Positions 1 through 34,306 of a DNA stretch of 34,306 nt are shown here, one piece after another. This DNA is from Thermoproteota archaeon (lineage in GTDB: Archaea > Thermoproteota > Methanomethylicia > Methanomethylicales > Methanomethylicaceae), in NCBI GenBank assembly GCA_030055575.1, contig JASFYL010000008.1:1-34306 (forward strand), in the 5' to 3' direction. Position 1 is the stretch's first letter, and the number at the start of each line of letters is the position of its first letter. A program made the position numbers and the translations under genes. The notes under the pieces were generated by a model, which saw only the letters and a program-made list of their open reading frames with translations, ran no database searches and was not told where the DNA came from.

Positions 1-1613
1 GCAGGGTGACGCGCCCGAGGCTTCCCACAGGGGAGACGATAGAGACCGAGGGTCCCGAGTACGAGTCCGTTTGGGCTCTGGGGCCCAATTGCGGGATAAG
101 CGACCTCAATACCATAGCGGTCGCGAACGATCTCTGCAACAAACTCGGCGTAGACACCATCTCAATGGGTCAGGCAGTGGGATTTCTAATGGCATGCGCG
201 GAGAAGGGAAAGGTTGACCCATCCGCTTTTGGGGTCGATGCTAGGTTTGGGAACACCGATGCCCTGCTGAAGCTGATAAGGATGACTGCTTACAGGGAGG
301 GCGTTGGTGACCTACTCGCTGAGGGGACCAGGTACGCTGCAAAGAAGCTCGACGCGGATGAGTTCGCAATGCATGTTAAGGGGCTCGAGCTACCAGCGTA
401 CGACCCGCGCGGGGTCAAGGGTATGGCCCTCTCCTACGCCACATCGAACAGGGGCGGATGCCACCTCAGGGCCTTTATGATCGTCCCGGAGATACTCAGC
501 CTGCCCAGGTACCTGAACCCGAACTCTTACGACGACAAGGCCGCTCTGACCAAGGTCATGCAGGATGTCTTCGCAGTCTTGGACTCCCTCGTCCTGTGCA
601 AGTACACGACGATGGCGCTCTTCAACACGCTCGCTTTCGAACCAGACTTCTACGCGAGGTTACTCACATGCGCCACAGGTCTCTACGTCGACAGGGAGGA
701 GTTCTACAGGATAGGCGAGAGGATATACAACATAGAGCGCCTGTTTAATGTGAGGGAGGGTTTTGGCAGGAAGGACGATTGCCTCCCGAAGCGCTTTACC
801 GAGGTTCCGATGCCGGACGGTCCGGCTAAGGGCGAGACCGTGGACATGGATAGGTTATTAAATGAGTACTACGCAGTGAGAGGCTGGGACTACAACGGAG
901 TCCCATCGGTAAAGAAGGTGTTGCAGTTGGGACTCAGACCTGTTTATGAGGGTCCGCAGCTCCAGGTTGCGATCGACGAACGGTACCTTAAGGATGCAGT
1001 GCCGATAGCCGAGAAGGCATACAGGGGAGGCGCGGAGATCATCGAGGCTGGAACCCCGCTGATAAAGTCTGAAGGACTAAACGCGGTCCGGACGCTCAGG
1101 AAGGTTTGCCCGAACGCGACTATACTGGCAGACCTGAAGACATTCGACACCGGATGGCTCGAGACCGAGCTCGCAGTGGAGGCAGGCGCAGACATAGTCA
1201 CTGTGATGGGGGCGACCGATGACTACACGATCTCCGACGCTGTGGGCGCTGCCAAGAAGTACAACGTGAAGGTGATGGTGGATCTTATGAACCTCAAGGA
1301 TCCTCTTACGAGGGCTCTCGAGGTCGAGAGGCTGGGGGTCGACATGGTCTGCATGCATGTGGGTATAAGCGCACAGTCGAGGGAACGTGAGGTCGACCAG
1401 AAGATAGCCCTAGTACAGAGCCTGACAAGATCCCTCAAGATTCCTGTCTCAGTCGCCGGGGGCATAAAGCTCGAGGTGGTGCCCCAGATGGTTGGAGCCG
1501 GAGCACGGGTCCTCGTGGTCGGCGGCGCCATAACAAAGTCAGCGAACCCGGAGGAGGCCACTAAGCGTTTCATAGAATTGATACGGTCCTCTTGGGGCAG
1601 ACTGAGGTCCTAA
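1..1613 (+). CDS. AOR-family aldehyde:ferredoxin oxidoreductase (C-terminal part) fused to 3-hexulose-6-phosphate synthase; 5' end outside window
   Basis: The reading frame is open to the window edge (first full codon at 3), so the GTG at 6 is probably internal. The first ~310 visible residues are AOR domains 2/3. They contain the PEYE motif, a pterin-contact segment NDLCNKLGVDTISMG, and the second pterin/cluster motif LDSLVLCK, whose Cys corresponds to the C-terminal [4Fe-4S] ligand of AORs. They end with the usual family terminus YYAVRGWDYNGVP...LGL near 936. The N-terminal domain with the CxxCxxxC ligands lies outside. From about 961 the frame continues without a stop into a full-length (~217 aa) HPS/OMPDC-fold TIM barrel starting LQVAIDE, with the family's DxKxxD motif (ADLKTFDTG), the AGADIVTVMGA strand and a phosphate-binding end SVAGGIK...VVGGAIT. 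AORs oxidise aldehydes (or reduce acids) with ferredoxin; HPS condenses formaldehyde with ribulose 5-phosphate. Domain calls are firm; the substrate of the AOR half is inference. Confidence 0.9.
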   Translation, partial: RVTRPRLPTGETIETEGPEYESVWALGPNCGISDLNTIAVANDLCNKLGVDTISMGQAVGFLMACAEKGKVDPSAFGVDARFGNTDALLKLIRMTAYREGVGDLLAEGTRYAAKKLDADEFAMHVKGLELPAYDPRGVKGMALSYATSNRGGCHLRAFMIVPEILSLPRYLNPNSYDDKAALTKVMQDVFAVLDSLVLCKYTTMALFNTLAFEPDFYARLLTCATGLYVDREEFYRIGERIYNIERLFNVREGFGRKDDCLPKRFTEVPMPDGPAKGETVDMDRLLNEYYAVRGWDYNGVPSVKKVLQLGLRPVYEGPQLQVAIDERYLKDAVPIAEKAYRGGAEIIEAGTPLIKSEGLNAVRTLRKVCPNATILADLKTFDTGWLETELAVEAGADIVTVMGATDDYTISDAVGAAKKYNVKVMVDLMNLKDPLTRALEVERLGVDMVCMHVGISAQSREREVDQKIALVQSLTRSLKIPVSVAGGIKLEVVPQMVGAGARVLVVGGAITKSANPEEATKRFIELIRSSWGRLRS

Positions 1614-1814
1614 GCCTTTCTTCCAACATCTTTTCTCCCTCCCCGTGTGGCTTCCTGTATATTCGCCGCCTTCAGACGGCTTTCAATGTATCTCAACCTT
1701 TTCTTCATCAGGCTCAAAGTTTAGGAAACCAACTTTGGGGCTGTGCTCGGGGGTTAATGAGTTTCTTTAAAGCAAGTCTAGTTCCCCTTCCGCACCGGAA
1801 GCATGCCCCGCGCG
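1614..1814. other. Intergenic region between convergent genes, with hairpin and T-rich tracts
   Basis: This 200-base gap separates the 3' ends of the AOR-HPS gene and the fumarase beta gene. Pyrimidine-rich tracts follow the AOR-HPS stop (about 1617-1640), consistent with an archaeal T-tract terminator. A short hairpin (GCCGCC, loop TTCA, GACGGC, one mismatch) lies near 1670-1685. No credible gene is seen; the short ORF reading through here has no family features. Confidence 0.4.
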
Positions 1815-2354
1815 CTAAGGCTTTCTCCTGAGGACATTGCCGTATGAGTCCATCGTAACGAAGCAGGGTCCGAGATCCTTTACATCCAGGACCCAGACCG
1901 CCTCCGGGTCCCCTAGCTCCCTCCAGAAGACCCCACGTATGCCCGTGATCGACCTGGCTGCAAGCGCGCCAGCGCCGCCGGGGTATTCCATATAGACTGC
2001 CCCGTGCCTCTTGAGCGCCCCGAGCGTGGAAGTGCCCATCCCCCCCTTACCCAGTATGCACCTGAGCTTGGTCCTTTCGATCAGCTCGCCCTCGCTCCTC
2101 TCCATCCTCATGCTAGTGGTCGGTCCTGCCGAGATTACCTTGTTCCCTTTCACGAGCGGACCGCAGTGGTATACCGTTCCGCCCGCGAGGTCGAACGGGA
2201 GTCTGCCCCCGCCCCTGAGTATCTCGAGCGCCCTCAGGTGAGCCTGGTCCCTCATCGTGAACAGCTCGCCCGTGAGGTAGACAACGTCCCCGGCATGGAG
2301 TCTGGTTACCTCTTCACCTCCGAGCCTCGTACCGATCCTGAACTCCTCTCCCAA
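1815..2354 (-). CDS. Class I fumarate hydratase, beta subunit (C-terminal-type)
   Basis: This 179-aa protein matches the beta subunit of two-subunit Fe-S fumarases/L-tartrate dehydratases, which is the C-terminal half of single-chain class I fumarases. Visible family segments are LTGELFTMRDQAH near residue 30, YHCGPLV, SAGPTTSMRM, ILGKGGM, EYPGGAGALAA and a terminal DSYGN. With the alpha subunit it would interconvert fumarate and L-malate in the cytoplasm. The start is TTG at 2354, 6 bases after the alpha-subunit stop, with AGGAGG (minus strand, around 2366-2371) as ribosome site; that site lies in the last alpha codons, so the two are translated from one message. A tartrate dehydratase role cannot be excluded by sequence alone. 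Confidence 0.93.
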   Translation of the reverse strand: MGEEFRIGTRLGGEEVTRLHAGDVVYLTGELFTMRDQAHLRALEILRGGGRLPFDLAGGTVYHCGPLVKGNKVISAGPTTSMRMERSEGELIERTKLRCILGKGGMGTSTLGALKRHGAVYMEYPGGAGALAARSITGIRGVFWRELGDPEAVWVLDVKDLGPCFVTMDSYGNVLRRKP

Positions 2355-2360
2355 CTTACT

Positions 2361-3212
2361 TCAGAACCTCCTTATCACAGCCTCTGCCCCCTCCTGCTCT
2401 ATCACGACCCTCCTGAGCGCCCAGCACTGGATGCTGACTGCAACAGGGAGGCTAGCCGTGTGGCAGTCCGCGAACTCAGCCTTCACTCCGAGCGCTGTTG
2501 TCTTTCCGCCGAATCCCATTGGCCCTATACCGAGCGAATTTATTTCCTGCAGGAGTTTCTCCTCGAGCTCCTTGCCCCTCTCGTCTGGGCTCAACTCGTC
2601 GAGTCTCCTCATCAAAGCCCTCTTGCTGAGCGTCACCGCCCCGTCCAGCGTCCCGCCCACGCCGACACCGACCACGATCGGTGGGCAGGGCTTCGCCCCG
2701 GCGTTCTCTACCGCCTTGGTCACGAAGCTTCTTATACCGTCTGACCCCTGGTCTGGATCGAGCATGGCCGCGGCGCTCACGTTCTCCGAACCAGCCCCCT
2801 TGGCAAGGATCCCGATCCTCGTCCTTCCGTCATGGCTTGGCTCCATGTGAACTACGGGGTTCCATCTGCCGAGGTTGTTCCCAGTGTTCCTCCTGGAAAG
2901 GGGATCGACTATGTTCGCCCTGAGTGGCACTGACTCTGTTGCCAGGGCGACACCCTCCCTAATCGCGTTGAAGAGCTCCCTGCAACCCATGTCGGTCCGC
3001 ACGAAGAAGACCAGACTTCCCGTGTCTTGGCAGACTGGCACACCCCCCTCCCTGGCGAGCCTGATATTTTCGAGCATCGCTGCGATGACCTGCCGGCTCA
3101 GCCCCCCCTCCGACTGCAGCGCCCTTTCCAGAGCCTTCTCGACATCAGGTGGGATGTCTGTCTCAAGGATCCTTATGGCCTCGGCGATGATTTCAGGTTT
3201 CATAGGAGGCAT
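2361..3212 (-). CDS. Class I fumarate hydratase, alpha subunit (Fe-S, N-terminal-type)
   Basis: This 283-aa protein is the [4Fe-4S] catalytic subunit of two-subunit fumarase. The three expected cluster cysteines are visible in VPVCQDTG (about residue 60), GAKPCPPIVVGVG (about 180) and FADCHTAS (about 255). Other family blocks are RANIVDPLSRRNTGNN, ILAKGAGSEN, GGTLDGAV and IGPMGFGGKTTALGVK. It is the first gene of a two-gene operon with the beta subunit, 6 bases downstream. The start is probably ATG at 3212: a TATA-like element at 3236-3245 read on this strand would place transcription start almost at the ATG, giving a leaderless message. ATG at 3203 (MKPE...) is an alternative. Confidence 0.93.
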   Translation of the reverse strand: MPPMKPEIIAEAIRILETDIPPDVEKALERALQSEGGLSRQVIAAMLENIRLAREGGVPVCQDTGSLVFFVRTDMGCRELFNAIREGVALATESVPLRANIVDPLSRRNTGNNLGRWNPVVHMEPSHDGRTRIGILAKGAGSENVSAAAMLDPDQGSDGIRSFVTKAVENAGAKPCPPIVVGVGVGGTLDGAVTLSKRALMRRLDELSPDERGKELEEKLLQEINSLGIGPMGFGGKTTALGVKAEFADCHTASLPVAVSIQCWALRRVVIEQEGAEAVIRRF

Positions 3213-3219
3213 CGAAGAT

Positions 3220-3744
3220 TTGATAAGCGTTCAGGCTATAAAAATCCGTGTGGTCTTATTGTCCTCCTACGACACACTCCACAGGTTTGAGGCAGAAGTC
3301 TCCCAGATAGTCAGGTACGTCTACTTCAGGAGCCTGCCCAGGGCGGAGCAGGACCTCTCAGTCCTTAGGAATAAGTTGGCTTCCCTTGGCGAGATGGGGC
3401 GCGGCTTCTACGACGCTGTCAGGGGGATCTATGTCTCCTCGAAGGAACGAGACCAGACCTCCCTGTACATGAAACTCTACAAGCGGGGGGTGCCGCAAGA
3501 GATCCGAACAATGTCTGAGAAATTCAAGGGGGAGGCATACAGGTCTACCGTGGACGAGTACGAGCGGGGTTTCCTGATCGCATGGGAGATCTCTGCCAAG
3601 GAGCTCGCATTTCTCAAGGAGAACTACCCCGACTATCCACTCAAGGAAGAAGGAGAGCAAAGCAAGGCGCAACAGCCCAAGGCAGAGGAGGCATATGAGG
3701 TTGCGCCTAGGAAAAAGCCTAGGAGACAGGGTAGACCAGATTGA
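3220..3744 (+). CDS. Hypothetical archaeal helical protein with charged C-terminal tail
   Basis: I do not recognise the family. The product (about 174 aa from TTG 3220) appears mostly alpha-helical and soluble. The first ~125 residues contain HRFEAEVSQIVRYVYF, SVLRNKLASLGEMG and EYERGFLIAWEISAKELAFL. A low-complexity charged tail follows, EEGEQSKAQQPKAEEAYEV, ending in a basic stretch RKKPRRQGRPD that might bind nucleic acid. Third-codon usage matches the neighbours, and the opposite-strand ORF here lacks features. TTG 3220 is chosen because AGGAGG sits 10 bases upstream at 3204-3209; GTG 3250 and TTG 3259 are alternatives. The C-terminus overlaps the converging gene at 3719 by 26 bases. Confidence 0.65.
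   Translation: MISVQAIKIRVVLLSSYDTLHRFEAEVSQIVRYVYFRSLPRAEQDLSVLRNKLASLGEMGRGFYDAVRGIYVSSKERDQTSLYMKLYKRGVPQEIRTMSEKFKGEAYRSTVDEYERGFLIAWEISAKELAFLKENYPDYPLKEEGEQSKAQQPKAEEAYEVAPRKKPRRQGRPD
3236..3245. promoter_or_regulatory. TATA-like element in the 3212-3259 divergent spacer
   Basis: CTATAAAAAT lies midway between the fumarase operon (minus) and the next plus-strand gene. On the minus strand its centre is about 28 bases from the ATG at 3212, the usual archaeal TATA to start-site distance for a leaderless transcript. Whether it also serves the plus strand is unclear, because no in-frame start codon follows at the matching distance. Confidence 0.5.
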
Positions 3745-4027
3745 TCGAGATGACCCATACCGCAAACCAGAGCAAGAAGAACATGAAGATGCCCGTCATG
3801 TAGTGCTTCTTCTTTTCAGGAACGCTGCTGAACGGTTCAAAATTCCTGAAGAATAGGAACGACACCAGGAAGACGACGATCCCTACCGCGATCCCGAGCT
3901 CCCCCCTGATGTTAAGCCCTCCTGTAAGGAACCCTCCGATAACTGCAAATATGGCCCTGATATAATACATCTTCCTATAGACCCCTTCCGGCTTGGGGGA
4001 GGACTGCCTTGAAGCTTGGTCTGACAT
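3719..4027 (-). CDS. EMC6-like small three-helix membrane protein
   Basis: This 102-aa protein has a short polar N-terminus (to about residue 18, rich in Ser/Gln/Lys) and three hydrophobic segments at about 20-38, 43-61 and 77-98. The order, an RxxYxRAxxAxxGG-like start of helix 1, and a third helix with LLWFAVWVISINLVY resemble archaeal homologues of EMC6 (Rab5-interacting-protein family), a core subunit of the eukaryotic ER membrane complex for membrane-protein insertion. That match is by pattern only and is moderately secure. The ATG at 4027 lies inside the divergent RqcH-like gene, so the two starts overlap by 19 bases; ATG at 3970 would remove the overlap but shorten the N-terminus to the first helix. 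Its 3' end overlaps the preceding plus-strand gene by 26 bases. Confidence 0.6.
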   Translation of the reverse strand: MSDQASRQSSPKPEGVYRKMYYIRAIFAVIGGFLTGGLNIRGELGIAVGIVVFLVSFLFFRNFEPFSSVPEKKKHYMTGIFMFFLLWFAVWVISINLVYPVS

Positions 4028-5958
4028 CCCTTGACATCCTCGCTATCGTAAGAGAACTGAACTCCACCTTAATAAGCGCTCGCATCGAGAACTTGTACCA
4101 GGTCGAGGGCGGGGTATTTCTGCTTAGGCTGCACACGCGCTCCTCCCAAGCGGATCTTGCATTCGAGCCTGGGAAGAGGGCGAACCTGACCAGCTACAGG
4201 TTCACGATCCCTGAGAGGCCATCCCCGCTGGTTATGCATCTCAGGCGATTCTTGGTAGGTTTCAAGGTAGATCGGATCGAGCAATACGACTTCGACAGGA
4301 TAATATCCGTAGATATCACAAGAGGGGAGGAGGGGTACACGGTCTACCTTGAGCTGTTCGGCGAAGGGAACCTCGTGATAGCGGACAGGGAGGGGACGAT
4401 CAGGTTCGTGCTGAGGCCCAAGGAGATGAGGGACAGAGTCCTGAAACCCGGCGAGCAGTACCTCCCTCCCCCGAAGCGGGGGGTGGAGATATCCTCAGGG
4501 GCGGTACCGCCAGGGGCACTCAGTACCTCGCACGCCGCCTCTAGGTCCCTAACGCATGTCTTCAACCTCCCCGCGGAGCTAGTCGAGGAGGCGCTCATGA
4601 GGGCAGGGATCCCGCCCCAGGCGCCGTCGAGCTCCCTTACCGAGCAGAACCTCGCCGAGTTCAGGAACGCCGCGCTCTTGATACTCGAGGAGGTCAGGTC
4701 TGGCAAACTCAAGCCCGTGATCGTCGAGAGGGATGGGACCCCGGTTTCGGTCCTCCCCGTAGAATTCTCGACCATTTTGGGGGAGAGGAGGTATTTCCAG
4801 ACATTCAACGAAGCCGTGGATGTCTACTTCAGCAACATCGTTATCGAGCAGACTGGCGACAAGAGGCGCGCGAGGGTGGAGGGGGAGATAAGCGCTCTGG
4901 AGTCGATCAGGGAGAAGCAGTTGGCGCACATAGGTGAGCTGGAGAGTAGGCGGACCCAATCGCTGGCGGTCGGGAAGCTAATACTGTCCAACCTCGGATC
5001 CGTCCAGTCTTCGATTGAGGCCGTCCTCCAGGAGAGGCGTTCTGGCAGGCGCTGGGAGGATATCCTCTCGCTCGATCATAGGATAAAGAGCATCGACGGG
5101 GATAGGGGTACGATGGTCTATTCGCTTGGGGGGGCTGATGTCGAGATAGACTTCAAGATGTCCGCGGCAAGGAACGCCGAGCGATACTTCTCTGAGGCAA
5201 AGGAAGCAGCAAAAAAGCTTGAGGGACTTAAGAACGCGCTCAAAGAGACCGAACTCAAGATAGAGGAAGCGCGGAGGGGACTTTCTCGGATCGAGGAGCC
5301 CAAACTACTGAGGTCGATGAAGAAAGATTGGTACGAGAAGTTCAGGTGGATGCGCTCATCTGACGGCTTTCTGCTTCTCGGGGGCAAGGACGCTAGCCAG
5401 AACGAGGTTCTAGTGAAGCGGCACCTCGGTTCGAGGGATCTGTTCGTGCACGCAGACCTCCCCGGCGGCTCGGTCGTTATCGTCAAGTCCGAAGGGAGAG
5501 AGATCCCGGAGAGGACGAAGGAGGAGGCGGTCGCCTTCGCTGTGGCATACTCAAGGGCTTGGAAGGCTGGGATTGGGGTCGCGGACGGATATTGGGTTCC
5601 ACAAGAGCAGGTGTCGAAGTCCCCCCCATCAGGGGAGTACTTGGGGAAAGGCGCATTCATGGTATACGGAGAGAGGAACTATGTCAGGAATGTGCCCCTC
5701 CGTCTCCACCTGGGGGTGTTGCTATCCAATGACGAGTACAAGGTGATCGTTGGTGTTGGGATGGGCGATTCGGTTCCCTCGAAGACAAGTCTCTACGTGA
5801 CTCTTAGGCCCGGAGGGCTCGAAGGTAAGAAGCTGGTCACCGCTATCAAGGAGAGGCTTGCCCAGGCGGCGGGGGAAGGCAACGGTGCTAAGATACGCGC
5901 CATACCAGATGGCGACCTCTTGAATCTGCTACCTCCTGGGGGCGCCGAGGTAGATTGA
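4009..5958 (+). CDS. rqcH: Rqc2/RqcH/NEMF (NFACT) ribosome quality-control protein
   Basis: This 649-aa protein has the full NFACT layout. NFACT-N covers about residues 1-200, with the conserved Asp-Arg pair (D96-R97 in QYDFDRIISVDI) needed for tRNA-dependent tailing in studied homologues. A long coiled coil runs at about 290-440 (EIEGEIS-like and SEAKEAAKKLEGLKNALKE segments). The NFACT-R domain covers about 445-580, with WYEKFRWM, GGKDASQNEVLVKRHL, DLFVHADLPG and GNYV-like ERNYVRNVP. Family members bind 60S/50S ribosomes carrying stalled peptidyl-tRNA and direct C-terminal tailing of the nascent chain. Start TTG at 4009 is preceded by GGGGGAGG at about 3996-4003. The start overlaps the divergent EMC6-like gene. 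Length is typical for archaeal homologues. Confidence 0.93.
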   Translation: MKLGLTSLDILAIVRELNSTLISARIENLYQVEGGVFLLRLHTRSSQADLAFEPGKRANLTSYRFTIPERPSPLVMHLRRFLVGFKVDRIEQYDFDRIISVDITRGEEGYTVYLELFGEGNLVIADREGTIRFVLRPKEMRDRVLKPGEQYLPPPKRGVEISSGAVPPGALSTSHAASRSLTHVFNLPAELVEEALMRAGIPPQAPSSSLTEQNLAEFRNAALLILEEVRSGKLKPVIVERDGTPVSVLPVEFSTILGERRYFQTFNEAVDVYFSNIVIEQTGDKRRARVEGEISALESIREKQLAHIGELESRRTQSLAVGKLILSNLGSVQSSIEAVLQERRSGRRWEDILSLDHRIKSIDGDRGTMVYSLGGADVEIDFKMSAARNAERYFSEAKEAAKKLEGLKNALKETELKIEEARRGLSRIEEPKLLRSMKKDWYEKFRWMRSSDGFLLLGGKDASQNEVLVKRHLGSRDLFVHADLPGGSVVIVKSEGREIPERTKEEAVAFAVAYSRAWKAGIGVADGYWVPQEQVSKSPPSGEYLGKGAFMVYGERNYVRNVPLRLHLGVLLSNDEYKVIVGVGMGDSVPSKTSLYVTLRPGGLEGKKLVTAIKERLAQAAGEGNGAKIRAIPDGDLLNLLPPGGAEVD

Positions 5959-5977
5959 GTCCATGGTTCCAGCCGTT

Positions 5978-5994
5978 AGCTACATCCTGTAGCT
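5978..5994. repeat. Perfect inverted repeat upstream of CBS gene promoter
   Basis: AGCTACA-TCC-TGTAGCT is a perfect 7-base inverted repeat with a 3-base centre. It lies 19 bases after the rqcH stop and ends 2 bases before the TATA-like CTATAAATAT at 5997-6006. It could be a transcription-factor site abutting the promoter of the CBS gene, or an RNA hairpin at the end of the rqcH message; no T-tract follows, which favours the former. GCTACA recurs at 6031-6036, next to the start codon. Confidence 0.45.
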
Positions 5995-5996
5995 CA

Positions 5997-6006
5997 CTAT
6001 AAATAT
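5997..6006 (+). promoter_or_regulatory. TATA box for the CBS-domain gene cluster
   Basis: CTATAAATAT lies about 38 bases before the ATG at 6039, predicting a transcription start near 6027 and a leader of about 12 bases. It is the nearest convincing TATA element upstream of the CBS genes. Confidence 0.55.
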
Positions 6007-6038
6007 CAGGAAACGCTTAGATTAAAACGGGGCTACAA

Positions 6039-6593
6039 ATGGTTGGCATCCGCGCTCGGGTTCTCGTGGCCGACGTGATGACAAAAGACCTCGTGACTCT
6101 CTCAGAGACTTCGACCGCAAGGGAAGTGGCTGTCGCTATGTGTGGCAAGTCTGTAGGTTCGGTGGTGATAACCAAGGGAGGTCATCCTTCGGGCATAATT
6201 ACTGAGAAAGATCTCGTCGAGAGGGTTCTTGTCCGGTCTAGAGATCCAGACCGCACATTAGCCCGGGAGATCATGTCGTCTCCTGTCTCAGTAATTGACC
6301 CGAAGGCAGATGTGATGGAGGCTGCCAGGAAGATGGCAAAGCTGGGCATCCGCCGCCTAGTTGTCGTTGACAAGGGTAACATGGTCGGGATAGTCACCTC
6401 CAGAGACATCGTTTCCACCGCGCCCGAACTGATCGAGGTACTTGCAGATGCCGCCCGCAACAGGATTGTGCCTTCCAGGGAAGGGGAGAGCCTTGCCGGG
6501 TTCTGCGACAGCTGTGAAGAGTGGTCCGAAGACCTCAAGGAGGTCAACGGTCATTTTCTGTGCGAGGTCTGCAGGATGGAGGCTGAGCCCTAA
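6039..6593 (+). CDS. CBS-domain pair protein with C-terminal zinc ribbon
   Basis: The 184-aa protein carries two CBS motifs forming one Bateman module (about residues 8-62 and 75-128: VADVMTKDLVTLSE, GIITEKDLVERV, IMSSPVSVIDP, GIVTSRDIVS). A CxxC...CxxC zinc ribbon follows at about 155-180 (CDSC ... CEVC). CBS modules bind adenosine nucleotides or SAM and act as energy or metabolite sensors; the zinc ribbon suggests binding to a nucleic acid or protein partner. The target is not identifiable. It is first in a run of three CBS genes and starts at ATG 6039. Confidence 0.9.
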   Translation: MVGIRARVLVADVMTKDLVTLSETSTAREVAVAMCGKSVGSVVITKGGHPSGIITEKDLVERVLVRSRDPDRTLAREIMSSPVSVIDPKADVMEAARKMAKLGIRRLVVVDKGNMVGIVTSRDIVSTAPELIEVLADAARNRIVPSREGESLAGFCDSCEEWSEDLKEVNGHFLCEVCRMEAEP

Positions 6594-6688
6594 TAAGCGA
6601 GATCATATCCTGGGTCCAACCGAGGTAAAGTAGACCTCAGTGGGGAGAGGATGCCACTATAGCCAAATTGAGGGGGTATTCTGAAGAT

Positions 6689-7534
6689 ATGAAAAGTGTT
6701 GGTGAATTGATGAAAAACCCTGTCGTAACAGTCTCAAAAAACGATACTGTGGCTAGGGCGAGGAACCTGATGCTGAGGGAGGGCGTGAGCCGGCTAGTCG
6801 TCGTCGAGTGCTCCGTCCCGATAGGCATGATCACGAAGAAAGATCTCGTCGCTGACCTTGCAAAGTACAGGATGCGTAACAGGGAACTCGAATCGATAAC
6901 TGTCTTGGAACTGATGCGGGCTCCTGTCAAGGTAGTGAACGAAGACGCATCCGTCGAGGAGGCAGCAAAGACTATGGTAGAGAGTAACATAAGGGGGCTA
7001 CCCGTCGTCGACTCTGGTGGGAGGCTCGTTGGCATCATCACCAAGACGGACGTGACCTCGTACTACCGTCAGTACTACGGAGGGACACACAAGGTAAACG
7101 AGATCGCGCGCAGGATCGAGGAGACCCCTGTGGTGAGGAGGACGCACTCTCTATATAGGGTCATCGACCTGATGGAAGCACATTCGGCTGACAGGGTGAT
7201 AGTGGAGGAGGGAGGTAAGCCAATAGGGATAATCACGGAGACCGATCTTTCGTTCCTCAAACCAAACAGGAGTACGCCGCCTTTTATAAAAGGAGTCGCG
7301 TTAGAATCTGAGGAGGTCTCTTCTGTCAGACTATACCAACTCCCTACCGCTGAGGCCCTGATGACACACGACCCGATCGTTGTCGAGGACTCCAGCGACG
7401 CCGTCGAAGCGGCAGCAACACTCATGGATAACGGGATCGGGGGGATGCCCGTGGTAAACCGGGAGGGAGATCTGGTGGGGATGGTGACTAAATTCGACTT
7501 CGTCCGGGCAGTGGCTGGGGGTGCCTCTGCATGA
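6689..7534 (+). CDS. Four-CBS-domain protein (two Bateman modules)
   Basis: The 281-aa product consists almost entirely of four CBS motifs: VGELMKNPVVTV, VLELMRAPVKVV, VNEIARRIEETPVV and TAEALMTHDPIVV, each followed by a GxxT(K/E)xDL-type strand. A loop of about 20 residues (including KPNRSTPPFIKG) separates repeats 3 and 4. It probably binds adenine nucleotides; no catalytic domain is attached, so it should act by binding a partner. ATG 6689 is preferred because GAGGGGG lies at 6670-6676; TTG 6668 is an in-frame alternative that would cover that site. Its stop overlaps the next start as ATGA. Confidence 0.9.
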   Translation: MKSVGELMKNPVVTVSKNDTVARARNLMLREGVSRLVVVECSVPIGMITKKDLVADLAKYRMRNRELESITVLELMRAPVKVVNEDASVEEAAKTMVESNIRGLPVVDSGGRLVGIITKTDVTSYYRQYYGGTHKVNEIARRIEETPVVRRTHSLYRVIDLMEAHSADRVIVEEGGKPIGIITETDLSFLKPNRSTPPFIKGVALESEEVSSVRLYQLPTAEALMTHDPIVVEDSSDAVEAAATLMDNGIGGMPVVNREGDLVGMVTKFDFVRAVAGGASA

Positions 7535-8334
7535 GGCTGACAGAGATCGCCACTAAGGATGTTCCAGTCCTGAACAAGAACCGCCCTCTGCTGGACGCGT
7601 TGGAAGTGATGGAGAAGGATGGGTTAGAGAGCATCTGCGTCTCTGACGACGGCAAGATCGTCGGTAGCATCTCTAACACCGACATACTGGCTAAGATAGG
7701 GACCCAGCGGCTCAGGGCTGTCTCCCCGGGTTCGCTCTACATATCTGGTTTTATGAGCGAGTTCCCTGTGACTCTGTCGGACGACACCCCAATCAGGCGC
7801 GCAGCGAAGTTTATGCTAGAGCTCGACGCCGGGCTTCTGCCGATGTTCTATGGCGAGACCTTCTTGGGCGTTGTCTACAGGATAAACATGGCTAGGGCAG
7901 TGCATGACAGGACCGAAGAGGTATCCCAATTGATGCGTAAGAAGTTCCCCTCGGTCAAGTCAAACGATCGCGCCATCCATGCAAGGAAGATGATCCTAGA
8001 GAGCAGGACCTCAGTTCTGCCTGTCCTTAACGAGGACGGTAGGTACCTTGGCGCAGTGACGAGAGGCAGCCTGCTCAAGGCGCTTATAGATTTCCATATG
8101 TATGTCCCGGAGAAGCACCAGAAGGCTAGGATCCGGCAGTTGCAGATATCGAATGTGATGAAGGCAGACTATCCGTCCATTGGCGGCGATGCTAGGCTGT
8201 GCGATGCCGCAAGAAAGATCTTGGAGGAGCGCGCCCTTGGCATAGTGGTCGTCGAGGGGATGAGCCCTATTGGCTTGCTGACAATCGACGAGATCCTGAA
8301 CTTCATAATCAGCACCTTCCCTGAGGAGCAGTGA
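7531..8334 (+). CDS. Four-CBS-domain protein, divergent paralogue
   Basis: The 267-aa product again has four CBS-like units (LTEIATKDVPVL, ISGFMSEFPVTL, VSQLMRKKFPSV, ISNVMKADYPSI). The repeats are more diverged than in the preceding gene; for example unit 2 ends GVVYRINMARA. Start ATG 7531 overlaps the upstream TGA (ATGA), indicating translational coupling, and the next gene starts 1 base after its stop. It probably forms part of one ligand-sensing assembly with the preceding CBS protein; that is inference from coupling. Confidence 0.88.
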   Translation: MRLTEIATKDVPVLNKNRPLLDALEVMEKDGLESICVSDDGKIVGSISNTDILAKIGTQRLRAVSPGSLYISGFMSEFPVTLSDDTPIRRAAKFMLELDAGLLPMFYGETFLGVVYRINMARAVHDRTEEVSQLMRKKFPSVKSNDRAIHARKMILESRTSVLPVLNEDGRYLGAVTRGSLLKALIDFHMYVPEKHQKARIRQLQISNVMKADYPSIGGDARLCDAARKILEERALGIVVVEGMSPIGLLTIDEILNFIISTFPEEQ

Positions 8335-8335
8335 G

Positions 8336-8767
8336 TTGCGTTTCCTCGCCGATGCCATGCTCGGAAAGCTTGCCAGGTGGCTCAGGATCATCGGGTACGA
8401 TACGGAGTACCTCCCCTCAGCAAGCGATGAAGAACTCATATCGATGGCCGAGAGCGAATCCAGGCTTCTGCTGACCAGAGACAGCGAACTCTTCAGGCGG
8501 GCCACGAGGAGGGGGGTCCCTTCCCTCCTACTCCGCTCGACCACAATTGAGGGCGAGCTCAGGGAGATCTCTGGCGCGGTCGCAGTCCGTCTATCGGGAG
8601 AGACGAGGTGTCCGCTCTGCAATGTTGTACTCGTCGAGGACGAAAAGAGCAGAGCACCTTCATCAGGAGGGTCTATCTGGGTTTGCCCAAGGTGCGGAAA
8701 GTTTTATTGGCACGGGACCCATTGGTTGAGGATAAGCGCGACGCTCAGGGACTCAGGGATAGCGTAG
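8336..8767 (+). CDS. Mut7-C (PIN-like) RNase-domain protein with zinc ribbon
   Basis: The 143-aa protein starts with the Mut7-C signature RFLADAMLGKLARWLRIIGY (Asp5 is the first acidic residue), followed by a second acidic block LLLTRDSELFRRA. A C-terminal zinc ribbon follows (CPLC at about 92-95, CPRCGKFYWHGTHW at about 119-132). This family belongs to the PIN-like nuclease superfamily and is predicted to cleave RNA; activity is not shown by sequence alone. TTG at 8336 is used because GAGGAGCAG precedes it and homologues begin (M)RFL. It is 1 base downstream of the CBS gene, so likely co-transcribed. Confidence 0.9.
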   Translation: MRFLADAMLGKLARWLRIIGYDTEYLPSASDEELISMAESESRLLLTRDSELFRRATRRGVPSLLLRSTTIEGELREISGAVAVRLSGETRCPLCNVVLVEDEKSRAPSSGGSIWVCPRCGKFYWHGTHWLRISATLRDSGIA

Positions 8768-8786
8768 GCGGCTAGAGGTGGCCTTA

Positions 8787-9401
8787 ATGTATACCATCAG
8801 AGAAGGAGAATTCCTCGTGAGACTAGCCAGGAGTGCAGTGGAGACTTACCTCTCCACCGGCACAAAAATCAGCCCTCCCGCGGCTCCCAGCCCACGTTTG
8901 CTAGATAAGTCTGGGGTATTCGTAACGCTGGAGAAGGTCTCCATAGGGGTTGAAGGTCGCTCGCTCAGGGGGTGCATCGGGTACCCTGAGCCCCTCCTCT
9001 CCCTTGTGGAAGCTACCGTCGATTCAGCACTCGGTGCCGCTTTCAACGACCCGCGCTTCCCTCCGGTTGAGCAAGGTGAATTGGGATCGATAGTCTTTGA
9101 GGTGAGTATACTGACCCCTCCTATTCGCGTCGAGACTAGTCACCCGAAGGAACTCCCAACCCTGATTAGGGTAGGGAGAGACGGACTCATCATCGAGAGC
9201 GGATTCTATAGGGGTCTCTTGCTCCCGCAGGTGCCAGTCGAGTATGGCTGGGACGAGGAGACATTCTTGGCGGAATGCTGCATGAAGGCTGGGCTCCCTC
9301 CTGACGCGTGGCTCTCAAGGAAGACTGCTGTCTATAGGTTCACTGCCGAGATATTCGCAGAAGCCACCCCCAGAGGCGAGGTTGTGCAGAAGCCTCTCTA
9401 G
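8787..9401 (+). CDS. AMMECR1-domain protein
   Basis: The 204-aa protein has the AMMECR1 hallmark LRGCIGYPEP near residue 60, preceded by GVFVTLEK and followed by AFNDPRFPPV, EVSILTPP, GRDGLIIESG and LLPQVPVEYGWDEETFL. The family is widespread in archaea and eukaryotes; its biochemical role is unresolved. In many archaea it neighbours a MEMO-like protein or a radical SAM enzyme, neither of which is visible here. ATG 8787 is preferred over GTG 8778 because GAGGTGG overlaps the GTG and lies at the right distance from the ATG. It follows the Mut7-C gene by 19 bases. Confidence 0.93.
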   Translation: MYTIREGEFLVRLARSAVETYLSTGTKISPPAAPSPRLLDKSGVFVTLEKVSIGVEGRSLRGCIGYPEPLLSLVEATVDSALGAAFNDPRFPPVEQGELGSIVFEVSILTPPIRVETSHPKELPTLIRVGRDGLIIESGFYRGLLLPQVPVEYGWDEETFLAECCMKAGLPPDAWLSRKTAVYRFTAEIFAEATPRGEVVQKPL

Positions 9402-9411
9402 AGTGTTTTTT

Positions 9412-10611
9412 ATGCGGGTCTACTTCGGTCCGTGCGGGATCGCGCTGGGGCATGCTGGTCGCTGCATCCCCATCGCAAAGGCCCTCAGGTCCTCGGGCAA
9501 TGGGGTCTTCTTCTCCACTTATGGTGAGGCAGTCGAGTTCGTAAGGAAGGCGTCGTTTCCCGTGGGAGAGGCGCCTCCGATCAAGGTGTTCGAAAAGGTG
9601 GACGGAGAATTCGACTTCCGTAGGACACTCTCGGCGGGACCAAAGAACCTCTACCAATTCGCACTTCAAATAGGCGCGGAGATCTCGCTTATCGAGCGCT
9701 TCAAGCCAGATGTTGTCGTTTCCGACAGTCGCCTCTCCACAGTTCTAGCAGCAAGGATGATTAGGATCCCCTCCGTCCTCCTGCTCCACCAGCTCAGGAT
9801 CATGATCCCGCACCGGAGACCGATAAAAAAGAGATACAAACTCAGGATAAAGTCTAATGTAGAGCGGCTAGGGCTCGAGATCCTCGGCAGCCTCTGGAAG
9901 AGGAGCAAGGTTATCATTGTTCCTGATCTCCCTCCTCCCTACACGATCGCAAAGGCGAATGTGGTCCCGTCTTACCAGTACCTCAAAAAAGTTAAGCTTG
10001 TGGGGCCAATCATTCCCAAACATCCCGAGGAACTCCCAGAGCAGGCAGAAATTAAGCGTGCACTCGGATTCGATGACAGGCCTCTGATATTCGCCGCCAT
10101 AAGCGGGACGAAGGCCGAGAAGTTGATGATTACGAAAACCATGGCAGAGATCTTTAGGGAGTTTCCTGACAGGTACAACATCGTCCTCTCCCGTGGGATA
10201 TCCGACTCGCCATGCCCTGAAATCAGGACTAACGGTGGCAGGCTGCGCATATACAATTGGGTCGATGACCGCTATGCGTACCTCAAAGCATGCGACCTCC
10301 TCGTCACCCGTGGCGGTCACAACACCGTGGGGGAGTCCATTTATTATGGCAAGCCCATGGTCGTCATACCTACGATTGCGCATTCGGAGCATCAAGGCAT
10401 CGCGGAGTCGGTCGAGAAGATGAAGATCGGGAAAAGGATACAGCAGTACGATCTGAACAGGGCTTCGCTCCTGGCTGCGGTTGAGGAGATCCTAGAATCC
10501 GGGGATTATTCCAAGAGGATTCTGGAGGCTCAGAGGTTCGCAAAGAACTACGATGCCATTGAGTCTATATGCAGAACCATACGTGTAGTCGCATCGGGAG
10601 GATCCCTGTAG
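9412..10611 (+). CDS. MurG-like (GT-B) glycosyltransferase
   Basis: The ~400-aa protein has two Rossmann-like halves. The N-terminal half begins RVYFGPCGIALGHAGRCIPI, where the Gly-rich loop with His is typical of UDP-sugar transferases of the MurG/GT28 type, and includes PDVVVSDSRLSTVLAA. The C-terminal donor-binding half contains LVTRGGHNTVGESIYYGKP and IPTIAHSEHQGIAE. It probably transfers a sugar from a nucleotide donor to a lipid or other acceptor on the cytoplasmic face; no membrane segment is evident. The acceptor is unknown. ATG 9412 is chosen because the fold begins there; GTG 9382/9403 are in frame and would overlap or abut the AMMECR1 gene. Confidence 0.85.
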   Translation: MRVYFGPCGIALGHAGRCIPIAKALRSSGNGVFFSTYGEAVEFVRKASFPVGEAPPIKVFEKVDGEFDFRRTLSAGPKNLYQFALQIGAEISLIERFKPDVVVSDSRLSTVLAARMIRIPSVLLLHQLRIMIPHRRPIKKRYKLRIKSNVERLGLEILGSLWKRSKVIIVPDLPPPYTIAKANVVPSYQYLKKVKLVGPIIPKHPEELPEQAEIKRALGFDDRPLIFAAISGTKAEKLMITKTMAEIFREFPDRYNIVLSRGISDSPCPEIRTNGGRLRIYNWVDDRYAYLKACDLLVTRGGHNTVGESIYYGKPMVVIPTIAHSEHQGIAESVEKMKIGKRIQQYDLNRASLLAAVEEILESGDYSKRILEAQRFAKNYDAIESICRTIRVVASGGSL

Positions 10612-10767
10612 ACGTCTTAGTCAGAGCACAAGGGGGGAGCCCTGCGGTTTTTGCATGGATCCCGTAAGATCGTGGCAGCCATGCCCAGGCAGTCATCGTT
10701 GCTATCAGGTCTATTTTTTGGGATAGCGCGTTAAAAATGGGTGCGGAGGGCAAGTCGTTGGAGAAAG
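10612..10767. other. Intergenic between convergent genes; T-tract near 10712
   Basis: This 156-base gap lies between the glycosyltransferase stop and the end of the minus-strand RAM gene. TCTATTTTTTGGG at about 10710-10722 is a plausible T-tract terminator for the plus-strand gene. A TTAAAAATGG stretch at about 10731-10740 opens only a 17-codon ORF. No gene is supported. Confidence 0.35.
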
Positions 10768-10998
10768 TCACTGGCTTGAGATCAGGGTGACGCTCCTCAG
10801 GAGCTCCTCTATCCTCCTTATCTCCTCCACCTTCCTGCTCAACTCCTTGACGTCGTCTGTCTGGATCTTGACTATCACGTCATATTCTCCAAAGACGACA
10901 GTGCCCTCAACGACACCTTTTATCTTGAGGCACTTCTCTAGCACTTCCCTCTCTTTGCCGATCTTGCTAACTCCCAAAACATAGGCGGTGAAAACCAA
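10768..10998 (-). CDS. Stand-alone RAM (Lrp/AsnC ligand-binding) domain protein
   Basis: The 76-aa protein is a single RAM/AsnC_trans_reg domain (FTAYVLGVSKIGKEREVLEKC, VVEGTVVFGEYDVIVKIQTDD, EEIRRIEELLRSVTLIS) with no DNA-binding helix-turn-helix. Such proteins form dimers and higher rings that bind amino acids at dimer interfaces, and can associate with full Lrp proteins. The GEYD motif following the central strand is typical. Start TTG 10998 is supported by GGAGG at minus-strand positions about 11007-11011. A TATA-like TTTAAA lies at about 11038-11043 in the divergent spacer. Its target is unknown. Confidence 0.9.
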   Translation of the reverse strand: MVFTAYVLGVSKIGKEREVLEKCLKIKGVVEGTVVFGEYDVIVKIQTDDVKELSRKVEEIRRIEELLRSVTLISSQ

Positions 10999-11110
10999 GG
11001 CAATTCCTCCATAGTCGGACTCAGTTGCTATTAACCCTTTAAAAAGGTTAGGTAATAATTACGCAGTTCTATCACTAACATTTATCAGAGGATTCCTTTA
11101 CCTCAGTGCT

Positions 11111-12316
11111 ATGGGCTTGCTTCCTGTACTCCTCGCTATCCTGATCGCCAACGGAAGCGGAGTTGCATACAGCTACAACCTGACAGTAAGGCTAGAGAAC
11201 GGAGCATCCCCCCTCAGCTTAGATGATGCCTACAGCCCTTTCTCGCTCCTACTGAACCAGAATGTATTCAAGAATGTCTCTGGACAATCGGTCAGTATTG
11301 AGTCGGTCAGACTCAACGGGTTTGAAGTCCCGTGGAGTCTCGAATATGACAGTGATGGGAACCCTCTTGTCACCATCAACTCTTCAGGCGGGTTAGCCCC
11401 GATGCAAGAGGCGACAGTCGAGCTCCTCTTCGCGATCGAGATAGAAAGGGATGCGCCTGAGATCAATGTGGATAATATAGGGCGCATCTCAGACATACCC
11501 ACCGAGTTGAAGGAGGCATATCCACTCACTGGGATCTGGGATCTCTCGAAGCTTGGTGATCCTGAGGCTCTCATCCAGGTAGCTGATTCGATTAGGGGAG
11601 AGGAGGAGAACGTCATCCTGATAATCAAGCATCTCTTGGAGTGGTTCGAGGCGAACATGGTCTACGCTTCAAACAACACCTCTCCTCAGACTGTCTGGGA
11701 GACCTTTATCCAAAGGCGCGGCGACTGCGACGACCAGTCGAACCTCTTTGTGCTCTTCTGCCGGCTTTACGGGATACCTGCCTATGCTGCCATAGGACCA
11801 ATTTATCTCCCAGGGCAGGTCGAGGACGAAGCTGATCAGAACATGCGGTTCAAGACCGAGAACGTCGGTTGGCACGGGTGGGCGATGGTTTACCTCCCGC
11901 TCCGAGGGGGTGGCGGGACGTGGATCCCTGTGGACCTAACTTATTTCAGAGGTGCATATGCAGAGGGAGGTCACATCAAGAGCAAGGACTACCTCCAGCA
12001 TATCACCGGCGCAGCCCTCTATTACAGGGATACCGTCGTCTTCATCGAATACATCAATTATGACCACATCTCGGAATACGCGAGTATACGGGATGTCTTG
12101 GTGAGCTCGGACTGCGTTTGGATCGAGTTCCACCAAATGCTCCCCATCTCACAGCCTTCCTTGTTCTCTTCGGCTCTGTACCTAGCATTGGCGATCGTGG
12201 CGGTTGCGTCTATCCTACTCATCGCGCACTCTATACTCCGGCGGAGAAATCGTGGGGGATTGCCTTTCGAGGGCGAAGGGCAGAAAGCCTTTTGTTTGGT
12301 TTCGTCTAAACTTTAG
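11111..12316 (+). CDS. Membrane-anchored transglutaminase-like (cysteine protease fold) protein
   Basis: The 401-aa protein has an N-terminal signal sequence (GLLPVLLAILIANGSGVAYS), an extracellular beta-rich region to about residue 150, and a transglutaminase-core domain at about 170-310. The catalytic triad is visible: Cys in RRGDCDDQSNL, His in VGWHGWAMVYLP and Asp in WIPVDLTYF. A C-terminal hydrophobic helix (LALAIVAVASILLIAHSIL) followed by RRRNRGG anchors it with the domain outside. Family members are proteases or crosslinking enzymes; the substrate here is unknown. ATTTATC at about 11081-11087 could place transcription start at the ATG (leaderless). The next gene starts 2 bases after its stop. 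Confidence 0.88.
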   Translation: MGLLPVLLAILIANGSGVAYSYNLTVRLENGASPLSLDDAYSPFSLLLNQNVFKNVSGQSVSIESVRLNGFEVPWSLEYDSDGNPLVTINSSGGLAPMQEATVELLFAIEIERDAPEINVDNIGRISDIPTELKEAYPLTGIWDLSKLGDPEALIQVADSIRGEEENVILIIKHLLEWFEANMVYASNNTSPQTVWETFIQRRGDCDDQSNLFVLFCRLYGIPAYAAIGPIYLPGQVEDEADQNMRFKTENVGWHGWAMVYLPLRGGGGTWIPVDLTYFRGAYAEGGHIKSKDYLQHITGAALYYRDTVVFIEYINYDHISEYASIRDVLVSSDCVWIEFHQMLPISQPSLFSSALYLALAIVAVASILLIAHSILRRRNRGGLPFEGEGQKAFCLVSSKL

Positions 12317-12318
12317 AC

Positions 12319-12849
12319 ATGGAATTAGACAGCAATGATCTCTCCGAGTTCTACCATCGGTTGCTCTCTCCGCGAGTGGCTGCCTTGGTCGTTACCCTCA
12401 AAGAGGATATGCGACCAAATGTTATGGTCGCGGCGTGGCACACTCCTGTGTCAGTCAGACCCCCCATTGTGGGAGTTTGCATAGCTCCGTCGAGGTTAAC
12501 GCACCTCCTGATCCACAGGAACAGGGAGTTCACGCTTAACATCCCGGATCTATCAATGAAGGATAAAGTCGAAGCTGCGGGATCTAGCTCGGGCAGGGAT
12601 TTTGACAAGTCCACACTCTTCAAATTCGCACCCTCGGTCAAGATCAGGACTCCCGTGATTGAAGGAGCTATCGGGGTCGTGGAATGCGAGCTCGGCCGGA
12701 CAATCGATGTAGGAGATCATTCAGTTATCTTCGGGAATGTAGTCTCCTGCAGGGCAAAGGGCTTCTGGGAGGTGTGGCGGTCGGAATCTCCCCTCCTCCA
12801 CCTCGGCTCTAACTTCTACACAGTCATGAAGGAAGTTCCCCTCAGGTAG
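12319..12849 (+). CDS. Flavin reductase-like FMN-binding protein (flavoredoxin type)
   Basis: The 176-aa protein shows the flavin-reductase-like split-barrel pattern: LLSPRVAALVVTL, NVMVAAWHTPVSVRPPIVGVCI, REFTLNIPD, GRDFDKSTLF and a final HLGSNFYT. Related proteins bind FMN and pass electrons from NAD(P)H or act as flavoredoxins; the physiological partner is not evident. It starts 2 bases after the transglutaminase-like gene, so the two are probably co-transcribed, although their functions show no obvious link. Confidence 0.9.
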   Translation: MELDSNDLSEFYHRLLSPRVAALVVTLKEDMRPNVMVAAWHTPVSVRPPIVGVCIAPSRLTHLLIHRNREFTLNIPDLSMKDKVEAAGSSSGRDFDKSTLFKFAPSVKIRTPVIEGAIGVVECELGRTIDVGDHSVIFGNVVSCRAKGFWEVWRSESPLLHLGSNFYTVMKEVPLR

Positions 12850-12960
12850 GTTTCGTTGTTCAACAATTGCCTCAACGCCCGATCTTAGATCGAACTCCTC
12901 CGCCCCCATGGGGCCCCTTCCGCGCCGCTACGGGTCCCCATCCTGCCTGGCTTCGTTCTT
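12850..12960. repeat. Intergenic with three short perfect palindromes
   Basis: Three symmetric elements lie within 60 bases after the flavin-reductase stop: TTGTTCAACAA (12856-12866), CGATCTTAGATCG (12880-12892) and CCCCATGGGG (12904-12913). The first two may form hairpins at the mRNA end; none has a T-tract. They could also be sites for DNA-binding proteins upstream of the next gene. Confidence 0.35.
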
Positions 12961-13719
12961 GTGCCCTCGCGTCTTCCAGACGAAACTATAACTATAATTA
13001 CTGGAGAGGCAGATCCTCTAGTAACCTTTCGGGAATGGTTTGGTGAACTGCTCTTGTCGGAGAGGGACACTATAGAACTGGCAGAACTCAAAAAGTCCTT
13101 GGAGGAAAAAATCTCAAAGCTGGAGAAAGAGCTAGCACTCTGCAAACTCAACATCAAGCTGATTGACGAAGCCCTTGCGAAGGTCAGTTTCAAGCCCGCA
13201 AGCAAGCTCATCGAGACGCGGGCAATGGAGGAGTTAAAACTTCCACAGGAGGTCCCTGCGCCGCAGGAGGCATCGGCGCAGCAACCCCAGCCTGCACCCG
13301 CAGTCCCACAACGGGAAGTCGCCCCCCCTCCGCCAGCGGGCGATTCCGCCTCCGAGGCGGTGGGGGAGCGACCATTCTTCATCAGATCCAAAACGGGAGA
13401 GGAGCTGGGGACCATATTTGTAAGTCGTTCGTTGGTGAGGATAGTTCCGAGGGCGGATCTACACCTAAATGTAAGGACCCCGCCTTTCCAGACATTCTTT
13501 GTGGATAGAGTACTCGGTGAGATGCGAAGGAAGGACGAGATGGCGGCAGATGCGGGGTCGAAAGACCCGATGTCTATTATTGAGCACAAGATCGTCCTCG
13601 ACGGCGAGACTATAAAAGAGATACGAATTGAAAATCTGGACGACGAGTCCCGCCTCAGGGAGATCAAGAGTTCGATAAGGTGGACGTTCGAGAGGATGCT
13701 CGAGAAGGCTAAAGGCTGA
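12961..13719 (+). CDS. Unknown coiled-coil protein with Pro/Ala/Gln-rich linker and C-terminal domain
   Basis: I do not recognise this 252-aa protein. A coiled coil covers about residues 35-75 (ELAELKKSLEEKISKLEKE). A low-complexity Pro/Ala/Gln linker lies at about 95-140 (PAPQEASAQQPQPAPAVPQ). A compact C-terminal domain of about 110 residues follows (PFFIRSKTGEELGTIFVS, LVRIVPRADLHLNVRTPPF, STIIEHKIVLDG-like strand, IRWTFERMLEKAKG). The domain's even hydrophobic pattern argues for a real gene; the 260-codon ORF on the other strand is a Ser-rich shadow. The start is uncertain: GTG 12961 has no ribosome site, and TATA-like ACTATAACTATAATTA at 12985-13000 would favour TTG 13054, which keeps the coiled coil. 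Confidence 0.7.
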   Translation: MPSRLPDETITIITGEADPLVTFREWFGELLLSERDTIELAELKKSLEEKISKLEKELALCKLNIKLIDEALAKVSFKPASKLIETRAMEELKLPQEVPAPQEASAQQPQPAPAVPQREVAPPPPAGDSASEAVGERPFFIRSKTGEELGTIFVSRSLVRIVPRADLHLNVRTPPFQTFFVDRVLGEMRRKDEMAADAGSKDPMSIIEHKIVLDGETIKEIRIENLDDESRLREIKSSIRWTFERMLEKAKG

Positions 13720-13974
13720 TCGGTTCTTCCTTATCCCTTGGTCGGCTGTCCGCAACCAGACCTTCTTCTTGTGGGTCCCTCCATTTAGCACATGAGTGTA
13801 TGTACAACTTATTTTCTTGTAGTGTATGGATGGATGGATGCTTATTCCGGAGCTTAGGGACTGGTTGGAACTGAAAGTGCGGGAAAACTGTAGATGGAAC
13901 TGACTGCAGAGGAGGCACTATTGGGGCAGGTGACTGCTTCATTCCTATTCTCGATCACTATGGCTAAATCTAAG
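13720..13974. other. Intergenic between convergent genes
   Basis: This 255-base gap holds pyrimidine-rich stretches after the coiled-coil gene (CTTATTTTCTTG near 13808-13819) and a short run of GGAT repeats (TATGGATGGATGGATGC near 13824-13840). A plus-strand ORF opening at 13894 runs into the antisense of the HAD gene and has no family features. Nothing else is supported. Confidence 0.35.
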
Positions 13975-14679
13975 TCAGGTGTCTTCTGGCTTACTTTCAT
14001 GGTCCGGTTCTTGCGGGAGGGTAGCCAGAATTTCGAGGATCTCCGGAAGGCTGTTTATCAGGTAGTCAGGCTCGAACGCCCTCAGCTCCTCCTCCGATCT
14101 GATCCCTGTGGTTATCCCTGCCACCTTAACTCCCAGCTCCTTGGAGGGCTTGATGTCCATTTCACTGTCCCCAACGACCAGGGCTTCCCCCGTGCCAATG
14201 TTGAGCAAGTCGAGCACCTTCTTTAGGTGGAGTGGACTGGGCTTCGGATTCTCGGTCTGGTCCCTAGATACCACGGCATCGAAGCAGCCTTCCAGACAAT
14301 GCCTCTCTAGAACAGTCTTGACTGCCTTGGAATTGTTGTAAGTGAATATGGCACATTTTATTCCACCCTCCTTCAATGCCTTTATCGTCTCCTTGACCCC
14401 TGGAAGGAGCGAGGCTGACCTGGCTGCCCTGATCTCGTGGTCTACAGCCATCGCCTCCCCCCTCCTGAGGATCCCTGTTACCTCGGGCCGGCTCATTCCC
14501 TTCCCCAAGAAGTGTGTCTCAACGGTTGCCTTGATCGTCGAGAAGGACTGAGAAGGCTTGAGCACACCAGAAGGGAAGCCCTGTGACTCGAAGTAGGCTA
14601 TCACATCCTCCTTGATCCTTAAGCTGTCTATGTTGAACTTGACCAACACTCCGTCTAGGTCGAAGATCACTGCCCTCAT
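13975..14679 (-). CDS. HAD-superfamily phosphatase (phosphoglycolate phosphatase-like)
   Basis: The ~234-aa protein has the four HAD motifs: I, AVIFDLDGVLV (nucleophile and acid/base Asp); II, CAIFTYNNS, with Thr at the motif II position; III, the Lys in ENPKPSPLHL; IV, ALVVGDSEMDIKPSKELG. A helical cap lies between motifs I and II (about residues 15-100). Members dephosphorylate small sugar-phosphates such as phosphoglycolate or beta-phosphoglucomutase substrates; the substrate cannot be read here. ATG 14679 places motif I at the N-terminus; TTG 14712 adds 11 residues with no ribosome site. It is transcribed away from the DNA ligase, with about 95 bases between the starts. Confidence 0.88.
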   Translation of the reverse strand: MRAVIFDLDGVLVKFNIDSLRIKEDVIAYFESQGFPSGVLKPSQSFSTIKATVETHFLGKGMSRPEVTGILRRGEAMAVDHEIRAARSASLLPGVKETIKALKEGGIKCAIFTYNNSKAVKTVLERHCLEGCFDAVVSRDQTENPKPSPLHLKKVLDLLNIGTGEALVVGDSEMDIKPSKELGVKVAGITTGIRSEEELRAFEPDYLINSLPEILEILATLPQEPDHESKPEDT

Positions 14680-14773
14680 CTCGAGGATCACGCCGTGCCG
14701 GATCAGTGGCAATTAACTAGATAAAGATTTGTGAGCATTACTTATTGATGGCATCCTTCCGGAGGATTTTCCT

Positions 14774-16564
14774 GTGTCCCTCATGTACCAAGAATTAGTG
14801 GAATTGTACGACCGGCTCAGCGCCACCACAAAGAGGCTTGAGATGACTGATATCCTCGTCCAGTTCTTCAAAAATTGCCCCAATTCGGTCTTGGACAAGG
14901 CAGTCTACCTGACCCAGGGCAGGCTCTACCCTGAGTTCGTGCCCCTTGAGCTCGGGGTTGCGGACCGCCTTATCATAAAGAGCATAGCCCAGTCCGTTGC
15001 AGCGCCAGAGTCAGAGGTGAACGCTCTATACAAGAGGCTTGGAGACCTAGGAAAGGTGGCAGAGTCGATGCTCTCCAAAGGTAAGAAGCAGGCGACACTG
15101 TGCTTCTTCTCTGGAGAGGCTCGCCGTGACAAAGTTACCGTTGAGCATGTCTACAATGTCTTGGATAGGATCGCGCGGGCACAGGGGGAAGGATCCCAGG
15201 AGGAGAAGATACGCCTTCTTTCGGATCTCCTTAGGGACGCTTCCCCAAGGGAGGCAATGTACATCGTGAGGACCGTCTCAGGGGCAATGCGCTTGGGCAT
15301 CGCTGACATGACGATACTTGACGCCCTTGCGATAGCCTTCGCTGGCTCGAAGGATGCAAGAGAATCAGTTGAGAGGGCGTACAACATGACGAGCGACCTA
15401 GGCACCATCGCTGTTACACTCGCTACCGAGGGCATTGGGGCTTTGAGGTCGATCAAGCCCATCCCGGGAAGGCCCGTGAGGCCGATGCTCGCAGAGCGCC
15501 TCTCATCCCCAGAGGAGATCCTAGAGAAGATGGGGGGGAGATGCGCCGTTGAATACAAGTACGACGGTGAGCGTGTCCAGATCCACCGCGATGGAGACGG
15601 GAGAATAAACCTCTTTTCGAGGCGCCTAGAGAACATAAACGGTCACTACCCTGATGTGTTGGAACTGGCAGCACATAGGTTGGCATCTGAAACATTCATC
15701 GTTGAGGGGGAGATCGTGGCGGTGGATTCGTACACCGGCGACATGCTTCCGTTCCAGGAACTCATGCACAGGAGGAGGAAGTATGGGGTTGATGAGGCTA
15801 TGCAGGCGTACCCGGCAGCGCTCAAGCTCTTCGATGCACTTCTCGTCGAAGGGGACGACCTGACGCTGGAGCCTTACCCTGTCCGTAGGGAGCGGCTGAG
15901 CGAGATCACAAGGGAGGGAGATAGGATCTCCTTGGCCAAGCAGAGGGTCGTCAGCGATGCACGTTCTCTTGAGAACTTCTTTGAGGAGGCTATAAGCGAA
16001 GGGTGTGAGGGGCTAGTGGCAAAGTCCATCGACAGCTCCTCTGTATACAAGGCAGGGGCTAGGGGGTGGCTGTGGATCAAGTACAAGCGGGACTACCGGA
16101 GCGAGATGCAGGACTCGGTCGACCTAGTGGCTGTCGGTGCCTATTGGGGGACTGGAAGGCGGGCTGGTAACATAGGCACGCTCCTACTAGCGGCCTACGA
16201 CCCAGATGAAGATGTCTTTAGGACGGTCTGCAAGTGCAGCACTGGCTTCAGCGACGAGGAGATCGCGGGTATGAAGTCCTTGCTCGAGAAGGATATTATC
16301 AGCCATAAACACCCGCGGGTCGACTCGAAGCTGAGCCCAGACATGTGGCTCTCGCCGTCCAAGGTTCTCGAGGTCAGGGGGGCTGAGATAACGCTCTCGC
16401 CCATACACACTTGCGGTCTGGGCATGATCAGGGATGGTTCAGGTCTAGCGATCAGGTTCCCACGGTTCACTGGGAGGTGGAGGTCTGAGAAGAGGCCGGA
16501 GGATGCCACTACCGTCATGGAGATCGTCGAGATGTACAAAAGCCAGTTGAAGAAGGTTTCCTGA
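14774..16564 (+). CDS. lig: ATP-dependent DNA ligase
   Basis: The 596-aa protein is a typical archaeal replicative ligase. The N-terminal DNA-binding domain (about residues 1-220) contains SKGKKQATLCFF and the MRLGIADMTILDALA region. The adenylation domain carries motif I EYKYDGERVQIH with the AMP-accepting Lys262, then LFSRRLENI, VEGEIVAVD, CEGLVAKS and WLWIKYKRDY. The OB-fold domain ends with SPIHTCGLGMIRDGSGLAIRFPRF and RPEDATT. It seals nicks in DNA replication and repair. GTG 14774 is chosen because CCGGAGGA sits at 14758-14765; ATG 14783 is the alternative. Length is as expected (~560-600 aa). Confidence 0.97.
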   Translation: MSLMYQELVELYDRLSATTKRLEMTDILVQFFKNCPNSVLDKAVYLTQGRLYPEFVPLELGVADRLIIKSIAQSVAAPESEVNALYKRLGDLGKVAESMLSKGKKQATLCFFSGEARRDKVTVEHVYNVLDRIARAQGEGSQEEKIRLLSDLLRDASPREAMYIVRTVSGAMRLGIADMTILDALAIAFAGSKDARESVERAYNMTSDLGTIAVTLATEGIGALRSIKPIPGRPVRPMLAERLSSPEEILEKMGGRCAVEYKYDGERVQIHRDGDGRINLFSRRLENINGHYPDVLELAAHRLASETFIVEGEIVAVDSYTGDMLPFQELMHRRRKYGVDEAMQAYPAALKLFDALLVEGDDLTLEPYPVRRERLSEITREGDRISLAKQRVVSDARSLENFFEEAISEGCEGLVAKSIDSSSVYKAGARGWLWIKYKRDYRSEMQDSVDLVAVGAYWGTGRRAGNIGTLLLAAYDPDEDVFRTVCKCSTGFSDEEIAGMKSLLEKDIISHKHPRVDSKLSPDMWLSPSKVLEVRGAEITLSPIHTCGLGMIRDGSGLAIRFPRFTGRWRSEKRPEDATTVMEIVEMYKSQLKKVS

Positions 16565-16585
16565 GCGGCTCGCCCTCCCTACGCA

Positions 16586-16597
16586 TAACTTAATATA
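16586..16597 (+). promoter_or_regulatory. TATA-like element for the TRAM gene, with a ~70-base leader
   Basis: AACTTAATATAC lies about 100 bases before the TRAM start, predicting transcription start near 16617. The leader would include a small hairpin CTGAA-TTT-TTCAG (16637-16649) and the ribosome site AGGAGGGA near 16676-16683. A long leader is unusual next to the short or absent leaders predicted elsewhere in this window. Confidence 0.4.
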
Positions 16598-16688
16598 CTT
16601 GAATAGTGTTCGATTGGACAGGGATAGCCGAAGGAACTGAATTTTTCAGCTTCTTCTGTGCCCCTAAAGAAGGAAAGGAGGGAAGTGT

Positions 16689-16940
16689 GTGGGATACTAC
16701 CGTGAAGGCACAAGGAGATTCGGAGGTCCAAGACGCGGTCCAGCGAACTTCGGTCCCAAGCCCGTGGAAGAGGGCAAGGAGTACGAAGTCGACATCAAGG
16801 AAGTCAGTAGGCGCGGCGAAGGCATAGCCCGGATAGAGGGCTTTGTAGTCTTCGTCCCGAATACGAAGGCCGGAGACCACGTTAAGATCAAGATCTCGAA
16901 GATCTCAAACCGTTTTGCAACTGCTGAAGTTGTACAGTGA
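16689..16940 (+). CDS. Small TRAM-domain RNA-binding protein
   Basis: The 83-aa protein has a basic Gly/Arg-rich N-terminus (YYREGTRRFGGPRRGPANFG, residues 3-22) followed by a complete TRAM domain (EGKEYEVDIKEVSRRGEGIA, IEGFVVFVPNTKAGDHVKIK, FATAEVV). Stand-alone TRAM proteins are common in archaea, bind RNA and have been shown in methanogens to act as RNA chaperones, some cold-responsive. GTG 16689 is supported by the strong site AGGAGGGA 6-10 bases upstream. A clear intrinsic-type terminator follows at 16948. Confidence 0.92.
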   Translation: MGYYREGTRRFGGPRRGPANFGPKPVEEGKEYEVDIKEVSRRGEGIARIEGFVVFVPNTKAGDHVKIKISKISNRFATAEVVQ

Positions 16941-16947
16941 TGGTAAA

Positions 16948-16980
16948 GTGACTGCTAGCTGCAGTTACTTTTCTTTTTTC
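16948..16980 (+). terminator. Hairpin plus T-tract terminator after the TRAM gene
   Basis: GTGACTGC - TAGCT - GCAGTTAC forms an 8-base stem (one G-U pair) with a 5-base loop at 16948-16968, followed directly by TTTTCTTTTTTCC. It sits 8 bases after the TRAM stop and looks like a classic intrinsic terminator. Confidence 0.8.
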
Positions 16981-17005
16981 CATTGATTCTTTACATCTGA
17001 GCAGA

Positions 17006-17027
17006 TAATTAATTAGTTAATTAATTA
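17006..17027. repeat. AT-only inverted repeat upstream of the PGI gene
   Basis: TAATTAATTA, one G, then its near mirror TTAATTAATTA make a 22-base AT-rich symmetric block. It lies about 85-100 bases before the PGI start and 60 bases before its TATA-like elements, so it could be a regulator site or a DNA-bending/UP-type region. Confidence 0.35.
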
Positions 17028-17072
17028 CGGTCTCTAGGACGAGCAAAGGAAGGGATTTGCCCAGCATCATTC

Positions 17073-17096
17073 AGTTTATTTACTACTATTTTTATA
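17073..17096 (+). promoter_or_regulatory. TATA-like elements for the PGI gene
   Basis: Two candidates lie just before the gene: AGTTTATTTAC (about 17072-17082) and TTTTTATA (17089-17096). Standard spacing from the first predicts transcription start near 17104 and from the second near 17118, so the message is probably leaderless or nearly so. Confidence 0.5.
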
Positions 17097-17112
17097 CTAT
17101 TGATTGGATATT

Positions 17113-17883
17113 ATGATCGGTGGTTTTTTGCAGACCATCAACTATCCGTTCGGAAGACTTGAGCTCGGGCATCACATGGATCTTCTACTCAACGGGAAAG
17201 CCCTCGAGTCGGATTTGAGGCGTCTTAGGGATATCGTGCCGGTTCTGAGAAACAAGGAGTTTGCGGCAAAGGAGGATCCAGAGCGGGTACTTTACAGGAT
17301 GTACAGGTCGGTCACGGCGCTTCCAGTGCACGCCGAGTTCTTCAGGATGCACTCCGTCCGTTTTGACCTCACAGTGATGGATGCTTGCCTGCTTGACCGA
17401 GAGCCGAACAAGACGCTAGGTCATTTGCACCCCGAGGCTAGACCGGGGCTCTCCTACCCGGAGCTCTACCAGGTCCTTTACGGCAGAGCATGTTACTTGC
17501 TGCAGAGGTTCCAGGGCAGGAGGGTGATAGACTTCGTGGTTAACGAAGCAGGTCCAGGGGATGCAGTGCTCATCCCACCGAACTACGGTCATGTTACAGT
17601 CAACATAGGGCATACGCCGCTAGTGATGGCGAATCTGGTTTCGACCCAGTTCTCATCCATCTACGGCATTTACCGTGAGCTAGCAGGCGCCACTTACTAT
17701 CTTCTCGATGACGGAAGCTTGGAACCTAACCCCTGCTACCGAGACCATCCTGAGCCTTCGAGATCGGACGAGAAATTCCCTGTATGCAAGGATATATACA
17801 CAGATTTCCTCTCATGCCCAAACAGCTTCAGCTTCCTCAATGACCCTACTAGGCTGCCGTCCAGGTTCTGCCGAGCTAGGTGA
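17113..17883 (+). CDS. pgiA: Cupin-type (archaeal) glucose-6-phosphate isomerase
   Basis: This ~256-aa protein carries the cupin PGI signature: metal ligands in KTLGHLHPEA (His104, His106), the Glu in SYPELYQVLYGRACYLLQ (Glu117), and a second His in IPPNYGHVTVNIGH. It interconverts glucose 6-phosphate and fructose 6-phosphate in a metal-dependent way. It is longer than the ~190-aa Pyrococcus/Thermococcus enzymes because of a C-terminal extension of about 50 residues with four Cys (PCYRD, PVCKD, LSCPN, RFCRAR). The start may be ATG 17113 or TTG 17104. It heads a cluster of sugar-phosphate genes but is separated from pgk by about 110 bases with its own promoter. Confidence 0.9.
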   Translation: MIGGFLQTINYPFGRLELGHHMDLLLNGKALESDLRRLRDIVPVLRNKEFAAKEDPERVLYRMYRSVTALPVHAEFFRMHSVRFDLTVMDACLLDREPNKTLGHLHPEARPGLSYPELYQVLYGRACYLLQRFQGRRVIDFVVNEAGPGDAVLIPPNYGHVTVNIGHTPLVMANLVSTQFSSIYGIYRELAGATYYLLDDGSLEPNPCYRDHPEPSRSDEKFPVCKDIYTDFLSCPNSFSFLNDPTRLPSRFCRAR

Positions 17884-17953
17884 GCCCATACCATGGCTTA
17901 TGCCGCTGTGACTGTGTGCCTCTTTCAATTTATGCACTGACAGACCTTAAATC

Positions 17954-17962
17954 TTTTAAATA
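17954..17962 (+). promoter_or_regulatory. TATA box for pgk
   Basis: TTTTAAATA is centred near 17958, predicting transcription start near 17984. This favours the ATG at 17993 over the upstream ATG at 17975 as the pgk start. Confidence 0.6.
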
Positions 17963-17992
17963 CATCTTTCTCAAATGTGGACAGTGAGCAGT

Positions 17993-19240
17993 ATGGGAAG
18001 CCACTCCCTCCCGTTCTATACCATGGATGATTTTGCCTTTGAAGGCAAGAAGGTCCTGCTCAGGGTTGACATCAACTCGCCGATTGATCCCAAGACCGGG
18101 GCTATAATCGACGACACGAGGATAAAGAGCCACGCGAAGACTGTGAAGGAGCTCGTCCGCATGGGAGCCTCTGTGGCGATCCTAGCACACCAAGGGCGCC
18201 CTGGGGACAGCGACTTTACGAACCTTGAGGCGCACGGAGAGCTACTATCCCGATACCTCGACATTGAGGTGAAATACGTAGAGGACATCTTTGGACCTTA
18301 TGCCAGGTCTGAGATATCGAAGATGAGGCCCGGGGACGTCCTGCTTCTTGAGAACACGAGGTTCTACTCCGAGGAGAACATAGAAAAGGTGCCCGAGGCA
18401 CAGGCGAAGACCTTCTTGGTAAGGAGGCTGTCGCCCCTATTCTCTGTCTATGTAAACGATGCGTTCGCGACTTCCCACCGCTCCCACCCCTCCTTGGTAG
18501 GATTCCCGGTCGTGATGCCCTCGGCAGGGGGTCGCCTGCTCGAGGCAGAAGTGGGGATCCTGAGCAGCCTCTTCAAGCCCTCCTCCAAGCCTTGCGTCTT
18601 TGTACTGGGAGGGGGTAAAGTTTCAGACTCTGTACAACTTATGGAGACGCTCCTACCTAAGGGACTGGCTGACAGGGTGCTCTTGACAGGAATGATATCG
18701 CACCTCTTCCTCATCGCGCGAGGGCATAGGGTCGGGAAGGCGACTATCAAGATAATGGAAGGGAAGGGGCTGAATGCGCTTCTCCCCCGGGCAGAGGCTT
18801 TGCTGAATAAGTACGGGGAGATGATACTCACCCCTTCAGACGTCTCTTACCTGAAGGGGGATCAGCGGGTGGAGACGAGCTTGAATGGTATCCCAGACGA
18901 CGCCCCGATATACGACATTGGAGAGTCTACGATTGAAGAGTACTCGAAGATCCTGAAGGAAGCCAAGACGGTGATAATGCGAGGTCCGGCTGGCTACATC
19001 GAGGACCCGCGCTTCACGAAGGGATCCGAGAAGCTGCTACTTGCACTGGTTGGTGGAAGCGCAGTCTCTCTCCTCGGGGGCGGGCACCTCAGGGCGATAT
19101 CCGAGAGGCTGGGGATAGCCGACAAGATCGGTTACTTCAGCACTGGAGGGGGGGCATTCATAACGTTCCTCTCTGGAGACAAGCTCCCTGCTTTGGAAGT
19201 TTTAATAGCCTCTAAGCAGAAGTTTAGGTCAGACAGGTGA
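17993..19240 (+). CDS. pgk: Phosphoglycerate kinase
   Basis: The ~415-aa protein is a full archaeal PGK: N-terminal YTMDDFAFEGKKVLLRVDIN (binds 3-phosphoglycerate), ILAHQGRPGD, LLENTRFYSEE, VNDAFATSHRSHPSLVGFP, FVLGGGKVSDSVQLME, then the nucleotide domain with MRGPAGYIEDPRF, SLLGGGHL and STGGGAFITFLSG. It transfers phosphate between 1,3-bisphosphoglycerate and ADP. It lies 16 bases upstream of GAPDH, with which it is functionally paired and probably co-transcribed. ATG 17993 fits both the TATA position and the usual N-terminus; ATG 17975 adds six residues. Confidence 0.97.
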   Translation: MGSHSLPFYTMDDFAFEGKKVLLRVDINSPIDPKTGAIIDDTRIKSHAKTVKELVRMGASVAILAHQGRPGDSDFTNLEAHGELLSRYLDIEVKYVEDIFGPYARSEISKMRPGDVLLLENTRFYSEENIEKVPEAQAKTFLVRRLSPLFSVYVNDAFATSHRSHPSLVGFPVVMPSAGGRLLEAEVGILSSLFKPSSKPCVFVLGGGKVSDSVQLMETLLPKGLADRVLLTGMISHLFLIARGHRVGKATIKIMEGKGLNALLPRAEALLNKYGEMILTPSDVSYLKGDQRVETSLNGIPDDAPIYDIGESTIEEYSKILKEAKTVIMRGPAGYIEDPRFTKGSEKLLLALVGGSAVSLLGGGHLRAISERLGIADKIGYFSTGGGAFITFLSGDKLPALEVLIASKQKFRSDR

Positions 19241-19256
19241 TCGGGAGGCATATTGA

Positions 19257-20276
19257 TTGAAGATTAGGGTTGCCATAAACGGCTACGGTACGATAGGCAA
19301 AAGGGTTGCAGACGCAGTCCTAAAGCAGAGAGACATGATCCTCGCAGGCGTAACAAAGACAAAGCCGAACTTCGAGGCAAACATTGCCAAGAGCAAGGGC
19401 ATTAAAGTCTACGCTGCGTCCGCCGACAAGCTTAAATCTTTCCAAGATGCCGGCATGGACGTCTCCGGTACGCTTGAGGACCTGATCAGAGACTGCGACG
19501 TGGTTGTCGACTGCACGCCTGGGAAGGTGGGCGCAACCTACAAGCCCATGTATGAGAAAGCTGGAGTAAAGGCGGTCTTCCAGGGAGGAGAGAAGCACGA
19601 TGTCGCGGGATTCTCATTCAACGCGGTTTGCAACTACAGTGAGGCCTTGGGCAGGGACTTTGTCAGGGTCGTCTCGTGTAACACCACCGGTCTATGCCGT
19701 AGCTTGTATGCACTGGACAGGGCCTTTGGGGTAGATAAGGCTAGGGTAGTGCTGATCAGGCGAGGCGCAGACCCTTCGGAGGACAAGAAGGGTCCGATAA
19801 ACAGCATCCTCCCAGATCCCGTGACAATACCTTCTCATCACGGGCCTGATGTACAGAAGGTTCTCCCTCACATAGGCATAACTACTTCCGCATTCGCCGT
19901 TCCGACGACGCTAATGCATGTCCACTGGCTAAACCTTGAGCTTGGCAAGAGTGCCTCCGAGGGAGATGTGCTGTCAGTGCTTTCGTCTTACCGAAGGATA
20001 ATGCTTGTCTCTGCGTCCGAGGGTGTTGACTCCACCTCCCAGATAGTCGAATACGCGAGGGATCTCGGTAGGCACAGGTACGACATGCCTGAGCTAGTGG
20101 TATTCAAGGAGTCCGTGAAGTCGTTCGGGCGCGAGCTCTACCTTACACAGGCCGTCCACCAGGAATCTATCGTTGTACCAGAGAACATCGACGCCATAAG
20201 GGCAATGACTAGGCTGTGCGAGACCGCAGAGGAATCGATGAAGATGACCGACGAGAGCTTGGGGTTGGGAGGGTAG
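19257..20276 (+). CDS. gap: Type II (archaeal) glyceraldehyde-3-phosphate dehydrogenase
   Basis: The 339-aa protein has the dinucleotide fold VAINGYGTIGKRVADAV at the N-terminus, the catalytic Cys in VVSCNTTGLCRSLYAL (about residue 140), and the family block HVHWLNLELG. It is the phosphorylating archaeal enzyme (NAD(P)+ dependent), not the ferredoxin-linked GAPOR. Start TTG 19257 is supported by GGGAGG at 19243-19248, and the protein begins MKIRVAINGYG as homologues do. It follows pgk, giving the pgk-gap pair of triose-phosphate metabolism, and is followed 8 bases later by a universal stress protein. Confidence 0.97.
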   Translation: MKIRVAINGYGTIGKRVADAVLKQRDMILAGVTKTKPNFEANIAKSKGIKVYAASADKLKSFQDAGMDVSGTLEDLIRDCDVVVDCTPGKVGATYKPMYEKAGVKAVFQGGEKHDVAGFSFNAVCNYSEALGRDFVRVVSCNTTGLCRSLYALDRAFGVDKARVVLIRRGADPSEDKKGPINSILPDPVTIPSHHGPDVQKVLPHIGITTSAFAVPTTLMHVHWLNLELGKSASEGDVLSVLSSYRRIMLVSASEGVDSTSQIVEYARDLGRHRYDMPELVVFKESVKSFGRELYLTQAVHQESIVVPENIDAIRAMTRLCETAEESMKMTDESLGLGG

Positions 20277-20284
20277 CCTGAAAC

Positions 20285-20707
20285 TTGTTCAAAAAGATAC
20301 TAGTCCCCATAGACGGATCTCCTGCTTCACTCCGGGCGCTAGACATGGCGATCGAGTTCGCCATGAAGGACGGGTCGAAGCTCTCCCTTATCCATGTGGT
20401 GAATCCCCCCTCCGTGTGCAAAAAGCCTGCGATAATCGAGGAGCTAAAGGCGGCAGGGAACTCGGTTCTGGACATGGCTGCGTCAAAGTGCGACTCTTTC
20501 GGTATATCCGTAAAAAAGGTTCTCAGAGTGGCAGAGGAGAACAGGACATCTACAGCCTACGAGATCTTCCGCGAGGCTGTCGACGGGAACTATGACTGCG
20601 TAATAATAGGCTCCCGCGGTTACTCAGGGGGCATGGGGATCCTGATGGGGAGTGTTTCTATCTCGGCAGCACTGAGCCTTCCTTGCACGACCATAATAGT
20701 TAGGTAA
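20285..20707 (+). CDS. Universal stress protein (UspA family), ATP-binding type
   Basis: The 140-aa protein is a single Usp domain: KKILVPIDGSPASLRALDMA at the start and the ATP-binding motif GSRGYSGGMGILMGSVS (Gx2Gx9GS pattern) near the end, before CTTIIVR. Members with this motif bind ATP and sense energy or stress states. TTG 20285 starts 8 bases after the GAPDH stop, so it is likely in the pgk-gap operon, an uncommon association that could link the protein to sugar-phosphate flux. Confidence 0.93.
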   Translation: MFKKILVPIDGSPASLRALDMAIEFAMKDGSKLSLIHVVNPPSVCKKPAIIEELKAAGNSVLDMAASKCDSFGISVKKVLRVAEENRTSTAYEIFREAVDGNYDCVIIGSRGYSGGMGILMGSVSISAALSLPCTTIIVR

Positions 20708-20778
20708 ATGAGCTGCTAGCTCGCGCAGGAGATGGCGGGGGAGCGGCTCGTACGGCATAAATGAGAGGTCCTAAAATC

Positions 20779-22182
20779 ATGCAATGCAGGATAAACTTCG
20801 GCACCGACGGTTGGAGATCGAAGCTAGATGGAGACTTTACTCCGGAAAACGTAGCCAGGGTTGCGGATGCGATTGCTAGATACCTGCAGGAGACCCGGCG
20901 TGCGGACAGGGGCGTCTTCATCGGGTACGACGGCAGGGGCACATCAAGGGGACTCGCAGAGACATGCGTCTCCGTGCTTGCATCGGCTGGTGTCGAGTGC
21001 TTCATGCCACCATCGCCCGTCCCCACCCCTGTGGCAGCTTTCTCAGCTGTGAGGTACTCCCTCGCAGGCTCAATAATGATCACAGCCTCCCACAACCCGC
21101 CGGAGTACAACGGAATCAAGTTTATCCCGCACTACGGCGGTCCTGCAATGCCAGAAATAACCCGAAGGATAGAGCAGCTCATCCCCCAAGATCCGCCCAG
21201 GAGCATCCGAACCAGGTCTGGAAAAACACCCGTCATAGAACTTAACCCGCTTGAGGACTACTTACGCCACCTCTCCGGCATCCTGAAGTCTGGTCTGTCT
21301 GGGGTGAGGGTGATTGTAGATCCCATGTACGGTGCCACTTCTGGTTTCTCCAGAGAGGTTCTTGAGCACCTTGGTGCGACAGTCGAATCCATACGAGACA
21401 GGGCAGCCCCGGATCTTGGAGGGTTGATCCCAGACCCCATTCCTGAAAACTTGGGGGAGCTTAGGTCTAGGGTCCTCTCCTCCAATTGTGACCTCGGGAT
21501 AGCTTTCGACGGAGATGGTGACAGACTCACTGCCGTTACCTCCAGCGGAGTTTTCTTGATGGTGAACCAGCTCTTGCCCCTCCTCTACATCCATCTACTC
21601 GAGAGAAGATCGATCAGGGGAGACGTTGCGAGAACCGTCGCGACGAGCCACCTGGTGGATCGGGTAGCGGCCTCGCACGGACAAAGGACGATAGAGGTTC
21701 CAGTAGGATTCAAGTACATCGGCGAGCTCCTGATGCGAAAGGAAGTCGTGATTGGTGGAGAGGAGAGCGGTGGGATGAGCTTTGGATTGCACATACCAGA
21801 GAAGGACGGTGTTGCTTCTGCGGCTATGCTAATGGAATCTATAAAGTCGTCGGGACTGCCCCTCGGTGAGATGTACGATCGCCTCCAGGCTGACTACGGT
21901 CGTTTCTTCTCAGGGAGGATAGACCTAAGGGGAGAACTCAGGGGGGATCCTATCGGTTCGGTCGAGGCGGCGTTAAGGGACAAAGGCGAGTTGCTTGGTA
22001 AGGTCATCCAAAGCGTCGACAGGAAGGATGGGATTAAGATATTGCTAGGTGACGGGTCTTGGATCCTCTTCAGAAAGTCCGGCACTGAGGATGTCGTTAG
22101 GGTCTACGCAGAGTCTAGTGAGAAAGCCTTCACACAGTCGCTACTCGATTATGGCAGATCGCTCGTTTCTAGTTTCATATGA
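20779..22182 (+). CDS. Phosphohexomutase (phosphoglucomutase/phosphomannomutase/GlmM family)
   Basis: The ~467-aa protein has all alpha-D-phosphohexomutase signatures: INFGTDGWRSK at the start, catalytic Ser in ITASHNPPEYNGIKF (about residue 97), the Mg site FDGDGDRL (about 240), the sugar-recognition loop GGEESGGMSF (about 330), and phosphate-binding FRKSGTEDVVRVYAES near the end. It interconverts sugar 1- and 6-phosphates, such as glucose, mannose or glucosamine; sequence does not decide among these. ATG 20779 is preferred because GAGAGG lies at 20764-20769 and the family starts nearby; ATG 20761 is in frame. Confidence 0.94.
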   Translation: MQCRINFGTDGWRSKLDGDFTPENVARVADAIARYLQETRRADRGVFIGYDGRGTSRGLAETCVSVLASAGVECFMPPSPVPTPVAAFSAVRYSLAGSIMITASHNPPEYNGIKFIPHYGGPAMPEITRRIEQLIPQDPPRSIRTRSGKTPVIELNPLEDYLRHLSGILKSGLSGVRVIVDPMYGATSGFSREVLEHLGATVESIRDRAAPDLGGLIPDPIPENLGELRSRVLSSNCDLGIAFDGDGDRLTAVTSSGVFLMVNQLLPLLYIHLLERRSIRGDVARTVATSHLVDRVAASHGQRTIEVPVGFKYIGELLMRKEVVIGGEESGGMSFGLHIPEKDGVASAAMLMESIKSSGLPLGEMYDRLQADYGRFFSGRIDLRGELRGDPIGSVEAALRDKGELLGKVIQSVDRKDGIKILLGDGSWILFRKSGTEDVVRVYAESSEKAFTQSLLDYGRSLVSSFI

Positions 22183-22229
22183 AACGGCAAATTTAAGTTA
22201 GACTCAAGTATACTTTCCACGGTGTTTGA

Positions 22230-23276
22230 ATGGATCAGAAAGGCAAGGCATTGGCACTGATCATCGCGACAATCATCACGATCTCTTCAGTTGGCATTCT
22301 GTTTGCCGCCGGGTACCTTAACAACAATTCGCCTATCGAGATCGTCGACATGGCAGGGAGGACGGTGAAGGTCAACGCCACAGTGAGCCGGGTCGTTATA
22401 CTCGAGTCCTACTGGACAGAGATAGCCTGCGTACTAGGCGCCCAAGACAATATAGTTGGAATAGGCAGCTATGTTACCTCCTCCGTCTTCATACCCGACT
22501 CGGTAAAGAACAAGACCGTTGTAGGTAACGTCTTTTCGGGAGTCAACATCGAGACGGTCCTGTCCCTCCAGCCCGACTTGGTGATCATGGACTATGGCTA
22601 TGGGAAGGCGAGCGATATAGTTGCGAGCCTTGAAAGTGCTGGCATCCCTGTGGTGACGCTCTTCGCAAAGAACTTCGGCGACATCACAAACGCCACGGCC
22701 ATAATCGGGAAGGTCTTCGGCAAGACCGAAAGGGCACAGGCGCTAGTCAACTACATGAATGCGCTTCACACACAGCTCCTGTCTAACGCCAGCAAGATCC
22801 CTGTCTCGGAGAGGCCCCGGGTGCTCATCTGCAACCTTGATGTATGGAAGGACGGGCTCATCTACACTTATTCGAACACGAGCTGGGGCAATGTGGTTGT
22901 AGATGTCGGCGGTATAAACGTAGCACACGAAGGCTTCGGAGACAAGTCTTGGGTGAAGGTTAACATGGAGCAGGTCCTCCTCTGGAATCCCGACATAATC
23001 GTGGTGGTCGGTAGGACACAGTCTGTCCTCGAGTCCCAGATCTCCTCAATGAACGATTCAACATGGCTGAGCCTCAACGCGGTCAGGGGAGGGAGGGTCT
23101 ATCCGGTGTTGACAGGATCATACGACCTGAACAGCTACTTGGATTGGACCCCGAGGATGGTCGTGGGGGAGCTTGAGCTGGCAGGGTACATACAGCCCGC
23201 CCACTTTGCGTCTCTCAACTGGACCGCGACAAAGGAGCAACTGCTCACCAACTACTACGGTTACCTGAAAGGTTGA
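22230..23276 (+). CDS. ABC importer substrate-binding protein (BtuF/FepB type)
   Basis: The 348-aa protein has an N-terminal hydrophobic segment (ALALIIATIITISSVGILFAA, about residues 7-27) and lacks an evident lipobox Cys, so it may stay tethered as a membrane anchor. The rest is a class III binding protein: IEIVDMAGRTVKVNATVSRVV, VGIGSYV, LSLQPDLVIMDYG, WGNVVVDVGGINVA, VLLWNPDIIVVVG. Such proteins deliver cobalamin, iron-siderophore or haem to a FecCD-type permease. TATA-like AAATTTAAG lies at about 22189-22197. It is the first of three overlapping importer genes. Confidence 0.93.
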   Translation: MDQKGKALALIIATIITISSVGILFAAGYLNNNSPIEIVDMAGRTVKVNATVSRVVILESYWTEIACVLGAQDNIVGIGSYVTSSVFIPDSVKNKTVVGNVFSGVNIETVLSLQPDLVIMDYGYGKASDIVASLESAGIPVVTLFAKNFGDITNATAIIGKVFGKTERAQALVNYMNALHTQLLSNASKIPVSERPRVLICNLDVWKDGLIYTYSNTSWGNVVVDVGGINVAHEGFGDKSWVKVNMEQVLLWNPDIIVVVGRTQSVLESQISSMNDSTWLSLNAVRGGRVYPVLTGSYDLNSYLDWTPRMVVGELELAGYIQPAHFASLNWTATKEQLLTNYYGYLKG

Positions 23277-24340
23277 TATCCTCCTTTTTCTCTCTTCCTA
23301 CCCACTATGCGTGGTCGCTTGCGATGATGAGGAAGAAAATCCTTCTCTTTTCTGTGATCCTGCTTCCTTTGCCGATCTTCTTGGCATCCCTTTTCGTTGG
23401 GGTTTATCCGATCGAGCCGATTGCAGTGCTTGGAGTTCTGGCGCGCAGGCTGACTGATCCCTTCGGTCAGGTACCGTCAGATATCTTTGACGTCGTTGTA
23501 TTCAACATACGTATGCCGAGGGTCCTGCTCGCCCTGGTTGGCGGGATTGCCCTGTCGGTAGCAGGGGCTTCACTTCAAGGGGTCTTCAGGAACCCCCTCG
23601 TGGACAGCTACATACTCGGCGTCTCCGCAGGGGCTGGCTTCGGTGCTGCCCTGGCGATAGCATACCTGCCTGGAGTGCCCGGCTCTGTCCAGCTCTTTTC
23701 CTTCGCTATGGGATTCACCGCCTTCTTCACGACCTACGCTGTGGCCAAGACCAAGGGGGAGACACCCGTGATCTCCCTCGTCCTGTCCGGTGTGATAGTG
23801 ACCGCCTTATTCTCTGCAATGCTGTCCATCATAAAGTTCTTCACCGAGGCGGAACGGCTTGCAGGAGTCGTCTACTGGATGATGGGGAGCCTAGCTGTGA
23901 CGGGGTGGGCTCCCCTCTTACAGACGGCCCCCCTCATACTCGCGGGCTTTGCACTGGTGTTTCTCATGCGCTGGAGGATAAATGTGCTTTCGATGGGAGA
24001 AGAGGAGGCTAGGGCGCTAGGCATAAATGTAGAGCGAGACAGGTTTCTGGTATTATTTGCTGCGACCTTGATGGTATCGACGTTCGTTTCGGTTGCAGGT
24101 ATCATCGGCTGGATCGGGCTAGTCGTCCCACACACGGTAAGGATGCTGCTGGGAAACCCTGACAATAGGCAGGTGATCCCTGTCTCTGCCAGTCTGGGAG
24201 CAGCCTTTCTCATGATCGCTGACGACCTCGCGAGATCTGTCGCATCCTTCGAGCTGCCTGTGGGCGTGATCACAACACTCGTAGGCGCACCGTTCTTCCT
24301 ATACCTGCTCAGGATGAGAGGTGGATCTACTTGGAGGTAA
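23273..24340 (+). CDS. FecCD/BtuC-type ABC transporter permease
   Basis: The 355-aa protein (or ~338 aa from ATG 23324) has about nine to ten hydrophobic helices and the FecCD landmarks: NIRMPRVLLALVGGIALSVA, GASLQGVFRNPLVDSYILGV, SAGAGFGAALA, MGEEEARALGINVERDRF (coupling-helix region), and GIIGWIGLVVPHTVRMLLG. It forms the dimeric channel of a cobalamin/iron-chelate importer. TTG 23273 overlaps the upstream stop (TTGA), suggesting coupling; ATG 23324 or 23327 lies closer to the first helix and may be the real start. The 3' end overlaps the ATPase gene. Confidence 0.92.
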   Translation: MISSFFSLPTHYAWSLAMMRKKILLFSVILLPLPIFLASLFVGVYPIEPIAVLGVLARRLTDPFGQVPSDIFDVVVFNIRMPRVLLALVGGIALSVAGASLQGVFRNPLVDSYILGVSAGAGFGAALAIAYLPGVPGSVQLFSFAMGFTAFFTTYAVAKTKGETPVISLVLSGVIVTALFSAMLSIIKFFTEAERLAGVVYWMMGSLAVTGWAPLLQTAPLILAGFALVFLMRWRINVLSMGEEEARALGINVERDRFLVLFAATLMVSTFVSVAGIIGWIGLVVPHTVRMLLGNPDNRQVIPVSASLGAAFLMIADDLARSVASFELPVGVITTLVGAPFFLYLLRMRGGSTWR

Positions 24341-25107
24341 TCGGCATCTCAGGTCTGAGGTTCTCGTACGGAGAGGGTTTCTCCGTGAGGGCTGATTCAC
24401 TGTCGGTCGGCGAGGGGGAAGTCTTGACCTTGTTGGGTCCGAACGGCTCTGGGAAGACCACGGTTCTGAAGTGCATTAATGCGCTGCTAAAGACTTCGAC
24501 AGGGCGGATCTCGATCTGCGGTAGGGACATATCGAGCTACACGCGAAGCACCCTATCAAAGGTCGTAGGATATGTGCCACAATCACACACGCCGACATTC
24601 CCCTTCACAGTCTTCGATGTGGTTCTGATGGGAAGGGTTTCGCACCTCGGTCTCTTCCAGCAACCTTCACGTTCTGATCGCCTCAAGGCTGAGGAGGCCC
24701 TAAAAACAGTCGGGATCTCAAGGTTAGGCGACCGAATCTACACAAAGATCAGCGGCGGAGAACGGCAGCTTGTGCTCATAGCTAGGGCGATAGCGCAGGA
24801 GCCCAAGCTCCTCCTCTTGGACGAGCCCACTGCCCACCTAGACTTCAAGAACCAGATAACCACTCTCAGCACTATAAAGCGGCTGTCGAAGGAGAAAGGG
24901 CTTGCGGTAATGATGAGCCTCCATGACCCTAACCACGCCCTCCTATACTCCGACCTGATCGCCCTCATGAGAAACGGTGAGATCCTGATATGTGGACCGC
25001 CGGAGGATGTTGTTAATGACAAGACGATCGAGGAGATCTACAACCTCCCGGTTGACGTCGTGGACCACGCGGGGAGGCAGTTCATCCTCCCCAGGGTCGA
25101 AAACTAG
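24331..25107 (+). CDS. ABC importer ATPase (BtuD/FecE type)
   Basis: The 258-aa protein has Walker A LLGPNGSGKTTVLKC, a Q-loop in VGYVPQSHTP, signature ISGGERQLVLIARAIAQEP, Walker B LLLLDEPTAHLDF and the switch His in MSLHDPNHAL. It powers the importer formed with the two preceding genes. Start TTG 24331 lies inside the permease gene, preceded by GAGAGGTGG at 24318-24326; the overlap of 10 bases indicates one operon. The substrate is not determined by sequence; no cobalamin riboswitch or iron-box is recognised nearby. Confidence 0.96.
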   Translation: MEVIGISGLRFSYGEGFSVRADSLSVGEGEVLTLLGPNGSGKTTVLKCINALLKTSTGRISICGRDISSYTRSTLSKVVGYVPQSHTPTFPFTVFDVVLMGRVSHLGLFQQPSRSDRLKAEEALKTVGISRLGDRIYTKISGGERQLVLIARAIAQEPKLLLLDEPTAHLDFKNQITTLSTIKRLSKEKGLAVMMSLHDPNHALLYSDLIALMRNGEILICGPPEDVVNDKTIEEIYNLPVDVVDHAGRQFILPRVEN

Positions 25108-25236
25108 GCTGATTTTCAAAAGGTTTGCCTCACAACAACGTTTTCAAAACACTGTGCATAGACTGTGTTGAGTGGAAGGGGAAGTGTGCTCTTGGAATCT
25201 TGCCTGGGTGGAAGAGAGAACTTGATCACATAGAAC
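25108..25236. other. Intergenic with symmetric elements upstream of the RHH-like gene pair
   Basis: This gap holds GTTTTCAAAAC (25139-25149, perfect around a central C) and a repeated CTGTG(C/T) motif (ACTGTGCATAGACTGTG, 25151-25167). These could be operator half-sites; TGTGCA recurs at 26521 before the S-layer gene. No gene is seen. Confidence 0.35.
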
Positions 25237-25905
25237 ATGGCAAAAGGAGATAAGCGACCAACTCATAAATCAAATCTAACCTTCTTAACAACAGCCGCGG
25301 AAGTGCAAGAAGTGGTCAACGACAAGAGAAAGACATTCGTAGCCCGTGATGATCTACTGAATGGGATGAGCGAGATCGCGAAGGGTAAAGGAAAGAGCCT
25401 CTACGAGACGGTGAACGAAACATTCGAGGCTGCGATCTCCCTATTTAAGATAGGGACCACTCCGAAGAGCGCCCTTGAGGAGTGCGGTAGGCTCAAATCC
25501 GCCAAGGACTCTGGCTACATACTCTGCCTCGAGAACCTTTGGTACGACATAAACACGTTAGCCTACAACAAAGCTGCCTCTGAAACCGTGGCTGCTTGGA
25601 GGTCAGCTGGTATCTGGTACGCCAAGAAGCACACCACGAGCGGGACAAAAGACCCGCTCCAGTCAATAAAAAAAGACCTCCAATCCTCGCTTTGGAACGT
25701 GTCCGAATTCTCCATGATCGAGGATCGAGGAGAGGTCTCGGTGAGGCTGCTTGGACCGCGCCTCTCAAAGATATGCTCGGAGCTATTCCTAGCCTTCTTC
25801 GAAGGGATATTCGAAGTTCTGGGATACGAGGTTCGCGAGAAAGAGGTCATGGCAGGCAGGGTTAATCTCATTGCCCTCATGAAAGAGGGGAGGAGTATGG
25901 GGTGA
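25237..25905 (+). CDS. Unknown protein with RHH-like N-terminus (paralogue 1)
   Basis: I do not recognise a named family for the whole protein. The 222-aa product has a Lys-rich start, then a strand-helix-helix pattern at about residues 32-72 (KTFVARDDLLNGMSEIAKG, KGKSLYETVNETFEAAI) resembling a ribbon-helix-helix DNA-binding domain. A C-terminal domain of about 140 residues includes WRSAGIWYAKKHTT, LWNVSEFSMIEDRGEVSVRL and FEGIFEVLGYEVREKEVMAG. The same order of features occurs in the next gene, so the two are tandem paralogues. The C-terminal domain's alternating helix-strand pattern could be a ligand sensor of V4R-like size; that is a guess. ATG 25237 has no clear ribosome site. Confidence 0.75.
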   Translation: MAKGDKRPTHKSNLTFLTTAAEVQEVVNDKRKTFVARDDLLNGMSEIAKGKGKSLYETVNETFEAAISLFKIGTTPKSALEECGRLKSAKDSGYILCLENLWYDINTLAYNKAASETVAAWRSAGIWYAKKHTTSGTKDPLQSIKKDLQSSLWNVSEFSMIEDRGEVSVRLLGPRLSKICSELFLAFFEGIFEVLGYEVREKEVMAGRVNLIALMKEGRSMG

Positions 25906-25909
25906 TGGG

Positions 25910-26485
25910 ATGGGCAATATCGAGAAGAAGGGAAAGAAGCTTGTTTACATCTCCGAGGATCTGGTGAACGAGGTTTCCGAGATTTCGAGGAGTAAGGGCG
26001 AATCCATCACTAAGTACATCGAGAACCTGGTGGCACAGGCAATTCGCGTGGATCGACTGGGCACCCTCCCTGAAGGTATCGCAGATATCCTCGAAATGAT
26101 CCATGTCCAGCGCGTTCTAGGCGGCACATTCGTGCCATCCGGTGTGATGAACTCTCTCTGCGATTCTTTTAATAATGATGGATTCGCATCGAGGTGGTAC
26201 GAGAGTGGGCGCCTCTACGGGAGGTACCTCAAGGAAAAGTTCAAGGATCCTGTTAGAGCGCTCCAATTGATGCTCAGGGTGATGCGTTGGGACCTGAACG
26301 AGGTTGAAGCCAGGAGGGATGGGGAGCACGTCGTAATAAGGTGTGTCTCAACATCGCTTCCCCAAGAGGGGGCAGAGTGGCTCTTGAGGTTTATTGAGGG
26401 GGCGATGCACGGTATTGGGTACAAGACCGTAAACGAGGAGTGTATGAAAGGCATGGTGATATGCTCTTTCGCGCCTGAGCGATGA
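25910..26485 (+). CDS. Unknown protein with RHH-like N-terminus (paralogue 2)
   Basis: This 191-aa protein parallels the preceding gene: an RHH-like segment at about residues 9-48 (KLVYISEDLVNEVSEISRS, KGESITKYIENLVAQAIRV), a shared GTxP turn (LGTLPEG here, IGTTPKS there), and a C-terminal domain with WYESGRLYGRYLKEKFKDP, MRWDLNEVEARRDGEHVVIR and RFIEGAMHGIGYKTVNEECM. It starts at ATG 25910, 4 bases after the stop of paralogue 1, with GGGGTGATGG as a ribosome site, so they are co-expressed and may form a heteromer. It lies about 130 bases upstream of the S-layer-like gene, whose regulation is a natural suspicion but unproven. Confidence 0.75.
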   Translation: MGNIEKKGKKLVYISEDLVNEVSEISRSKGESITKYIENLVAQAIRVDRLGTLPEGIADILEMIHVQRVLGGTFVPSGVMNSLCDSFNNDGFASRWYESGRLYGRYLKEKFKDPVRALQLMLRVMRWDLNEVEARRDGEHVVIRCVSTSLPQEGAEWLLRFIEGAMHGIGYKTVNEECMKGMVICSFAPER

Positions 26486-26614
26486 GCAGGTGTGTACATT
26501 ATATAAGAGGATCCATATTTTGTGCACATGTGCCCAAATTGGAATTTTTGAGTTCACATAACATATTTATGCCATTTTCGTCGATAGTTTTACCTTGCTG
26601 TATAGGTGAAAAAC
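26486..26614 (+). promoter_or_regulatory. Promoter region of the S-layer-like gene with palindrome
   Basis: Two TATA-like elements are present: ATTATATAAG (26499-26508) and ACATATTTATG (about 26561-26571). The second predicts transcription start near 26592 and a leader of about 23 bases before ATG 26615. Between them, GCACATGTGC (26524-26533) is a perfect 10-base palindrome suited to a dimeric regulator. AGGTGA at 26603-26608 is the ribosome site. Confidence 0.5.
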
Positions 26615-28987
26615 ATGAACACTAAAGTTTTTAGTGTATCGATAGTAGCTCTACTTTTGCTTCCAGCGATATTCGCCGCATTTCCATTGGTCTCAGCGAC
26701 AATCACTAACAGGCCGCATGTATTCATAGTTGATGAAGAGGGAAATTTGATTGATGGCGATCCTTTGACAGTCGATGCCGGAGGTAACATTTGCATAAGT
26801 CTAGAGGGAATGACAATCACTGGTGCCCAAGTTTGGCTATGGCTTTCGAGGTCAGGAAGCGCCGACGCCAATCAGGGTGACGGTGATAGGTGGTATGCAG
26901 GACCCTTCTACATGGGGGATGTTATCAGCGAATCTTCTACGCCCTACACATTCACCCCAAATGATACAAACCCAGATAGGCGCGTTCCCTATCCGTTCAA
27001 TCTTGAGGGAAGGAACTACAGCTATACCGTAGGGAATTATTGGATTAACGGAACAATTCCGATGATGGTTCTCGGCGGCGTTACATATTGGCTTAAGATC
27101 ACCGATGTAGATCCGAGAACTACTTCCTCGATACCCTCTTCGGATGTTGGAGTCTCTACTAACAGGATAAACTTCAGTTCGATCCTTTCTATGTCTCCCC
27201 ATGAAGGGGCGCCTGGCACTCCCATTACAATCTATGGATCCACAGTTTCCGAAGGAGTGTACAGCGTCTACATGAACGGGCAATATGTCACTAGTGTAAG
27301 CGCCCAACTGAACAATGAAGGCGGTTGGGAGTGGACCGGGTTCTCTGTTGAGTTCCCTGCGATTGACCTGGGGAACAAGTACACTTGCGGCGAGATATTC
27401 GAATACCCAATGAGTGAGGACATCGAGGTGACGTTGGTCGACGGGTCGGACAACACCGTCTTCACAGACTACTTCACCGAGTACTACAGAGAGGTCTGGA
27501 TCGACTCCGACGCGTTCCCGTGCTACGAGGCAGTCGAGCCTAACGAAATGCTTCTGGTGTTCGACGGGTGCTACTACGGCTGCGAGGAAGGCTGCGGTAT
27601 TGTTTTCTACTCTGGAGAGCAGTACAATGTCAGCCTCAACTGGTTCTATTCCGGAGGAAGTGCCGACATATACATCGGTTCGCTACTTGTTGCTTCAGGA
27701 ATCCCGCTTGATGGCAATGGAGCTGTAGAGAACTATGTGATCACTATTCCTGACGACATCAAGTCCGATACATACAACTTCACGGTTGTCGACAGCAACG
27801 GCGTAGAGTACAGCTTCGAAGTCTGCGTGCTCCAGACAAAGAATGTAGCAATTGAATTCGATGATGACACCGGGAGCTGCGGTGACGAGGTCAACCTATG
27901 GTTCTACAACATGTACGATTACATCGGCGAACAGCTGACCGTCTGGTTCTATGCTTCAGAGTGCGATGCCCCGGTACTCCTATGGAACGGCACTGTCAAT
28001 GAAGTAAACTTCTATATACCTGTTACCGTGCCGAGCTCAGCCGGCGGCGAGCGGCTTGTCGCAGTTTACGACATGTACGGGAATGACCTGATTGCACCTG
28101 ACGGAAGCACGGTCTACATCTACACGACATTCAATGTGATCCCCAAGGTGTGGGTCGAGCCATCCAGCTTCGGTAACGACGGCTTGACATTCTGGGTCAA
28201 GGGATGCGGCTTCGAGTATGATTGGCCGTACCACGTAGCAGTGGATAACCAGCACGTCGCGGTTGGTTATGTCTACGAGGGCTTCGTATTGGCAAATTGC
28301 TCCGGCGATGTAGCGATTCAGTTCGTCAAGGCTGGCTTCAGACCAGGCGTACACACAGTAGCCTTCTACAAAGTAGAAGGAGATGGGAACATGGGCAACT
28401 ATCCGATCGCTGCATATGCGATCTTCACGGTGACCACAACAGGCGACCTAATCGTAGGAGACATTGAAGATTACATGGATTACAAGTTCTCTGAACTGAA
28501 CGCCTCGATAGTGGCGATATACGAGTCTGCATCCAGCGACATCGCAGAGAAGTACGCAATAATCCAGACTGACCTCGGTCTGATCCAGGCGAACCTCAGT
28601 GCATTGGACGCCAAGATCGTAGCCCTCCAGGACAATGTGGCAATAATCCAGACTGACCTCGGTCTGATCCAGGCGAACCTCAGTGCATTGGACGCCAAGG
28701 TTGTGGATCTTCAGGGCTCAGTAGCTACTGTGCAGACATCCCTCGGAACACTGCAAGGCAATGTGACATCCATCAGCGGCAATGTCGCCACTATTAAGAC
28801 TGACGTGGGTACTATCAAGGCAGACCTCTCTTCTGTTAAGAGCGATGTGACGTCGGTTAAGGACAGCGTCTCCAAGTACCTGCCGGTCGATCTCACCCCT
28901 GTCTGGATCGCTGTCGTCCTAGCCCTCATAGCTGCCATTGCATCCATATACGCAATAGTCGTAATCAGGAGCAAGATCGCGGCTTAA
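26615..28987 (+). CDS. S-layer-like surface protein with coiled-coil stalk and C-terminal membrane anchor
   Basis: The ~790-aa protein has a signal peptide (TKVFSVSIVALLLLPAIFAA, cleavage near SAT), then about 590 residues of beta-rich, acidic, Tyr/Asn-rich ectodomain with many N-x-S/T sequons, including an IPT/Ig-like segment (MSPHEGAPGTPITIYGS). A Cys-rich patch (CYYGCEEGC) lies at about residues 320-330. Residues about 625-760 form a coiled coil with regular repeats (IIQTDLGLIQANLSALDAK twice), followed by a C-terminal helix (VWIAVVLALIAAIASIYAIV) and RSKIAA. This order (ectodomain, coiled-coil stalk, membrane anchor) is that of archaeal S-layer or stalk proteins. Codon use is more AT-rich at the start than in neighbours. 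GTG 26606 overlaps the ribosome site, so ATG 26615 is the start. Confidence 0.85.
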   Translation: MNTKVFSVSIVALLLLPAIFAAFPLVSATITNRPHVFIVDEEGNLIDGDPLTVDAGGNICISLEGMTITGAQVWLWLSRSGSADANQGDGDRWYAGPFYMGDVISESSTPYTFTPNDTNPDRRVPYPFNLEGRNYSYTVGNYWINGTIPMMVLGGVTYWLKITDVDPRTTSSIPSSDVGVSTNRINFSSILSMSPHEGAPGTPITIYGSTVSEGVYSVYMNGQYVTSVSAQLNNEGGWEWTGFSVEFPAIDLGNKYTCGEIFEYPMSEDIEVTLVDGSDNTVFTDYFTEYYREVWIDSDAFPCYEAVEPNEMLLVFDGCYYGCEEGCGIVFYSGEQYNVSLNWFYSGGSADIYIGSLLVASGIPLDGNGAVENYVITIPDDIKSDTYNFTVVDSNGVEYSFEVCVLQTKNVAIEFDDDTGSCGDEVNLWFYNMYDYIGEQLTVWFYASECDAPVLLWNGTVNEVNFYIPVTVPSSAGGERLVAVYDMYGNDLIAPDGSTVYIYTTFNVIPKVWVEPSSFGNDGLTFWVKGCGFEYDWPYHVAVDNQHVAVGYVYEGFVLANCSGDVAIQFVKAGFRPGVHTVAFYKVEGDGNMGNYPIAAYAIFTVTTTGDLIVGDIEDYMDYKFSELNASIVAIYESASSDIAEKYAIIQTDLGLIQANLSALDAKIVALQDNVAIIQTDLGLIQANLSALDAKVVDLQGSVATVQTSLGTLQGNVTSISGNVATIKTDVGTIKADLSSVKSDVTSVKDSVSKYLPVDLTPVWIAVVLALIAAIASIYAIVVIRSKIAA
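28556..28699 (+). repeat. Two identical 60-base repeats, 84-base period, in the S-layer stalk
   Basis: Bases 28556-28615 and 28640-28699 are identical over 60 bases, separated by 24 bases, giving an 84-base (28-residue, four-heptad) period. Identity at the DNA level, including silent positions, points to recent duplication or gene conversion in the coiled-coil region. Confidence 0.95.
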
Positions 28988-29020
28988 GCCGCGAAATAAT
29001 TCATTTTTTATTTTTATTTA
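28978..29020 (+). terminator. Palindrome and T-rich tract ending the S-layer gene
   Basis: CGCGGCTTAAGCCGCG (28978-28993) is a perfect 16-base palindrome spanning the stop codon, able to form a 6-base stem with TTAA loop. It is followed by ATTTTTTATTTTTATTT to about 29020. This is a strong terminator for an abundant message. Confidence 0.8.
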
Positions 29021-29201
29021 CCGGTGAACATATTTTCGTTAATGTCTCAATTTTGGGATTTTTAAATCGAGAACTTGCCTATGGGATGGCTAAAGTTTAC
29101 AATAAAGGCGCATTGATCGAAAATGTTTTTCTCTGTGCGCCCCTGAGATCATGCATCTTCAGTCGAGCTATCTTAGATTGAGTGTCTGTAAACTTTTTTC
29201 C

Positions 29202-30091
29202 TTAAGTCTGTCCGATAAATTCAATCAGTTCTTTAAGACGAGGCAATCCTGCCCTTGCACCTGGCTTTTGGATCTTGAGCGCTGCGCCGCCACATCCCCA
29301 CAGGAGTGCCTCTCTCAGATCATGCCCCCTCAATACTGCAGTGAGGAAAGCCGCATCAAAGGCGTCCCCAGCTCCAGTTGTATCCATGACATTTACCCTG
29401 AATGCGGGGCAATGGATCTCAAGTTCCCTGGTCAGAAGGGTAGCCCCACCTGCGCCCTGTTTTACTACAGCCACCTCAACCGCTTGGAGGAGCGATCTTC
29501 TGTCTTGCTCTCCTCGTAAGATTGCGTCGAGCTCGGACTCGTTGAGGAGCAGGAGATCAATCCCGTGCAGGTCGTCAGTTGTGTACTCCGAAGCGGCACC
29601 GCCCGGGTCGAAAGAGACGAGCCCCCCCTTTCTCCTGCCGAGGACTTCCAAGAGGACTTCCTTGGGAACATTCGAGACATGTATGAGCTTGTGGTTGCCT
29701 GTCAAACCCCTCTGTACTGCTTCTCGAAGTCCGGAGTTTGCCCCCCTCCAAGCGATCATGGTCCTGTGCTCGCCTTCTACTATCACGCATACAGTGCCAG
29801 TCCCAATGGGGCAAACCATGATCCCGCCCGTGTCCACATCCTCTTCCCTAAGCGATTCTAATGCCATCGTCCCAAAGTGGTCTTCCCCCACGCAACCCAA
29901 CATGCGGCACTTGATCCCGAGCCTGGAGACTCCTACGGCGAAGTTCGCCGCTGACCCTCCTTGCGATACGAAAAATCCCTCTGCAAGTGTCTCCTCTCCC
30001 CTGCCCGGAGTTCTCGGGGTAACGAAGACTAGGTCCGCGTTTATGTTCCCGATAGCAGCTACCTCAAAACTTTGACTGGAGTTCGTTCCAA
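29202..30091 (-). CDS. PfkB-family sugar kinase; N-terminal start lies across a probable 1-base frameshift
   Basis: The main frame gives a clear ribokinase/PfkB enzyme: AAIGNINADLVF, the first signature GGSAANFAVGVSRLG, MLGCVGEDHFG, FDPGGAASEY, LLLNESELDAI, VVKQGAGGATLL, and the catalytic second signature DTTGAGDAFDAAFL (Asp in GAGD). It phosphorylates a sugar or nucleoside with ATP. The ATG at 29903 would remove the first signature, so it is not the true start. Upstream the frame is open to a TAA near 30108-30110 but contains no ATG/GTG/TTG. In the next frame TTG 30091 begins ERTPVKV; one extra base in the T4 run (minus strand 30069-30066) would join it to FEVAAIGN. A TATA-like element at 30121-30132 and AAGGGG just before the TTG fit a start near 30091. 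Either an assembly error, a rare ATT start at 30092, or a true frameshift. Confidence 0.8.
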
Positions 30092-30120
30092 TTCCCCTTG
30101 AATTTTTTTACTTAAAGGCG

Positions 30121-30132
30121 TAAAAATATATC
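30121..30132 (-). promoter_or_regulatory. TATA box for the PfkB gene
   Basis: Read on the minus strand, GATATATTTTTA sits about 35 bases before the candidate start at 30091 and predicts transcription start near 30100. This supports translation beginning near 30091 and not at the internal ATG 29903. Confidence 0.55.
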
Positions 30133-30178
30133 GTGCGCGGAAAATTGGCGCTTATGGAAATGACCCTCTGAACAGTGG

Positions 30179-30850
30179 TTATTTGAAGATCACTCTGGCA
30201 TCGACGACTCTGCAGCCCTTCTCGTAGACTATGACTGGGTTGAGGTCTATCTCCCTTATTTCGTCCATTCTCTCCATTATCCTAGAGACCTTCAGGAGTG
30301 CTTCGACCAGGCTCTCCGTGTCGGATGGCTTTCTGCCCCTCACTCCTTTCAGAAGCGGGTATGCCTTCAGCTCGAAGAGCATCTCCTCAGCTTCAGCCCT
30401 TTCAATGGGCGCGATCCTGAAAGAGACATCTCTGAATACCTCCACGAATATGCCCCCCAGCCCGAACATGACTACCGGGCCGAACTGGGGATCCCTCTTC
30501 GCCCCTATTATTGTCTCGACCCCGGGAGGAGCCATCCTCTCCATGAGTACTCCCTCGAACCTGAATCCTTTCATCTCAGCGATTCTTTTCATCCTGTTGA
30601 ATGTTTCCACCAGCTCCCTCTCGCCGACGTTCAGGGCGACCCCCCCTACATCCGACTTATGAAGCACGTCTGGAGAGACGAGCTTTAACGCTAGGGGGAA
30701 ACCTAACCTTCTGCCCCCTTCAAGCGCCTCTTCTGGGTTGGAGACAACGACCCATTCCCCGACCGGCAGCCCGAACTCCCTACAGAGCTCCTTGGCTTCT
30801 GGTTCCAACATCCAGCCCCTCTTCACCGCTGCCTCAAGAATAATCGACAA
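30179..30850 (-). CDS. acdB: ADP-forming acetyl/acyl-CoA synthetase, beta (ATP-grasp) subunit
   Basis: The 223-aa protein is the ATP-grasp beta subunit of ADP-forming acyl-CoA synthetase. It starts AKELCREFGLPVGEWVVV and includes FPLALKLVSPDVLHKSDVGG, VLMERMAPPGVETIIGAKRD, FGPVVMFGLGGIFVEVFRD, AYPLLKGVRGR and the terminal REIDLNPVIVY. With the alpha subunit it converts acyl-CoA, ADP and phosphate to acid, CoA and ATP, the main substrate-level ATP step in many peptide-fermenting archaea. No alpha subunit is present in the window. TTG 30850 is supported by GGAGGGGA just upstream on the minus strand. It is divergent from iorAB. Confidence 0.93.
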   Translation of the reverse strand: MSIILEAAVKRGWMLEPEAKELCREFGLPVGEWVVVSNPEEALEGGRRLGFPLALKLVSPDVLHKSDVGGVALNVGERELVETFNRMKRIAEMKGFRFEGVLMERMAPPGVETIIGAKRDPQFGPVVMFGLGGIFVEVFRDVSFRIAPIERAEAEEMLFELKAYPLLKGVRGRKPSDTESLVEALLKVSRIMERMDEIREIDLNPVIVYEKGCRVVDARVIFK

Positions 30851-31050
30851 TTGGTATCCCCTCCACTCAAAAGGCTGGTGCTGTTTTTATCCTCTTCGGG
30901 ACCTCCCACGCCCCCTTCTTCTATAGTGTATTGGATATTGTAAAATGTTTTCCAGCTTTGGGCAATCGCCCCTCCATCCTGCAGGGCGACAGACAACCTT
31001 TTTAACATCCATAGACCAATCCTTCTGGTATAGTTTTTGTGGTGTACACT

Positions 31051-32985
31051 ATGGTTCATGTGGTGACCAAGGGTGCCCCTGGCTCTAGGCACCTGCTCCT
31101 CGGAAACGAGGCCGTGGCCAGGGGAGCTATAGAGTATAACGTAGAGATAGCTGCGGCATACCCGGGTACCCCATCCTCGGAGATCGTCGAGACCTTGGCA
31201 CAGGTCGCTGACGAGGTAGGGATGCACGTCCAATGGTCCACAAACGAGAAGGTGGCATTCGAGGTCGCGGTGGGAGGTGCAGTCTGCGGGAAGCGAAGCC
31301 TGGCGTCGATGAAGCACATCGGCGCGAACTGGATCATGGATCCACTAATGCACGCGGTTTACCATGGATTCGACGCGGGCCTCCTTCTCATATCTGCAGA
31401 TGACCCTTCGGGCCACAGCTCCGCCAACGAGCAGGACAACCGGTACATGGCGCTCCTTGCCGAGATCCCTGCGCTGGAACCCTCTGACTTCCAGGAGGCA
31501 AAGGACTACGTAGGGCATGCTCTCAAGCTCTCGGAGGAGGTTCGACTCCCGGTCATGCTGAGGCTCGTGACGCGGATCTGCCATTCCAGGGGGGACTGCA
31601 CATTCGGGCCTCTGCAGAGGGCGCCTAGGCAGCCGAAGTTCTCGGACGACTACTACCGTGACTTCGTTCTCGGGGAAGGAATAGTGGGACCTAAAGTCAT
31701 ACCGAAGATGCACCGGATACAGCACCAGAAGCTCGAGCGAGTGGAGGAGATCGCAGCCAAGATGGGGCTATTCGCTCGCGAGGTGCCTGATGGAAAGCCT
31801 ATTGGCGGTCTCGGTATAGTGGCATCCTCTGCTCCTGTGGGATATCTCCTAGACTCCTTGACAGAGCGAGGAATAAGGGGAAAGGTGGGCATCCTAAAGC
31901 TTGGTCTCTCTAATCCCTTCCCTGATGAGACGGTCAAGAATTTCGTTTCAGAGTACGATAATATACTGGTCGTTGAGGAAGGAGAGCCGTTCATTGAGCG
32001 GCACCTTATCTCCGTAGCCAGGGAGGTTGCGCCAGGGGTCAAGGTCTTTGGCAAGCTTTCGTCTCACCTTCCGAGAGAGGGGGAGCTGAACTCCTCCATA
32101 GTCGATGGAGCTCTGGCATCGATACTGGGGCTCGAAAGGAGGGCTGTGCCTGAAAATAAAGCTTTTTTGATGGAAGCCGCCTCCAGGCTGCTGACGCCGC
32201 GGACACTGACTATGTGCGCTGGGTGTCCCCATAGGGCTGCCTACTATGCCGCGAAGAAGGCAACGAGGTCGGTATCCAATGCCAGGTACATAGCGTTAGG
32301 CGACATAGGGTGTTACACGTTGGGGATGTACCCGCCCCTCCGGTTCATGCATGATGTCTTCTGCATGGGCAGCAGCATAGGCATCGCTAACGGCGTGGCA
32401 AAGACCGGCATAGCTGACCCTGTTATCGCGACAATAGGCGACTCCACATTCTACCACGCTGGTATCCCCGCCCTCATAAACGCAACATTCAACCAGGCAA
32501 ATGTGAAGGTCATGGTGCTCGACAACGAGGTTACAGCCATGACGGGCTACCAGCCACACCCCGGGTGCGGGGAGACTGCCACGAAGAAGCCGACAAAAAA
32601 AGTCAGGATAGAGGACCTATGCAAGGCAAGCGGCATCGACTTTGTCAGGATAGTGGATCCATACGACTTCAATTCCAGCGTTAAGGCGATGGAGGATGCA
32701 ATTACGTTCGATGGGCCTGCGGTGGTGATCTTCAGGCGCCTCTGCACTCAGGAGTACTTGCGGAGGGCAAGGATCCGGGGGGAAAAGGTAAAGAAGTACA
32801 TGGTGGACCAGACCAAGTGCATAGGTTGCAGGACATGCGTTGCAGCCTTCGGGTGCCCCGCGATAGGCTATGACCGCGAGAGGAAGAAGTCGTTCGTGGT
32901 GACGCTTGACTGTGTCGGGTGCGGCGTGTGTACTGCAGTATGTCCGCAGAACGCCTTCGTTTTGGATGAGAAGGGTGGTGCATGA
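31051..32985 (+). CDS. iorA: Indolepyruvate:ferredoxin oxidoreductase, alpha subunit
   Basis: The ~644-aa protein starts with the pyruvate-oxidoreductase-type fold LLLGNEAVARGA, AAYPGTPSSEI, TNEKVAFEVAVGGA, then the ADDPSGHSSANEQDNR loop. The TPP domain has GDIGCYTLGMYPP, GDSTFYHAGIPALINA and the metal/TPP Asn in LDNEVTAMTGYQPHPG. Two [4Fe-4S] motifs close the protein (CIGCRTCVAAFGCP and CVGCGVCTAVCP). With IorB it converts arylpyruvates to aryl-acetyl-CoA and CO2, reducing ferredoxin. ATG 31051 and GTG 31039/31042 are all possible; no ribosome site is clear. TATA-like CTTTTTAAC lies near 31000-31008. Confidence 0.96.
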   Translation: MVHVVTKGAPGSRHLLLGNEAVARGAIEYNVEIAAAYPGTPSSEIVETLAQVADEVGMHVQWSTNEKVAFEVAVGGAVCGKRSLASMKHIGANWIMDPLMHAVYHGFDAGLLLISADDPSGHSSANEQDNRYMALLAEIPALEPSDFQEAKDYVGHALKLSEEVRLPVMLRLVTRICHSRGDCTFGPLQRAPRQPKFSDDYYRDFVLGEGIVGPKVIPKMHRIQHQKLERVEEIAAKMGLFAREVPDGKPIGGLGIVASSAPVGYLLDSLTERGIRGKVGILKLGLSNPFPDETVKNFVSEYDNILVVEEGEPFIERHLISVAREVAPGVKVFGKLSSHLPREGELNSSIVDGALASILGLERRAVPENKAFLMEAASRLLTPRTLTMCAGCPHRAAYYAAKKATRSVSNARYIALGDIGCYTLGMYPPLRFMHDVFCMGSSIGIANGVAKTGIADPVIATIGDSTFYHAGIPALINATFNQANVKVMVLDNEVTAMTGYQPHPGCGETATKKPTKKVRIEDLCKASGIDFVRIVDPYDFNSSVKAMEDAITFDGPAVVIFRRLCTQEYLRRARIRGEKVKKYMVDQTKCIGCRTCVAAFGCPAIGYDRERKKSFVVTLDCVGCGVCTAVCPQNAFVLDEKGGA

Positions 32986-33004
32986 GGTGAGTAGTGTTAG
33001 GGCT

Positions 33005-33592
33005 ATGTCTGTAGAGGTAGTGATCTCCGGAGTCGGAGGACAGGGGAACGTTAAGGCGGCGCAGATTCTCGGTGCGGCTGCGGTTAAGGCCGGTCTCAGG
33101 GTCAGGGTCTCCGATGTATTTGGTATAGCCCAGCGCGGCGGACCCGTTATGAGTCATGTCAGGATCGGTGAGGTCTATGGGAGCATGGTTTCAGCCCACT
33201 CTGCAGATGCCGTGGTGGGAATGGAGCCGATGGAGGCTTTAAGGGCGGCATCCGCGTACCTCAAGCCCGGCGGAATCGCAATCGTCAACACGAGGCCGGT
33301 ATTCCCTGTCGAAGTGAATATCGGAAAAGCGGTGTACCCTCCGATCGACACTATACTAGGGAGCATTAAAACAGCAGCCGGTAGGGTCATAACTGTAGAT
33401 GCCACGGAGATCGCCTCCTTGGCGGGGATACCTCTCGCTGCAAATGTTGTTATGCTAGGGGTTCTTGCTGGGACTGGAGTGCTTCCCTTTGCGCCTGAAT
33501 ACATCATCGAGTCGATAAAGGAGAACATACCGCGGTCAATCCGAGAAAACCTCGACGCCTTCGAGAGGGGATTTGCTATAGGCAAACAGTGA
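33005..33592 (+). CDS. iorB: Indolepyruvate:ferredoxin oxidoreductase, beta subunit
   Basis: The ~195-aa protein matches IorB: VEVVISGVGGQGNVKAAQIL at the N-terminus, SDVFGIAQRGGPVMSHVRIG, ADAVVGMEPMEALRAA, LKPGGIAIVNTRPVFPV and ANVVMLGVLAGTGVLPF. It is the gamma-type partner of IorA. ATG 33005 is chosen because homologues begin a few residues before ISGVGGQG; a GAGGTGAG ribosome site is at 32984-32991 and GTG 32987 is the other option. It follows iorA by 19 bases (or overlaps nothing), in one operon. Confidence 0.95.
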   Translation: MSVEVVISGVGGQGNVKAAQILGAAAVKAGLRVRVSDVFGIAQRGGPVMSHVRIGEVYGSMVSAHSADAVVGMEPMEALRAASAYLKPGGIAIVNTRPVFPVEVNIGKAVYPPIDTILGSIKTAAGRVITVDATEIASLAGIPLAANVVMLGVLAGTGVLPFAPEYIIESIKENIPRSIRENLDAFERGFAIGKQ

Positions 33593-33885
33593 GTTGATAT
33601 ACGCGGGAATGCCGAAGCAGGGAGAATCGGAAAGAAACTTTTTTAAATAATTCGCTCAACGAGCAGGTTGAAAGAAACCATCTCCATCATCTCCCTCATT
33701 AACTCCGTTAACCATCTCGGCTGTATCTGGAGATGGTGTGAAAAATGCAAATCTTTCCACTCATTTTAGGCTTTATTAGCGGCCTTCCGCCCTTAAGGCA
33801 CTACGGGGCTTAGCTCAGATGTGGCAGCATTCAAACGCCTCTGTGGTCCTTAGGTCGGGTTGGTGGTTCGGTTGCTGTTAGTCCC
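33593..33885 (+). other. ORF-free region with TATA box, inverted repeats and tRNA-like segment; candidate non-coding RNA
   Basis: No ORF of note exists in these 293 bases. A strong TATA-like ACTTTTTTAAATAATT at 33637-33651 points rightward with transcription start expected near 33672. Beyond it lie an exact 10-base inverted repeat (ACCATCTCCA 33677-33686, TGGAGATGGT 33728-33737), a GCCTT/AAGGC hairpin (33782-33799), and a segment at 33805-33885 starting GGGGCTTAGCTCAG with GGTTCG near 33866. The following gene is on the opposite strand, so this promoter has no coding gene to serve. Confidence 0.4.
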
Positions 33886-34306
33886 TCATGTGTCTTTATC
33901 CTCTCTACTCTTCCTGAGCCTCTCCCTGACCGAGGAGTTCACGAGTTCTGGATCCCCTTTCCCCCTCGTCTTGCGCATGACCTGCCCAATTAGAAAATGC
34001 ACCGCCTTCTCGTCTAGCATCGCATCCGAGACCGCCTTGGGATTCGCTGCGAACACCTCGTTCACGACGCGATCGATAGCTTCCCTGTCCGCTATCCTGG
34101 CCATGTCCATCTCCTTGACGACCTCTTTTGCGCTCTTGCCAGTCGTCACCAACGTCGGAAGTATGATCTTCCCGATCTTGCCGCTGATGGTTCCGTCCCT
34201 TATCATACCTAGCATCTCTGCGAAAGTCGCGGGGGTTATCTTTGCCTCCTCTATTTCCAAGCCTTTTTCGTGCAATACACCGAGTAGGTCGCTCATAATC
34301 CAGTTA
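33886..34306 (-). CDS. gatB: GatB/GatE-type tRNA amidotransferase subunit, C-terminal part (truncated by window edge)
   Basis: The visible ~139 residues are the C-terminal GatB/YqeY helical domain: the frame is open to the edge (reading ..NWIMSDLLGVLHEKG), followed by ITPATFAEMLGMIRDGTISG, AKEVVKEMDM, NPKAVSDAMLDEKAVHFLIG and MRKTRGKGDPELVNSSV. The GKGDP-like ending is typical of GatB; the related archaeal GatE has a similar domain, so GatE remains possible. The enzyme converts misacylated Glu-tRNA(Gln) or Asp-tRNA(Asn) to the amidated forms. The start lies outside the window; ATG 34296 is internal. Confidence 0.85.
   Translation of the reverse strand, partial: NWIMSDLLGVLHEKGLEIEEAKITPATFAEMLGMIRDGTISGKIGKIILPTLVTTGKSAKEVVKEMDMARIADREAIDRVVNEVFAANPKAVSDAMLDEKAVHFLIGQVMRKTRGKGDPELVNSSVRERLRKSREDKDT

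Follow-up and report, generated by a model that had tools for sequence, protein, structure and literature searches.

The window analysed here (the whole stretch of DNA, 34,306 nucleotides) is contig C87 of a 1.36-Mb genome assembled in 97 contigs (G000). It begins inside a gene: a frame of 536 codons (positions 3-1613, plus strand) runs uninterrupted from the 5' end of the contig, at which it is still open. The end of another contig (C25), when reversed, overlaps the start of the window exactly over 126 bases and encodes the N-terminal part that the window lacks. Joined, the two give a protein of 828 amino acids that begins MERILRV; residues 1-292 are encoded on C25 and the C-terminal 536 codons lie in the window. 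A reading made earlier from the window alone (the sequence-only reading) had claimed that this frame fuses an aldehyde:ferredoxin oxidoreductase (AOR) to 3-hexulose-6-phosphate synthase (HPS), which is borne out by the uninterrupted frame and by matches to Pfam and TIGR03128.

The Pfam family AFOR_C was matched at residues 12-311 of the window frame (E = 5.3e-119) and the OMPdecase/HUMPS family at residues 318-523 (E = 1e-34). The first 606 residues of the joined protein align end to end with the AOR of Pyrococcus furiosus (3-606 against 7-604 of the 605 residues of 1aor), the natural C-terminus of AOR being reached at residue 606 (window position ~944). Positions 3-944 therefore encode AOR domains 2 and 3 (residues 293-606). 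A complete HPS domain, supported by TIGR03128 and by PDB entries 9lj9 and 3ajx, starts at residue 609-610 (~951) and occupies positions 951-1610 (residues 609-828). The junction (positions 945-953) is a few residues long with no flexible linker, judging from the alignment and from a pLDDT of about 88-95 at model residues 601-620, and the linker is short and alike across all aligned fusions. These limits agree with the earlier placement of the junction at 936-961, between two domain boundaries. As to the extent of the AOR, its C-terminal half does lie in the window, but the N-terminal domain and three of the four [4Fe-4S] cysteines are on C25, which completes the N-terminal AOR domain as recovery of the upstream contig had been expected to do. 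Both AFOR_N and AFOR_C were matched in two relatives (L014 and L118).

The residues that hold the cofactors of AOR are conserved in the fusion. Catalytic Glu313 of the P. furiosus enzyme aligns with Glu313 (positions 63-65), catalytic His448 with His446 (462-464) and the fourth [4Fe-4S] ligand, Cys494 in 1aor, with Cys491 (597-599). The four cluster cysteines (C288, C291, C295 and C494, P. furiosus numbering) do not vary among the 28 fusions aligned, nor do Glu313, His448, Arg76, Arg182, Asp343 and Asp489. Equivalents of Glu332 and His383 were replaced in nearly all fusions, and likewise in a majority of the unfused AORs used for comparison. In P. furiosus AOR this pair belongs to the dimer-bridging iron site, which is not general to the AOR-type subgroup and so is no defining mark of the family. 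Tyr427 is kept in the alignment of the joined protein with 1aor; together with Glu313 and His448 it belongs to the second-shell residues assigned to AOR catalysis (PMC12096430). All cofactor and catalytic residues tested are common to the fusion, 1aor and other members of the AOR-type subgroup (9mqx, 9g7j, 8c0z). In addition to the C-terminal HPS and the loss of Glu332/His383 in nearly all cases, the fusions differ from 1aor by a stretch at residues 499-522 (positions 621-692) that is conserved in fused AORs alone and includes a short insertion which standalone AORs lack. From its conservation, this stretch is a candidate docking surface for HPS.

The AOR half scored 617 bits against 1aor and 377.7 bits against the P. 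furiosus formaldehyde:ferredoxin oxidoreductase (FOR, 1b25), which rules out FOR-type identity. FOR shares superfamily and fold with the fusion, and the activity proposed below would be similar to its own, but the fusion sequence is of AOR type. An AOR-type enzyme has been measured on formaldehyde (Km 93 uM, Vmax 25 U/mg), with acetaldehyde preferred (PMC10816221), and the AOR of Clostridium autoethanogenum oxidizes formaldehyde poorly (PMC12727526). Formaldehyde is thus the presumed rather than the evident substrate of the AOR half.

The HPS half scored 206.2 bits against TIGR03128, the NCBIfam equivalog-domain model for HPS (curated cut-off 200 bits), and 198.6 bits against PDB 9lj9. The core Asp, Glu, Lys and His are kept, including the DxKxxD catalytic motif (DLKTFD, positions 1131-1148) and the HVG of the catalytic His region (HVGIS, positions 1356-1370). 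In the latter, the usual Asp of HxGxDxQ is replaced by Ser in the Methanomethylicia fusions (positions 1368-1370 in the window); Asp is retained in L014 and L038-L041. A charged RERE insert follows the Ser of HVGIS, and model confidence is low there. The predicted activity of the HPS half is aldol/retro-aldol chemistry with ribulose 5-phosphate and formaldehyde.

AlphaFold2 gave a mean pLDDT of 93.4 and a pTM of 0.90 for the 827-residue fusion L005, and 92.4 and 0.91 for the distant fusion L014. Foldseek TM-scores were 0.96 (by target) to 1aor, 0.91 to the FOR 1b25 and 0.90 to the HPS 3ajx. A pTM of 0.9 over domains of ~600 and ~220 residues indicates that their relative placement, as well as each domain singly, is predicted with confidence, and the models suggest that the AOR and HPS domains pack rigidly against each other.

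A MoaD/ThiS-like gene (PF02597) adjoins the fusion gene and is divergent from it. On C25 it lies at L015:1084-1362 and its product ends in FFPPVAGG. The same arrangement was found at 23 loci in the families f1, f4 and f5; some of these may be one genome under two identifiers, so the number of genomes is equal or slightly lower. Strict adjacency of MoaD genes to AOR genes is known, and a role in synthesis of the tungsten cofactor has been proposed (PMC1779556). The MoaD-like neighbour supports a functional tungsten AOR half. At the 3' side, genes for the alpha and beta subunits of fumarase (window 1815-3212, minus strand) are convergent to the fusion gene and have no evident link to it. In G030, too, fumarase-like genes follow the fusion (L030; identified from the beginning of the sequence only).

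Elsewhere in the window, three successive genes at 6039-8334 encode CBS-domain proteins (two, four and three CBS matches). Genes for a cupin-type glucose-6-phosphate isomerase, phosphoglycerate kinase and glyceraldehyde-3-phosphate dehydrogenase stand in a row at 17104-20276, followed by a phosphomutase gene. A 793-residue open reading frame (26606-28987) matched no Pfam family convincingly and had weak, coiled-coil-like matches only.

Because the window begins within the gene, which extends across a contig end, an assembly chimera, or a missed stop or frameshift at 930-965, had to be considered. In a scan of GTDB genomes, ten more loci matched the window protein along its length at 51-92% identity. 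They come from genomes named Methanosuratincola, Methanomethylicales/Verstraetearchaeota MAGs and one unplaced archaeon (L014), and each encodes a full-length fusion uninterrupted by stops. When 398 genomes of the phylum were searched with the full 828-residue protein, the joined architecture was found in 17 genomes of the window's own family (f1, that of Methanosuratincola), five of f5, two of f4 and one of f2 (G115), these three families being of the same class or order. It also occurs outside Methanomethylicia, in four other families of the phylum (G136, G035, G005 and G007). Some fusions are cut at contig ends (G005 and G222), and G175 keeps the HPS end alone. In total, about 30 archaeal genomes, mainly of Methanosuratincola and its kin in Methanomethylicia, carry AOR-HPS; the bearers are thermophiles and for the most part methanogens. 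Far from being absent from all related genomes, the full-length fusion has the same junction in these independently assembled genomes, on contigs as long as 1.32 Mb (G127) and 1.02 Mb (G204). The chance of an artefact is therefore negligible, and the fusions in relatives rule it out.

In a tree of AOR domains, one branch (SH-aLRT 99%) parts 28 fusions from 13 unfused AORs of the phylum and 1aor. Fused and unfused HPS domains were not separated in the first HPS tree because of the long branches of L118 (G115) and L105 (the Fae-HPS of G109) and the contig-truncated L063. With these three and the long-branched L120 left out, a second HPS tree has one branch (95%) that parts 27 fused from 21 unfused domains. 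A single fusion event is the simplest reading of the two trees. Between the window protein and L005, dN is 0.063 (AOR) and 0.042 (HPS) at a dS of about 1.3. The resulting dN/dS of about 0.05 (AOR) and 0.03 (HPS) indicates strong purifying selection, and therefore that both halves are maintained. Together with the invariant catalytic residues, these values rule out decay of either half.

Other fusions of HPS are known. The sequence-only reading had named fusions with formaldehyde-activating enzyme (Fae) or hexuloisomerase (PHI) in archaea; both exist, but the list was incomplete, since HPS-MenG/RNase-regulator fusions occur as well (PMC5241800; L045). HPS-PHI (NF041755; PDB 9lj9) and HPS-MenG/RNase-regulator (PRK07028) involve the same HPS family, which is N-terminal there and C-terminal in AOR-HPS; moreover, the AOR-HPS protein ends after HPS, PHI being a separate gene. 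Closest in plan is Fae-HPS (PRK13307), in which a C-terminal HPS likewise follows an enzyme that handles formaldehyde. Fae-HPS has been proposed to capture the formaldehyde that ribulose 5-phosphate synthesis sets free (PMC5241800). In AOR-HPS, by contrast, a tungsten AOR with no relation to Fae takes the place of the latter and would yield formate and reduced ferredoxin rather than methylene-tetrahydromethanopterin. The Fae domain (PF08714/TIGR03126) had no match in the AOR-HPS protein or in the G000 genome. No earlier report of the AOR-HPS architecture was found in the open-licence literature searched, and the main text of a published catalogue of archaeal fusions mentions only Hps-Phi (PMC11237513). 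The component families are already known and the design resembles Fae-HPS in its logic; a tungsten oxidoreductase acting as a formaldehyde sink on the same chain would be a distinct solution.

Gene content was compared across 26 genomes. AOR-HPS was the sole HPS in 11 of the 12 f1 fusion genomes sampled, and PHI was a separate gene in nearly all genomes compared (C9:15312-15845 in G000). Fae, Mch and formate-THF ligase were absent throughout the f1 genomes compared and PFL from every f1 fusion bearer compared. PurP was present in f1, usually in two copies. Transketolase-N occurs in roughly half of the f1 genomes and is missing from all fusion bearers examined outside f1. Further AOR genes occur in fusion genomes, for example on C16 of G000. 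In f5, AOR-HPS occurs together with Fae and mostly Mch, so that strict replacement of Fae is ruled out as a general rule; G076 has it alongside Mch and a second HPS. MCR was present in f1, f2 and f5 and absent from the other fusion bearers examined (G076, G136, G035, G005 and G007), and these five rule out that the fusion is tied to methanogenesis.

Genomes without AOR-HPS have other arrangements. G109, of the same class, encodes a Fae-HPS fusion (L105:775-2076, 590.9 bits to PRK13307) together with Mch. G062 and G133, with standalone HPS, carry formate-THF ligase. In G097, an f1 genome where AOR-HPS was not detected, HPS is encoded by two standalone genes, one of which (L120:3860-4507) stands directly before a gene for a PFL-like glycyl-radical enzyme (C48:17580-19349).

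Because the equilibrium of HPS lies on the side of fixation and formaldehyde is toxic, an HPS that makes pentose needs a sink for its second product. AOR-HPS is probably (about 0.6) a bifunctional enzyme of pentose synthesis in a reversed RuMP pathway, in which released formaldehyde is oxidized in place. PHI would convert fructose 6-phosphate to 3-hexulose 6-phosphate, which the HPS half would cleave to ribulose 5-phosphate and formaldehyde. Near the site of release, the AOR half, with its predicted bis-pterin tungsten cofactor and [4Fe-4S] cluster, would then oxidize formaldehyde to formate, with reduction of ferredoxin. This oxidation would pull the unfavourable lyase reaction and keep free formaldehyde low, and the formate could feed PurP, a formate-dependent enzyme of purine synthesis. 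In Culexarchaeia, where the genes are separate, it has been suggested that an AOR could oxidize formaldehyde from the RuMP pathway; that report mentions no fusion (PMC9723716).

We infer the substrate of the AOR half, the direction of the reaction, any channelling and the use of formate. That both halves share formaldehyde had already been proposed from the window, with two directions on offer; the shared intermediate is well upheld by the domains and their junction, and of the two directions, oxidation in pentose synthesis is favoured. It is favoured because most f1 genomes have PHI and this sole HPS but no Fae, Mch or formate-THF ligase, because a sister lineage (G109) uses Fae-HPS, and because reduction of formate by ferredoxin is thermodynamically unfavourable. 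Against this reading stand the C2 preference of AOR-type enzymes, the presence of Fae or Mch in f5 and G076, and the Ser in HxGxDxQ. A more specific version is conceivable but tentative: formaldehyde may pass internally from the HPS lyase site to the tungsten site, so that ribulose 5-phosphate, formate and reduced ferredoxin would be made in one step, supplying both ribose and formate for purines where the tetrahydromethanopterin C1 pathway is absent.

The C2 preference also lends some weight to the idea that the substrate of the AOR half is a different aldehyde (acetaldehyde, glyceraldehyde or one derived from sugar phosphates) and that fusion serves oligomerization or co-expression. AOR-type enzymes are unspecific and favour substrates of C2 and longer (PMC12727526, PMC10816221), and the AOR half is not of FOR type. 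However, that the only HPS of a genome has stayed joined to a single AOR over such evolutionary depth suggests an intermediate common to both, Fae-HPS follows the same logic, and other AORs are available for general aldehydes (C16 in G000), which makes this rather unlikely. A formaldehyde safety enzyme, whose halves serve side by side as sinks for external formaldehyde or for formaldehyde from the handling of methanol or methylamines rather than as a lyase-oxidase pair, would suit the methyl-using methanogens among the bearers, and HPS is able to run in the fixing direction. This too is unlikely, given that the fusion also occurs in the five MCR-less genomes and that it is the sole HPS of most f1 genomes, in which no other RuMP route to pentose is evident where transketolase is missing.

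The opposite direction, in which the AOR half reduces formate with ferredoxin and HPS fixes the formaldehyde on ribulose 5-phosphate as C1 assimilation, is very unlikely. The formate/formaldehyde couple has a potential close to or below that of ferredoxin, and uphill reduction of formate would require a strong pull. Both reactions are reversible in principle and many bearers are H2-using methanogens (MCR present), but f1 lacks Fae and Mch, and the patchy occurrence of transketolase leaves regeneration of ribulose 5-phosphate unassured. Reduction of acids by AORs with low-potential donors is on record (PMC9295118); however, Methanosuratincola petrocarbonis does not use formate as an energy source or electron donor (PMC12244365).

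The proposed oxidation of formaldehyde during pentose synthesis bears on how some archaea make ribose. Where the common pentose phosphate pathway is lacking, archaeal ribose is presumed to come from cleavage of hexose into pentose and formaldehyde. How such archaea dispose of the formaldehyde has been established mainly for Fae and tetrahydromethanopterin, and AOR-HPS offers a second, testable answer for lineages that do not have them. The predicted compact arrangement of the two domains makes formaldehyde channelling directly testable. The cultivated M. petrocarbonis is from the same genus-level group as fusion bearers, and its published medium contains tungstate (PMC12244365). AOR-HPS would tie a tungsten enzyme to nucleotide synthesis and explain the supply of formate for PurP.
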